From contig CAJYAJ010000004.1 of assembly GCA_913065005.1 (NCBI GenBank), positions 1-53,984 of the forward strand: a DNA stretch of 53,984 nucleotides. Reading direction: 5' to 3'. This document shows positions 1 to 53,984 of this stretch, piece after piece; the first letter of the stretch is position 1, and each line of letters begins with the position of its first letter. Under the pieces are notes generated by a model. It ran no database searches. It worked only from the letters and a program-made list of their open reading frames with translations, and was not told the origin of the DNA. Position numbers and translations under genes: made by a program. This DNA is from an uncultured Verrucomicrobiota bacterium (GTDB lineage: Bacteria > Verrucomicrobiota > Kiritimatiellia > Kiritimatiellales > Pontiellaceae).

Positions 1-1559
1 GATGATGGATAACTCGCAACAAAACTTTCCACCTCTATTTCCTGCAATCGATCCACCCACTCTTTTAGTTCATCAGTCGTTATATTTGATTTTTCTAACT
101 TCCAAACAGCTACTTCAGGATCCCAAAAAACAGATTCTATCGCTTCCTCTCTCAAAACTTGTTCAATACGAACCAGGGATGAATGAACCGAGAAAATTTT
201 TCGATCCTTATATGAAAGTGGATTTAAAAGATCAAAGAACGGTTTCACTCGATTTACCTCATGACGCTCTTCTTCACCATCAAACTGAATCTGAACCGGT
301 TCATCAGGATCAGAAGGAATGAAGCACATAACTTTTTGAGTTTTTAATGCTTTCTCAGATCCAGCCTCAATCAGTAAAATACGACCTTCTGTTTTGGGTA
401 TTACGCCAAAACGCGTCACCATCATACCTTCTATAAAATCTTTTGTTTGCGCCATAATGCGCTTATCAACCGTCCAATTAAAAGGTTGGCTCATTCGCCA
501 GACCTGATTGCTGCCAGATGCAAATTCAACTTTTTTTCCTGCATCAGACAAACGCAAATATTGCAACGACTCACCCATGAAATCAAATACCTGTGCAGCG
601 CGAAATTGTGCCAAAGTACCTAATAACTCTTGAAGTAAGGATTCATTAACCAACCCAACTTGTTCGTCACCACCCCGACTTGCATATCGAACACCATCAA
701 GCCCCATAACTTGATCACCAACATAAAAGGAGACGGCTCCACCCTGCACGCTAGAGAGAACCAACCGCATATACGGTTCATCAAATCCAAATGCTGAGTT
801 TTCACTCTTATTTCCATCAATATATGAAGCCATTCTTGCTTCATTAAATCTTTCTAATAGACGCAAAATTGATACCTGATCAACCGATCCTGATCGGGGC
901 TGAAATAATTGCCAGCCCTGATCATGACTACGAATTATCTGAATAAATCCGTCACTAGCAGTTCCGCTTATTTCAATTCGATCTGATTGCAAAATATAGT
1001 CTACAAAGAATCTATAATCATATAAGTCTTCAACCGAATCTGGGAGCATCTTCCACGCCGTTTTATCCATCAAATAGATCTCATCACCTCCTCGTAACAT
1101 AAGATATTGAATCGAATTCAAACTAGACTCTAAACCAAACACCCATTCACGTTCTTGTCCTGATTGTCTTATCTTAATAAAGTCTGAAGGTGTATCTAAC
1201 CCATAGTCGGATAGCGTAAAACCTCGCTGTTGCATCTCTTTAACTGAAAATCCATCCTCAAGAGTGATTAGCGCTAATTCACTTAAAAAAGCTCGAACCC
1301 CTCTCGGATCAGCACGTTCTAATCGATTCTCTTCTTCTCCTATCAACCAACCCTCAGCCGTATCAGAGCGACGCAATATCATCTGATTCGTCGACAAAGA
1401 AATAATCAAAGATGATAAATCTTTTTCATTTCCGATCAGCCTGTGCTTCTTTCCGATCACTTGAACGACCGAGCCCCGCTCAAACCAATAAAGGAGTGAT
1501 CCTGCAATCAATAGCGATAAAAGAATGAGAAGAGTTGAGCGCCACCGCCTCATTAACAT
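1..1559 (-). CDS. DUF4340-type ABC transporter accessory protein (partial, runs off left edge)
   Basis: The frame is open from an ATG at 1559 to the window edge, so about 519 residues are visible and the C-terminus is missing. One N-terminal membrane segment (about residues 7-25, SLLIAGSLLYWF-like) is followed by a long soluble part. That part has the repeated layout of DUF4340 proteins: beta-rich stretches such as GFTLSDYGLDTPSDF and AFGFDEPYMRLVLSS, each a 'proline after acidic residue' turn typical of the family. The start overlaps the preceding GldG-like gene by 7 bases; a second ATG at 1553 overlaps it by one base. A position next to a GldG-like gene is standard for DUF4340 proteins in PVC and related bacteria. 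The precise role is unknown; a periplasmic partner of the transporter is inference. Confidence 0.8.
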   Translation of the reverse strand, partial: MLMRRWRSTLLILLSLLIAGSLLYWFERGSVVQVIGKKHRLIGNEKDLSSLIISLSTNQMILRRSDTAEGWLIGEEENRLERADPRGVRAFLSELALITLEDGFSVKEMQQRGFTLSDYGLDTPSDFIKIRQSGQEREWVFGLESSLNSIQYLMLRGGDEIYLMDKTAWKMLPDSVEDLYDYRFFVDYILQSDRIEISGTASDGFIQIIRSHDQGWQLFQPRSGSVDQVSILRLLERFNEARMASYIDGNKSENSAFGFDEPYMRLVLSSVQGGAVSFYVGDQVMGLDGVRYASRGGDEQVGLVNESLLQELLGTLAQFRAAQVFDFMGESLQYLRLSDAGKKVEFASGSNQVWRMSQPFNWTVDKRIMAQTKDFIEGMMVTRFGVIPKTEGRILLIEAGSEKALKTQKVMCFIPSDPDEPVQIQFDGEEERHEVNRVKPFFDLLNPLSYKDRKIFSVHSSLVRIEQVLREEAIESVFWDPEVAVWKLEKSNITTDELKEWVDRLQEIEVESFVASYPS

Positions 1560-3004
1560 CGCCTCCTCCAACCCATCACACATCCGATAATCACAACCAA
1601 CAAGGGTAATCCAACAACCGACCAGCCAAACAAAGACCTCATAATACTCGGATTCAACGGCAAACGGACTTCTGAAACCAGACGCGGCGCAACATCGATC
1701 ACTTGATCACGATTGACCAACCACTCAGTACACCGAAGAAAAAAATCTCCATTTGCCCCCATTAAATGATCGTTACTAATAAAATCCGAATCACCCAAAA
1801 CCACAAGCCGCGAAGATGCAATCTCAACATCCAATCCCTGTTCACCCCCTCGTTCTACCGCTAAACCCATAGGCAAAGGTCCACGCAAATCTCCGCTCAT
1901 TTCATTAAAGGAAGCCATTCCATTCTGAACAGAAACTTCTAACCAACTTAAATCTGAACTCATCAAAAGCGGACTCACTGAATATTGATCAGCCTCTTCC
2001 ACTACCCCTCGAGAGGAAGCAGGAAGCATTGCACTCGGCAATAACAACTGAACAACCGAATTCAATCCCCGACATATTGGATGATCGCCGAATCGCTCCA
2101 CATTTACCTCACGCCCCCGTAATGTCTTCTCTGGGTCCATCACAATTCCAGGCTGTGTAGCAACCCCCCACCGACGCATCATCGGTTCCAAGCCACTCTC
2201 ACGTAGTGCATCCTGTAAAATAAGTAATCGCCCACTTCGATTCAAATATCGCTCCAATGCTTCAACGGCGCCAGAGCTCAACCGCTGCGCAGGTCCTGCC
2301 ACAACAACCGCATCTGCATCCGCTGGAATAGGAACATTTCCACGAATCGTTAAAGGTTCACAATCAATTGCACGACGCTGTAGCATTGATCTCAACTCAC
2401 TAATACTCCGCATACCGCCATCGACCGTCAGCATCAACTCCCCATGGCCCTGTAAAAAATAGACTTTCGGCCGTTTCCCTTCCATCAGCTCCATCATTGC
2501 ATTCGAAATCATCTGTTCCCCACGAAAGCCAACCAATTGATAACGATCTACTCCTTCAACTGGCTCCACATCCATCATCTGTGCTGCACGAATAATCCGC
2601 TGTTGATCCCCATCATCTAACACCAAGACCTGCGCCTCACGTAATGCATACGCCACTGCTAATGCTTCCGTTTCAGCCCGATCTTTCACCGGATCTACCC
2701 AGTTAATCCGAATCATTTGACTTGCGGACTGATACTCCTGAAGCAAGCTATTCAAATCCTCAAACAACATATGTTCATCTTGGAATAAGACCGTAAGCTC
2801 AATCGGCCGCTCCAATTGATTTAAAAGAGCGATCGATCGTGGAGACAACGCATAAAGCGATGATTTATTTAAATCAACACGCCACACAATCCGCGTAGAA
2901 AGAACGAACAAAACCAGCAGCAATACCAAAGCGAGCCCAATATTCAAGACCCCATGTAATTGATGCCACTTTTTCCAACCCTTTCTCATCAGCTCCGCTT
3001 CCAT
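1553..3004 (-). CDS. GldG-like ABC transporter auxiliary protein
   Basis: This 483-residue protein belongs to the ABC_transp_aux (GldG-like) family. It has an N-terminal membrane segment (about residues 20-42), a large extracytoplasmic part and a C-terminal membrane segment (about 458-477) ending in basic residues. The stretch WRVDLNKSSLYALSPRS after the first helix is typical of the family, as is the later KVYFLQGHGE. Family members sit beside ABC-2 permeases and are thought to be membrane-anchored partners, first named from gliding motility. The gene overlaps the permease gene by 16 bases. An internal ATG at 2989 shares its A with the permease TGA stop (TGATG), so the real start may be there. 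Gliding itself is not implied by these genes alone. Confidence 0.85.
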   Translation of the reverse strand: MEAELMRKGWKKWHQLHGVLNIGLALVLLLVLFVLSTRIVWRVDLNKSSLYALSPRSIALLNQLERPIELTVLFQDEHMLFEDLNSLLQEYQSASQMIRINWVDPVKDRAETEALAVAYALREAQVLVLDDGDQQRIIRAAQMMDVEPVEGVDRYQLVGFRGEQMISNAMMELMEGKRPKVYFLQGHGELMLTVDGGMRSISELRSMLQRRAIDCEPLTIRGNVPIPADADAVVVAGPAQRLSSGAVEALERYLNRSGRLLILQDALRESGLEPMMRRWGVATQPGIVMDPEKTLRGREVNVERFGDHPICRGLNSVVQLLLPSAMLPASSRGVVEEADQYSVSPLLMSSDLSWLEVSVQNGMASFNEMSGDLRGPLPMGLAVERGGEQGLDVEIASSRLVVLGDSDFISNDHLMGANGDFFLRCTEWLVNRDQVIDVAPRLVSEVRLPLNPSIMRSLFGWSVVGLPLLVVIIGCVMGWRRRC

Positions 3005-3744
3005 TCCAATATTCGAATCGATGTATAGATGAGCCAGACGCTATTCCCGAGATAAAGCAACACTACTCGGCTATCAATAACGCCTCGAGAAAAATCGAGC
3101 ATATGAGCAAACGTGGAAAAAAACTGCCCCACACTTCGTACCGCTTCGTATTGCGTACTATACCCCATCAGCATAAACACCAGTAAAGATCCAAATAAAA
3201 TCGCAAATCCCGCAATAGCAGCAACCACCTGATTTGTCGTCAGTGTAGACATTAATAGCCCAACCGCATTATAAAATAGGCCCATTAAGATCACACCGGT
3301 GAAAGCAGCAATAAGAGACCCAGCACCCAAAAAAACAACACCTTGCTCTAAGCATAAGCCTTTGAGAACTCCACAGTAGATTACAGCCGGTAACCACAAA
3401 ATCAGATAAAAAACAAAAGCACTCACAAATTTAGCCAAAACAAACTGAGTTTCAGAAATCGGAGTTGTCAGAACCGCCTCCAACGTTCCCAACCGACGCT
3501 CCTCAGCAATCAGCCGCATCGTCACCAACGGCACTACTACTGGCAAAGAAAACGTCAGCAGAGGCCCATTGAATAAAAGCTGTAAGGCCATAATTAATCG
3601 TTCCCCATCTGCCAACTGCTGCAATAACCAGAAAAAATTAAGTCCACTCAATAGCCAGAAAAAGAACAGAACGGCATACGCTAAAGGAGTATAAAACAAC
3701 GCCCGTAATTCTCGCTTTAACAAACACATGAAGATTCGCATCAT
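2989..3744 (-). CDS. ABC-2 type transporter permease (GldF-like)
   Basis: This is a 251-residue integral membrane protein with about six hydrophobic segments. The N-terminus reads RELRALFYTPLAYAV, the usual start of GldF/NosY-like permeases, followed by the conserved cytoplasmic stretch MRLIAEERRLGTLEAVLTTP that contacts the ATPase. It would form the channel half of the exporter encoded by the neighbouring ATP-binding gene. Its ATG overlaps the ATPase stop as ATGA, so the two are probably translated in a coupled way. The substrate cannot be read from sequence. Confidence 0.9.
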   Translation of the reverse strand: MMRIFMCLLKRELRALFYTPLAYAVLFFFWLLSGLNFFWLLQQLADGERLIMALQLLFNGPLLTFSLPVVVPLVTMRLIAEERRLGTLEAVLTTPISETQFVLAKFVSAFVFYLILWLPAVIYCGVLKGLCLEQGVVFLGAGSLIAAFTGVILMGLFYNAVGLLMSTLTTNQVVAAIAGFAILFGSLLVFMLMGYSTQYEAVRSVGQFFSTFAHMLDFSRGVIDSRVVLLYLGNSVWLIYTSIRILEWKRS

Positions 3745-4679
3745 GATCCCGTTTTCTCATCCATCGCAGCTACAAATGCCTCCTCTAAAGTAGACTCAAT
3801 TGTCTGCAACAATCGTAAAACCAACTTCATCTCAGCCGCCCAAGCAAATACATCCTCAGCCAAATACCCCTCTTCTAAGTTAAGCTCCAGCCGTAACCAG
3901 CCATCCGCAAGTGCATCCATCCTAGCGATACCTATCCAGGCAACAGACTCACTCAACGACTGAAACGCCACAGCTTCGCACTGAACTTCCATAATTACAG
4001 ACCGATCAAGCGATGCATCTTTCCGGAAATTATCAACCGTATCCGCCGCCACAACCTCACCCGAACGAATCACAAGAACCCTTTCACATACTGCCTCAAC
4101 CTCCTGCATGATATGCGTTGAAAGCAACACGGTATGCTGTTTTGCTAACCCCTTAATTAACGACCGAACTTGACGAATTTGATGTGGATCTAACCCCACA
4201 GTTGGTTCATCCAGAATCAATAATTCAGGCTCATGGATTAACGCATCAGCCAATCCAATTCGCTGCCTATACCCCTTTGAAAGTTGTCCAATAATTCTAT
4301 GACCAACCTGCTCCAATCCACACTGCATCTTCACCATCTGCAAACGATCTCGAACACGTCTACCTAAAACCCCTTTAATGGCAGCACGATACGTTAAAAA
4401 TTCATCCACACGCATCTCAGGATAAAGCGGGCAATGTTCCGGTAAATAGCCAATCCGCCGCTTCACTTCCCGCGCATTCATAATCGCATCAAAGCCCGCT
4501 ACTTCAATCGATCCTTCATCGGGTGTTAAAAACCCGCTAAGCATCCGCATTAACGTCGTTTTACCTGCCCCGTTTGGACCCAAGAAACCTACTACTTCAT
4601 TTGCACCCACCTCAAAAGAGACCTGTTTCAACGCTTGTATACCAACAAACTGCTTTGAGATGGCTTCAACACGAATCAT
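3741..4679 (-). CDS. ABC transporter ATP-binding protein (GldA-like)
   Basis: This 312-residue nucleotide-binding subunit has a Walker A motif (GPNGAGKTT, about residue 34), the signature LSKGYRQRIGLADAL (about 134), a Walker B LLILDEPTVGLDP and the switch histidine in STHIMQEVE. The C-terminal 90 residues form a separate domain usual for ABC-2 exporters of the GldA/CcmA type. It follows hisC by only 2 bases and overlaps the permease gene by 4. It therefore heads the transporter part of one long transcription unit with permease, GldG-like and DUF4340 genes. Confidence 0.93.
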   Translation of the reverse strand: MIRVEAISKQFVGIQALKQVSFEVGANEVVGFLGPNGAGKTTLMRMLSGFLTPDEGSIEVAGFDAIMNAREVKRRIGYLPEHCPLYPEMRVDEFLTYRAAIKGVLGRRVRDRLQMVKMQCGLEQVGHRIIGQLSKGYRQRIGLADALIHEPELLILDEPTVGLDPHQIRQVRSLIKGLAKQHTVLLSTHIMQEVEAVCERVLVIRSGEVVAADTVDNFRKDASLDRSVIMEVQCEAVAFQSLSESVAWIGIARMDALADGWLRLELNLEEGYLAEDVFAWAAEMKLVLRLLQTIESTLEEAFVAAMDEKTGS

Positions 4680-4681
4680 GG

Positions 4682-5731
4682 TTATCCATTGATAATTTCT
4701 TCGACTGCATCTAGAAAAGAGAACATTTGTGGAGCGGTCCCAATTGAAACACGTAAATAATCCTTCGTCGGTTCAGCATCCCCAAAATAACGAATAAAAA
4801 TATTCCGCTGCTTCAGTGCATCAAATAATGTGGAAGCCCCAATTTCCAGCGGCTTCACCCACAAAAAATTAGTTTGCGAATCAAAGACCTCAAAGCCGAA
4901 CTCAAACAATTTCTCAGATACTAGCTTTCGAGTCTCTTTAACGGCCTCTACATTCGCCTGCATCGTTTCTTGATCCAACAACGCAACCCGAGCAATCTCT
5001 TGAGTGATATAATTTACATTATAAGAATCTTTAATTTTATAAAGCGCCCGAACCAAATCCGCATGCCCCACACAATAACCACACCGTATACCCGCTAACG
5101 AATAGGATTTTGACAAGGACCGTGAAACCAACACATGTGCATGTTTGAGCGCCAAATCCATACAATTCCAATCAGCAAATTCCGCATAAGCCTCATCAAT
5201 AAGCAACACACCTTTGAACTGTTCCGCAAACGCCGCAATTTGCTCAAAGTCAGCCGATACACTCGTTGGTGCATTCGGATTTGTCAGTAAAAAGAGCGCA
5301 GCCTCTACTCTTTCGGGTATCGTCCAGTTAAACCGTTCATTCAACGCCACCCGTTCCTGCTGCAAATCTTCAATTTGCGCCAACACCGGATAGAGCGAAT
5401 AAGACGGTTCCAAAAATCCGACCTTCTCATCCCGCTCCACAAAAGCACGCATAGCCAAAGCCAAAATTTCATCGGAACCATTGCCCACAAAAACCTGCTC
5501 TACCGAACATCCATGTAAATCAGCAATCACCTTTCTAACATTCATACAAACCGGATCCGGATACCGCGCCAAATCTGCCACATCAATTTCACGCAACATG
5601 TCCAATACTTCTGGAGAAGGCAGATACGGATTCTCATTTGTATTGAGCTTCACAACCTCATCCCCCTGCGGTTGCTCTCCAGGTACATACCCCTGCATAG
5701 CCGTTACTGATTTTCGTATCCAATCACTCAT
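4682..5731 (-). CDS. hisC: Histidinol-phosphate aminotransferase
   Basis: This PLP-dependent class I/II aminotransferase of 349 residues would convert imidazole-acetol phosphate and glutamate to histidinol phosphate. Seen in sequence: the N-terminal KLNTNENPYLPS motif, FVGNGSDEIL for cofactor phosphate binding, LTNPNAPT, DEAYAEF, and the SRSLSKSYSLAG segment holding the Schiff-base lysine. The start ATG lies 9 bases after the hisD stop, with AAGGGG as ribosome binding site. Pairing with hisD supports the histidine role over the related aromatic or cobalamin aminotransferases. Confidence 0.93.
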   Translation of the reverse strand: MSDWIRKSVTAMQGYVPGEQPQGDEVVKLNTNENPYLPSPEVLDMLREIDVADLARYPDPVCMNVRKVIADLHGCSVEQVFVGNGSDEILALAMRAFVERDEKVGFLEPSYSLYPVLAQIEDLQQERVALNERFNWTIPERVEAALFLLTNPNAPTSVSADFEQIAAFAEQFKGVLLIDEAYAEFADWNCMDLALKHAHVLVSRSLSKSYSLAGIRCGYCVGHADLVRALYKIKDSYNVNYITQEIARVALLDQETMQANVEAVKETRKLVSEKLFEFGFEVFDSQTNFLWVKPLEIGASTLFDALKQRNIFIRYFGDAEPTKDYLRVSIGTAPQMFSFLDAVEEIING

Positions 5732-5740
5732 CTATACCCC

Positions 5741-7048
5741 TTAATTTTCAAATCGAATCGTTGCTGAACGCGCATGCCCATCTAGCGTCTCGACTCGTCC
5801 AAATGCCTGCACAGCCGGCAACGTATCCCAAAGATCCGCCTCCGTAAACTGAACCAGACTGCTTCGTCGGCGAAAATCCTCCACCGTCAGCCCCGAAAAA
5901 TAATGACAAGTACCCCCCGTCGGTAAAACATGACTGGGACCCGCCACAAAATCGCCCACCGCCTCCGGTGTATAAGGACCCACAAATAAAGCACCAGCCG
6001 TCAAAATCTTCGGAACCCACTTCTCCGGTTGTTTCACTACCAATTCCATATGCTCAGGCGCAAAACGATTACAAAGCTCTATGCCTTCACTCAAGCTCTT
6101 CACCGTCACAAGCAACATACCTTTCTCCATAACCTCTCGAATCGGACCTGTTCGCATCAACGTTTTTGCCTGCTTCAACACTTCTGCCCGAATCTGCTGC
6201 GCCAGTTTAGCCGACGTCGTAACCAGCAACGATTTCTCCGAACCTGTGCCATGTTCAGCTTGTGAAAGCAGGTCAGCTGCCATATGCGCCGGATTCGCTG
6301 ACCCATCACACAGCACCGCAATTTCACTTGGACCCGCAACCATATCTAACGCGACATCACCATATACCTGCCGCTTCGCCGCCGTTACATACGGCCCACC
6401 CGGACCCACGATTTTCCGAACCTTCTTGATCGACTCCGTGCCATACGCCATCGCACCAATCGCATGCACACCACCCATTTTATAAATTTCTGTCGCCCCA
6501 GCCAAATCAAGTGCATAAATAATGTAGGGATTTAACGAGCCATCCTTCGTTGCTGGAGAACATGCTACCAACTCCTTCACACCCGCCACCTTAGCCAATG
6601 TCAACGTCATCAATGCCGTCGAAGCTAACGGAGCCGCACCGCCTGGGATATATGCACCGACTCGATCGAATGGAATAAACCGCTCGCCCAATATACCTCC
6701 CTTAGGCGTCGGCATCGTCCAATCATCCCGTAAACTCTTTTTCGAAAACAATGTCACCCGCTTATGCGCCTCTTTTGCCGCTCGCTTGAAATCATCATCC
6801 ACTACCTGCTTTGCCGCTTGGATCTCCGCCGCAGTCACTCGCAACGTCGCTGCCGTCACCCGTGATCCATCAAATTTTTTAGCCGCAGCCACAACCGCTT
6901 TATCACCCTGTTTCCGCACTTGCTGCAAAATTGTAGCCGCTGCATCCATCGCACCCGTCTCCACCGAAGAACGCTCTAAAAACGCCATCACCTTCGGGAA
7001 ACGACCCTTCGAATTCCATACCACAATCGGTGCTAATTTTCCTGCCAT
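5741..7048 (-). CDS. hisD: Histidinol dehydrogenase
   Basis: This 435-residue, zinc-dependent, NAD-linked enzyme carries out the last two steps of histidine synthesis (histidinol to histidine). Motifs visible are the GGAAPLAST region, VACSPATKDG, the glycine-rich VGPGGPYVTAAKRQVYG, the DMVAGPSEI segment, AEHGTGSE with metal and catalytic residues, and APEHMEL followed by GPSHVLPTGG. Length and motif order are normal for the family. It is the first gene of the his-ABC unit. The rest of the histidine genes are not in this window. Confidence 0.95.
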   Translation of the reverse strand: MAGKLAPIVVWNSKGRFPKVMAFLERSSVETGAMDAAATILQQVRKQGDKAVVAAAKKFDGSRVTAATLRVTAAEIQAAKQVVDDDFKRAAKEAHKRVTLFSKKSLRDDWTMPTPKGGILGERFIPFDRVGAYIPGGAAPLASTALMTLTLAKVAGVKELVACSPATKDGSLNPYIIYALDLAGATEIYKMGGVHAIGAMAYGTESIKKVRKIVGPGGPYVTAAKRQVYGDVALDMVAGPSEIAVLCDGSANPAHMAADLLSQAEHGTGSEKSLLVTTSAKLAQQIRAEVLKQAKTLMRTGPIREVMEKGMLLVTVKSLSEGIELCNRFAPEHMELVVKQPEKWVPKILTAGALFVGPYTPEAVGDFVAGPSHVLPTGGTCHYFSGLTVEDFRRRSSLVQFTEADLWDTLPAVQAFGRVETLDGHARSATIRFEN

Positions 7049-7160
7049 TATCTCGCCCTCATTAACAAAGTCTGTAACCTACCGCACCCATCTACCAAAG
7101 AAAACCTATTTGTTGTCATCCCATTCATTCAAAACAAGAGCTCGACTGAATCGAAACACC

Positions 7161-8510
7161 CTACTTTCCGATACAAAAACGGGAAAAGATATTATCGAGA
7201 AGCTCATCGTGGTAAGTGCGACCGGTCACATGACCGAGATGCTCAAGGGCGCTTCGCAAATGATCACACGCCAACGCCGCTTGTTGTTCAATATTTTCAA
7301 TCAAATAAGCGCGTGCTTGTTTCGCTTCATCACGCGCTTGAATCAAGAGTGCACGATGTCGTTCTGAAATAACAGCGTGAGCTGTACCCTCCGCACCCGT
7401 TTCTAATTTCTCAATCAAAGCCTTTTTTAAATCCGCTAACCCATTTCTATTCAAAAGACTCACTGCCACACCATCGACAACCTGCACCTCTTGTCCTAGA
7501 TCTATTTTGTTTAACACCACAACCGATCGATCCATCGGCAACTCATCTAAGCGCCTCTGATCCTCCGTCGAAAGCGGTTCCGAAGCATCCAAAACATAAA
7601 TGATCAGCTCGGCCGCTTCGCCATGTGCTTCTGCACGACGGATCCCTTCTGCTTCAACGCAGCAATTGGTAACGCGCAAGCCAGCCGTATCAGTTAAGCG
7701 TAATGGGATACCGTTTAAGACCCACTGTTCTTCAATCGTATCGCGCGTCGTACCCGCTACTTCAGAAACAATCGCCCGTTCAAAACCTAGTAACGCATTC
7801 AACAACGTAGATTTTCCCGCATTGGGCCGGCCCAGAATGGCGACCCGTACCCCTTCACGCAATAAGCGTCCTTCATTCCACGTCTCTAACAATTCATCTA
7901 AATCCCGAAACGAATCATCCAATTTTTGGGCTATCCCACTAAAAACATCATCCGGCAGTTCATCTTCCACAAAATCAAGCGTAGTCTCTAAGTTGGCAGT
8001 TACTACCAGAAAAGCATCATAAAGCTCATTAAAAGAACGACTCAAAACGCCATCCAACTGCTCAAAAGCCACTTGCGCAGCTCGATCGGAACGCGCTCGA
8101 ATGAGATCATACAAGCCTTCCGCTTGCGTCAGATCCATACGACCATTCAAAAAAGCCCGTCGAGAGAACTCACCCGGTTCAGCCATACGTGCACCGGCCT
8201 CTAGAACCCGTCGCAAAACACGCCGGAGCACAACCGCACCGCCATGCCCTTGCAACTCAACCGTATCTTCACCAGTAAAGCTTTTTGGACCCCGCATAAC
8301 CAAAGCTAAGCCACCATCAATTTGAACTCCCTCTTGATCCTGAATAGATCCATAGGTAAATGAATTCGCGACACGATCTAAAAGAGTCACACCATCTACT
8401 GCTTTGAATACCGCTGACCCAATCTCCAACGCCCGTTTACCCGAAATCCGAATAATCCCCACTCCACCTTCTCCAGCCGGTGTTGCGATCGCTGCGATTG
8501 TCTCATCCAT
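7161..8510 (-). CDS. mnmE: tRNA uridine-5-carboxymethylaminomethyl modification GTPase MnmE
   Basis: MnmE (TrmE) acts with MnmG to modify the wobble uridine of several tRNAs. Its three parts are all present: an N-terminal folate-binding domain beginning DETIAAIATPAGEGGVGIIR, a helical domain, and an inserted G domain with GRPNAGKST (P-loop), DTAGLR and NKID. The protein ends in the diagnostic CxGK (CIGK). I chose the ATG at 8510 because the family starts right before DTIAAIATP; TTG at 8522 and ATG at 8516 are in frame. No partner mnmG is visible here. Confidence 0.95.
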   Translation of the reverse strand: MDETIAAIATPAGEGGVGIIRISGKRALEIGSAVFKAVDGVTLLDRVANSFTYGSIQDQEGVQIDGGLALVMRGPKSFTGEDTVELQGHGGAVVLRRVLRRVLEAGARMAEPGEFSRRAFLNGRMDLTQAEGLYDLIRARSDRAAQVAFEQLDGVLSRSFNELYDAFLVVTANLETTLDFVEDELPDDVFSGIAQKLDDSFRDLDELLETWNEGRLLREGVRVAILGRPNAGKSTLLNALLGFERAIVSEVAGTTRDTIEEQWVLNGIPLRLTDTAGLRVTNCCVEAEGIRRAEAHGEAAELIIYVLDASEPLSTEDQRRLDELPMDRSVVVLNKIDLGQEVQVVDGVAVSLLNRNGLADLKKALIEKLETGAEGTAHAVISERHRALLIQARDEAKQARAYLIENIEQQAALACDHLRSALEHLGHVTGRTYHDELLDNIFSRFCIGK

Positions 8511-8583
8511 CAACATCTTCAAACCATACGCCCAACCTTACCCCACGCCAAGATTCAAAAAACGATTGATCTTTGGAAGATAC

Positions 8584-8589
8584 TATAAT
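8584..8589 (+). promoter_or_regulatory. Possible -10 element upstream of the Pmp3-like gene
   Basis: A perfect TATAAT lies 39 bases before the ATG at 8628, in a short AT-rich stretch between the divergent mnmE and Pmp3-like genes. A TTGATC at 8566-8571 is too close (12 bases) to be a standard -35 box, so only the -10 match is noted. Confidence 0.3.
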
Positions 8590-8627
8590 ATTAATATATT
8601 AAATTTCTTTAAAAAAAGTGACCTAAC

Positions 8628-8789
8628 ATGGAAAATAAGCTACTCCTTATAATCATATCAATCTTTCTTTCCCCACTTGCTGTGTTTCTAAAAGTCGGCA
8701 TCGGCAACCATTTCATCAACAGCATTATTCTAAGTTTTTGTTTTTATCTACCCGGCATTATTCATGCTCTTTGGATATCGACTCGATAG
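8628..8789 (+). CDS. Pmp3/YqaE family small membrane protein (UPF0057)
   Basis: This is a 53-residue reading frame with two hydrophobic segments. It shows the family hallmarks in order: a first helix ending in SPLAVFLKVGIG, then NSIILSF and a second helix with YLPGIIHALW. The family is small hydrophobic proteins of bacteria, plants and yeast tied to membrane potential and salt or osmotic stress; the molecular function is unsettled. Its TAG stop lies within GATAGGAG, which also supplies the ribosome binding site of the next gene, so the two are probably cotranscribed. Identification rests on clear motif and length agreement. Confidence 0.88.
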   Translation: MENKLLLIIISIFLSPLAVFLKVGIGNHFINSIILSFCFYLPGIIHALWISTR

Positions 8790-8798
8790 GAGCCTTTT

Positions 8799-9452
8799 TT
8801 GATAAAATTAAAAATTCTGTTTTCACTCTTATTAATGACAAGCCTGGCCGTTCTCTTATTTGAGAAAAGTTTACCGAAACTGCCAATTATAGAAAATCAG
8901 ACCGAATATAATTTAAACACGATTCAAAAGAGAAACATACGATTTCAGGCAAAGCGAATGGGCTTTAAAACGCTTAAAAGCGTGCGTCTAACCTATACTT
9001 ATCCATCAAAAAACCTCTATATTCATATAGAGAGTGATGCTCAAATTAACCATGGCAAAGATTTCTATCTATCCGCCGGCATTCATATTGAACCCCATCA
9101 ACCGATTGAAACAACCGTTGTAACCAAAAATTATTTTCAGATCGTCATGATTAACGAACAGCCCATCCGTATCCACATCCGCGATCCCTCTTTAACCAAA
9201 GAACCATCCCATGAAGAGATTAAATCTATTTTTGATCGACTCTACAGCGGGCATTTCCAATGCAAAAAACCTATCCTGAAATCTCAAGTGAACCAAATTC
9301 TGTATTTCCCAGAACCAAAAATCTCAATCAATCGGAGCAATTTCTCATATACCCTTGTAATTAAACCAAACGACTGGACATGGCATGAGATTCACTTTTT
9401 TTTCAAAAATGAAATCCTCACTATTAGTAAGATCACAACGAAAATGGCTTAA
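8799..9452 (+). CDS. Hypothetical membrane-anchored or exported protein
   Basis: I do not recognise this 217-residue protein. It starts at a TTG, chosen because AGGAG lies 6 bases upstream and no nearer ATG fits. Residues about 3-23 form a hydrophobic helix (signal or anchor) after two lysines. The rest is soluble, basic, with alternating beta-like segments and several aromatic residues near the end (NDWTWHEIHFFF). It shares a transcript start region with the Pmp3-like gene, and its base composition is more AT-rich than most of the window. Function unknown. Confidence 0.65.
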   Translation: MIKLKILFSLLLMTSLAVLLFEKSLPKLPIIENQTEYNLNTIQKRNIRFQAKRMGFKTLKSVRLTYTYPSKNLYIHIESDAQINHGKDFYLSAGIHIEPHQPIETTVVTKNYFQIVMINEQPIRIHIRDPSLTKEPSHEEIKSIFDRLYSGHFQCKKPILKSQVNQILYFPEPKISINRSNFSYTLVIKPNDWTWHEIHFFFKNEILTISKITTKMA

Positions 9453-9554
9453 ATTAAGTCACAACCATTGAATCTTTTTCTAACGATACTTATCGAGATT
9501 AACTGGGCTCCTAAACTCGCCATATCTATTTAACTTATCTATATTAAACCAAAG

Positions 9555-10718
9555 ATGGAGTTAGAGATTCTATTTGAATTAGCCGTGATCATGGTCAGTG
9601 CAGCTGTATTGGGCACCCTCTTTTTATTTTTACGCCAACCTATTGTTATTGCATATATTGCGATTGGATTTGCCTTAGGTCCAGGCGGATTAGGCCTCAT
9701 CAAAGAGACCACCCATCTGGAGCAAATTGCTCATGTTGGTGTCATCTTATTGCTCTTTCTTATCGGTCTCAATCTACAACCACAAAAGCTACTTGCCATC
9801 TTTCAAAAAACAGCCCTCCTGACTTTGTCGACCTCGCTTTTATTTGCCCTTGCGGCAACCACTTTTGCCCTACTTCTTCAATTTTCACTCTTCGCTTCGC
9901 TCATTGTTGGCGCTGCCATGATGTTTTCCAGCACCGTTGTTGGGTTAAAATTAGTCCCCACCACCACACTACACCACAAACGAACAGGTGAAGTCATGAC
10001 AGGAGTATTGCTCCTCCAAGACCTCTTGGCCATCCTCATAATTCTTCTACTGAGCGGTGGAGGATCAGAACATCCAATCATGGCATTCGGCTTGCTATTA
10101 CTGAAGTTCATAGCACTCGCCATTGCACTCTTTCTCGGTGTTCGCTGGATCATGCTACCTCTACTTACCCGTTTTGATGTTGTTCAAGAATATACATTTG
10201 TCGCCACACTCGGATGGTGCCTACTCGGTGCAGAAGTCGCTCATTTAGTAGGCCTTTCCTATGAGATCGGCGCCTTCACCGCAGGCATCTCGATAGCCTC
10301 ATCACCTGTTGCACTTGCCATTGCTGAACACCTCAAACCTCTTCGAGAATTCTTTCTCATTCTCTTTTTCTTCGCAATCGGAGCTCGATTGAACCTCCAA
10401 ATCAGTCCTCTTCTGCTTGCGGCAGCGATTATCTTCGGCACCCTACTCGTACCTCTGAAGGCGTTCATCTTCAGAAAAGCCTTTGTATGGAGTGGTGAAA
10501 AAGAGTCTGCATCCAAGGAACTTTCCGTTCGTCTTTCGCAAGCCAGTGAATTTTCACTTCTGGTTGTTTTAGCCGCAACAAGTGGAGATTGGTTGCATTA
10601 CGAACAAGGTATGATGATTCAAATTGCCACCTTAATCACCTTTATCTTTTCCACCTACTGGACCGTTCTTCGCTATCCAACCCCCATCTCTGCGAGCCGT
10701 CATCTTCTGCAAGATTAA
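9555..10718 (+). CDS. Monovalent cation:proton antiporter-2 family transporter (KefB-like)
   Basis: This 387-residue protein of about 12 membrane segments has the CPA2 pattern: an N-terminal AAVLGTLFLFLRQPIVIAYI, a GFALGPGGLG turn, HVGVILLLFLIGL, a central MMFSSTVVGLKL with LLLQDLLAI (acidic ion-binding residue), and YEIGAFTAGISIA. It ends soon after the last helix and lacks the C-terminal TrkA-N/RCK domain of KefB/KefC. Expected job: exchange of Na+ or K+ for protons across the inner membrane. Ion specificity cannot be told. Confidence 0.88.
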   Translation: MELEILFELAVIMVSAAVLGTLFLFLRQPIVIAYIAIGFALGPGGLGLIKETTHLEQIAHVGVILLLFLIGLNLQPQKLLAIFQKTALLTLSTSLLFALAATTFALLLQFSLFASLIVGAAMMFSSTVVGLKLVPTTTLHHKRTGEVMTGVLLLQDLLAILIILLLSGGGSEHPIMAFGLLLLKFIALAIALFLGVRWIMLPLLTRFDVVQEYTFVATLGWCLLGAEVAHLVGLSYEIGAFTAGISIASSPVALAIAEHLKPLREFFLILFFFAIGARLNLQISPLLLAAAIIFGTLLVPLKAFIFRKAFVWSGEKESASKELSVRLSQASEFSLLVVLAATSGDWLHYEQGMMIQIATLITFIFSTYWTVLRYPTPISASRHLLQD

Positions 10719-10758
10719 AACAAAGCATCCTTCCAATACACTTTCCTATTCACACACG

Positions 10759-11874
10759 ATGAGGCAGACCAAAATGATGAAGAAATCCCATTTAAAATCC
10801 ATGCTTCTCATCACTCTTTTGCCAATCACTGCATACGCCAACATAAACTCAATCGAGCTCGTAGATCAACATGCCCAACTTTTACTCCATATGCAAATTG
10901 ATGAAAATTATGAGATGCAGACCTCCAGTAATCTAATCGACTGGTTGCCCGTAGAGACTCTTTCAACAGAAACTTCATCAGGCACATGGAATGTACTCAT
11001 AAACCAAACGAATGCGTTCTTTCTTTTAGATAAAATTGATTCAACCACCAATGTATTACAATCAGCAGACGTATTAGAAGTCATCCAAAGTTGGTCTCAA
11101 GAACAAAACTATACCCGCACAACGAAGGTAATTGTACCCGCTGGTTCCGGTCCTCATCCCGTACTCATTGCCATACATGGCAATGGTGGAAACACCAACT
11201 ATGTTAATCAATATAACTTTCTTGATCAATATATTCGCATCGCACCTCAAGGGTATAAAAAAAGCTGGACCATTGCCCGAGAGCCCTCAAGACCAGCCGA
11301 TTTGGCTTTCATGCGTGATTTATTGCTTCGACTGCGTCGCTATTCCAATGTGGACGCAAGTCGTATCGTTATTATCGGTAGCTCCAATGGAGCAGCCCTA
11401 ATCAATCGTTTACTAATTGAATTAAACGGTGCCTTATTCCAAACCGCCATCAAACTAACAGGACAACTCAATACCGATCAATATAACCAAAATCAATTTT
11501 GGCATGACCCTACTGGTGGCAATGCATACGACACCTCAACCGATCCAGCCCAACGACGACGTATTCTCAGCATTGTCGGAACAGTCGATACAGTAGTTCC
11601 CTATGCAGGAGGTAATGGAGTGCTTGGATATCAATTTTTAGATGCACAAGAAAGCCTCTATCTTTTCGCGAAACAGATGGGCTATATCGGATCTCAACTT
11701 ACAGAAAATCAAGGCATCCAAATCGACAATGAAGTTTATCAATTCAGCTACCTTGATGGGGATGTTATAATGGCAAAGCTTGTAGGAGCAAATCACGGCC
11801 TACAACCTTTTATAAATCACTTTCAAGATGGACGAATTAAAAACATTTTGAAGACATTTTTAAATCATCCATAA
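10759..11874 (+). CDS. Secreted alpha/beta hydrolase (PHB depolymerase/feruloyl esterase-like)
   Basis: This 371-residue protein has a signal peptide ending near A27 (ITAYA), so it acts outside the cytoplasm. Residues about 30-90 form a small separate module containing YEMQTSSNLIDWLPVETL, a pattern I associate with verrucomicrobial exported proteins. The catalytic domain follows. It has an oxyanion stretch HGNGG (140-144), nucleophile elbow GSSNG with Ser209, candidate acid Asp277 in GTVDTVVPY and His346 in ANHGLQPF. This order matches LpqC-type esterases (COG3509). Alternative starts are the ATGs at residues 6 and 7. The substrate is unknown; a plant or algal polysaccharide ester is one possibility. 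Confidence 0.82.
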   Translation: MRQTKMMKKSHLKSMLLITLLPITAYANINSIELVDQHAQLLLHMQIDENYEMQTSSNLIDWLPVETLSTETSSGTWNVLINQTNAFFLLDKIDSTTNVLQSADVLEVIQSWSQEQNYTRTTKVIVPAGSGPHPVLIAIHGNGGNTNYVNQYNFLDQYIRIAPQGYKKSWTIAREPSRPADLAFMRDLLLRLRRYSNVDASRIVIIGSSNGAALINRLLIELNGALFQTAIKLTGQLNTDQYNQNQFWHDPTGGNAYDTSTDPAQRRRILSIVGTVDTVVPYAGGNGVLGYQFLDAQESLYLFAKQMGYIGSQLTENQGIQIDNEVYQFSYLDGDVIMAKLVGANHGLQPFINHFQDGRIKNILKTFLNHP

Positions 11875-12657
11875 CTACGGACGATAATAGTGCATAGCTT
11901 CAGGCAAATAAGCTCGAATTTGTTCAATTCGAGTTTCGTCTGCCGGATGCGTGCTAAGAAACTCTGGTGGTTTCGATGCATCATTCGCAGCCATTCGTTT
12001 CCAAAAATCAATTGAAGCAGCCGGATCATAACCGGCTAGAGCCATAAAAATTAACCCTAATTTATCAGCTTCCAACTCGTGTGTTCTCGAAAAAGGAAGA
12101 ATGACACCCAGTTGAGATCCAATACCATATACCTGTTGAATCACCGCATAATTTTCATGCCCACGCCTCATGCTCGAAAGCAACATAGCACCACCTTGTT
12201 GCAACATGGCATGACTCACTCTTTCCGCAGAATGCCCGACAACAGCATGAGCAATTTCATGTCCCATCACCACAGCCAGACCGGCTTCATCTTGGGTAAA
12301 GGGTAGAATACCAGTATAAAATGCCACTTTACCCCCAGGCATACACCAAGCGTTGGGTATATCACTTTCAATCAGATTAAATTCCCACTGAAATCCGTCC
12401 ACTAGGTACAACAGCTGCTCTTGTTGAAGATACTGTTCAACAGCTCTGGAAATTCGACTTCCCACCTCTTTGACTATGGCCGTTTGAGCCACATTCGTAG
12501 AAAGCGTTTCTTCATTAATCACTTCACGATAACTCGTTAATGATTGAGCAATTAAGGCACGATCAGATACCAACTTAATTTGAGACCGCCCCGTTAATGG
12601 CGCCGTAGCGCAACCAGCCAATAAAATAGTTCCAATAAACAGAAGTGTCACTTTCAT
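11875..12657 (-). CDS. M48 family metalloprotease, lipoprotein
   Basis: This is a 260-residue zinc protease. A lipoprotein signal peptide with lipobox LLAGC (Cys16) points to membrane attachment in the periplasm. The zinc site is HEIAH (His133, Glu134, His137) with the third ligand in HELEADKLG (about Glu196). The family includes LoiP/BepA-like proteases that act in envelope protein quality control. It lies 28 bases after the DUF1015 gene on the same strand. Its stop is directly adjacent to the stop of the convergent hydrolase gene. Confidence 0.9.
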   Translation of the reverse strand: MKVTLLFIGTILLAGCATAPLTGRSQIKLVSDRALIAQSLTSYREVINEETLSTNVAQTAIVKEVGSRISRAVEQYLQQEQLLYLVDGFQWEFNLIESDIPNAWCMPGGKVAFYTGILPFTQDEAGLAVVMGHEIAHAVVGHSAERVSHAMLQQGGAMLLSSMRRGHENYAVIQQVYGIGSQLGVILPFSRTHELEADKLGLIFMALAGYDPAASIDFWKRMAANDASKPPEFLSTHPADETRIEQIRAYLPEAMHYYRP

Positions 12658-12685
12658 GCAAAAAAAATAACTTCTTTGGAGACCT

Positions 12686-13906
12686 CTAGTCGAGCGTATT
12701 TACCAAAAGACCTGATCTAAGTTTAGGTTCAAACCACGTGCTTTTAGGAGGCATTAACATACCCGCATCTGCGACCGCAAACAGCTGATCCATCGAGGTA
12801 GGATACAGCGAAAATGCAACTGCCGCTCGCCCCTCATCAACCCATTTCTTCAATTCTTCTGATCCCTTGATTCCGCCAATAAAATCAATATTGCTGCTCT
12901 CTCGTGGATCTTCAATTCCTAAAATAGGAGCCAAAACTTCATTCTGAAGAATACTCACATCTAATGCGGCTACCGGGTCAACCGCTTTCGGTATTTCCCG
13001 AGGCGTTAACGTATTCCAATGGCCTTCTAGATACATACAAATTTCTCCTGCATGCCGAGGTTGCTCTACTCCGTTAGCCTCGATGGCAAATGACTCTGAC
13101 AACCCAGCACGAAAATCATCGACACTTCCTGGCAAAGAAAGCACCACACGGTTGTAGGCCAAAATCTTTAATTCACTCTCCGGAAAGAGTACCGCTAAAA
13201 AATAGTTATAGGATTCTTCACCTGTGTGATTCGGATTAGCAGCTCGCCGCATTGAACCCACTTTAGCAGCTGACGCAGAACGATGATGCCCATCCGCGAC
13301 ATAGGTAGCAGGAATCGCTGAAAAAGCAGCTTCAATCGGCGATGCATCCGCAAACTTCCAAACCGTATGCTCAATGCCATCATCCGCCGTAAAATGATAC
13401 AGCGGCGACGTCCGCTTTGTTGCTTCCACCTGTTCATTGATAACTACAGAATCGCGATAAGCTAAAAATACAGGCCCTGTATTAGCGTTCTGTGAATCGA
13501 CATAACGAATTCGATCTTCTTCTTTCGCACGGCGGGTCTTTTCATGAATTTTGATATCGCCCTTCTCATAGTCTTCAACATGACATCCTGCCACGATTCC
13601 ATATTGAATGTGATCCTCCATCCGCTGACTGTAAAGATAGAGTGCCCCCTCCTCTTCACGGATAAGAATGCCTTCATTCATCAAGCGATTCAAATTCGCT
13701 GTTGCCGTCTTATATACAATATCAGCATATAGATCCTCCACCTCAGGCAAATCAATTTCTGCACGAACGACATGCAAAAAGCTGTTTGGCTTTCCCTCTG
13801 CCAGTGCGATCGCTTGCTCTCGATCAACTACGTCATAGGGAACGGAAGCCACTTCCTCTACATATTCTCCTGCTGGGCGCCATGCCCGAAATCGTTTAAC
13901 CCGCAT
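12686..13906 (-). CDS. DUF1015 family protein
   Basis: This 406-residue protein has a family-typical start (RPAGEYVEEVASVPYDVV), the DENANTGPVFL-like segment and the signature YVADGHHRSASA at about residue 190. The DGHHR motif resembles the ParB/sulfiredoxin-type phosphate site; relatives of this fold include SbnI-like free serine kinases. A small-molecule kinase role is therefore possible but not shown here. AGAGGAG lies 9 bases before the ATG. The next gene on the strand is the M48 protease, with no clear functional tie. Confidence 0.87.
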   Translation of the reverse strand: MRVKRFRAWRPAGEYVEEVASVPYDVVDREQAIALAEGKPNSFLHVVRAEIDLPEVEDLYADIVYKTATANLNRLMNEGILIREEEGALYLYSQRMEDHIQYGIVAGCHVEDYEKGDIKIHEKTRRAKEEDRIRYVDSQNANTGPVFLAYRDSVVINEQVEATKRTSPLYHFTADDGIEHTVWKFADASPIEAAFSAIPATYVADGHHRSASAAKVGSMRRAANPNHTGEESYNYFLAVLFPESELKILAYNRVVLSLPGSVDDFRAGLSESFAIEANGVEQPRHAGEICMYLEGHWNTLTPREIPKAVDPVAALDVSILQNEVLAPILGIEDPRESSNIDFIGGIKGSEELKKWVDEGRAAVAFSLYPTSMDQLFAVADAGMLMPPKSTWFEPKLRSGLLVNTLD

Positions 13907-13989
13907 CTTATCTATCTCCTCTAGGGTGAATTGAAAAAGAGAACGTACCTATCCAAATACGCATTGTCAAAAAAGCGAATCCTAAAATT

Positions 13990-14979
13990 TTACTCAGACT
14001 CCGCGCGTGGGGCTCGTCCCATTAAAGCAGTCATCGCATCTTGTGCCGAAACATCCTCATGAACAACCGCTTTAACTTGCTCAGCAATCGGTAATGAGAT
14101 ACCCATTTGCGCACCCAGCTCACAAGCGGCTCGGCAATTCCAAACCCCTTCCGCAACCATCTGCATACCGCTCATAATCTCTTGAAGCGACTCCCCTTGT
14201 CCCAATCGCTCACCCACACCCCTATTTCGACTGTGCTGGCTCATACAGGTAACCATTAAATCACCCAGTCCACCTAAACCTGAAAATGTATCTGGTTGTG
14301 CACCAATCGCAATTCCAAGCCGAGTCATCTCAGCCAAACCGCGCGTCATCAAGGCTGCCTTTGTGTTATCTCCAAACCCGAGCCCATCACTAATCCCTGC
14401 AGCAATAGCAATGACATTTTTTAGTGCTCCCCCTAATTCAACCCCTTTCACATCTAATGATGTGTAGACGCGAAAATAATCGTTCATGAAAATACGTTGC
14501 ACCCGCTCTGCAAGTGCAAGATCGTCCGCAGCAGCAGCCAGTGCACATGGAATACCCCGTGCAACCTCTTCTGCATGACTCGGTCCTGATAAAACAGCTA
14601 CGGGACGCTTTAATATCGACGATGCAACTTCACTCATCGTCATATGAGTCGACTCATCTAAACCTTTTGTAGCACTCACAACCACCACAGATGCACTCAG
14701 CAACGGACCTAACTGATCAACTGTGGCATGATAAAATCGCGATGGAACTACAATCACAACACAATCGGCATTTTCAACTGCCGCCTTCATATCAGACGTC
14801 CAATGCAATGAATTAGGTACCATAACACCCGGTAAAAAATGTATATTTTCACCCGCTTCGGCAATCGATTTCACTTGCTCTGAGAAAGGACCCCAGACCA
14901 CGACATCATGTCCATTACGATCAAGCACCATTGCCAAAGCCGTTCCCCAGCCCCCATCACCAAGCACGCAAATCTTCAT
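13990..14979 (-). CDS. gpsA: Glycerol-3-phosphate dehydrogenase [NAD(P)+]
   Basis: GpsA reduces dihydroxyacetone phosphate to sn-glycerol-3-phosphate for phospholipid synthesis. The 329-residue protein begins KICVLGDGGWGTALAMVL (nucleotide fold), and carries VSATKGL, AVLSGPSHAEEVARG, the catalytic-lysine region GVELGGALKNVIAIAAG and GLGGLGDLMVTCMS. The ATG overlaps the plsY stop by 4 bases, coupling it to the enzyme that uses its product. Confidence 0.96.
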   Translation of the reverse strand: MKICVLGDGGWGTALAMVLDRNGHDVVVWGPFSEQVKSIAEAGENIHFLPGVMVPNSLHWTSDMKAAVENADCVVIVVPSRFYHATVDQLGPLLSASVVVVSATKGLDESTHMTMSEVASSILKRPVAVLSGPSHAEEVARGIPCALAAAADDLALAERVQRIFMNDYFRVYTSLDVKGVELGGALKNVIAIAAGISDGLGFGDNTKAALMTRGLAEMTRLGIAIGAQPDTFSGLGGLGDLMVTCMSQHSRNRGVGERLGQGESLQEIMSGMQMVAEGVWNCRAACELGAQMGISLPIAEQVKAVVHEDVSAQDAMTALMGRAPRAESE

Positions 14980-15578
14980 TTCGCTGACCCCTTTTTTCCA
15001 AATCGATTTTCCGTGCCCTTAAACAAACGTTCAATATTGGCACGATGCAACCAAACGATGAGCAAGCTTAGTAACGTAATCAAACACTGAGTTAATACAG
15101 GTTGAACATTGCGTATCCAAACTGTTATCGCAACCATGAGCGTTGCTAAAATAGAAGCCAGCGATACATATCGAAACAAGAGCATTATTAAAATCCAGCT
15201 GATAAGCCCAACACCCATAGCAAAGGGGGCCACACCGAGTAACATACCAGCGCTCGTAGCCACTCCTTTTCCGCCCTTAAAACGAAGAAAGATCGGAAAG
15301 CTATGCCCAATGATTGCAATTAAACCACAATAGACACCCATACTCTCGTGAGAACCGCTCCATTGCGCAAAAAAATAAGCCGGAATAAAGCCCTTCAAGG
15401 CATCGAGAAAAAACGTAAGCAAACCCCAACTCTTACCCATGACACGATACACATTCGTTGCACCAATGTTACCGCTTCCATGAGCACGAATATCAACTCC
15501 TTGAGAACGAGCAATAATCAGCCCGAAAGGTATCGCACCTAAAAAATAAGCCACGACAACAAGTCCAAATAATATCAT
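14976..15578 (-). CDS. plsY: Glycerol-3-phosphate acyltransferase PlsY
   Basis: PlsY is an integral membrane enzyme that transfers an acyl group from acyl-phosphate to glycerol-3-phosphate. The 200-residue protein shows the three PlsY motifs: GAIPFGLIIAR, GSGNIGATNVYRVMG, and GHSFPIFLRFKGGKGVATSAG. About five membrane helices are predicted by eye. It is upstream of and overlaps gpsA by 4 bases. The acyl-phosphate maker PlsX is not in this window. Confidence 0.96.
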   Translation of the reverse strand: MILFGLVVVAYFLGAIPFGLIIARSQGVDIRAHGSGNIGATNVYRVMGKSWGLLTFFLDALKGFIPAYFFAQWSGSHESMGVYCGLIAIIGHSFPIFLRFKGGKGVATSAGMLLGVAPFAMGVGLISWILIMLLFRYVSLASILATLMVAITVWIRNVQPVLTQCLITLLSLLIVWLHRANIERLFKGTENRFGKKGSAK

Positions 15579-15585
15579 CTCTATT

Positions 15586-16848
15586 TTAGAAAAGTTTGAT
15601 TCCCAAACCTTCTAACCCCTTTTTTAAATCCTCCGCAACACTCGGCTTTGGTTGATTCGTTGTAGCTATATTCGAATCCGTCTGGATAAGATCACCAAAA
15701 AGACCAAATCCACTCTCTAATATCGCGCCTGCTTCCTTAGTTATTTCTTTCAACGGTTGATGTAAAACTTCTGCAACCCCATCGGTCAATACTTTTACGG
15801 GCTCTTCCAATATATCTAAATCCTCAACTAAACCACCGATCGCGGAGCTTAAAATCGAAGCGGTGTTGCCGCCAACAGCCTCTCGGAAAGCCATAGTTAA
15901 ATCAAATGTAGGATTTTGCAAGGTGCCAGATAAAGGAACTGCAAATTGAAGCTGGTTTACTTTTGTAATATTCCCACCAATAGAGAAAATCACATCGTGA
16001 AGACGTATAGCTACCTCAGAACCATCTAACTGACCCGCCCGACACACGATTCGTGGATCAACACCAAAAGGTGCCATCTTAATCCCCAATTTATCAGAAG
16101 CTTTCGCAATCAACCGTGGATCGATTTCTAAAACTCGACCCTCTAAATCAAAACTCGGTTTTTGAGGATTCGTAATCGGAGCCATACGCATTGAAATCTG
16201 CGTATTAAAGGAAGATCGATCTGATAATAATTCGCCCATTATTTGGATTGAACCCCATTCATGACTTGGCACCGTGCTTAACTGTTCTCCAGAAACAGCC
16301 ATGTGCATTAAAACGTTCAAATCAGGCATTTGATGATCTACGTAACGAATGTCACTATTTATTTCGAATATATTCACAAGAATCTCAATCGGCTCTTTCG
16401 GGTCTTTAACGGCCGGCAATAGAACAACCTTGATTTCACTCATTTCTCCTGAAGAAGTTAGGTTTTGTTGAATCTCTTGGACGTTTAAAACTCCCTGTTT
16501 ATTTCGTATTAGGTTTACAATTCCTTGATCGATTCGCGTTCGTTCGATCACAATTGGCCCCCTTCCAAATAAAGATGCTGGTTTCAACTTTAACTCAAAA
16601 ACCGGTATTACAGCCAAATTAGGCTCTTCAAAGTTTGAGGAATTTGCAATTTTAATATTGGAAACACGCATCCATCCAGAGACAGGATTATAAGATGCGC
16701 TACTGCTCTGAATTTGCACGCTCGTCTGTTTTTCAACGGAAGGATAGACCCATGTGGTTAATATGCCGTTCAAAGTAAACATGAATAAGATGTATATTAT
16801 GAAAATCGCGATAAGAAGTGTTCCAAAAATACGTAGTATTAATTTCAT
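15586..16848 (-). CDS. AsmA-like / DUF748-type envelope protein
   Basis: This 420-residue protein has one N-terminal membrane helix (about residues 5-28), then a long beta-rich soluble part. The stretch SSASYNPVSGWMRVSNIKIANSSNF is the kind of start seen in AsmA/DUF748 repeats, and LEGRVLEIDPRLI recalls their 'ground' motif. Members of the group span the periplasm and are linked to outer-membrane lipid traffic. The low sequence identity of such proteins makes the family call tentative. It is transcribed in the direction of plsY-gpsA, 7 bases ahead of plsY. Confidence 0.6.
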   Translation of the reverse strand: MKLILRIFGTLLIAIFIIYILFMFTLNGILTTWVYPSVEKQTSVQIQSSSASYNPVSGWMRVSNIKIANSSNFEEPNLAVIPVFELKLKPASLFGRGPIVIERTRIDQGIVNLIRNKQGVLNVQEIQQNLTSSGEMSEIKVVLLPAVKDPKEPIEILVNIFEINSDIRYVDHQMPDLNVLMHMAVSGEQLSTVPSHEWGSIQIMGELLSDRSSFNTQISMRMAPITNPQKPSFDLEGRVLEIDPRLIAKASDKLGIKMAPFGVDPRIVCRAGQLDGSEVAIRLHDVIFSIGGNITKVNQLQFAVPLSGTLQNPTFDLTMAFREAVGGNTASILSSAIGGLVEDLDILEEPVKVLTDGVAEVLHQPLKEITKEAGAILESGFGLFGDLIQTDSNIATTNQPKPSVAEDLKKGLEGLGIKLF

Positions 16849-16958
16849 AAGTTTAACCTCTTTAAAGAAATTTCAGTCTACATTAAACTCACTCTAATGC
16901 AAATCACTTCTTTATTTCGTGCATTGCTATTCATATTAAAGCATCACATACTTATTCT

Positions 16959-17462
16959 ATGTTTTCGATTAAAAAGAAATTTCGTATACTGGTCGCTTGC
17001 AGAGCCAATATCACTCGTAGTGCCTATCTTTGTGGATATTTCGATAAATTACTACATGATCAATACACTCATGCTCGCAAACGAATTGAAATTGTATCCG
17101 CCGGAGTTGAGGCTCGGCAAGGATCTGTTGCGCATGATGTAGTAAAACATGTGGCTCAATTGAATGGATTTTCACTGAGAAAACATCAATCTAATCCCTT
17201 CACACGCTCCATTGTAAAACGGGCTGATGTCATCCTGGTTATGGAACAATGGCAAAAAGACCAATTAATAAAACGCTATCCTTTTGCCACAGATAAAATA
17301 TTTTTACTGATGGAATATCTATGGCATGGACCTGCAGAGGAAATTCGAGATGTACCCGATCCTACAGGAAAGAACACCGAGGATTATCACGAGTTTATCA
17401 ACATAGCCCATCAAGAAGCAGAGCGCATCTTACATGAGTTAAGTCGCCAAGGCATTCTTTGA
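16959..17462 (+). CDS. Low-molecular-weight protein-tyrosine phosphatase family protein
   Basis: The 167-residue protein has the phosphatase P-loop C-x5-R as CRANITRS (Cys14, Arg20) near its start. The general-acid aspartate is in DVPDPTGKN (Asp134). The spacing between the two (about 120 residues) is normal. Deviations: the usual loop is CxGNxCRSPxAE, so glycine, second cysteine and proline are replaced by Ala, Thr and Ala. The tyrosine pair after DP is absent, as in the arginine-phosphatase branch (YwlE). Substrate class is therefore open. Other in-frame starts are possible. Its stop abuts the lysS stop. Confidence 0.83.
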   Translation: MFSIKKKFRILVACRANITRSAYLCGYFDKLLHDQYTHARKRIEIVSAGVEARQGSVAHDVVKHVAQLNGFSLRKHQSNPFTRSIVKRADVILVMEQWQKDQLIKRYPFATDKIFLLMEYLWHGPAEEIRDVPDPTGKNTEDYHEFINIAHQEAERILHELSRQGIL

Positions 17463-18905
17463 TTACCCACGCGGTTTCAACTGCGGAAATAGAATCACGT
17501 CTCGAATGGCATCCGAACCCGTCAAAAGCATCATAAACCGATCAATCCCAATACCCATCCCTCCCGTTGGAGGCATTCCGATTTCTAGCGCCGTTAAAAA
17601 ATCATGATCAATGGCAGACTCATCGCTTTTCGCCTGTTCTTCAAACCGCTTTCGCTGTTCCAAGGGATTATTTAATTCACTATAAGCCGGAGCAATCTCT
17701 TTACCGCCAATGATTAATTCAAAAACATCAACCAATTCAGGGTCATCTGCGCACGTATTTGCCAAAGGCACTAGCTCAGCAGGCAACCGCGTAATGAAAG
17801 TTGGCTGAATCAAAGTTCCCTCAATTGTTTTGTCATAAATTTCGTGAGTAATCTCTTTTGCACTCATGACATCTTCTAATCCAACTTCTCTTTCTTCCGC
17901 AATCGCACGCATCCCTGCTTCATCAAGCTCAAACCAATTGGCTCCTAGATGTTCGCAGATTAAGTCATGATACGAGACTTCTTTCCAAGGGGTTTGAAGC
18001 TGAATGGTGTGTCCCATCCATTCAAATTCAATCTTTTCAAAAACCGTCTCTGCAATGTGCAAAAAGAGCCCTTGAATTAACGTCTGCATTGAACGCATAT
18101 CGCCATACGCCTGATATATCTCTAAACAGGTAAATTCAGGATTGTGCGTCCGATCAATCCCCTCATTTCGAAAATTACGGTTCATTTCATAGACGCGATC
18201 CATACCTCCCACGATTAATCGTTTCAAATATAATTCGGGAGCGATTCGCATAAAAACATCCACATTCAGCGCATTATAATGTGCCTGAAAAGGTTTGGCT
18301 GCTGCTCCGCCTGCCAACTGTTGTAGCATCGGTGTTTCAACTTCTAAAAAATCACGCTGATCTAGATACGAACGAATTTCTCTCATCACTTTTGAACGTT
18401 TTTTGAATAGATCCATCACCTCTGGGTTCGAGATTAAATCAAGTGATCGTTGGCGGTATCGTGTCTCAACATCACTGAGTCCATGAAATTTTTCCGGAAG
18501 AGGTAACAATGATTTTGAAAGTAACTTCCAAATCTTAACGGCAATCGTATTTTCTTCTGTCTTAGTCAGAAAAAAAGCACCCTGAACCCCTATGCAATCC
18601 CCTAAATCAAGTAGTTTAAAAGCTTTAAAAGCATCTTCACCAATCACATCCCGCTGGATCATTAATTGAAACCGAGCTGAACCATCATTCACATGAGCAA
18701 AAGCCAGTTTGCCCATCTTGCGCATCGCTACAATCCGTCCACATGCGGCAACCGGTTTTTCCAGTTCGAACTGTTCATGGAGCCGATCCAATCGATCGGT
18801 CCGCTCAAAGGCCTCTCCAAAAGCGGGATAACCCGCTTCGGATAATTTTTCCATATTTTCAATTCGCTGCTGTCGGTACTCGTTTACTGAAAGCTCGTCA
18901 CTCAT
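17463..18905 (-). CDS. lysS: Lysine--tRNA ligase, class II
   Basis: This is a 480-residue class II aminoacyl-tRNA synthetase. The N-terminal OB-fold anticodon-binding domain (AGRIVAMRKMGKLAFAHV) is followed by the catalytic core: motif 1 around FLEVETPMLQ, motif 2 as FRNEGIDRTHNPEFTCLE, and motif 3 as GMPPTGGMGIGIDRFMMLLTG. All are LysS-specific. It lies 63 bases downstream of tsaD on the same strand. Confidence 0.96.
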   Translation of the reverse strand: MSDELSVNEYRQQRIENMEKLSEAGYPAFGEAFERTDRLDRLHEQFELEKPVAACGRIVAMRKMGKLAFAHVNDGSARFQLMIQRDVIGEDAFKAFKLLDLGDCIGVQGAFFLTKTEENTIAVKIWKLLSKSLLPLPEKFHGLSDVETRYRQRSLDLISNPEVMDLFKKRSKVMREIRSYLDQRDFLEVETPMLQQLAGGAAAKPFQAHYNALNVDVFMRIAPELYLKRLIVGGMDRVYEMNRNFRNEGIDRTHNPEFTCLEIYQAYGDMRSMQTLIQGLFLHIAETVFEKIEFEWMGHTIQLQTPWKEVSYHDLICEHLGANWFELDEAGMRAIAEEREVGLEDVMSAKEITHEIYDKTIEGTLIQPTFITRLPAELVPLANTCADDPELVDVFELIIGGKEIAPAYSELNNPLEQRKRFEEQAKSDESAIDHDFLTALEIGMPPTGGMGIGIDRFMMLLTGSDAIRDVILFPQLKPRG

Positions 18906-18968
18906 AGAATCCTCCCACCAAGCGCGACACCATAAGGCATCTCTTGCAATGGGTCAACTGCAAGCACC

Positions 18969-20030
18969 TCATGCTGCTTGCCAATCTGATAATCGAAGAC
19001 TCGGGCTGACATCTATGGGTTCATCCATCGCTTCATTTCGGCGTATCTGTTCATAAGCAACACCCGCGATCATCGCTGCATTATCAGTACAAAGTTTAGG
19101 TGAACTCAACAAAAGCGGTAGTTGTTTTACTTTTGATAGTTCCGTTAATTTTTCGCGCAACACACGATTCAAAGATACCCCACCTGCACAGGCAAAACTT
19201 TTCACATTAAACCGTTCGAGCGCACGTTCTGTTCGTTGTACCAAAGCATCCGCAACTGCCTCCTGGAAACTAGCCGCTACATGTTGCATAGAAATTCCCT
19301 CCAAAGGAGATTCCTGCTTTTGAACATATGTCAGCAAAGAAGTTTTTAATCCACTAAAGCTAAAGCATAGCTCGCGATCATATGGATAAAGCCATTTACT
19401 GCGACTCGGTTGTTCCAAACCACGCGGGAAACGAATGGCGTCAGCCTCTCCACCTTCAGCGGTTCTCTGAATAACCGGCCCCCCCGGATAGCCTAACTGC
19501 AAAACCGCAGCCGCTTTATCTAGCGCTTCACCCGCCGCATCATCAATCGTGCTACCCACAATTTCATAACGACCCACCTGCCGCATCAAAACCAAACTAC
19601 TATCACCTCCCGAAACCATAAGAGCCAGCATAGGAAACAACCCCTCCATCTCAGATGCACCTTCACCCATAAAAACCGAATGTAGATGCCCCGCATGATG
19701 ATTCACCCCGATCAAAGGAATCGACAATCGCTCAGCCAATGCTTTTGCCGCTGAAAAACCAACCAAAAGCGAACTAGCTAATCCCGGTCCATAGGTAACA
19801 CCAATCGCATCGATATCTTTATAGTCCATGTCTGCTTCGCTTAACGCCTCTTCAATAATTCCGGGAAGTTTTGCAACATGATTCCGAGAAGCAATCTCCG
19901 GAACCACCCCCCCATAAGGTCGATGCTTTGCAATTTGCGAATAAATGGTATTTGATCGGATATGTACTCCATCCGTTACCACCGCCGCCGCCGTTTCATC
20001 ACAAGAAGTTTCAATGCCTAAAATATTCAT
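18969..20030 (-). CDS. tsaD: tRNA N6-adenosine threonylcarbamoyltransferase TsaD
   Basis: TsaD is the catalytic part of the machinery making t6A37 in tRNAs that read ANN codons. The 353-residue protein opens ILGIETSCDETAAAVV, has the metal-binding HHAGHLHS, the LALMVSGGDSSLVLM loop, GEALDKAA, SFSGLKTSLL and ACAGGVSLNRVLRE. Length and order are normal. Other t6A genes are not nearby. Confidence 0.96.
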   Translation of the reverse strand: MNILGIETSCDETAAAVVTDGVHIRSNTIYSQIAKHRPYGGVVPEIASRNHVAKLPGIIEEALSEADMDYKDIDAIGVTYGPGLASSLLVGFSAAKALAERLSIPLIGVNHHAGHLHSVFMGEGASEMEGLFPMLALMVSGGDSSLVLMRQVGRYEIVGSTIDDAAGEALDKAAAVLQLGYPGGPVIQRTAEGGEADAIRFPRGLEQPSRSKWLYPYDRELCFSFSGLKTSLLTYVQKQESPLEGISMQHVAASFQEAVADALVQRTERALERFNVKSFACAGGVSLNRVLREKLTELSKVKQLPLLLSSPKLCTDNAAMIAGVAYEQIRRNEAMDEPIDVSPSLRLSDWQAA

Positions 20031-20115
20031 ACCTGTACTACACGATGCAGCGCATCACATTGCAAGATCCATTTTTTAGATGCGCATCTAATGCCAGATA
20101 CGATACACTGTGTTT

Positions 20116-21348
20116 ATGAAAATTCTTTTTCTAACAAATCGATTGCCGCACGCTGACGTAGTCGGCGGTCATCGGTTGATTTACCAACGCATGGAACAAT
20201 TAAAAAATCGAGGTCATTGGATTGGAATTGCCGCCTTGGTGATGGATGAAAATCGTCAGCACCTCGCTCAACTGCAATCTCAATTTAATTTTGCAGAAGC
20301 CATCCCCTATCAAAACCCACCGTTTACCCGCCGCCTCTTAAACGACTATTTAAACCCCATATTACCCGCTATCTTTTGGAAAAACCACTCTTCCGCAATG
20401 ATGCAACTCGTGGGAAATGCAGTGCAACAATATCAATGCGATTTAGTGGTGGCTGAATTTAGCGAAATGGGTCAATACCTCTATCGAAACCCCTATCTAT
20501 CCGCCGTCCACAAAATCGTCTCTTGTCATCGATGTCTGAGCGACACGTTCGAAAAATATATCGCAACCAAAGGCGTTCCCCTATCCATTCGCCTGAAAAG
20601 TGCCATTCAACTCAAGCGGCTTCAAACCTATGAATTCGAGATGTACAACGCCATGGATCACATTCTCACCCTTACATCAGAAGATCGCTTTACACTCCTT
20701 AACGCAGCACCTCAACTTCCCATCTCGGTAGTCGCACCAGGGATCGACATCACCGCTCTCAACCACGTATCAGAAATAAATAAATCAACCCATCCTCTAT
20801 TGCTCATGTGTGGCTATTTTACAGATAAATCCAATCGCGATGCCGCTCTCTGGTTTATTCGATCCATCTGGCCAGTCATAAAAAAACAACACCCCGAAAC
20901 CAAATGCCAATTTGTTGGCAAAGGGATTGGCTCCGAAATGCGACAAGCCGCCGGAAAAGATTCCCGGATCGAACTTATTACGGATGTAGAAGATTTACGA
21001 CCGTACCGAAAAGGTGCCACCATTTTCATCAACCCCATGCGACTCGGCTCCGGGCTTCGCGTTAAAATACTTGAAGCAATGGGCAGCGGTCTCCCCGTTG
21101 TCACCACCTCTCTCGGTGCAGCAGGTTTACCCGCTCAAAATGGAATAAACTGTTTCATCAACGACACACCTGAAGGCTTTGCAAATGCCATCTCTTGGCT
21201 TCTAACCGATACCCAACTTGCCAGCCGTATCGGCGCACGAGCTAAACACATGACCACCCAACAATATAATGTTCACGCTTCCACATCACAATTAGAGCGC
21301 ATTTTCAGCGACACCATTAACAGCGCTCAACAAGCAAAAACATCATGA
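20116..21348 (+). CDS. Glycosyltransferase (GT4-like)
   Basis: A two-domain GT-B enzyme of about 410 residues. It starts KILFLTNRLPHADVVGGHRLIYQ and ends with the donor-binding part NPMRLGSGLRVKILEAMGSGLPVVTTSLGAAGL, the usual GT1/GT4 pattern. I chose ATG 20116; GTG 20110 is two codons upstream, and neither has a clear ribosome binding site. Sugar donor and acceptor are unknown; an envelope or capsule polysaccharide is the usual target. The end overlaps the next gene as ATGA. Confidence 0.87.
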   Translation: MKILFLTNRLPHADVVGGHRLIYQRMEQLKNRGHWIGIAALVMDENRQHLAQLQSQFNFAEAIPYQNPPFTRRLLNDYLNPILPAIFWKNHSSAMMQLVGNAVQQYQCDLVVAEFSEMGQYLYRNPYLSAVHKIVSCHRCLSDTFEKYIATKGVPLSIRLKSAIQLKRLQTYEFEMYNAMDHILTLTSEDRFTLLNAAPQLPISVVAPGIDITALNHVSEINKSTHPLLLMCGYFTDKSNRDAALWFIRSIWPVIKKQHPETKCQFVGKGIGSEMRQAAGKDSRIELITDVEDLRPYRKGATIFINPMRLGSGLRVKILEAMGSGLPVVTTSLGAAGLPAQNGINCFINDTPEGFANAISWLLTDTQLASRIGARAKHMTTQQYNVHASTSQLERIFSDTINSAQQAKTS

Positions 21349-21743
21349 GTGGGTTTAAAGGAAAATTCCATCGGGAACATCTCTGCAGCCGCTTTACAAA
21401 AGATTTAGTAAGACGCTCTCGCTCTCGCTGCGAATGTTGCGATCAAGGCGGTCAACAGCTCTCGATATACGAAGTCGAACCACTCCCTGAAGAACCTTCA
21501 CCCGATCACGCCCTTTTTCTGTGTGAAAGCTGTATCAAACAGATAAAAAATCCAAAAAAAATGAATCCACATAATTGGCGCTGTTTAACCGAAACCGTTT
21601 GGTCAGATCTACCCCCTCTACAAGTGATAAGTCTTCGTATGCTACGCCGGCTAGCTGCTCGAGATGAACATTGGGCGAGCGAACTCTTAGATCAAGTCGT
21701 CGTAAACAACGCCATCGACGAATGGTGCGATCAAGCCACCTAG
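21345..21743 (+). CDS. PhnA-like zinc-ribbon protein (N-terminal domain only)
   Basis: This 132-residue protein has a zinc ribbon, C29xxC32 and C60xxC63. Around it is the pattern of the N-terminal domain of proteobacterial-type PhnA proteins: CCDQGGQQLSIYEVEPLPEEP, LFLCESCIKQIKNP and NWRCLTETVWSDLPPLQVISLRML. The C-terminal PhnA domain found in longer relatives is missing. The name comes from the phn operon, but a phosphonate role is not established for the family. Its start is coupled to the glycosyltransferase by a 4-base overlap. It ends 2 bases from the convergent aspartate kinase gene. Confidence 0.8.
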   Translation: MSGFKGKFHREHLCSRFTKDLVRRSRSRCECCDQGGQQLSIYEVEPLPEEPSPDHALFLCESCIKQIKNPKKMNPHNWRCLTETVWSDLPPLQVISLRMLRRLAARDEHWASELLDQVVVNNAIDEWCDQAT

Positions 21744-21745
21744 AC

Positions 21746-23092
21746 CTAGCCAAAAAAGACCTCACCCAAAGAGCTCAATGCTTTTTTACGATCCTCCGCC
21801 TTCACGGCAAACATCATGCTAATCTCAGACGCGCCCTGGTTCACCATTTCAATATTCACACCCGCATCCGCTAATGCATGGGTCGCTTTAGCAGCCATCC
21901 CCACAGCATATCGCATGCCTTCACCCACCACCATTAGCAACGCAAGACCATGCTCCACATTAATAGCGTCCGGAATCAATTCAGATTGAATTCGCTCCAA
22001 TACCTTGGCCTCTTTTCCGACCAACTGTTGGCTATGCAAAATCACCGACATGTTATCAATACCCGATGGCGTATGTTCATATGAAATTTGCTCATCTTCA
22101 AATATCTGCAGCAAATGACGACCAAAACCAACCTCACGATTCATCATATATTTATCAATGTAGATCGCACTAAATCCCTCCGCACTCGAAATACCTGCCA
22201 CCTGGGCCCCCGAGATTTCACGTGTCGGCACAACTAACGTACCCGGTGCATTCGGTCGATTCGTATTCTTTATGCAAATAGGAATTTCCGCATGAACCGC
22301 CGGCACGATAGCCTCATCGTGAAATACACCAAAACCTGCATATGCTAATTCACGCATCTCACGATACGTCATGCGATCAATGGCAGGAGCATGATCAACC
22401 AAACGCGGATCCATCGCATAAACCGAATCCACATCGGTAAAGTTCTCATACACATCAGCCTTAACTGCCGCCGATAAAATAGCACCGGTAATATCAGATC
22501 CACCCCGCGGAAATGTGGCTAACTCGCCTCCCCGTGTTTCACCAAAAAAACCAGGGAAAATCACAATTCCATCTCGATCTCGCAAAGCAGCCAACGCCCC
22601 ATATGATTGAGGCAATACTTCCGCATTCCCAAATTCGTCCGATAGCAACATACCTGCTTCACCCGGATTTACATATTCTGCTGAACACCCAGCATGATTA
22701 AACGCGGCAGCAATGACTTTGGCATTATTATCTTCTCCAGCCGCCTTCATCGTGTCCATAAACTGGGCTTCATGAGATCCACGGTTCGCAATACGATTTT
22801 CTAAATCCTCACGTACTTCATCAAGGACATCATCCGATAAACCCAACTCCCGCTGAATTTCACCATACCGATCAACCACCTGCTCTAAAGAGTGCTCATA
22901 TGCCTCACCCTCAAGAACGCGTCGTGCCAATGTTATCAGCAGATCCGTCACCTTTGTATCATCACGATGCCGTTTGCCCGGAGCCGAAACCACGACAATT
23001 TTTCTATCTAAATCAGCGCGAACAATTTCAACCACTTTTGAAATTTGATCGGCATTTGCAACCGATGACCCGCCAAACTTAACGACTTTCAT
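21746..23092 (-). CDS. lysC: Aspartate kinase
   Basis: Aspartokinase phosphorylates aspartate, the first step toward lysine, threonine, methionine and diaminopimelate. I set the start at the ATG giving MKVVKFGGSSVANADQ; it overlaps the end of the homoserine dehydrogenase gene by 14 bases. Seen: the KFGGSS nucleotide motif, FPRGGSDITGAILSAA, DPRLVDHAPAIDRMTYREM, and two C-terminal ACT-type segments (GISSAEGFSAIYIDK and GVNIEMVNQGASEISMMFAV) for amino-acid feedback control. Which amino acid inhibits cannot be told; the lysC, thrA and metL classes are all possible, so the symbol is the generic one. Confidence 0.92.
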   Translation of the reverse strand: MKVVKFGGSSVANADQISKVVEIVRADLDRKIVVVSAPGKRHRDDTKVTDLLITLARRVLEGEAYEHSLEQVVDRYGEIQRELGLSDDVLDEVREDLENRIANRGSHEAQFMDTMKAAGEDNNAKVIAAAFNHAGCSAEYVNPGEAGMLLSDEFGNAEVLPQSYGALAALRDRDGIVIFPGFFGETRGGELATFPRGGSDITGAILSAAVKADVYENFTDVDSVYAMDPRLVDHAPAIDRMTYREMRELAYAGFGVFHDEAIVPAVHAEIPICIKNTNRPNAPGTLVVPTREISGAQVAGISSAEGFSAIYIDKYMMNREVGFGRHLLQIFEDEQISYEHTPSGIDNMSVILHSQQLVGKEAKVLERIQSELIPDAINVEHGLALLMVVGEGMRYAVGMAAKATHALADAGVNIEMVNQGASEISMMFAVKAEDRKKALSSLGEVFFG

Positions 23093-24392
23093 CTTCAAAA
23101 TCCTCCAACCGCATCCGAATCGGTTCCGCTTTACAAATCGCCAGCGATGAAATCGTTTCAATTGCTCCGCAAAAATCAGCTTCCCGCGCCTGCTCCGTCA
23201 ACACCACAACTGGAACGGCCCCATTAGGATGAAGCTCTTTTTGAATCACCGAAGCCACATTAATCGAATGTTCACCCAATACATTCATCACCTGAGCCAT
23301 CGCCCCCGGTTCATCAGCCAAGGTCAAACGCAAATAGCAACGCTTCTGAACTTCATCCGCCGAAAGATAGGTTAAAGACGCATGCTCCCGCATCATCGTA
23401 ATCCCAATCGGTGATCCTGCCTCATGAAGCACATCCGCCGCTGCTTCCATAATATCACTAATCACAGCGCTCCCCGTTGGCAACCGCCCAGCACCCCGTC
23501 CATAATACATCGTATCATCAACAATATCGCCCTTCATAAAAACCGCATTGAATGAATCATTAACCGAACCAATCATCGCGGCCTTAGGCACAAGAGCCGC
23601 CTCAACCGAAAGTTCGACCGATCCAGCATGCCGCTTAATGATCGCTAATAATTTAATGCGATAACCCAGCTCATCAGCATTCGCAATATCCACCTTAGAA
23701 AGGCCTCGAATTCCTGAAGTCGGACACGCCTCCATTGGCACCGCCGCCCCATATGCCATCGAAGCAAGCAATACGGCTTTATGCGCTGTATCAATCCCAT
23801 CAATATCCAAATCCGGAGGGGTCTCCGCATAACCCAATGCTTGTGCATCAGCCAACACATCATCAAACGGCAATCCCTCACGCTCCATCCGCGTTAAAAT
23901 ATAATTACACGTACCGTTCAAAATCCCAAAAATCGACTCGATCTGATTTCCAATAAGCCCTTCACGCTGAGCCCGCAAGACCGGAATACCGCCCCCCACC
24001 GCAGCTTCATAATAGATCCCTGTATCCCGCTCATCCGCTAAAGCATACAATTCAGCCCCATGATCGGCCAACAAAGCTTTATTCGCAGTCACAACAGGCT
24101 TACCCAATCGCAACGCCAGCTCAGTCAGATCCTTAGCAATCGCAGTTCCCCCCACCAACTCAACCACAATATCCACTTCTTCATCCGCGATAACCGCCGC
24201 CGCATCCGTCGTCAAAATATCCGCAGGAAGTGAGATCCCACGATCACTCTGAACATCCAAATCCGCAATTTTTTTCACCACCGGAAAGATCCCCGATCGT
24301 CCCGCAATCAGATCGCCATTCTTAAACAATCCCTCGACAACACCAGCACCCACGGTGCCAAATCCTAATACGCCAATTCCAATTTCTCTCAT
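23079..24392 (-). CDS. hom: Homoserine dehydrogenase with C-terminal ACT domain
   Basis: This 437-residue enzyme reduces aspartate semialdehyde to homoserine. It starts with a Rossmann fold (GIGVLGFGTVGAGVVEGL). It has VVELVGGTAIAKDL, KPVVTANKALLADHG (catalytic lysine), YYEAAVGGGIPVL, GILNGTCNYILTRM and DIDGIDTAHKAVLLASM. The C-terminal ACT domain (LADEPGAMAQVMNVLGEHSINVASV) provides allosteric control. GAGGAAAAGAG precedes the ATG. The downstream aspartate kinase overlaps it, so both pathway enzymes are made together. Confidence 0.95.
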   Translation of the reverse strand: MREIGIGVLGFGTVGAGVVEGLFKNGDLIAGRSGIFPVVKKIADLDVQSDRGISLPADILTTDAAAVIADEEVDIVVELVGGTAIAKDLTELALRLGKPVVTANKALLADHGAELYALADERDTGIYYEAAVGGGIPVLRAQREGLIGNQIESIFGILNGTCNYILTRMEREGLPFDDVLADAQALGYAETPPDLDIDGIDTAHKAVLLASMAYGAAVPMEACPTSGIRGLSKVDIANADELGYRIKLLAIIKRHAGSVELSVEAALVPKAAMIGSVNDSFNAVFMKGDIVDDTMYYGRGAGRLPTGSAVISDIMEAAADVLHEAGSPIGITMMREHASLTYLSADEVQKRCYLRLTLADEPGAMAQVMNVLGEHSINVASVIQKELHPNGAVPVVVLTEQAREADFCGAIETISSLAICKAEPIRMRLEDFEDESR

Positions 24393-24641
24393 CTACTCTT
24401 TTCCTCGCAAAAAATAAGAACGGATGAGACTAAGCAAAAAATCGAGCTAAACAAGTTTATTCCATCAATCTAAGCACATCCAAAAAAACCATTGTCTGCC
24501 ATCCAAGCCATCTAAAAAGAGCCCATCTCAGAATGAAAGAAAACAACAAAAGACTCACCAAATATGTAAAAAGAAAGAAGGGCAACAGAGAAAAGGGCAA
24601 GCTGGAAAAATTGAAATTGTATCGACTGAGCATATAAAGAA

Positions 24642-24733
24642 TGGCGGAAAGGGAGGGATTCGAACCCTCGGTACCGCTTGCGCAGTACACCGGATTAGCA
24701 GTCCAGCACCTTAAGCCACTCAGTCACCTTTCC
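24642..24733 (-). tRNA. tRNA-Ser (anticodon GCU)
   Basis: A 92-base cloverleaf reads on the minus strand from GGAAAGG (24733) to a paired CCTTTCC, discriminator G and an encoded CCA (24644-24642). The anticodon arm CTGGA-CTGCTAA-TCCGG gives GCU, and the T arm contains GTTCGAATC. The long variable arm (TACTGCGCAAGCGGTA) is the class II mark of serine tRNAs. Confidence 0.96.
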
Positions 24734-24804
24734 GCATGGCTTAGAGGGCAGGAAGATAAATAAGCGCTTCGATCAATGCAAGGGTTTTAAGCCACGATCT
24801 ATCG

Positions 24805-25590
24805 TTACCAATATTGATACGCATCAAAAACGATTACATACCAACCCAACAAAAAGTTCGTTACGCCATGTGCAATAATCGCCGCCCAAATATCTTTGGT
24901 TTTAATATAGAGAAGACCATAGGTGATTCCACAGATAACCGCTGCTCCCCACTCGATATGCGAAACCGCAAAAAAAAGAGAAATCAAGATCAACAACTTC
25001 CAATTCAATCGTCCCGCATCGATTTCATAAAAAGGACTACCTTGCATCCAGCGATAGACAAATGCGCGATAGAAAAACTCCTCGATTATTGCGATAATCA
25101 CAGATGTACCGATCATATGAATCGAAAAATTTAACCAACCAGTAACCCGTGGATCATACACATGCCGTCCCGCATGGATCCCCTCCTCGATAACCATAAA
25201 CGGAACCCACGTTCCATCACCCCGCTCGAAAAGCTCCCGCACTTTGAATGGTTGAGTTAAATCGACGAAAAGACGATCATACCACTCCGTTAATCCAGGT
25301 AAAGAGTGCGCAACCCAAGGACTTTCAAATCCAATCCAAATCAAAAAAATGCCCACCCCGACCCCTATCGCGATCGGCACATTACGGAGTTGAAATTTGG
25401 GATACCAACGCCAAGGCCTAAAAAATGCTAACAATAGCAATCCACCCAACGTACGCGCATTATAATTCCATGCCGGATCATCCAGCCAAACCATCATCGT
25501 TAACCACATGACAAACGGCAAGACATGAGCCAACACCACACGCGTATTCATCCGTTCTTCTTCAGTGAGTTCTCGTTCTATTAATCCCAT
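24805..25590 (-). CDS. CPBP family intramembrane glutamic endopeptidase (CAAX protease-related)
   Basis: The 261-residue membrane protein has about seven hydrophobic segments. It shows the CPBP (Abi/Rce1-like) motifs: EEFFYRAFVYRWM (EExxxR), then FAVSHIEWG (FxxxH) and AAIIAHGVTNFLLGW (HxxxN/D). The family cleaves membrane-embedded substrates or serves in bacteriocin self-immunity. Some members occur with exosortase systems, but I see no exosortase here. It ends the aroC-tat operon, 6 bases after tatA. Confidence 0.87.
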   Translation of the reverse strand: MGLIERELTEEERMNTRVVLAHVLPFVMWLTMMVWLDDPAWNYNARTLGGLLLLAFFRPWRWYPKFQLRNVPIAIGVGVGIFLIWIGFESPWVAHSLPGLTEWYDRLFVDLTQPFKVRELFERGDGTWVPFMVIEEGIHAGRHVYDPRVTGWLNFSIHMIGTSVIIAIIEEFFYRAFVYRWMQGSPFYEIDAGRLNWKLLILISLFFAVSHIEWGAAVICGITYGLLYIKTKDIWAAIIAHGVTNFLLGWYVIVFDAYQYW

Positions 25591-25596
25591 CGAGTT

Positions 25597-25839
25597 CTAA
25601 TCAGCTTCAGAAGATCGCTCCGAATCGGAACCCTCTAATTCACCCTCTTCAACGCGATTCATCGATTGATCAGGCTTCTCACCTTCCTGCTGACCCTTCT
25701 TAAACTCACCCAAACTCTTACCCAGAGAACGCGAGAGTTCGGGTAATTTTTTTGCGCCAAATAAAAGTAGGATAACAAAAATAATTAAAATTACCTCTGA
25801 TCCGCCCGGAAGTCCCATTACACCAATCTGATTCATCAT
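25597..25839 (-). CDS. tatA: Sec-independent translocase subunit TatA/E
   Basis: This 80-residue protein has an N-terminal helix (SEVILIIFVILLLFGAKKLPELSRSLG) followed by the amphipathic helix and a polar tail rich in Glu and Ser. The FGAKKLPEL hinge is diagnostic of TatA. It overlaps the tatC stop by 4 bases and supplies the pore-forming component for export of folded proteins. Confidence 0.93.
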   Translation of the reverse strand: MMNQIGVMGLPGGSEVILIIFVILLLFGAKKLPELSRSLGKSLGEFKKGQQEGEKPDQSMNRVEEGELEGSDSERSSEAD

Positions 25840-26783
25840 TCGTCCTCACTTTCTTCTATCTCTTTGACCCTTCCCTTGCGGTTTCCGGTCAAATATAGAA
25901 ACCAAATACAAAATTCATACAATAAAATCAAAGGCGCAGCGAGAAGAAGCTGCGTCAGAAGATCCGGCGGTGTTAAAAGCATCGACAAAATTAACAGTCC
26001 CACAATTACATGCCGGCGCTTATCACGCAATTGAGTAGAGCCCACTAATCCCATTTTGCCCAGAATTAAAATGACGACTGGCAATTGAAAGGCCAATCCA
26101 AAGGCAAACAAAAGCTGCAAAGAAAAGGTGATATATTTTGAATAAAACCAGATCGATTCACCCCCCAACTGTCCCCCAATTTTCAACATCAAATCCAACG
26201 CCAACGGCAACGTGATTTTATAACCCATATATACGCCCAAAAGGAAAAGAAAACCCGAAAACAGAGAGATACGGCGAATCAACCGCTGCTCGAGATCACG
26301 AATCCCCGGCAAAATAAACAACGCTAAAAAGAAGATCATAAAAGGCAGACTGATCAACAATCCCCCGAAAAATGAGACCAACAGCCACATCTTTAACGCC
26401 GCTGCTGGCTCCGAAAACTGCAACCGAATCAAGCCCGTTTCAAGTTGCCCTTCCGGAACTATAACATCCGCCTCTATCTGAACTTCACCCGAATCCGAGA
26501 CCGATTTCTTAAACGACGATTCAGAAAAAGAAACCCTCACACCCTCTTCTGCCAATAAAACTGAGTTGGGTTTTTCAATATACGGCTCTGCTGGCGCCCG
26601 AAGCACACGAATCAAATCATCTGCAAACGGCAAACAGATCAACATACCGATCAAAAGGGAGGCTCCCATTCGAACCAACGCAGAGCGAAATGCATCTAAA
26701 TGTTCAAGAAAAGGAAGCTCACTTTCATCATACCGAAACTTCTTAACAAATGTTTTAATTCGACTCCACATATGATTCCTCAT
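25836..26783 (-). CDS. tatC: Sec-independent protein translocase TatC
   Basis: TatC is the twin-arginine signal receptor in the inner membrane. Present: the N-terminal FLEHLDAFRSALVR, FPARSE-region equivalents (LLISLPFMIFFLALFILPG), KYITFSLQLLFAFGLAFQLPVVILILGKMGLV, and a final pair of helices with LLTPPDLLTQLLLAAPLILLYE. At 315 residues it is 55-80 longer than usual TatC. The extra length is mostly a loop at about residues 66-125 between helices 1 and 2, on the periplasmic side. The gene overlaps the upstream TatB-like gene by 29 bases. Confidence 0.93.
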   Translation of the reverse strand: MRNHMWSRIKTFVKKFRYDESELPFLEHLDAFRSALVRMGASLLIGMLICLPFADDLIRVLRAPAEPYIEKPNSVLLAEEGVRVSFSESSFKKSVSDSGEVQIEADVIVPEGQLETGLIRLQFSEPAAALKMWLLVSFFGGLLISLPFMIFFLALFILPGIRDLEQRLIRRISLFSGFLFLLGVYMGYKITLPLALDLMLKIGGQLGGESIWFYSKYITFSLQLLFAFGLAFQLPVVILILGKMGLVGSTQLRDKRRHVIVGLLILSMLLTPPDLLTQLLLAAPLILLYEFCIWFLYLTGNRKGRVKEIEESEDE

Positions 26784-27096
26784 CCGTATCGTCTAACGGC
26801 TTTTCCGATATAATCTCATCCGGTTCAGCCCCATCATCACCCTCTAATTCCTCGTGCGTCTCCGCCATTTCATCCAATTCAATTTGCCGAGCATCTGCCT
26901 CCGCGCGCATATCGCTATACATTACATCATGCTTAAACGTATTTGCTGTGTGGCGAAACTGTGTCAGCATTTCACTTAATTTACGTAGAATTCGTGGCGC
27001 ATCTTTAGCCCCAAAAAGAAGCAACAGAACCAACAAAATAAAGAGAAATTCAGGGCCTCCAGGCGCCACAAATGCCATGTTCAAAAAACCACTCAT
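26755..27096 (-). CDS. TatA/TatB-like Sec-independent translocase subunit
   Basis: The 113-residue protein has a helix [22 protein letters not shown] near residues 14-36, an amphipathic segment, and a very acidic C-terminal tail. The [13 protein letters not shown] hinge marks the TatA/B family. Length and acidic tail are nearer to TatB, but assignment between TatA and TatB cannot be settled by eye. It overlaps aroC by 4 bases and tatC by 29 bases. Confidence 0.85.
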
Positions 27097-28184
27097 CTAC
27101 CTGCATTTCGATAGGATTGACATAAAACAAAATCCATCAGCGTCATCGCCGTCATCGTCTCAACAATCGGCACCGCTCTTGGCACCACACATGGATCATG
27201 GCGCCCCTTCGCTTCCAACACAGTCGGTTCACCATCAAACGAAGCCGTTTGCTGCGCCTGACCAATCGTTGCAGGAGGCTTAAAAGCAATCCGAAAAACC
27301 AACGGCTCTCCATTCGAAATACCACCCTGAACACCTCCACTATGATTCGTGCTCGTCCCTAACCGCCCCCCCTTTTTCATCTGAAAAGGATCATTATGAG
27401 CCGACCCAAACATCCGAGAACCAGCAAACCCTGATCCAATCTCAAATCCTTTTGTCGCAGGAATAGATAACATAGCTTGTGCAAGCTTGGCTTCCAATCG
27501 CTCAAACACGGGCTCTCCCAAGCCCACCGGAACGCCGCGCGCCACACAGGTTAGAACCCCTCCAACAGAATCCTGTCTATCTCGCGTGGTCGCCACCAAA
27601 TCCATCATCTGATTTGCTACCGATTGATCAGGACATCGAATTAAATTACCGTCCACATCCTCACGCGAAAGGATCTCTTCTGAAAGATCAGGAGCATCAA
27701 TATCACCCACGGTACTCACCCAAGAAACAATCTCTGTTCCAAACTGTTCGCGAAGCCATTTTTCAGCAATCGCTCCCGCCGCAACACGCCCAATCGTTTC
27801 TCGAGCACTGGAACGACCTCCTCCACTAGCCGCTCGGTTTCCATATTTATGCTGATACGTAAAATCCGCATGCGAGGGACGAGGCACCTGACTCATTTCC
27901 TGATAATCTCCCGGACGTTGATCTCGATTATTCACCATTAAGCCAATAGGAGTTCCCAATGTTTTACCATTTTCACACCCCGATAATATCGTAACGCGAT
28001 CCGCCTCATCTCGAGGCGTTGTCATATCACTCTGCCCCGGCCGTCGACGCGTCAGCTGTGATTGAATATCCTCTTCCGTTAATTGCAAATTAGCAGGACA
28101 TCCATCAACAATAGCTCCAACCGCTTTTCCATGCGACTCTCCAAAAGTGCTTACCCTGTAAAGTGTTCCAAATGTACTCGACAT
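27093..28184 (-). CDS. aroC: Chorismate synthase
   Basis: Chorismate synthase makes chorismate from EPSP, using reduced FMN. The 363-residue protein starts [25 protein letters not shown]. It carries [22 protein letters not shown], the [18 protein letters not shown] region, and [16 protein letters not shown] near the C-terminus. All conserved FMN and substrate regions are visible. GAGGAG lies 6 bases before the ATG. It leads the operon with tat and CPBP genes. Confidence 0.96.
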
Positions 28185-28360
28185 ACCGTCTCCTCAATAA
28201 AAAAGGTTCGAACTGTCCATAAAACCTACCACTTACCTTTTTCGAAAAGGATAAAAAATAACCAAAACATTTTAATCCTCTACCCCCACACCACAGAGAA
28301 ATACGGTTGCATTTTTATCACCTCATCTTTACCTTAAACACTTAATCGGAAATTAAATTT

Positions 28361-29434
28361 ATGGATACACACAAACGAAAACAACACCAAGACATCTACT
28401 CAGCAGACCATTCTGAAAAAGATTTATACACGCCCCAATACTCCAACAGTGTTGCCCAAGAAAGAAAACGAGATCTACAGCGCAAAAAAATAATCAACTT
28501 TACGCTAGGTATATCCGCCCTAACACTCTCGATCGGACTCGTCTACATCATCGTTAACACCTACATCAAATCAACAAACGAATCTGCCCCCACGACCTCT
28601 CTCGGAACTCAATACATTCCACGCTATGCACTCCAAGGCGAATCTCAATGGGTACTCGATTTCAATCGTAATTTCGCCACATCAAAATGGGATGGAGAAG
28701 GAGAAAGACCGATCAATCGTCTTTGGACAAAAAAAGCCGCATACAACATCATCCTCGCTGAAAAAGCCTATGAATTAGAACAATTCTCCGTTGCCGCCAC
28801 CTATTTTGAAAACGCCTTAGAAATCATGCCCGCACTCGAAGATGTTCGCGTGCCACTTGGCATGTGCTATTTCCAGATTGAAAAATTTGATCAAGCTATT
28901 AAACTATTTGAAAACATTAATATCGAACTTTTAGCCGAAGATGTCCTGAATAATTTAGGCGCTGTTTGCATTCAAACCGAAGCCTACGATCTCGCTGAAA
29001 AATATCTTCTGGTCGCACAAGAAAAAAACCCGATATATCCGGCCCTACTAAAAAACCTAGGACTCCTTTATCAAAAAACCGAGCAACATGATAAATCGAT
29101 TATCCACTACGAACGCTACTTTTTCCAACGCCCCGACGACACCAATAGCCGCTATGATTATGCACTCTTCCTCGCAAAAATTGGTAAATGGAAAGAGGCC
29201 AGCGAGCAACTCGATCTTCTTACTGCCGAAATCACGGACATTGCCAACCTGTACAATCTGCAAGCCCGCGTCGAATTAAAATTGGGAAATGCCGAAAAAG
29301 CTCTACAAGCCACCCGTCGGGCTTCTCAATTAACCGTTCCAAAAAATGCACTCAACTGGATGAGCGATTCAGAATTTGATCAGTTACGTGAAATCGATGA
29401 ATTTCAAGACCTGCTTAAATACAGAGCAGACTAA
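28361..29434 (+). CDS. Membrane-anchored TPR protein
   Basis: This 357-residue protein has a basic, polar N-terminus of about 45 residues, one membrane helix (about 46-68, NFTLGISALTLSIGLVYIIV), then helical repeats of 34 residues. They read like tetratricopeptide units: AATYFENALEIMPALEDVRVPLG, AIKLFENINIELLAEDVLNNLG, AEKYLLVAQEKNPIYPALLKNLG, SIIHYERYFFQRP. Such proteins scaffold complexes at the membrane; the partner is unknown. The last 20 bases overlap the end of pgpA on the other strand. Confidence 0.82.
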   Translation: MDTHKRKQHQDIYSADHSEKDLYTPQYSNSVAQERKRDLQRKKIINFTLGISALTLSIGLVYIIVNTYIKSTNESAPTTSLGTQYIPRYALQGESQWVLDFNRNFATSKWDGEGERPINRLWTKKAAYNIILAEKAYELEQFSVAATYFENALEIMPALEDVRVPLGMCYFQIEKFDQAIKLFENINIELLAEDVLNNLGAVCIQTEAYDLAEKYLLVAQEKNPIYPALLKNLGLLYQKTEQHDKSIIHYERYFFQRPDDTNSRYDYALFLAKIGKWKEASEQLDLLTAEITDIANLYNLQARVELKLGNAEKALQATRRASQLTVPKNALNWMSDSEFDQLREIDEFQDLLKYRAD

Positions 29435-29876
29435 TCCCATACGCCAGAAGTGTATTGCAACCCCAAGCAAGCAACGCAGCTAATAAATCATCAACCACCA
29501 CACCCCAACCACCAGATAAGCTTTGCACATTCCGAATCGGTGGCGGCTTTGTGATGTCAAAAATTCGATGAAAAATAAATCCACTTATCAAATAAAGGGG
29601 TGCAGAAAGACCTATCACACAGATCGGAAGTGTTAGATATTCATCAGCCACAATCGATTGCGGATCTTTCCCGCCAATCAACTTTTCCGCGCGATCACAC
29701 AAAGGAATAGAAACGAGAACCAATACAGCGGCAATCAATATCTGAATACCCAATGAATCGATCTGCATGAGGCCCCATCCAAGAGGCAGACCCACCAAAC
29801 ATCCGATTGTTCCCGGCATAATCGGACTCCGCCCAAGACCAAACCCTGTTGCAAACCAAAGAACCCATCTATCCAT
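29415..29876 (-). CDS. pgpA: Phosphatidylglycerophosphatase A
   Basis: PgpA removes the phosphate from phosphatidylglycerophosphate to give phosphatidylglycerol. The 153-residue membrane protein shows the family motifs GFGLGRSPIMPGTIGCLVGLPLGW, DPQSIVADEYLTLPI (metal site) and GGWGVVVDDLLAALLAW. Its 3' end overlaps the TPR gene tail by 20 bases. The upstream neighbour on the same strand is rsmE, 12 bases away. Confidence 0.93.
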   Translation of the reverse strand: MDRWVLWFATGFGLGRSPIMPGTIGCLVGLPLGWGLMQIDSLGIQILIAAVLVLVSIPLCDRAEKLIGGKDPQSIVADEYLTLPICVIGLSAPLYLISGFIFHRIFDITKPPPIRNVQSLSGGWGVVVDDLLAALLAWGCNTLLAYGISLLCI

Positions 29877-29888
29877 TTTAATCCTTTT

Positions 29889-30635
29889 TCAAAAAAGCCG
29901 AGTTGATTCCACGATACTTCTCGCCATTCCTAGTAAACTAATGGTCGCTGTATCACTACGCAAGATTCGACTTCCCAAACCCACACTCAAAAATCCCTGT
30001 TCCATAAATGTATCCAGCTCCGCTGTAGACCACCCGCCCTCAGGCCCCACCGCCAACACCCACTCCTTCTTAATCTTGATCGCAGACAACTGATCCATAA
30101 ACGTCGCCTTTTCTCTTGGATCGGCCACCCACTTCAAATGATCTGAAAAAACAGCCTGAAATTCCTCCTTAAAAAAAGAATCAAACCGAGGATATATCTT
30201 CACATCCGGCATCCAACTACCCCCCGACTGCGCTAAGCCTTCACGCAATAAGGGCTCATACATATCACGTTGAAGCACATGACTATCAAAATAATAACGC
30301 TCCACTCGATTCGCTCCTAAAAGATAGACATGATTGACACCCAGTGCCGCTATCTGCGCCCAAAGCCGACGCAACACTTTTGGTCGTGGCATCGCCAAAA
30401 GCAAATGAAGTGTTGGGCGCAAAGGAACGGCGCCCCATACGCAAGCCACCCGAACCATCTCTTCCTGCCACTCCATAATCGTGCCCTCGCCACGGGGCCC
30501 ATTCACGCAAACCATTCGGACTCGATCCCCAACACAAAGGTGCAAAACAGAACGAATATGCTCAGCACGAACTCCACTCAACCAAACTTCATCTGCATCA
30601 TTTAGTTCAGCCTCATCCACTAAAATCCAATTCAT
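29889..30635 (-). CDS. rsmE: 16S rRNA (uracil-1498-N3)-methyltransferase RsmE
   Basis: This is a SPOUT methyltransferase of 248 residues. An N-terminal PUA-like domain (HIRSVLHLCVGDRVRMV) is followed by LLLAMPRPKVLRRLWAQIAALGVNHVYL. The C-terminal knot has VLAVGPEGGWSTAELDTF and VGLGSRILRSDTATISLL, both diagnostic of RsmE. It methylates U1498 of 16S rRNA in the decoding centre. A TTG or ATG start further upstream is not needed. Confidence 0.94.
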   Translation of the reverse strand: MNWILVDEAELNDADEVWLSGVRAEHIRSVLHLCVGDRVRMVCVNGPRGEGTIMEWQEEMVRVACVWGAVPLRPTLHLLLAMPRPKVLRRLWAQIAALGVNHVYLLGANRVERYYFDSHVLQRDMYEPLLREGLAQSGGSWMPDVKIYPRFDSFFKEEFQAVFSDHLKWVADPREKATFMDQLSAIKIKKEWVLAVGPEGGWSTAELDTFMEQGFLSVGLGSRILRSDTATISLLGMARSIVESTRLF

Positions 30636-30727
30636 GATCCCAGTCTGCCTCGACCTCCATACAGATGCAACTCGACATCTTTCTTTTCCCCATTGCGCTT
30701 TTCATCCACCACGCTATCATCGCCAAC

Positions 30728-31492
30728 ATGATCGATATATTACTCTGCAACGACGACGGTATACATGCCCCCGGCATCTACGAACTCCACCAATCACTTC
30801 AACCAATCGCATCCATTGATCTTATTGCTCCTGATGCAGAACGCAGTGCGGCTGGCCATGCGATCACCCTGACCGACCCTCTCAAAGTGATGCCCATCGA
30901 AAAAAACGATCAACCATTTGGTTTAGCCGTAAGCGGCACCCCTGCCGACTGCATTAAACTATCGCTTTGTCACTTACGTAAAACAAATCCACCCGATCTG
31001 GTGGTCAGCGGTATTAATTTAGGATCCAATACCGGTATTAGTGTTTTATATTCAGGAACCGTCTCTGCCGCCAGCGAAGCCGTAATTCTAGGCATTCCCG
31101 GAATCGCCATCTCACTTTGTACCTATCATAATCCTCATTGGGAAACAGCCGCCCACGTTGCACGTGAGATCGTTAAAAAACAAAAAAAAGACCCCTTGCC
31201 ACCCGGCGTCCTTCTCAATGTAAATGTGCCTAATGTGCCTCTCAACGAATTAAAAGGATTTCAAGTGGCAAGAATGGGGCGATCTCGATTTGTTGAGCGA
31301 TTTAGTACACATCAAGACCCACGCGGAAACACCTACTACTGGCTCGACGGCGATCTAGAACTTCTAGACGATCGACCTAATACCGATGTCCATGTGGTAG
31401 AAGCTGGATTTGCATCTCTGACACCAATTCATATAGACCTCACAGCCGAAAGTGCCATAGAACAACTTACTCATTGGAACAAAACCTTTTAA
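30728..31492 (+). CDS. surE: 5'-nucleotidase SurE
   Basis: SurE is a metal-dependent nucleoside-monophosphate and polyphosphate phosphatase. I place the start at the ATG giving MIDILLCNDDGIHAPGI, since the longer frame from 30665 adds 21 residues not found in the family. The metal site is NDDG; further motifs are PDAERSAAGHAIT, GTPADCIKLSL, and VVSGINLGSNTGISVLYSGTVSAASEA. Length 254. Its TAA stop shares TTAA with the lipB stop on the other strand. Confidence 0.95.
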   Translation: MIDILLCNDDGIHAPGIYELHQSLQPIASIDLIAPDAERSAAGHAITLTDPLKVMPIEKNDQPFGLAVSGTPADCIKLSLCHLRKTNPPDLVVSGINLGSNTGISVLYSGTVSAASEAVILGIPGIAISLCTYHNPHWETAAHVAREIVKKQKKDPLPPGVLLNVNVPNVPLNELKGFQVARMGRSRFVERFSTHQDPRGNTYYWLDGDLELLDDRPNTDVHVVEAGFASLTPIHIDLTAESAIEQLTHWNKTF

Positions 31493-32199
31493 AATCGAGG
31501 CGGATCGCAAGCCATCAAAGCTTCTGGCAAAAGATCCATCGATTGATACCGTATCAAATTTCGTCCCATCACCTCTTCGAAACAGTCCAAAAGTTTTGAC
31601 CCCACAGCCGGCATGGAAGGCATATCTTCACCCAGTAATTTTGATAACGTAGTCACAGGTTCTCCTTCCAACCCACAAGGTACAATGGTCTCGAAACCCG
31701 CTAACTCGTTTTCAACATTAAAACTCATTCCATGAAACGAAACCCACCGTTTAAGTCGAAAACCAATAGCCGCAATTTTACCCTGCTCCGTCCAAGTTCC
31801 CGACTTCCCTTCCCGCCGGAAACCATCCACACTAAAGGTAGCTAAAGTCTGAATCGCGATCTCTTCCAAATTAAATAAATAGCCGTGCGCATCCGCCTCA
31901 TTTCCACCCAAATGTAAAATAGGATACAAGACCCACTGGCCCGGGCCATGAAACGTGACATCGCCACCCCGCTCCACCTGAAAAAGATCAATCCCTAGAT
32001 CTGCATACTCCTGTTCACTCTTCAGCAGATAATTATCACGCCCACGATTTCCCAACGTAACCGTGGGTGTATGCTGAAGTAAAACAACGGTATCCGGAAT
32101 TTTTCCCGCCTGTCTAGCCGCCAACAAACGATACTGAAATAATAGCCCTGCTTCATATGCAACAGGTTCATCAAAAGTTATAGACCACGCGTTATCCAT
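31489..32199 (-). CDS. lipB: Octanoyl-[acyl-carrier-protein]:protein N-octanoyltransferase LipB
   Basis: LipB moves octanoate from acyl carrier protein to lipoyl domains such as GcvH, the first step of lipoate assembly. The 236-residue protein has LLQHTPTVTLGNRG, GGDVTFHGPGQWVLYPI, KIAAIGFRLKRWVSFHG (with the catalytic lysine region) and GFETIVPCGLEGEPVTTL (with the active-site cysteine). The gene starts 2 bases after a terminator-like hairpin that ends gcvH. There is no clear ribosome binding site in front of its ATG. LipA is not in the window. Confidence 0.94.
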   Translation of the reverse strand: MDNAWSITFDEPVAYEAGLLFQYRLLAARQAGKIPDTVVLLQHTPTVTLGNRGRDNYLLKSEQEYADLGIDLFQVERGGDVTFHGPGQWVLYPILHLGGNEADAHGYLFNLEEIAIQTLATFSVDGFRREGKSGTWTEQGKIAAIGFRLKRWVSFHGMSFNVENELAGFETIVPCGLEGEPVTTLSKLLGEDMPSMPAVGSKLLDCFEEVMGRNLIRYQSMDLLPEALMACDPPRF

Positions 32200-32201
32200 A
32201 C

Positions 32202-32225
32202 AAAAAAGGGAGGCTCAACCCTCCC
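32202..32225 (-). terminator. Rho-independent terminator after gcvH, immediately before lipB
   Basis: On the minus strand GGGAGG, a 6-base loop (GTTGAG) and CCTCCC are followed by six T. This is the shape of an intrinsic terminator. It sits between the gcvH stop and the lipB ATG, ending 2 bases before the latter. It could end gcvH transcription or act as an attenuator for lipB. Confidence 0.75.
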
Positions 32226-32249
32226 TCAAATCCTTTAACATATTCACCA

Positions 32250-32633
32250 TTATGACTGCGGACAAATTTCTTCATACGAATTTGCATCCATCAAAACATC
32301 CAACTCCGATTCATCCATCACTTTTAACTTAAATAACCAACCAGCACCAAAGGCATCCGCATTAATCGTTTCTGGAGCATCTTCAAGAACCGGATTGATC
32401 TCCACAATCTCACCCGCAATCGGCGCATATACATCCGCAGCCGCCTTCACAGATTCCACCACAGCCGCTTCATCACCCGCAGCAAAAGTAGTCCCTACTT
32501 CCGGCAACTCAACAAACGTTAAATCAGACAACTGACTTTGTGCAAAATCCGTAATCCCAATCGTTGCAACTTCACCCTCAAACGAAACCCACTCATGTGA
32601 CTTTGAATAGAAAAAATCTTCTGGTATAGCCAT
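32250..32633 (-). CDS. gcvH: Glycine cleavage system H protein
   Basis: GcvH is the lipoyl-carrying shuttle of glycine cleavage. The 127-residue protein has FYSKSHEWV, ATIGITDFAQSQLSDLTFVELPEVGT, and the lipoylation segment AAVVESVKAAADVYAPIAGEI with the modified lysine in ESVKA. AAGGAG lies 6 bases before the ATG. No gcvT or gcvP is visible nearby, so here it may also serve as the lipoyl relay protein for other enzymes. That is inference. Confidence 0.95.
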   Translation of the reverse strand: MAIPEDFFYSKSHEWVSFEGEVATIGITDFAQSQLSDLTFVELPEVGTTFAAGDEAAVVESVKAAADVYAPIAGEIVEINPVLEDAPETINADAFGAGWLFKLKVMDESELDVLMDANSYEEICPQS

Positions 32634-32662
32634 TTTTTACTCCTTGAAACTGATTAAAAAAA

Positions 32663-32736
32663 TGGAGGTGCGGACCGGATTCGAACCGGTGTTCATGGAT
32701 TTGCAATCCAGCGCCTAACCACTTGGCTACCGCACC
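32663..32736 (-). tRNA. tRNA-Cys (anticodon GCA)
   Basis: A 74-base cloverleaf reads on the minus strand from GGTGCGG (32736) to the paired CCGCACC, discriminator U and an encoded CCA (32665-32663). The anticodon arm is CTGGA-TTGCAAA-TCCAT (GCA), the T arm has GGTTCGAATCC, and the D arm has AGCCAAGTGGTTAGG. It lies just upstream of gcvH, between panC and gcvH. Confidence 0.96.
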
Positions 32737-32802
32737 TCTCTTACACGACGCCGAGAATGTAATCTTCACCGCTTCGCAAGCAAATAAAAAAGCGACATAA
32801 AA

Positions 32803-33651
32803 TCAACCCAACCGTAAAACAGAGTTATCAATCAAGCGAACCGACTCCAATTTAACCGCAATCGCAAGCAACGCCGATGAACCAAGCTGCTCGACAGGTT
32901 CCAACGTAACATCATCAACCACAACCACATAGTCCACAATCAAACTCGGCACACGAGCCAACCGATCTCGAACCCCCTGCATCAACACCTCCGTCGATCG
33001 CTCACCCTGTTCCACCCATTTTTTAGCCAACTCAATCGCTTCATATATCACGACTGCATCCGCCCGCGCCACTTTCGACAATCGCTGATTCCTAGAACTC
33101 ATCGCCAATCCATCCGATTCACGAACAATTTCTCCCCGAACGATCTCAACAGCTATATTCAAATCACGCACCATCCGTTCAATAATTCGCAGTTGTTGAG
33201 CATCCTTCTCGCCAAATACAGCCAAATCCGGTTGTACCCAATTAAACAATTTCAGCACAATCGTACAAACTCCGCGAAAATGACCAGGACGAGACCCTCC
33301 GCAAAGACCCCGACTTAACTGTTCCTCATCAATCCAAACACTCGCATCCGGCGCATACACCCTATCCGCAGAAGGCGCAAAAAGAACATCCACTCCCAAT
33401 GCCTCACACCGCGCTTTATCCTGCTCCAACGTCTTGGGATAAGAGGTAAGATCCGATACCTCTCCAAATTGTGTCGGATTCACAAACAAACTCACCACGA
33501 CTTCATCTGCCTGCATTCGTGCCAGCTCAATCAACGAAAGATGTCCCACATGTAACGCACCCATCGTTGGCACAAGCGCCACTCTTCCGAGACAACACCG
33601 ACGCTCCTTTGCCCAATCCATCATTGCCTCTGGATTTTCAATGAACCGCAT
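32803..33651 (-). CDS. panC: Pantothenate synthetase
   Basis: PanC joins pantoate and beta-alanine using ATP. The protein has ALVPTMGALHVGHLSLIE (with the HxGH nucleotide motif), VSLFVNPTQFGEVSDL, GHFRGVCTIVLKLFN, VFGEKDAQQLRII and GLAMSSRNQRLS. I chose the ATG at 33651 (2 bases past the panB stop) over the TTG at 33657, giving 282 residues. It completes the two-step panB-panC pair. Confidence 0.95.
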   Translation of the reverse strand: MRFIENPEAMMDWAKERRCCLGRVALVPTMGALHVGHLSLIELARMQADEVVVSLFVNPTQFGEVSDLTSYPKTLEQDKARCEALGVDVLFAPSADRVYAPDASVWIDEEQLSRGLCGGSRPGHFRGVCTIVLKLFNWVQPDLAVFGEKDAQQLRIIERMVRDLNIAVEIVRGEIVRESDGLAMSSRNQRLSKVARADAVVIYEAIELAKKWVEQGERSTEVLMQGVRDRLARVPSLIVDYVVVVDDVTLEPVEQLGSSALLAIAVKLESVRLIDNSVLRLG

Positions 33652-33653
33652 CT

Positions 33654-34448
33654 TCAATAACTTTGGTTCTCATCCGGAAAATCACCACCTTCAACGGCCG
33701 CTTTAAAGGTCGCCAAAGCCTCTTCGATCTGAGGAGCAAGTTGCGCAAAGGGTTTAACAAAAGAAGGAACCGGCTTCCGGCTCAAGCCCAATACATCCGA
33801 AATCACCAACACCTGCGCATCACAAGACGAACCCGCCCCAATGCCCACCGTCGGTATAGAAAGTGCTTTCGTAATCTGTGCACTCAACTCAGCCGGAATG
33901 CACTCCAATACAACTGCAAAAGCGCCCGCCTGCTCAACCGCCATAGCATCATCCATAATTCGTTGTGCTGCTGCTGAATTGGTTCCCTGCACCCGATAAC
34001 CCCCTAACTCTTTCACCGACTGAGGAGTTAATCCAATATGCGCTAAAACAGGTATTCCATTCTCAACTAACGCCTCAATCAAATCAGCCCGAATGGAGCC
34101 CCCTTCAACTTTGACAGCATCCGCACCCGCATCCTTTAAAAAACGACCCGCATTCGCCAACCCACACTCCATCGAAGACTGGTACGACATGAAAGGCATA
34201 TCCGCAATCACCAACGCACGCTCCACCCCACGAGCAACCGCTGCCGTATGATGCACCATCTCATCCATAGTCACCGGAAGCGTACTCTCATACCCCAATG
34301 AAGTCATACCCAGGGAATCACCCACTAAAACCGCCGGCAACCCCGCCGCTTCCACCCAACTTGCCGATAACGCATCATACGCCGTCAGCATCGCCCAAGG
34401 TTTATCACCCTTCATCTTTTTAATATCAACTGCCGTCCACCGCTTCAT
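33654..34448 (-). CDS. panB: 3-methyl-2-oxobutanoate hydroxymethyltransferase
   Basis: PanB makes ketopantoate from ketoisovalerate and methylene-tetrahydrofolate, the first committed step to pantothenate. The protein has WAMLTAYDALSA, VLVGDSLGMTSLGYESTLPVT, DMPFMSY, AVKVEGG, HIGLTPQS and VLECIPAEL. The ATG 34448 is preferred over the TTG at 34466 because it follows the folK stop by 4 bases and matches the family start. About 264 residues. Confidence 0.95.
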   Translation of the reverse strand: MKRWTAVDIKKMKGDKPWAMLTAYDALSASWVEAAGLPAVLVGDSLGMTSLGYESTLPVTMDEMVHHTAAVARGVERALVIADMPFMSYQSSMECGLANAGRFLKDAGADAVKVEGGSIRADLIEALVENGIPVLAHIGLTPQSVKELGGYRVQGTNSAAAQRIMDDAMAVEQAGAFAVVLECIPAELSAQITKALSIPTVGIGAGSSCDAQVLVISDVLGLSRKPVPSFVKPFAQLAPQIEEALATFKAAVEGGDFPDENQSY

Positions 34449-34452
34449 CTGA

Positions 34453-34956
34453 TTACCAACTTTCAATCACTCTTTCCACACGCTCTTCCGCTATAAGCGA
34501 CCGCCACACATGCATAACCGCTCGAGGCTCGCCCGGCAACATCAAATGCGGTCGCACCTCCGCCAACGGTGCCAATACAAAGTTTCGTTCACGCCATCGC
34601 GGATGAGGCACCGTTAAATCGATAGAATCAATTATACAACAACCCGCATATAAAATATCAATATCTACCGTTCGAGGTTCATTGCGCTCACCCGATCTCA
34701 CTCGACCCAACTCTTTCTCCACCGCTCCCAATCGCACCAACCACTCCTCCGCCGAAGCTTCACTCTCAATCAAGATCACCGCATTTAAAAAATTATAATC
34801 CGCATAATCGACAGCCACATCAACTGGATCCGTTGAATACACAGAAGATTGTCCCACCAAAATCGCATCGCCATATAACAACAACCCATCCCGCGCCGCC
34901 TTCAAATAGCCCAATCGATTCCCCTGATTGGATCCCAAACTAAAGCCGATTTCCAT
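34453..34956 (-). CDS. folK: 2-amino-4-hydroxy-6-hydroxymethyldihydropteridine pyrophosphokinase
   Basis: HPPK transfers pyrophosphate to the pterin in folate synthesis. The 167-residue protein opens GFSLGSNQGNRLGYL. It shows SSVYSTDPVDV, the ERNEPRTVDIDILYAG segment with metal-binding aspartates, and VPHPRWRERNFVLAPLAEV. It overlaps dapF upstream by 17 bases and sits ahead of panB, an order that gathers cofactor genes. Confidence 0.94.
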   Translation of the reverse strand: MEIGFSLGSNQGNRLGYLKAARDGLLLYGDAILVGQSSVYSTDPVDVAVDYADYNFLNAVILIESEASAEEWLVRLGAVEKELGRVRSGERNEPRTVDIDILYAGCCIIDSIDLTVPHPRWRERNFVLAPLAEVRPHLMLPGEPRAVMHVWRSLIAEERVERVIESW

Positions 34957-35743
34957 CTTCCCAACACCCCTTATTCACCACAACAGCACACCCCATCAAC
35001 ACCGCAAAACCCGCCTCATCATCCACCGTTAAAATCTCTCCACTTCGACAAAAAACCACTACGGGAAAATCACTTTTTTTTCGTAATACCGCTAACCGCG
35101 CCACCGCAAGTGCCCCCGTTCCACACGCCAATGTTTCTCCCTCAACGCCCCGCTCATACGTACGCAAATGAACGCCACCCTTTTCATCCACAGTCGCAAC
35201 ACTCACATTGGTACCCCCCGGAGAAAAAAACGAATGATACCGAATCAACGCTCCAACAGTATCTAATTCCATCTCTCCAACCGCATCCAGATCATCCAAC
35301 CACATCACCGCATGCGGCACCCCCGTATCGATCAGATCCAACCGATGAGCCTCCGTAACACATACATCGAATTCAGCCTCCTGCCATTCGCCCAACCGCA
35401 AACAGATTCGATCTTCATCCAAGCGAGCTTCAATCACACCCGCTCCTGTCTCAATTTCAACCCGCTCTTCAACCAAACCTAAATCGGCTGCAAAACGCGT
35501 GATGCACCGCGCTCCATTTCCGCACATCGAAACCTCCGTACCATCCGGATTGAAAAACCGCATCCGAACCCCAGCACAAGTCGAAGGTTGAAGTAAGATC
35601 AGCCCATCCGAACCAATCCCCGTCTCGCGATTACACATCGCTTGAATACGAGCCACATCCCCCACAGCAAATGTTTTCGAACGATCGTCAATGACAACAA
35701 AATCATTCCCCGCTCCATGCATTTTTGTATAATCGATTTTCAC
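34940..35743 (-). CDS. dapF: Diaminopimelate epimerase
   Basis: DapF converts LL- to meso-diaminopimelate for lysine and peptidoglycan. Its features are TKMHGAGNDFVVIDD, SMCGNGARCITRFAADLG (first catalytic Cys) and YERGVEGETLACGTGALAVARLA (second catalytic Cys). I start it at the GTG 35743 giving VKIDYTKMHG; the upstream ATG at 35824 would add 27 basic residues unlike the family and would lie inside the terminator of oadB. Length 267. Confidence 0.93.
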   Translation of the reverse strand: MKIDYTKMHGAGNDFVVIDDRSKTFAVGDVARIQAMCNRETGIGSDGLILLQPSTCAGVRMRFFNPDGTEVSMCGNGARCITRFAADLGLVEERVEIETGAGVIEARLDEDRICLRLGEWQEAEFDVCVTEAHRLDLIDTGVPHAVMWLDDLDAVGEMELDTVGALIRYHSFFSPGGTNVSVATVDEKGGVHLRTYERGVEGETLACGTGALAVARLAVLRKKSDFPVVVFCRSGEILTVDDEAGFAVLMGCAVVVNKGCWEDGNRL

Positions 35744-35783
35744 CCGTCTAGCTTGCCACACTTTCAATCTTCTGCCCAAACAC

Positions 35784-35811
35784 AAAAAAAGGCCGCCCTT
35801 TCGGCGACCTT
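35784..35811 (-). terminator. Rho-independent terminator downstream of oadB
   Basis: On the minus strand AAGGTCGCC, a five-base loop GAAAG and GGCGGCCTT form a 9-base-pair stem with one G-T pair. A run of seven T follows. It lies about 20 bases after the oadB stop and should separate the oad operon from dapF. Confidence 0.85.
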
Positions 35812-35832
35812 TCAAAATCCACAAAAACCCGA

Positions 35833-37284
35833 TTAGCTCACCAATGCCAACAACACACCCGCCGCAACCGCTGAGCCGATCACACCCGCCACATTCGGGC
35901 CCATCGCATGCATCAACAAAAAGTTTTGCGGATTCGCTTCCAGCCCCACTTTGTTCGAAACCCGCGCCGCCATCGGCACCGCCGAAACGCCCGCAGACCC
36001 GATTAATGGATTAATCTTCTCTTTGCTCAACTTATTCATCAACTTCGCCAATAAAACCCCCGACGCAGTTCCAATCACAAACGCCGCCAGTCCCAAACCA
36101 AGAATCCCCAACGTTTCCACATTCAAGAATTTATCCGCCGCCAGCTTCGAACCAACCGCCAAACCCAACATAATCGTCACAATATTAATCAACGCATTTT
36201 GAGCCGTATCCGACAGACGATCCACCACACAAGATTCCTTCATCAAATTACCCAACATCAACATCCCAATCAACGGAGTTGCCGAAGGCAATAACAACAA
36301 ACAAATCACCAATACCATCAACGGAAACACAATTTTTTCCACCTTACTCACCGGACGCAACTGCTTCATCTCAATCGCCCGCTCCTCCGGCGTCGTCAAC
36401 AACTTCATAATCGGAGGCTGAATAATCGGAACCAACGCCATATACGAATACGCCGCAACAGCAATAGCCCCTAATAAATTAGGCGCCAACCGCGATGCCA
36501 AGAAAATCGCTGTCGGCCCATCCGCCCCGCCGATAATTCCAATCGCAGCCGCATCTTCAAGCGAGAACAACCCGCCCAACGAAACGGCACCCAACAACGC
36601 CAAGAAAATTCCAAACTGAGCCGCCGCGCCCAACAACGCCGTTTTCGGATTCGCCAACAGCGGACCGAAATCAGTCATCGCACCCACGCCCAAAAAAATC
36701 AACAACGGGAAAACGCCCGACTCAACACCCACCGTATAGAAATAATACAAAAACCCACCCGGCTGACCCGGCATCGGCTCTCCCGCAATACCCGCCACAG
36801 GAATGTTCGTTAAAATAGCACCAAATCCGATCGGCAATAACAGCAAAGGCTCAAATCCCTTCGCAATAGCCAAATAAATCAAACCCAGCCCCACGAAAAT
36901 CATAATAAACTGGCCAACCCCTTTCGGAAGCAACGCCTGCTCATTAAACCCCTTCAAACGCGCTTCTGCCAACAACTCCCGATACGGCGCTAGCTCCGCC
37001 TCAGAAATACCATGAGCCTTCGCATCCGACAGAACCTTCACCACCCCCGCAAAATGACCTGCAGAAAGTTCCGCATCTACCGTCTTTGCCAAGGCACTCC
37101 GATAAGCCGCTTCCTTCTCTTCCGCAGTCTGCGGATTAAAGAAACGATAAACACCCGTCTCCTTCCAAAGTTTATTAAACCCCTCTGCAATCGAGATGCT
37201 CTCACGGCTCTCGGCCGCCTCAACCGCCGGAGCACCTCCCAAGAGAACCCCCGCAACCGCTACCACTAACAATCCTTTTTTCAT
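35833..37284 (-). CDS. oadB: Na+-translocating oxaloacetate decarboxylase-type beta subunit with extra N-terminal domain
   Basis: The membrane subunit decarboxylates the carboxybiotin and pumps Na+. It has the family marks [38 protein letters not shown] (the Asp-containing ion site) and a C-terminal [17 protein letters not shown]. At 483 residues it is about 50-100 longer than usual. Residues 1-23 look like a signal peptide (VEA-AE cut), followed by a helical stretch up to about residue 115. The family start [10 protein letters not shown] is separated from the next family block, [17 protein letters not shown], by about 70 extra residues. The ATG at 37284 has GGGAG in front; a GTG at 37302 is possible. 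Confidence 0.88.
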
Positions 37285-37311
37285 CAGATCCGCTCCCTTC
37301 ACGGTATTGCC

Positions 37312-39105
37312 CTAGCCAATGGTTGCGAGCTGATCACCCGATGAGACTTGCGCACCCGACTGAACTTCAATCGACGTAATTGAACCCGCCGCCGCCGCCT
37401 TCACTTCCACTTCCATCTTCATCGCTTCCACCACAAAGAGAACGTCACCTTCAGCCACCGCATCACCCACGCTCACATTCACCTTGATCACCTTCGCATT
37501 CATCGGTGCCGCAACCACTTGGCCTTCACCACTCGCAGCCGCACTTGATCCACCCACTTCACCATCACTCACCGCAATCGTATAGCTAGCCCCGTTAACC
37601 TTCGCCTGGTCACCACTCACCTCAACCTGATAGGTCTTCCCATTCACCGCGACTGCATAGGCACCATCACCACCTGCTTCTGCCGTTTTCGGCATCAACG
37701 AATGTTTACGAACCCCATTGATCTCCACGTTGCCTAACAAGAAATCAATACCCTTCTGCTTACACGCAGCGGCAATAAAGATATTCTCATCCGTCTCTTC
37801 CAAACTGTTTTCCTGCAACATTTTCTTCGCAGCATCCACCCCTTTATTCGGATCGGCATCATTCATATCAACCGGATTATCCGTTGTCGGCTCCAGCCCC
37901 ATTTTTTCAGACGCCAGCTTCACAATCTCCGCATCTGGCTCCACCGGGGTTTTACCAAAATAGCCTAACACCATTTTACCATACCCTTCCGCAAATTTTT
38001 CCCACGGACCAAAAATCACGTTATTAAACGCCTGCTGGAAATAGAATTGTGAAACGGGCGTAACCGACGTAGCAAAACCACCCCGACGCACCACTTCACT
38101 CATCGCCGCAATACAATCTTCATACTTATCCATCAGATCGTTATCGCGCATCATCTGCGTATTCGCCGTCAAAGCCCCGCCTGGCATCGGCGACCAAGGA
38201 ATCATCGGCTCAACCGCCTTCGCTTCCGGTGGAATAACATAATCTTTCATGCACGCCTTGAACACGCCCGCCGCTTCCATCATCTTATCGATATCCACAT
38301 CCAACTCATAATCTTCCCCACGCAATGCATGCCAAAGCGTCGCCACATCTGGCTGACACGTACCACCCGACGCCGGCGCCAACGAACAATCTACCTGATC
38401 CGCACCCGCCTTAATCGCCGCCACATAGCCCACAGTACCAATGCCCGCCGTCTCATGTGAATGGAAAGCAATCTTCGTATCGTCCGGCAATATTTTCCGA
38501 GCCGCCACAATCGTATCATACACCTTCTTCGGCACCGCCGTACCCGACGCATCCTTAAAACAAACGCTATCGAAAGGAATTTCCGCATCCAGGATATCCT
38601 GCAAAGTCTTCATATAAAACTCGACCGTATGCGCACCCGAACAACCCGGAGGCAACTCCATCATCGTCACAACCACTTCATGTTTTAAACCATGAGCCGT
38701 AATCGATTTACCTGAATCAATCAGGTTATTCACATCGTTCAACGCATCAAAGTTACGAATCGTCGTCATCCCATGCTTCTTGAACATCTTCGCATGCAGA
38801 TCAATGATATCACGTGATTGCGAATCCAGACCAACCACATTAATGCCCCGAGCTAACGTTTGCAGGTTCGCATCCGGACCCGCCGTCGCACGAAACGTAT
38901 CCATCATATCAAACGCACTCTCGTTGCAATAAAAGAACGGCGCTTGAAAACGTGCGCCCCCGCCCGCCTCAAAATGAGTCTGTCCGGCTTCCGCACAAAC
39001 TTTAACGGCCGGCATGAAATCTTCGGTTAATACACGCGCCCCATAGACCGACTGAAAGCCATCCCGAAACGCCGTATTCATAATATGAATTGTTTTTTTA
39101 GCCAC
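37312..39105 (-). CDS. oadA: Biotin-dependent carboxyltransferase/decarboxylase alpha subunit (OadA-like)
   Basis: This 597-residue subunit would take the carboxyl group from a 2-oxo acid, most likely oxaloacetate, onto biotin. An HMGL-type TIM barrel (residues about 1-290) holds IRNFDALNDVNNL, CFKDASG (Lys184) and HSHETAG (metal ligands His215 and His217). The C-terminus is a biotinyl domain with AMKM (Lys563). The barrel diverges from typical OadA: DGFQSVYGAR replaces RDAHQSLLATR and GGGARFQ replaces WGGATFD. The substrate is therefore not certain. OadG lies upstream and oadB downstream, an order known from Na+-pump operons. Confidence 0.88.
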   Translation of the reverse strand: MAKKTIHIMNTAFRDGFQSVYGARVLTEDFMPAVKVCAEAGQTHFEAGGGARFQAPFFYCNESAFDMMDTFRATAGPDANLQTLARGINVVGLDSQSRDIIDLHAKMFKKHGMTTIRNFDALNDVNNLIDSGKSITAHGLKHEVVVTMMELPPGCSGAHTVEFYMKTLQDILDAEIPFDSVCFKDASGTAVPKKVYDTIVAARKILPDDTKIAFHSHETAGIGTVGYVAAIKAGADQVDCSLAPASGGTCQPDVATLWHALRGEDYELDVDIDKMMEAAGVFKACMKDYVIPPEAKAVEPMIPWSPMPGGALTANTQMMRDNDLMDKYEDCIAAMSEVVRRGGFATSVTPVSQFYFQQAFNNVIFGPWEKFAEGYGKMVLGYFGKTPVEPDAEIVKLASEKMGLEPTTDNPVDMNDADPNKGVDAAKKMLQENSLEETDENIFIAAACKQKGIDFLLGNVEINGVRKHSLMPKTAEAGGDGAYAVAVNGKTYQVEVSGDQAKVNGASYTIAVSDGEVGGSSAAASGEGQVVAAPMNAKVIKVNVSVGDAVAEGDVLFVVEAMKMEVEVKAAAAGSITSIEVQSGAQVSSGDQLATIG

Positions 39106-39123
39106 TGATCAACTCCTTCTTTC

Positions 39124-39348
39124 TTAACCTCGTTTTGCGCGAATCGCCGCTAAAGCAACCGCTACCTCAACATCACCACCGCCACGACTCACTTTTACCG
39201 GAGCTTCAGGCTCCTCATACCGGTCCGCAAACTTCTTAAAATACGCTGCTGAAGCCTTCATCGCTCCAATCAACAACACCAGAAAAGCGAACACCGTCGC
39301 CATTCCGATCACCATCAAGGTGCCCCCTTGAGAGATTAAATTTTCCAT
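39124..39348 (-). CDS. oadG: OadG-family decarboxylase gamma subunit
   Basis: This 74-residue protein has one membrane helix (MVIGMATVFAFLVLLIGAM), an acidic-proline linker and a C-terminal VAVALAAIRAKRG. All three are features of OadG/MmdD, which anchors the alpha subunit to the beta subunit. It heads the operon oadG-oadA-oadB, 18 bases before oadA. Short and low in information, but context makes it clear. Confidence 0.88.
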   Translation of the reverse strand: MENLISQGGTLMVIGMATVFAFLVLLIGAMKASAAYFKKFADRYEEPEAPVKVSRGGGDVEVAVALAAIRAKRG

Positions 39349-39457
39349 ATCGATCCTCTACTTCCTAAAAAATCCTAGCTCTGTATAAAAAAAAACCAAA
39401 CCGAGTGCTAGCCGAATTCTGTTTTAGTTCTCATTTCAATCCCCTAAATTACGCACT

Positions 39458-40192
39458 ATGAAGCTGAACATTAGGTGGCACGACCGACTCGGATCCACCA
39501 ATCCACATACACAAAAAAAGATTCAAGAACGCAAATCGATTTCATCCGGAACCCTCATTGCCACCCACGATCAGACCAACGGAACCGGTCGCTTCGATCG
39601 CCCCTGGATAGCGCCCCCACACACCAACCTCTGTTTTTCCATCTACTACGCCACCAACGCCCCCCTCACCGCCATCCCCTCCCTCACCATGGCCACCACC
39701 CTCGCCGTCCACGACCTCCTACGCTCCCGCCGCATCACCGCTCAACCCAAATGGCCCAACGACCTCCTCGTTCATGGAAAAAAGATCTGCGGCATTCTCT
39801 CCGAACACATTGAACATCCAACCACCCACCAAAAAGGCATTATCACCGGCATTGGACTCAACGTAAATCTCACCTCCACTCAAGCCGCTGCCATCGATCA
39901 ACCCGCCACATCCATGCTCATTGAAACCGGCACACCCCACCCCCTCGAAACTACGTTAGAAGATCTACTTCCTCACCTCAGCTACTGGATCAAACAGTGG
40001 CAAATCGACTATTTCAGCGCCATTCGCACCCCCTGGGAAAACCTCACCGGCCCCCTCGGACGCCCCCTCAACATCCGAGATGGCAATCAAACCCGATCCG
40101 GCACCCTCGCCGGATACGGCGAAAACGGCGAACTCCTTCTTAACACCAATCAAGGCATCCAAACCATCTGGAGCGGAGAAATTCCCCTATGA
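39458..40192 (+). CDS. birA: Biotin--[acetyl-CoA-carboxylase/biotin carrier] ligase BirA
   Basis: BirA attaches biotin to carrier lysines such as that in OadA. The 244-residue protein has GTLIATHDQTNGTGRFDRPW, KWPNDLLVHGKKICGILSEH (active-site lysines), GIGLNVN and a small C-terminal SH3-like domain. There is no N-terminal helix-turn-helix, so it is a mono-functional ligase and not a repressor. It is transcribed divergently from the oad operon across a 109-base gap, a placement that fits supplying biotin to OadA. Confidence 0.93.
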   Translation: MKLNIRWHDRLGSTNPHTQKKIQERKSISSGTLIATHDQTNGTGRFDRPWIAPPHTNLCFSIYYATNAPLTAIPSLTMATTLAVHDLLRSRRITAQPKWPNDLLVHGKKICGILSEHIEHPTTHQKGIITGIGLNVNLTSTQAAAIDQPATSMLIETGTPHPLETTLEDLLPHLSYWIKQWQIDYFSAIRTPWENLTGPLGRPLNIRDGNQTRSGTLAGYGENGELLLNTNQGIQTIWSGEIPL

Positions 40193-40635
40193 AAAAACAC
40201 CTCATCATCTTCCTCACCCTAATCTTCATCAGCGGATGTGCCACCACCCGCCGCTACGCCATTCCCAAAGATCAACCCCCCGAACGCATGACCCTCACCC
40301 TCACCGGCTACTGCGAATGCGGCATTTGCTGCGGATGGAAACGTAACTGGCGCTTTCAACCCGTCTACGCCTACGGACCCAGCAAAGGCAAACCCAAAGA
40401 AATCGGCATCACCTCCTCCGGAACCCGCGCCGTCAGAGGCACCATTGCCGCCGACACCCACCTCTTCCCCTACGGCACCATTTTTAACATCCCCGGCTAC
40501 GGCTGGGGACGCGTCGAAGACACCGGCGGCGCCATCAAAGGCCGCCATATCGACCTCTTTTTCGACTCCCACCAAGAAGCCCTCGAATGGGGCCGACAAA
40601 AAAAACAAGTCCTCATCTGGAAACCCCGCCGCTAA
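40189..40635 (+). CDS. 3D-domain lipoprotein
   Basis: The 148-residue protein has a lipoprotein signal with lipobox FISGC (Cys17). It then carries LTGYCECGICCGW, GTIAADTHLFPYGTIFNIPGYGWGRVEDTGGAIKGRHIDLFFDS. The three aspartates in AAD, VEDTG and IDLF give the 3D (DPBB-like) domain its name. The fold is shared with MltA and resuscitation-promoting/EndoU-like cell-wall proteins, so a peptidoglycan role at the envelope is likely. It overlaps birA by 4 bases. Confidence 0.85.
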   Translation: MKKHLIIFLTLIFISGCATTRRYAIPKDQPPERMTLTLTGYCECGICCGWKRNWRFQPVYAYGPSKGKPKEIGITSSGTRAVRGTIAADTHLFPYGTIFNIPGYGWGRVEDTGGAIKGRHIDLFFDSHQEALEWGRQKKQVLIWKPRR

Positions 40636-40714
40636 CTCTCGAAAAATCATCTTTTTTTTACCGATTGAACAACCAACTTCGGTATGATGCCCAAAACTAA
40701 CGAGGAACAACTCA

Positions 40715-41083
40715 ATGGCCACATCACGAATGGTACGCGTAAATGAACTACTCAAGCGCGAGATTGCCGAAGATCTCCACCGGAACTTTTCCGGTACCGA
40801 TTTCGACGCCGCTGCACTCACCGTCACCCGCGTTGAATGTGCACCCGATCTGCGCGACGCCAATGTCTATATCTCCATCTTCGGTCACGAATACGACCGG
40901 CACGACATGATCCACACCCTCAACCGCCGTCGCCAAGAAATCGTTCGCATGATGATCAAACGCGTCAAACTCAAATACACCCCCCGCCTCCAGTTTCATC
41001 TCGATGAATCCCTTGAAGAAGGCGACAACATTCTCACCATCCTCAGCGAACTAGAACGCGAGCAAGACAACCCCGAAACATGA
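40715..41083 (+). CDS. rbfA: Ribosome-binding factor A
   Basis: RbfA is a 30S maturation factor. The 122-residue protein begins RMVRVNELLKREIAEDLHR, continues with the KH-like core LTVTRVECAPDLRDANVYISIFG and ends KYTPRLQFHLDESLEEGDNI. GAGGA precedes the ATG. It overlaps truB by 4 bases; rbfA-truB-ribF is a common gene order. Confidence 0.93.
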   Translation: MATSRMVRVNELLKREIAEDLHRNFSGTDFDAAALTVTRVECAPDLRDANVYISIFGHEYDRHDMIHTLNRRRQEIVRMMIKRVKLKYTPRLQFHLDESLEEGDNILTILSELEREQDNPET

Positions 41084-41802
41084 GCCGCCGTAACCGACAA
41101 CCCGACCCCTTCGATGCACTCCTCCTCGTCGATACACCCGCCGAATGGACCTCTCACGACGTAGTTGCTAAAATACGCGGCCACTTCCGTCTCAATAAAG
41201 TCGGGCACGGAGGCACCCTCGACCCCATGGCAACCGGCCTCCTCGTTCTCCTAATTGGACGCGCCACCAAATGCTCCGCCGCCATCATGGGCGGAGACAA
41301 AACCTACAGCGGAACCATCCAACTTGGACGCACCACCTCCACCCAAGATATCGAAGGCGAAACCCTCAACGAATCAGACCCCTCAGCCATCACCGAAGAA
41401 CAACTCAAAAGAGCCCTCCCCGCCCTCACCGGCGAAATACAACAACTACCCCCCATGGTCTCTGCCATCAAAAAAGATGGCGTAGCCCTCTACAAACTCG
41501 CCCGCAAAGGAATCGAAATTGAACGCGAAACCCGAACCGTTCATATTCACCGCTTCGAAATCACCCATTTTAAAAATCCCTATGCCAACGTCCTGATTGA
41601 ATGCTCAAAAGGAACCTATGTTCGAACCCTTGCCCACGATCTAGGATCAGCCCTCGGATGTGGCGGATGCCTTTCCGCGCTCCGCCGCGATGCTTCCGGA
41701 CCCCTACACATCAATCAAGCACACACCCTCGATGATATTCTAACCGAAACCCGCGAGACGCTCGTCGAACGGACCCTCAACCCGGCCGAGCTTCTTCCAT
41801 GA
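41080..41802 (+). CDS. truB: tRNA pseudouridine(55) synthase TruB
   Basis: TruB makes pseudouridine 55 in the T loop of tRNAs. The 240-residue enzyme has LLVDTPAEWTSHDVV, VGHGGTLDPMATGLLVLLIGRATK (catalytic Asp in GTLDP), KTYSGTIQLGRTTSTQDIEGE and CSKGTYVRTLAHDLG. It is shorter than E. coli TruB, lacking the C-terminal PUA extension as many do. It overlaps both neighbours by 4 bases. Confidence 0.95.
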   Translation: MSRRNRQPDPFDALLLVDTPAEWTSHDVVAKIRGHFRLNKVGHGGTLDPMATGLLVLLIGRATKCSAAIMGGDKTYSGTIQLGRTTSTQDIEGETLNESDPSAITEEQLKRALPALTGEIQQLPPMVSAIKKDGVALYKLARKGIEIERETRTVHIHRFEITHFKNPYANVLIECSKGTYVRTLAHDLGSALGCGGCLSALRRDASGPLHINQAHTLDDILTETRETLVERTLNPAELLP

Positions 41803-42743
41803 TTGCTATTCATCAACTTGAAACCTTTCCATCACGTACCCAGCCGCTCAGCCTCGCACTCGGTAATTTTGATGGACTGCACATCGGCCATGCCGCCGTC
41901 ATTCAATCCGCCGTTAAAATCGCTCAACAAAAAAAGGGTGAAGCGTGGGTCTTCACCTTTGACCCCCATCCCAGACGCGTCCTGCATCCTGAAACCGCTC
42001 CACCCCTTCTCAACACTCGATCGCAACAAAATGCTCTACTCGAAAAACTGCACGTTTCCGGTGCCATCCTTCAACCCTTTGATCAATCCTTCATGCAACT
42101 CGAACCCGAAACGTTTTTTCATCTCCTGCGAGAAAAACTGCCCACCCTCACAAGTATTTCAGTCGGCCATGATTGGTCGTTCGGAAAAAATCGAGCCGGC
42201 AACGTAGATTTTCTAAAGACCCTCTGCCACGAACATCAAATTGAATTTCACGTACAACCCCCCATCGAATGGAATCATGAACGCGTCTCCAGTACCCGCA
42301 TTCGCGCCGCCGTCCAATCCGGTGATCTCAACGCCGCACGCAACATGCTGGCCCGACCCTTCTCACTACAAGGCACCGTCGTCCATGGAGAAAAAATCGG
42401 ACGCCAACTCGGATATCCCACCGCAAATATCGACCCCAAAAATGAATGTCTACCCCCCAATGGCGTCTATGCAGCTCAATTAAAAGTAGAAGGTCAAACC
42501 TTCGATGCCGCCGCCTACATCGGAGATCGACGCACCATTCACGCCGACAAACCCACCGTCCTCGAAGTCCATCTACTTAAACAAAAAAATATCGACCTCT
42601 ATACAAAAGAAGTCGAAATCACTTTTCTCGAAACCATTCGGGGAGATCGAAAATTTGAAAACACCGATCAACTCAAGAAACAAATTGCGCACGATCTAGA
42701 AGCAATCCACCGCGCTCTTATCAACTGCAACAAAAACACTTAG
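41799..42743 (+). CDS. ribF: Bifunctional riboflavin kinase/FAD synthetase
   Basis: RibF converts riboflavin to FMN and FAD. The 314-residue protein has the nucleotidyltransferase part (ALGNFDGLHIGHAAVIQ, FTFDPHPRR, SVGHDWSFGKNRAG, HERVSSTRIRAAVQSGDLNAA). The kinase part follows (GTVVHGEKIGRQLGYPTANI, NGVYAAQLKV, LEVHLL). It starts with ATGA overlap from truB. It ends in a TTAG shared with the opposite gene. Confidence 0.95.
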   Translation: MIAIHQLETFPSRTQPLSLALGNFDGLHIGHAAVIQSAVKIAQQKKGEAWVFTFDPHPRRVLHPETAPPLLNTRSQQNALLEKLHVSGAILQPFDQSFMQLEPETFFHLLREKLPTLTSISVGHDWSFGKNRAGNVDFLKTLCHEHQIEFHVQPPIEWNHERVSSTRIRAAVQSGDLNAARNMLARPFSLQGTVVHGEKIGRQLGYPTANIDPKNECLPPNGVYAAQLKVEGQTFDAAAYIGDRRTIHADKPTVLEVHLLKQKNIDLYTKEVEITFLETIRGDRKFENTDQLKKQIAHDLEAIHRALINCNKNT

Positions 42744-42988
42744 TTAGAAAGCCGCGCATACTGACCTGCATCCGCATGAGCAATTCGACCCACGATCTCT
42801 TCATAACTACCCGCAGCCAGCAAAATATCCCCATTCGCTAAAATGATCTCTGCCCGATCTTCAAACAGATCCGAATACCGAATGCGCACACTCGTCATCT
42901 CAATAAACCGCCGATTTTCTGGTTTTTTTGAGAGATCCGTCTCCTTACTATAGTTATCTAAATTCACAGCATATACTTCCAAAAACAT
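42740..42988 (-). CDS. Small hypothetical protein
   Basis: I do not recognise this 82-residue protein. It has no signal or membrane helix and is acidic. The segment ILANGDILLAAGSYEEIVGRI has the outline of short beta-strand proteins such as FlbD, but similarity is weak. GGAGAAAAA is ahead of the ATG, and the last 4 bases overlap ribF on the opposite strand. Codon use matches the minus-strand genes around it, which supports a real gene. Confidence 0.6.
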   Translation of the reverse strand: MFLEVYAVNLDNYSKETDLSKKPENRRFIEMTSVRIRYSDLFEDRAEIILANGDILLAAGSYEEIVGRIAHADAGQYARLSN

Positions 42989-43098
42989 ATTTTTTCTCCT
43001 TTTTAACCTCTATCTTCTGCTCGATGCGCATCCAACCCGAATTCATCGCATCCATCAAGCAGTTTATCACATCCAAAAACCCTCCCGCACCTACACAC

Positions 43099-43127
43099 TT
43101 GACGCCATCCACTGCTTTCCGTAGTTT
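43099..43127 (+). promoter_or_regulatory. Putative sigma-70 promoter of purA
   Basis: TTGACG (43099-43104) and TAGTTT (43122-43127) are 17 bases apart, near the sigma-70 consensus TTGACA and TATAAT. They lie about 58 bases before the purA ATG. This is a sequence match only. Confidence 0.4.
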
Positions 43128-43184
43128 TCAACGTTTATTCGATCAATAAAAAAACAAACCAAAGCATCAACTGAAGGAAACACT

Positions 43185-44462
43185 ATGTCTAATACGGTAC
43201 TGTTCGGCTCTCAATGGGGTGATGAAGGTAAAGGAAAAATTATCGATGTTCTCACGCACGACGCCGACTGGGTTGTCCGCTACCAAGGCGGAAACAACGC
43301 AGGCCATACCGTTGAAATTGGCGATCAAAAATTTGTTCTTCATCTCACCCCCTCCGGTATTCTTCGCGAAAGCTGTAAATGTGTGATCGGAAACGGACTC
43401 GTCGTCGATTTAATCGGACTTTGCGAAGAACTACGCGAACTCCGAGAACGCCATATACCACTCGAAAATCGGCTCTTCATCTCCGACCGAGCCCATCTCG
43501 TGCTCCCCTATCACCAAGCACTCGACGGGGCCAAAGAAAACGCCCGCGGCGAAAACAGTAAAATCGGCACCACCAAACGCGGAATCGGACCCGCCTACAG
43601 CGATAAAGCCGAACGCACCGGACTCCGCATGTGCGATCTACTCGAAGACGATTTTCTTGAACGCGCCAAAACCATCGCCACCACAAAAAACAATCAACTC
43701 GTCGCCCTCGGACAAGATTCTCTTGACCTAAACAACCTACTCACCGACGTCAAAGAAGCCACCGAACAACTAAAACCCTTCATTACCGACACCATACCGC
43801 TCCTTCATACCGCCATGCAAAACAACGACAAAATACTCTTTGAAGGAGCCCAAGGCATCATGCTCGACATCGACTTCGGCACCTACCCCTACGTCACCTC
43901 CTCCAATACCGGTGCAGGCGGAGTCGCATCAGGAGCAGGGATTCCACCCCAATCGATCGATCGAGTTATCGGCATTGTCAAAGCCTACACAACCCGCGTG
44001 GGCGGAGGACCCTTTCCAACCGAACTAACCGATGCGACCGGTGAACATATTGCTCGCGTAGGCGCAGAATTTGGCGCCACCACCGGACGCCCCCGCCGCT
44101 GCGGCTGGTTTGATGCAGTCGTCGCTCGCTATGCCTGCATGATTGGCGGCATCAGCGAATGGGCACTCATGAAACTCGATGTACTCGACAACCTTGAAAC
44201 CATTCGCGTCTGTACCGCCTATGAAATCGATGGAAAACGCATCGAACAAATGCCCGCCTCCCTCCGCATCTTTGAGCGCTGCACACCCATCTATGAAGAC
44301 ATTCCAGGATGGCAAACGCCCACCACCCACTGCACCACATGGGAAGAACTCCCAGAAAAAGCCAAAGAATATGTCGCCTATCTTGAACGTATCACCGGCA
44401 CACCGGTCTCAATCCTATCTGTAGGCCCCAAACGAGCGAGTACCATCTTAAGAAGCGAATGA
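43185..44462 (+). CDS. purA: Adenylosuccinate synthetase
   Basis: PurA links IMP and aspartate with GTP on the way to AMP. The 425-residue enzyme starts VLFGSQWGDEGKGKIIDVL (GTP and catalytic Asp/His region). It has RYQGGNNAGHTV, LHLTPSGIL, GTTKRGIGPAYSDKAERTGLRMCDL, FEGAQGIMLDIDFGTYPYVTSSNT and GVKAYTTRVGGGPFPTE-type loops. AAGGAAACACT precedes the ATG. It starts a six-gene + strand run toward 49298, overlapping uppS by 4 bases. Confidence 0.96.
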   Translation: MSNTVLFGSQWGDEGKGKIIDVLTHDADWVVRYQGGNNAGHTVEIGDQKFVLHLTPSGILRESCKCVIGNGLVVDLIGLCEELRELRERHIPLENRLFISDRAHLVLPYHQALDGAKENARGENSKIGTTKRGIGPAYSDKAERTGLRMCDLLEDDFLERAKTIATTKNNQLVALGQDSLDLNNLLTDVKEATEQLKPFITDTIPLLHTAMQNNDKILFEGAQGIMLDIDFGTYPYVTSSNTGAGGVASGAGIPPQSIDRVIGIVKAYTTRVGGGPFPTELTDATGEHIARVGAEFGATTGRPRRCGWFDAVVARYACMIGGISEWALMKLDVLDNLETIRVCTAYEIDGKRIEQMPASLRIFERCTPIYEDIPGWQTPTTHCTTWEELPEKAKEYVAYLERITGTPVSILSVGPKRASTILRSE

Positions 44463-45202
44463 CCCTCCAACCTCCATCCCTCAAATCTGTACCTCAGCAC
44501 GTAGCCCTCATCATGGATGGCAACGGTCGCTGGGCAGAAGCGAAAGGGAAATCACGCATCGAAGGTCATCAAGAAGGCGCTCAATCAGTCCGCGCCATCC
44601 TCCGTGCCGCCGCTGCCACAGGAGTAGAAGTCATCACCGTCTACGCCTTCAGTACTGAAAACTGGAAACGGCCTCCCAAAGAAATAGAAGGGCTCATGAA
44701 ACTACTCATCGAATCGCTCAACACCTATGAACAAGAGCTACATGACAGTCAGATTCGCCTACGCATCATGGGACAACTCGAACGACTCCCCACCCCCGTT
44801 CGCAAACGCATAGAAAAAACTATGCGCGAAACCGAACACTATGCAAAGCATACACTCGTCATCGCCCTCAGCTACGGCGCGCGCGCAGAAATCACCCACG
44901 CCACCCAACAAATTGCCCAAGCCATCTCCAACGGAACCCTCAAACCAAACGAAATCACCGAAGACCACATCACCAACAACCTCTATCTACCCGACCTACC
45001 CAATCCCGAACTCATGATTCGCACCAGTGGCGAAGTCCGCCTCTCCAACTTCATGCTCTGGCAACTCTCCTATGCCGAAATCATCGTCACCGACACCTTT
45101 TGGCCTGAATTTAGAGAACCTCAATTCTATGAAGCACTACAGCAATTCGAACGCCGCAAACGACGCTTTGGCGCGCTCGACTCAAACAAAGGATTTTCAT
45201 AA
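44459..45202 (+). CDS. uppS: Undecaprenyl diphosphate synthase
   Basis: UppS makes the C55 lipid carrier for peptidoglycan and O-antigen. The 247-residue cis-prenyltransferase has HVALIMDGNGRWAEAKG (catalytic Asp), YAFSTENWKRP, LSYGARAEI and LPDLPNPELMIRTSGEVRLSNFMLWQLSYAEI. It is followed by cdsA with a one-base overlap, the classic uppS-cdsA-rseP order. Confidence 0.96.
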   Translation: MTLQPPSLKSVPQHVALIMDGNGRWAEAKGKSRIEGHQEGAQSVRAILRAAAATGVEVITVYAFSTENWKRPPKEIEGLMKLLIESLNTYEQELHDSQIRLRIMGQLERLPTPVRKRIEKTMRETEHYAKHTLVIALSYGARAEITHATQQIAQAISNGTLKPNEITEDHITNNLYLPDLPNPELMIRTSGEVRLSNFMLWQLSYAEIIVTDTFWPEFREPQFYEALQQFERRKRRFGALDSNKGFS

Positions 45203-46077
45203 TGGATATCAAACGCATCACCACCGGATCACTCATTGCACTTCTCATCATCTTTCTATTTCTGAATATTCCCGCAGGGCACCCCATTGCCCTGCTCATT
45301 CTTCTCGCCATCTGCGGACTCTCGCTCTGGGAATTTTATGCCCTCCTCATCGCCGGAGGACTCTCCTCCTCACGTAAATGGGGCACCGCGATAGGCATCA
45401 TATTTTGCATCGCCACCTGGCTCTACATGCTCGAGCCCTCTACCACCAATCAAAATATCCTTCCCGCCGACACCCTCCTCTGGACCATCATGGTCCTCGT
45501 TGTCATCTCCACCTTCTATCGACTTCTCGGCTACACCGATATGCGCAACGGACTCGACCACGCACTCGGCACCCTTCTCGGCTTCATCTATGTCCCCTTT
45601 CTCTTCAGCTTCTTCATGCGACTCTTCCTCATCGAAGACAGCTCCCAACCCGCCTGGATCGCCTTTTACGTCCTCCTCTCCACCAAGATTTCCGATACTG
45701 GCGGTTATTTCATCGGAAGCCGCTTTGGCCGAAACAAACTCGCCACCACCATCTCACCCAAAAAAAGTTGGGAAGGATTCGGCGGCGGCATTCTCTTTTG
45801 TCTCATCTTAAACATTCTCTGGATGATCATCGGCAACGGACAAATCGGCGGCATCCGCTTTAGTTTTGTTCACGCCCTCATCCTCGCCGTTCTCTTTCCC
45901 CTCTTCGGCACCGCAGGCGATCTAGTTGAATCGCTCTTTAAACGCGCCGTAAAGCAGAAAGATTCCAGCTCCGTGGCCTACGGCATAGGTGGCCTGCTCG
46001 ACATGATCGACAGTTTGCTTTTCACCGCCCCCATGTTTTACATCTATCTGCAATTTCTACTCGCCACCGGCGAATAA
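45202..46077 (+). CDS. cdsA: Phosphatidate cytidylyltransferase
   Basis: CdsA forms CDP-diacylglycerol from phosphatidate and CTP. The 291-residue membrane protein has about eight helices and the family motif region KISDTGGYFIGSRFGRNKLATTISPKKSWEGFGGG. It continues with GTAGDLVESLFKRAVKQKDSS and GGLLDMIDSLLF. It feeds the phospholipid pathway that PgpA completes elsewhere in the window. Confidence 0.95.
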   Translation: MDIKRITTGSLIALLIIFLFLNIPAGHPIALLILLAICGLSLWEFYALLIAGGLSSSRKWGTAIGIIFCIATWLYMLEPSTTNQNILPADTLLWTIMVLVVISTFYRLLGYTDMRNGLDHALGTLLGFIYVPFLFSFFMRLFLIEDSSQPAWIAFYVLLSTKISDTGGYFIGSRFGRNKLATTISPKKSWEGFGGGILFCLILNILWMIIGNGQIGGIRFSFVHALILAVLFPLFGTAGDLVESLFKRAVKQKDSSSVAYGIGGLLDMIDSLLFTAPMFYIYLQFLLATGE

Positions 46078-46095
46078 AACCGAAAGACTTTAATC

Positions 46096-47472
46096 ATGCT
46101 TGAAATTATTTATATCGTTTTCATGATGCTCTTTCTCTTTGGCATCACCATCTTTGTTCACGAATGGGGACACTTCTACGTCGCCCGAAAATGCGGTTTT
46201 CAAGTCGACGCCTTTGCCATCGGAATGGGGCCCGCCCTCTTTCAGAAAAAGATAGACGGTGTCATCTATAAAATTTGTCTCTTCCCCATTGGCGGATATG
46301 TCTCCCTGCCTCAACTCGACCCAGAAGGTATGCAAAAAGTCCAAGGAGACAACAGCAACGAAGAACCCCAGCCCCTTCCCGACGTCTCTCCCTGGCATAA
46401 AATAGCCGTCGCCGTCGCCGGTCCGCTCTGCAACATCATCTTTGCCCTCCTGCTCGGCCTCCTTGTCACCCTCGGAGATCACCCCGAAGCACCCGCCCTC
46501 GTCGGCACCGTAGCCCCCGAATCCGCCGCCTACGAAGCCGGGCTTCGCCCCGCCGACCGCATCATAGCCGTAAACGGTAACCCCGTAAAAACGTGGTATG
46601 ATGTACAAGTAGAAGCCCTACTTGGCGGCAATCAATTTCTCAGTGAACTCGCTGTCGAACGCGGCACGTTTGTTCACACCATCGCACTCCAAACCAACAA
46701 CCCCGAAGAGAGCGACACCTTCATCACCGGCGTCACCGAAGCCATTCCCTGCATCCTCGGACGCGTCACCCCCAGCTCCCCCGCCGAAGCCGCCGGCATC
46801 CAGCCCGACGACATCGTTAAATCCTTTAACCATATTCCCGTCACCGACTGGAACCACTTCACCGAACTCGTTCAAGAAACCGCCGATCAAACCGTTCCCC
46901 TTCAAATAGAACGCAACGGTGAAACCCTGCAACTCACCGTCACACCCGCCTTCGACGAGAGTACCGATCGCGTCCTCATCGGCGTAAGTCTCGGCGGCTC
47001 CCTCGCCATGCCTTGGACCCTTTCCGGCAACCCCATCGAACAGATAAAAAGCGATGCCTCCTCTATTTTCCGGCTTCTCAAAGCCCTCACCACCGCCGAC
47101 GAAGCCAAACAAGCCGCCGGAGGTCTCGGCGGCCCAGTAGCCATCTTCACCATGATCTGGTTTGCCCTTAAAATGGGTATCCTGAACGCATTAGGCTTGA
47201 TTCGCTTCATCAATATTAACCTCGCCGTCCTCAACCTACTTCCCCTACCCGTGCTTGACGGTGGACACATCGTCTTCTCTCTCTACGAAGGCATCACACG
47301 TCGAAAAGTACCCACTAAAATCATAACCTCCCTCGTCAACGCCTTCGCCATTCTGCTCATCAGTGCCATGCTCTTTCTCTCTGTACGAGATGTAGACCGC
47401 GCCTTCAACATAGGCCGTTTCTTCGAGAAAGAAACCCCCACCGCTACAGAACCTATTGAAACCAGTGACTAA
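46096..47472 (+). CDS. rseP: RseP-type site-2 metalloprotease
   Basis: This 458-residue intramembrane zinc protease has HEWGH in the first membrane helix (IFVHEWGHFYVAR) and the second metal motif NLLPLPVLDGGHIVFSLYE. Two PDZ domains lie between. The first is near EAGLRPADRIIAVNGNPVKTW, the second near AEAAGIQPDDIVKSFNHIPVTDW. In other bacteria RseP cleaves anti-sigma factors in envelope stress responses; the target here is unknown. Confidence 0.94.
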   Translation: MLEIIYIVFMMLFLFGITIFVHEWGHFYVARKCGFQVDAFAIGMGPALFQKKIDGVIYKICLFPIGGYVSLPQLDPEGMQKVQGDNSNEEPQPLPDVSPWHKIAVAVAGPLCNIIFALLLGLLVTLGDHPEAPALVGTVAPESAAYEAGLRPADRIIAVNGNPVKTWYDVQVEALLGGNQFLSELAVERGTFVHTIALQTNNPEESDTFITGVTEAIPCILGRVTPSSPAEAAGIQPDDIVKSFNHIPVTDWNHFTELVQETADQTVPLQIERNGETLQLTVTPAFDESTDRVLIGVSLGGSLAMPWTLSGNPIEQIKSDASSIFRLLKALTTADEAKQAAGGLGGPVAIFTMIWFALKMGILNALGLIRFININLAVLNLLPLPVLDGGHIVFSLYEGITRRKVPTKIITSLVNAFAILLISAMLFLSVRDVDRAFNIGRFFEKETPTATEPIETSD

Positions 47473-47503
47473 AAGACCCATCACGCCCGCTGCTCCACCC
47501 CTC

Positions 47504-47851
47504 ATGAACCGTCAAACCGTTCAGAAAGTCGCTATGGGACTCTTCATGGCCTTCATCGCCTTTCGTATTTTAACGCCCCCCAGCCACAACCTCCTACTAG
47601 ATGCTCCCAACGGAACCCAACAAGCCCGCCTCAAAACATTCTACTACACCGAAGACATTCCCTCCTACAAAGTCTACACTCGACCCATCGGCACCCTTCT
47701 CTGGAAAAACCAACTCTACTACCCCGCTTTCACCAACACGCCCAATCCCAAAGCCCAACTTCAATGGAGCTCCGACAGCCAACGACTCGACCTCCTCATT
47801 AACCAAACTTCTATTTGGCACCATATTATCTTGCCTTCTGCTCTGCATTAA
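47504..47851 (+). CDS. Small hypothetical membrane-anchored protein
   Basis: A 115-residue frame starting at ATG 47504, chosen because the longer frame from 47456 would overlap the end of rseP. It has one hydrophobic stretch (VAMGLFMAFIAFRILTPP) near the N-terminus, then a polar part (QLQWSSDSQRLDLLINQTS). The pattern fits a small periplasmic or inner-membrane protein. I recognise no family. It sits 31 bases past rseP in the same direction and may be cotranscribed. Confidence 0.5.
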   Translation: MNRQTVQKVAMGLFMAFIAFRILTPPSHNLLLDAPNGTQQARLKTFYYTEDIPSYKVYTRPIGTLLWKNQLYYPAFTNTPNPKAQLQWSSDSQRLDLLINQTSIWHHIILPSALH

Positions 47852-47903
47852 TAGATAAGTTATTTATTACTTAAATTTCTTATATATTTATTCAGGAGCA
47901 CAT

Positions 47904-49298
47904 TTGAATCTTATCTTTATTCATGGTTGGTCATCCACGTCAACACGCACATATGGCGAACTCCCCAAAGCCATCACCAATAGCCCGCAAGCCCGCACCC
48001 TGAATTTAAAAATAGAACACATCTTACTCAGTCGCTATATCAGCTTTAACGATCAAATAACCATGCTTGATCTTGCCCGCGCCCTCGATTTTGCTCTCCG
48101 CGATTTACCCAGCAATAGCGAAAACCACATCGAACCCTTTAGCGCCATCACCCACTCCACGGGAGGCCCCCTGATCCGCATCTGGCTCGATCATTATTAT
48201 GGACGAAAAAATCTCGATAAAACCCCCCTTCAACATTGCATTCAACTAGCACACGTCAATAATGGGTCTGCCCTTGCCATTCTCGGTCAATCTCGTCTCA
48301 CACGAATCAGATCGTTCTTCAACGGAGTCGAGCCCGGCATAGAGATTTTGAAATGGTTACAACTCGGAAGCAACGGCCAATGGTATCTCAACCACGAAAC
48401 ACACACCTACGACTATCTAACCGCCGGCATCTATCCTTTTATCCTCATCGGACAAGGCATTGATGAAAGTTTCTATGATTTCCTCAATAACTATCTTACC
48501 GAACCCGGATCAGACGGCGTCGTCCGAATATGCGGAGCAAACCTCAACATCACCCTCCTGCATCTTCGGCAAAATCCCCACGAACCACTGACCCCCGGCT
48601 CCACCACCACCAAACTCATCTCCGCCCAACCTCCAAAAACCAACACTCACCCCATCGCGCTCCGCGTATACAATCAGTACAGTCATAGCGGAAATAACAT
48701 TGGCATCATGACCAGCATCAAAGCCAACGACATCCAGCAACCCATCGTTTGTGATATCATTGCCTGCCTTCACATCAACACCCCAAAAGCCTATGCCACC
48801 CTCCGTGACTCCTTCGAACAAACCACTCAAAAAGAACAGCAACAAACCGACCGCTGCACCATGCTCGTCTTTAACATCCGCGATAACGAACAACAGCAAC
48901 TCGGCAAAGATCAATACGACCTCTTTCTCCTCGCTGGCAACGAATACAAACCCAATAGGCTCCCGAAAGGCTTCCTAAAAGATAAACAATTCAACGAACA
49001 TACCGGACGACTCACCCTCTATCTCGATACCTCCAAAATGCACTGCGTTCCCGATCAAAAAATTGGCTTCCGTATCATCGCCCGTCCCGATCAAGGATTC
49101 ATCAGATACGCCCCCGCCGAATATCGGGCCAACGTCCAGCACCTCACATCCATCATTCAGCCCAACCAAACCATCTATACCGACATCATTCTCCACCGCA
49201 ATCTCGACACCAACCTCTATCAATTCGGTCCCGCCTCGGATGACCCCATTGAATTTAAATCCGAAAAACCAAGTCGAAATAACATCGATGATAATTAA
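47904..49298 (+). CDS. Alpha/beta hydrolase (esterase/lipase-like) with C-terminal extension
   Basis: This 464-residue protein starts at TTG; AGGAG lies 5 bases upstream. The N-terminal half is an alpha/beta hydrolase: FIHGWSSTS (oxyanion region), nucleophile elbow THSTGG with Ser85, QLAHVNNGSALA, and EPGSDGVVRICGANLN, which resembles a subgroup of bacterial putative lipases. From about residue 255 a second, beta-rich domain without known motif follows. No signal peptide is seen, so it may be cytosolic or secreted by a non-Sec route. Substrate unknown. The gene ends at a strong terminator. Confidence 0.75.
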   Translation: MNLIFIHGWSSTSTRTYGELPKAITNSPQARTLNLKIEHILLSRYISFNDQITMLDLARALDFALRDLPSNSENHIEPFSAITHSTGGPLIRIWLDHYYGRKNLDKTPLQHCIQLAHVNNGSALAILGQSRLTRIRSFFNGVEPGIEILKWLQLGSNGQWYLNHETHTYDYLTAGIYPFILIGQGIDESFYDFLNNYLTEPGSDGVVRICGANLNITLLHLRQNPHEPLTPGSTTTKLISAQPPKTNTHPIALRVYNQYSHSGNNIGIMTSIKANDIQQPIVCDIIACLHINTPKAYATLRDSFEQTTQKEQQQTDRCTMLVFNIRDNEQQQLGKDQYDLFLLAGNEYKPNRLPKGFLKDKQFNEHTGRLTLYLDTSKMHCVPDQKIGFRIIARPDQGFIRYAPAEYRANVQHLTSIIQPNQTIYTDIILHRNLDTNLYQFGPASDDPIEFKSEKPSRNNIDDN

Positions 49299-49313
49299 AA
49301 AAATTTAATCCTG

Positions 49314-49349
49314 AAAAATCGAAGATAAGGGCGATGGGCTTCGATTTTT
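49314..49349. repeat. 11-base perfect inverted repeat after the hydrolase gene
   Basis: AAAAATCGAAG (49314-49324) and CTTCGATTTTT (49339-49349) are perfect inverted repeats with a 14-base loop. The stem would be flanked by A and T runs on both strands, so it could end transcripts in either direction. It lies 15 bases after the hydrolase stop and 1 base ahead of a second hairpin. Confidence 0.75.
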
Positions 49350-49350
49350 C

Positions 49351-49376
49351 CGCCCCGTTATCGGGGCGTTTTTTTT
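49351..49376 (+). terminator. Rho-independent terminator of the purA-hydrolase block
   Basis: CGCCCCG, loop TTAT and CGGGGCG form a seven-pair GC stem, followed at once by eight T on the + strand. It ends the long rightward operon. The facing antiporter gene stops 38 bases further on. Confidence 0.9.
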
Positions 49377-49413
49377 ACCCATTATACCCCTCCACCCAAA
49401 GCAATAAAATCAA

Positions 49414-51156
49414 CTATCGCCCGACCGGATCCTCCGTGCTCTGCTCCAGAAAATAGTTATAATCGCGAACCTCTTCGCTCTCGATTACCTCCATGGCATC
49501 TTCCGGTGAGAGGGCCGCCATCAAGCGGGTTCGAATCTTTGGATTCGCCATCATCCGCGACAAACTCGCCAACACCTTTAAGTGCACATCCCGTTTATCC
49601 TTCGGGGTCGCAACTAACAAAATCAACTTCACCGGCTCGCCATCTGGCGCATCAAAATCAATCCCTTCACGACAGATCCCCATCACACCCTGAATCGCCG
49701 GTCCCTTCTCCACATGCCCATGAGGAATCGCAATACCCTCACCAATCGCCGTGCTCATTTCATTTTCACGCATACAGACCGATTCATATAACTCCGCTTC
49801 GCTCAAATGCTCAACCCGATGCGTCCGCATTAAAAAACTACTTAACTGCCGAATTGCATCCCATTTATCGTCTGCCTTTAAATCAACTTTCACAAACTCT
49901 TCAGAAAGGAATTCCACCAATCGCTCGCGATCCTGCTCATGCTCGTTCGCATTTTTCACCGCCGCCTTCGTACAAATCGGCCCAATAATCTCTGCCAACG
50001 TGACGCCCGCCAGCACAATCGCACTCACGGTATGCTTCATCTCATCCGGAATAGAACTATCGTTATTCATCAAAATCACTAAACCAATCGCAATACCCGA
50101 TTGAGGAAACAACGCATACGTTATTTGATTCCGAATCCGCAACGAACAACGACCCAATAAACCGCCCAGCCAACTACCAACTGTTTTACCGATCATTCTT
50201 GATCCAGTATACACCAACGCCATAATGCCCACCGCCGCCACCGCATCCAGATGCAACGAAACGCCCGCCAACGTGAAAAAACAGATATACAAAATCGGTT
50301 CAAGCGGAACCAAGGTCGTCAACTGGCGCTCCGCCACCTCCGTGCTATTGGCTAGATACACCCCAAAAAAGAGATTCACCAACAGCGGCGATAACGTCAG
50401 CAGTTCCGCCACTCCGTTCAAAAGTAAAATCGCTAGCAACAAAATCGAAAATTCATGGTGATGCAATCGACTTACCAACAAGCGCACCACATACCCACAC
50501 AAAAGCCCCAATCCCATCGCACCAAAAAAATGATAGCCCGTCAGAATCAACGCTTCGCCCACCTGACCCACCGGAGTCCCACTTTCAAAATAAGCCGAAA
50601 CAAAGGTCCGCATTAATACAAACAGCGTAATACAAAAAATGTTATTCAAGGCCACCGCCGAAATCAGCGTCTTCACAAACGGACCTTTTGCACGCATCTC
50701 ACGAATTAAAACAATCGATGTTGCTGGTGCCGTCGACGCCGAAATGGCTCCCAACAGACACGTTGTCGGCCAATCCATTCCTGCCAAACGCATCGCACTC
50801 ATCACGCACACCACCGAAAGCAGCACTTCAAAAAATGAAATCGAAACAATACGCCGCAATGAATTATGAATGCGCCGATACGACAAATGCCCCCCAATGC
50901 TCACCGCTACCAAACTCATAGCAAACGTCGAAAGTGGCTCAAAAGCATGCATCTGATCATGTCCACCCAGCCAACCCAATCCCGCCGGACCAATCAGCAC
51001 CCCGCCCAAAATATTTCCCGTCACATGCGGCAAGCGCACCAGCTTCGCAATCCATCCGCCCAGAAAGCCAGCCAACACCAAAATAGCCACCGCTAAAAAT
51101 GGGCTCATGTGATCAAACGAACCAAACGAATCAAAAATAGAAAGGAGTGCATCCAT
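49414..51156 (-). CDS. CPA2-family cation/proton antiporter with C-terminal PTS EIIA-like domain
   Basis: This 580-residue fusion has an N-terminal membrane domain of about 12 helices with CPA2 features (LGGWIAKLVRLPHVTGNILGGVLIGPAGL and AISASTAPATSIVLIREMRAKGP). Then comes a linker at about residues 400-440 and a type 2 EIIA domain. The latter has GEGIAIPHGHVEKG, with the candidate phosphorylated His479, and ILLVATPKDKRDVHLKVLASLSRMM. Such fusions are thought to couple ion exchange to phosphotransferase signals. Codon use matches the other minus-strand genes. Confidence 0.9.
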   Translation of the reverse strand: MDALLSIFDSFGSFDHMSPFLAVAILVLAGFLGGWIAKLVRLPHVTGNILGGVLIGPAGLGWLGGHDQMHAFEPLSTFAMSLVAVSIGGHLSYRRIHNSLRRIVSISFFEVLLSVVCVMSAMRLAGMDWPTTCLLGAISASTAPATSIVLIREMRAKGPFVKTLISAVALNNIFCITLFVLMRTFVSAYFESGTPVGQVGEALILTGYHFFGAMGLGLLCGYVVRLLVSRLHHHEFSILLLAILLLNGVAELLTLSPLLVNLFFGVYLANSTEVAERQLTTLVPLEPILYICFFTLAGVSLHLDAVAAVGIMALVYTGSRMIGKTVGSWLGGLLGRCSLRIRNQITYALFPQSGIAIGLVILMNNDSSIPDEMKHTVSAIVLAGVTLAEIIGPICTKAAVKNANEHEQDRERLVEFLSEEFVKVDLKADDKWDAIRQLSSFLMRTHRVEHLSEAELYESVCMRENEMSTAIGEGIAIPHGHVEKGPAIQGVMGICREGIDFDAPDGEPVKLILLVATPKDKRDVHLKVLASLSRMMANPKIRTRLMAALSPEDAMEVIESEEVRDYNYFLEQSTEDPVGR

Positions 51157-51217
51157 ACGAATACCTTTAATCAGTTATCTTCTAGCCTCATGGGCAATAC
51201 GTCTCATCTATCGCCGG

Positions 51218-51246
51218 AGTATGCGTTTATAAAACCAAATTGACAA
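51218..51246 (-). promoter_or_regulatory. Putative sigma-70 promoter of the antiporter-EIIA gene
   Basis: On the minus strand TTGTCA (51246-51241), 17 bases, then CATACT (51223-51218). These match the sigma-70 boxes in five and four or five positions. They lie about 60 bases before the ATG at 51156. Confidence 0.45.
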
Positions 51247-51259
51247 GCGGACAAAACGT

Positions 51260-51769
51260 TCAACTCAACTCCGGATCTACCGCCGGACCCAGCCCGAAAA
51301 ATGCCCGAACGGTAAAAATCCAGAACGACACTAAACCCCAGCTTAAACCCAACAAAACCCCAGCATCCACAATACCCCGCCACGGTTGTGGTAATCGTTC
51401 GACCAGAAGGATCAGTAAAATCACCATCGCCGTCAGTCCATACGCCACGATCTTCCGTTTTTTTGTCGCATCAAAAAAGCCCATACAAAACAGTGGTGCC
51501 AGCACCACCCGCGGCAACGTCGGCATACGCCGAACCACATCCACTCGCGCAGCGGCTCGCGGTGAAAACTTTAACTGAAATCCTTTATAACCCTCTACAT
51601 AGCCCAGCAACACCACCGAACTCAACAGCGCCGCACCCTGCCAACCCGTCAGTACCACATCCGAAAGCTCCATCACATAGGGAACCAGACAAACCAACCC
51701 CCGTCCCAACAGCAACGAAATCCCGATCACGCCCCAGACTGCTCCCAAAATACCAACCGCTCTTCTCAT
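51260..51769 (-). CDS. Hypothetical membrane protein
   Basis: I recognise no family. The start at ATG 51769 follows GAGGAAAGT, a good ribosome binding site; a start at 51814 is less supported. The protein of about 169 residues has four or five hydrophobic segments, among them GILGAVWGVIGISLLLG and GIVDAGVLLGLSWGLVSFWIF, and a basic stretch between. It resembles small integral membrane proteins of unknown function. It lies between the antiporter and queG, both on the same strand. Confidence 0.6.
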   Translation of the reverse strand: MRRAVGILGAVWGVIGISLLLGRGLVCLVPYVMELSDVVLTGWQGAALLSSVVLLGYVEGYKGFQLKFSPRAAARVDVVRRMPTLPRVVLAPLFCMGFFDATKKRKIVAYGLTAMVILLILLVERLPQPWRGIVDAGVLLGLSWGLVSFWIFTVRAFFGLGPAVDPELS

Positions 51770-51879
51770 ACTTTCCTCTTCAAACATCAACAATACTCGC
51801 CTCATCCCCAACAATCAGCTTTATTCTCATCGACTTTTCGAATCTAAAAACGCAATCCGATTGAGCTAAACCACCCCAA

Positions 51880-52911
51880 TTACCACGCCCGCAGCTGCTC
51901 TTGAATCAAGGCACTCCCGCTCTGCCGAGCGGTCCAACCCAATAACTCTTTTGCCACCGGATCCTCCCGTAACTTAAGCATTGCAACAGCATTCCGACGC
52001 AGCTGGGTTACCCCCGCATAGGCCGTTGCATTCCCTTTGATGGTCCTTCGAATCTCTCCCGCAGGCTGCTTGAGTAACCACGCTAAATCCACCGGTATCC
52101 GTGAATCAATCTTCTCTTTCGGAGGGCAAACATTGGAGCATTCATCGCAACCAAAAATCCAATCGCCCATCATCTCCGCCTCCACCCGACTCAGCACCGA
52201 TCGCTTTTCTATCGTTAGGTAGGAGATACAGCGCGGTGCATCAATCGGCTTACCCGGACGAATCGCATCTGTTGGACAGTTGATAATACACGCCAAACAA
52301 TCCTCGCATCCAAAAGGCATTTTCACATCGTGAATCACATTCGGCAGATCGGCATTCACGAAAAGCGTACCGATAAAAACACGTACATTCGTTCGATCAG
52401 GCACCCGTAATAAATTATTCGCCCCGATAATCCCCAGCCCCCCCAAGGTCGCAAACATCCGCTCATAAACCGGCTTCGTATCTACCGCAGCTTCTGCCTC
52501 CACTTCACGACCCAGCAACGTATGCAACTCCGCCAACATCGCTTGTCCGCGCGCATGATAATCAATCTCTCGTGCATAAGAGGAAACATACCCAATCGGT
52601 GCACCCATCTCAGGTATAGGAAAAGGATGTACCGCCTCAGGATCACCCCAACCATTGGTAAAGGTCAACACAATCACCGCTTGCGCATGCGGAAATGTCG
52701 TCCACGGATCGGATTTTTGCGGTAACATCCGCTCCAGATATTCCATTTCACCTTGCTTACCATCCGCCAACCAAGCCTCGACCCTTGCATGGTTTTCAGC
52801 AAGAGCAACTGGCAGATCGGGATGGTCTAATCGAATACAACACGCCGAATGCGCGCCGATACGTTCGGCCGCCTCCGATAACCATGTTGCAAACTCTTCC
52901 GCCTCTCTCAT
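51880..52911 (-). CDS. queG: Epoxyqueuosine reductase QueG
   Basis: QueG reduces epoxyqueuosine to queuosine in tRNA, using cobalamin and two Fe-S clusters. The 343-residue protein has the two ferredoxin-type sites CEDCLACIINCPTDAIRPG and CDECSNVCPPKE (about residues 202-255). Around them are family stretches such as AVIVLTFTNGWG, YSSYAREIDYHARGQ-like and RNAVAMLKLREDP. Length is normal. A HEAT-like C-terminal tail of longer QueGs is not obvious. Confidence 0.93.
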   Translation of the reverse strand: MREAEEFATWLSEAAERIGAHSACCIRLDHPDLPVALAENHARVEAWLADGKQGEMEYLERMLPQKSDPWTTFPHAQAVIVLTFTNGWGDPEAVHPFPIPEMGAPIGYVSSYAREIDYHARGQAMLAELHTLLGREVEAEAAVDTKPVYERMFATLGGLGIIGANNLLRVPDRTNVRVFIGTLFVNADLPNVIHDVKMPFGCEDCLACIINCPTDAIRPGKPIDAPRCISYLTIEKRSVLSRVEAEMMGDWIFGCDECSNVCPPKEKIDSRIPVDLAWLLKQPAGEIRRTIKGNATAYAGVTQLRRNAVAMLKLREDPVAKELLGWTARQSGSALIQEQLRAW

Positions 52912-53004
52912 ACGCCCAATCTACGCGATTCCTACTCCATCTCCAATGTCTTTGCACTGATTCTATCCCTTGCACCCCGTTCAGGCATGCGATACCTTTG
53001 AGCG

Positions 53005-53481
53005 ATGCAAATAGATCAACGACCTAACTGGGATGAATACTTCATGCGAATCGCTGAAGTTGTAGCCTCGCGCTCGAATTGCTCACGACGGCAAGTAGCT
53101 GCAGTTATTGTCAAAGACCAACGTATTATATCTACCGGTTATAATGGCACACCACGCGGAGTAAAAAACTGCTTTGAAGGAGGTTGTCCCCGAACAAGTT
53201 CTAATTCATCATCTGGGAGCGATCTAGGAAATGGCATCTGCAACCACGCAGAAGAAAATGCAATTATCCAGGCAGCTTATCACGGAGTAAGTATAAAAGA
53301 TTCTACCTTATATTGTACTCTCAGTCCCTGCCTTCTGTGCGCAAAAATGATAATAAATGCGGGAATTCGAGAAGTCGTTTATGAAACCGAATACAGTTTG
53401 AGTCCTCAAACGGCTCAATTGCTCAATAGCGTAAATATTATCTGTCGTTCACGGATATCTGATAAAGGAGCCCGTGCATGA
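53005..53481 (+). CDS. dCMP/deoxycytidylate deaminase (ComEB-like)
   Basis: This 158-residue zinc deaminase has the site HAEENAIIQ (His and catalytic Glu) and PCLLCAKMIINAGI (the two zinc cysteines). They are preceded by the family start DEYFMRIAEVVASRSNCSRRQVAAVIVKD. It should turn dCMP to dUMP for thymidylate supply. Its last codon overlaps the start of kdsB as ATGA. Confidence 0.92.
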   Translation: MQIDQRPNWDEYFMRIAEVVASRSNCSRRQVAAVIVKDQRIISTGYNGTPRGVKNCFEGGCPRTSSNSSSGSDLGNGICNHAEENAIIQAAYHGVSIKDSTLYCTLSPCLLCAKMIINAGIREVVYETEYSLSPQTAQLLNSVNIICRSRISDKGARA

Positions 53482-53984
53482 AAATCATTGGCGTCATACC
53501 CACTCGCTGGGGCTCTACCCGCTTTCCCGGGAAATGCATTGCACCGATTGCAGGCAAGCCCATGATTCAACGGGTCGTCGAACGCGCCCAACAAGCTAAA
53601 CACCTCGATTCATTAATCGTGGCAACCGATGATACACGAATCGCAGACGTCGTCGAAAACCTCCATCTTCCTGATGTTCAAATCGCGATGACGCGCTCCG
53701 ATCATCCCACTGGAACCGATCGTATTGCCGAAGCAATTTCATCTATTTCCGCTGATGCCTGCATTAATATTCAAGGCGATGAACCCTTTATTGAACCTAC
53801 TCTGATCGACCAATTGGCTCAAGCACTCGAAGATCCTCACTGGCAAATGACCACTGCAGTTGCACCCATCACGGACGAAACGGAAATAAACGATCCCTCC
53901 GTCGTCAAAGCACTTTTTAATGCCGATGGAGCCGCCCTCTATTTTTCCCGCGCCGGTATTCCCTATCTCCGCGAACCGCAAACC
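53478..53984 (+). CDS. kdsB: 3-deoxy-manno-octulosonate cytidylyltransferase (partial, cut by window end)
   Basis: KdsB activates Kdo as CMP-Kdo for lipopolysaccharide. 169 residues are visible before the edge. They include VIPTRWGSTRFPGKCIAPIAGKPMI, VATDDTRIADVV, RSDHPTGTDRIAEA, NIQGDEPFIEPTLI and ALYFSRAGIPY. The presence of kdsB argues for an outer membrane with LPS. The ATG overlaps the dCMP deaminase stop. Confidence 0.93.
   Translation, partial: MKIIGVIPTRWGSTRFPGKCIAPIAGKPMIQRVVERAQQAKHLDSLIVATDDTRIADVVENLHLPDVQIAMTRSDHPTGTDRIAEAISSISADACINIQGDEPFIEPTLIDQLAQALEDPHWQMTTAVAPITDETEINDPSVVKALFNADGAALYFSRAGIPYLREPQT

Follow-up and report, generated by a model that had tools for sequence, protein, structure and literature searches.

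How lipB is expressed when a transcription terminator lies almost directly in front of its start codon is the question raised by the gcvH–lipB locus of an uncultured Verrucomicrobiota bacterium (Kiritimatiellales, Pontiellaceae; assembly GCA_913065005.1), which we analyzed on a stretch of 53,984 nucleotides, hereafter the window (contig CAJYAJ010000004.1, positions 1 to 53,984). The first-pass annotation had named the two genes as those of a lipoyl carrier and of the enzyme that acylates it, and both names were borne out: the products passed the cut-offs of the NCBIfam equivalogs TIGR00527 (GcvH, 155.3 bits vs 115.85) and TIGR00214 (LipB, 145.6 bits vs 83.55), and the top matches of LipB came from Pontiellaceae and other Kiritimatiellales. 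The lipB ATG is the correct start: the frame is closed upstream by a TGA inside the hairpin loop, and the N-terminal residues M-(D)-N-A-W are conserved. The source genome also encodes lipA and gcvP, but on other contigs. In the neighboring surE, the ORF is extended at its N-terminus by approximately 22 residues, and conserved similarity sets in at an internal methionine (MIDILLCNDDG), which is likely the true start. The layout of the locus is given in Table 1.

Table 1. Features of the tRNA-Cys–gcvH–lipB locus in the window
Feature	Position	Strand	Details
Promoter-like site of the tRNA-Cys–gcvH–lipB unit	32756..32783	-	-35 TTGCTT 32783..32778, 16-nt spacer, -10 TACATT 32761..32756
tRNA-Cys (GCA), heads the unit	32666..32736	-	Rfam RF00005, 66.3 bits
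gcvH, lipoyl carrier protein H	32250..32633	-	TIGR00527 above cut-off; strong SD AAGGAG; stop TAA 32252..32250
Intrinsic terminator stem-loop, 8 bp, loop 6	32206..32227	-	begins 22 nt past the gcvH stop
Six-T run of the terminator	32202..32207	-	first two T pair inside the stem
lipB, octanoyl transferase	31489..32199	-	TIGR00214 above cut-off; ATG 32199..32197, 6 nt past the stem, without SD
surE	30665..31492	+	convergent with lipB, 3' ends overlap by 4 nt; neighbor in many relatives

The stem-loop between gcvH and lipB reads GAGGGAGG-GTTGAG-CCTCCCTT (−14.1 kcal/mol). Its T-run consists of the last two stem bases and TTTT, followed by GT and then by the lipB ATG, so that the GC-rich stem, longer than the 7 bp required of an intrinsic terminator, runs directly into a T-run. 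None of 200 dinucleotide shuffles of the intergenic region in the window contained as good a terminator. Two further measures were unconvincing when taken by themselves: a pattern scan found 17 terminator-like sites in 14 kb, no excess over the 16.1 expected, and the folding energy of the hairpin was not decisive (z = −1.72). We therefore relied on comparative evidence to decide whether the hairpin is real. A generic repeat terminator was considered and rejected, as GGAGG and GGGCGG stems were found only 0 to 3 times in each genome, and the gcvH–lipB locus itself accounted for many of these matches.

We compared 43 Kiritimatiellales genomes belonging to two families (f1 and f2), in 41 of which lipB was found. 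Where gcvH and lipB are adjacent, a strong terminator separates them in 32 of 36 genomes (21/25 in f1 and 11/11 in f2), with energies of −11.6 to −18.1 kcal/mol and a T-run in all 32; an equally good terminator arose in 0 to 0.5% of shuffles. The stems of f1 are AGGAGGA/TCCTCCT or AGGGAGG/CCTCCCT, and those of f2 are AGGGCGG/CCGCCCT or AGGGCAG/CTGCCCT. In an alignment registered on the T-run, with each row cut by hand to seven pairs, six of the seven pairs changed on both sides between the families in a compensatory manner, 95.2% of the cells were paired, and the covariation score was 0.677 compared with 0.298 in shuffles, none of 500 of which scored as high; a MAFFT alignment misregistered the stems and was excluded from the pair counts. 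The sequences of the loop and of the spacer between the gcvH stop and the stem vary freely among relatives. The hairpin is not a chance structure, and the terminator that had been called from a GC stem and six T in the window alone is upheld both by the shuffles and by the conservation in relatives that had been proposed as its check.

The element is dispensable, because four members of the order that have no strong terminator (absent in G002, G015, and G018, with only a weak candidate in G007) still keep gcvH–lipB. None of ten genomes of the class outside the order, in which gcvH lies just upstream of lipB, had a terminator there. This distribution is most simply read as one gain in the ancestral lineage of the order, followed by a few losses. 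One of the genomes with no terminator, G015 (loci L064 and L081), belongs to the same genus; it is AT-rich, measures 1.2 Mb, has a gcvH–lipB gap of 12 nt, and gave no gcvP match, although it keeps tRNA-Cys–gcvH–lipB together with lipA. This pattern suggests genome reduction. Several f1 genomes (loci L007, L012, and L090) carry an extra GC-rich inverted repeat of the GCAGGCG...CGCCTGC type between the terminator and lipB, followed in two of them by an SD-like site. At L090 (G024:C1:529600-531800), lipB is split into two overlapping matches that lie in different frames, the first of them interrupted by stops; either the gene itself or its assembly contains a frameshift.

In nearly all members of the order, gcvH immediately follows a tRNA-Cys gene (ARAGORN). 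The tRNA-Cys gene is in turn preceded by a promoter-like site, TTGAAA-16-TACATT, which stays in register across 38 aligned genomes of both families, with TTTAAA as the −35 variant in most f2 genomes and TTGCTT in the clade of the window. In four genomes lipB lies elsewhere and gcvH keeps its tRNA-Cys; two of these (G028 and G041) have also kept the strong terminator. Since the terminator stays with gcvH where lipB is no longer its neighbor, the hairpin is best seen, on this comparative sequence evidence, as closing the tRNA-Cys–gcvH transcript at its 3' end. Past the hairpin, no bypass promoter stood out in the genomes with a compact arrangement when they were scanned with a sigma-70 matrix, other promoter types being outside its reach; the best scores did not, as a rule, exceed those of shuffles. 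A separate lipB promoter after the hairpin was the finding that the first-pass annotation had named as fatal to its proposal. The sigma-70 scan gave no plausible candidate, and there is no room for one. The two genes share one operon, with a terminator and, by the same matrix, no promoter between them.

The start of lipB was also unusual. In the compact arrangement, found in 22 genomes, the lipB ATG lies 4 to 14 nt past the stem. The SD energy fell below −4.5 kcal/mol for lipB in only one of these 22 genomes, compared with 48 of 50 for gcvH, and the single SD-like site sits within the hairpin; in the window, the values were −3.6 kcal/mol for lipB and −7.5 kcal/mol for gcvH. This agrees with the earlier remark that lipB has no ribosome binding site of its own. 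When the gap between stem and ATG is longer, an SD-like energy was found in 6 of 11 genomes, and the energies differ from those of the compact genomes (p = 0.003). A leaderless lipB transcribed from its own promoter was discarded, as the window has no −10-like hexamer between −12 and −7 relative to the ATG. Ribosomes would use an SD-less start behind a U-rich leader, and the 22 compact and 11 longer-gap genomes form a natural test set for such starts right after a hairpin. Gene starts at most 15 nt past a co-directional terminator stem are uncommon. In a sample of 29 terminators whose next gene runs the same way, taken from three genomes in which genes were called roughly by longest ORF, there were four: lipB itself, one in G027, and two resting on doubtful GTG or TTG starts. 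At locus L200 of G027 (contig C2, around position 9797), the ATG of a 433-aa ORF lies 8 nt past a strong co-directional terminator stem, TTTTAATTATG, as at lipB.

As a control, we used the terminator at the end of the rplT operon in the same genus. Like the gcvH element, it combines a hairpin and a T-run with conserved arms and a variable loop, and its spacing is similar: the distance from stop codon to stem is 19 to 24 nt in 25 of 25 genomes for rplT and 20 to 24 nt in 21 of 21 f1 genomes for gcvH. Most of the terminators sampled from three genomes also had a similar spacing, and we therefore dropped the idea that the stop-to-stem distance at gcvH is special. The ends of groL were tried as a further control and proved too variable. 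The two elements differ in that the rplT stems are somewhat stronger (about −13 to −19.5 kcal/mol) and have no gene of the same unit so close behind them, whereas the gcvH stem is followed at once by lipB. Because this geometry is common to both ends, the gcvH element behaves like an ordinary functional terminator, and neither its GGAGG arms nor its fixed spacing calls for a special role.

Taken from the sequence, the terminator, its position, its conservation and covariation, and the promoter-like site upstream, together with the fact that neither a bypass promoter nor an SD is visible, suggest that the hairpin probably ends a tRNA-Cys–gcvH unit inside a longer tRNA-Cys–gcvH–lipB operon and that lipB is made from read-through. 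Most polymerases that start before tRNA-Cys would halt behind gcvH, and those that pass the hairpin would yield the lipB message. A single tRNA promoter would in this way give much GcvH, the substrate and carrier, and little LipB, the catalyst; since that promoter would drive both genes, throttling lipB is plausible. With a conserved terminator and no room for a bypass promoter, read-through is the simplest route to lipB expression. Termination at the hairpin would have to be efficient but incomplete, and the stem is canonical and not obviously leaky, which counts against partial termination. The terminator may also spare the convergent surE, which many relatives likewise have downstream of lipB.

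The hairpin could instead be a full terminator of tRNA-Cys–gcvH, with lipB transcribed from its own unrecognized promoter overlapping the terminator or lying inside gcvH. The element does have the geometry of the rplT operon end, it remains with gcvH in the two genomes in which lipB has moved away, and a candidate promoter in the longer gap of G042 outscored all 60 shuffles. We nevertheless regard such a promoter as unlikely, because in the 22 compact genomes a transcript starting past the left arm would place its −10 element in the GC stem or the T-run, where scores were mostly like those of shuffles, and a transcript from inside gcvH would meet the terminator too. Rather less likely still is a regulated attenuator, in which read-through would change with a signal such as the lipoate state, GcvH translation, or a protein. 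The stop-to-stem distance in f1 falls in the range in which a trailing ribosome can weaken a terminator in Escherichia coli, where terminators less than about 27 nt from the stop codon lose strength and those farther away act with full efficiency (PMC4824070), and in three f2 genomes the distance is only 2 to 3 nt. Similar spacing at rplT and at most of the sampled terminators of the genus weakens this argument. Moreover, no competing fold was found: the median stem probability was 0.96 in both the 200-nt and the full gcvH contexts, with exceptions only in G010, G012, and G022, each in one of the two. Neither an exclusive anti-terminator fold nor a conserved leader was present, the leader and spacer sequence is not conserved, and the window contains no Rfam regulatory family. 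An 11-codon ORF over the gcvH stop (MVNMLKDLREG) was set aside as a leader peptide since it is absent from the closest relative, G022, whose gcvH and lipB are 88% and 93% identical to those of the window.

A passive influence of gcvH translation on the terminator is possible in light of the E. coli work. Carried further, a ribosome at the gcvH stop would block the hairpin, so that lipB transcription would track gcvH translation, and SD-less translation of lipB would begin on the U-rich terminator tail; we hold this coupling to be about as improbable as a regulated attenuator. Finally, it is very unlikely that the hairpin acts at translation, either by hiding the GGAGG or by drawing an SD on the 5' side of the stem close to the ATG. 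GGAGG is present in nearly all f1 stems, and AAAGGA or GGAGAGG lies just 5' of the stem in three genomes (G000, G022, and G019). However, the mean energy of a hairpin-bridged SD in the 22 compact genomes was −2.34 compared with −1.78 in shuffles, not clearly better than shuffled spacers, and the arms of the rplT terminator are conserved too, so that arm conservation requires no SD role. The earlier suggestion that the GGAGG in the left arm (32224..32220) is a functional site locked by the hairpin did not hold up either: f2, the sister family, has no GGAGG in its stems, with GGGCGGC or GGGCAGT instead, and in the window 20 nt separate the end of the motif from the lipB ATG, too long a distance for an SD of lipB, an arrangement that does not fit a sequestered SD. 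The first-pass proposal of an attenuator that sets the LipB level from read-through thus survives in part: the conserved terminator and the lack of a bypass promoter favor read-through, but the lack of a competing fold speaks against regulation.

In E. coli, rpsU–T1–dnaG and rplL–rpoB are operons in which a partial internal terminator separates the gene for an abundant product from that for a scarce enzyme. The gcvH–lipB arrangement resembles these cases in the placement of its terminator and differs from them in being led by a tRNA-Cys gene; the E. coli operons consist of genes unrelated to gcvH and lipB, and further promoters or RNA processing contribute. In Ruminiclostridium cellulolyticum, internal terminators after the substrate-binding protein genes set the stoichiometry of ABC importer operons (PMC9045158). 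There, as proposed here, a single stem-loop follows the first, highly needed gene, no anti-terminator is involved, and read-through at a fixed ratio supplies the downstream genes. The R. cellulolyticum terminators were shown experimentally and have lower U content and longer stems (PMC9045158), whereas the gcvH–lipB terminator looks canonical and is followed 4 to 14 nt past its stem by an SD-less gene. The principle of internal terminators that set stoichiometry is therefore established, and gcvH–lipB would be a new example; we found no description of an internal terminator between these two genes in the literature searched, which left most subscription papers outside. If the read-through model is true, a terminator, rather than a promoter or a ribosome binding site, sets how much of an enzyme is made relative to its carrier protein, and does so in an evolutionarily conserved case. 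To our knowledge, almost no transcript data exist for the Kiritimatiellales lineage.

Elsewhere in the window, we noted a second co-directional terminator, GAAAGGTCGCC...GGGCGGCCTTTT TTT, on the minus strand at 35787-35833. It lies between a sodium-pump decarboxylase beta-subunit-like gene and dapF, whose candidate starts are TTG/GTG.
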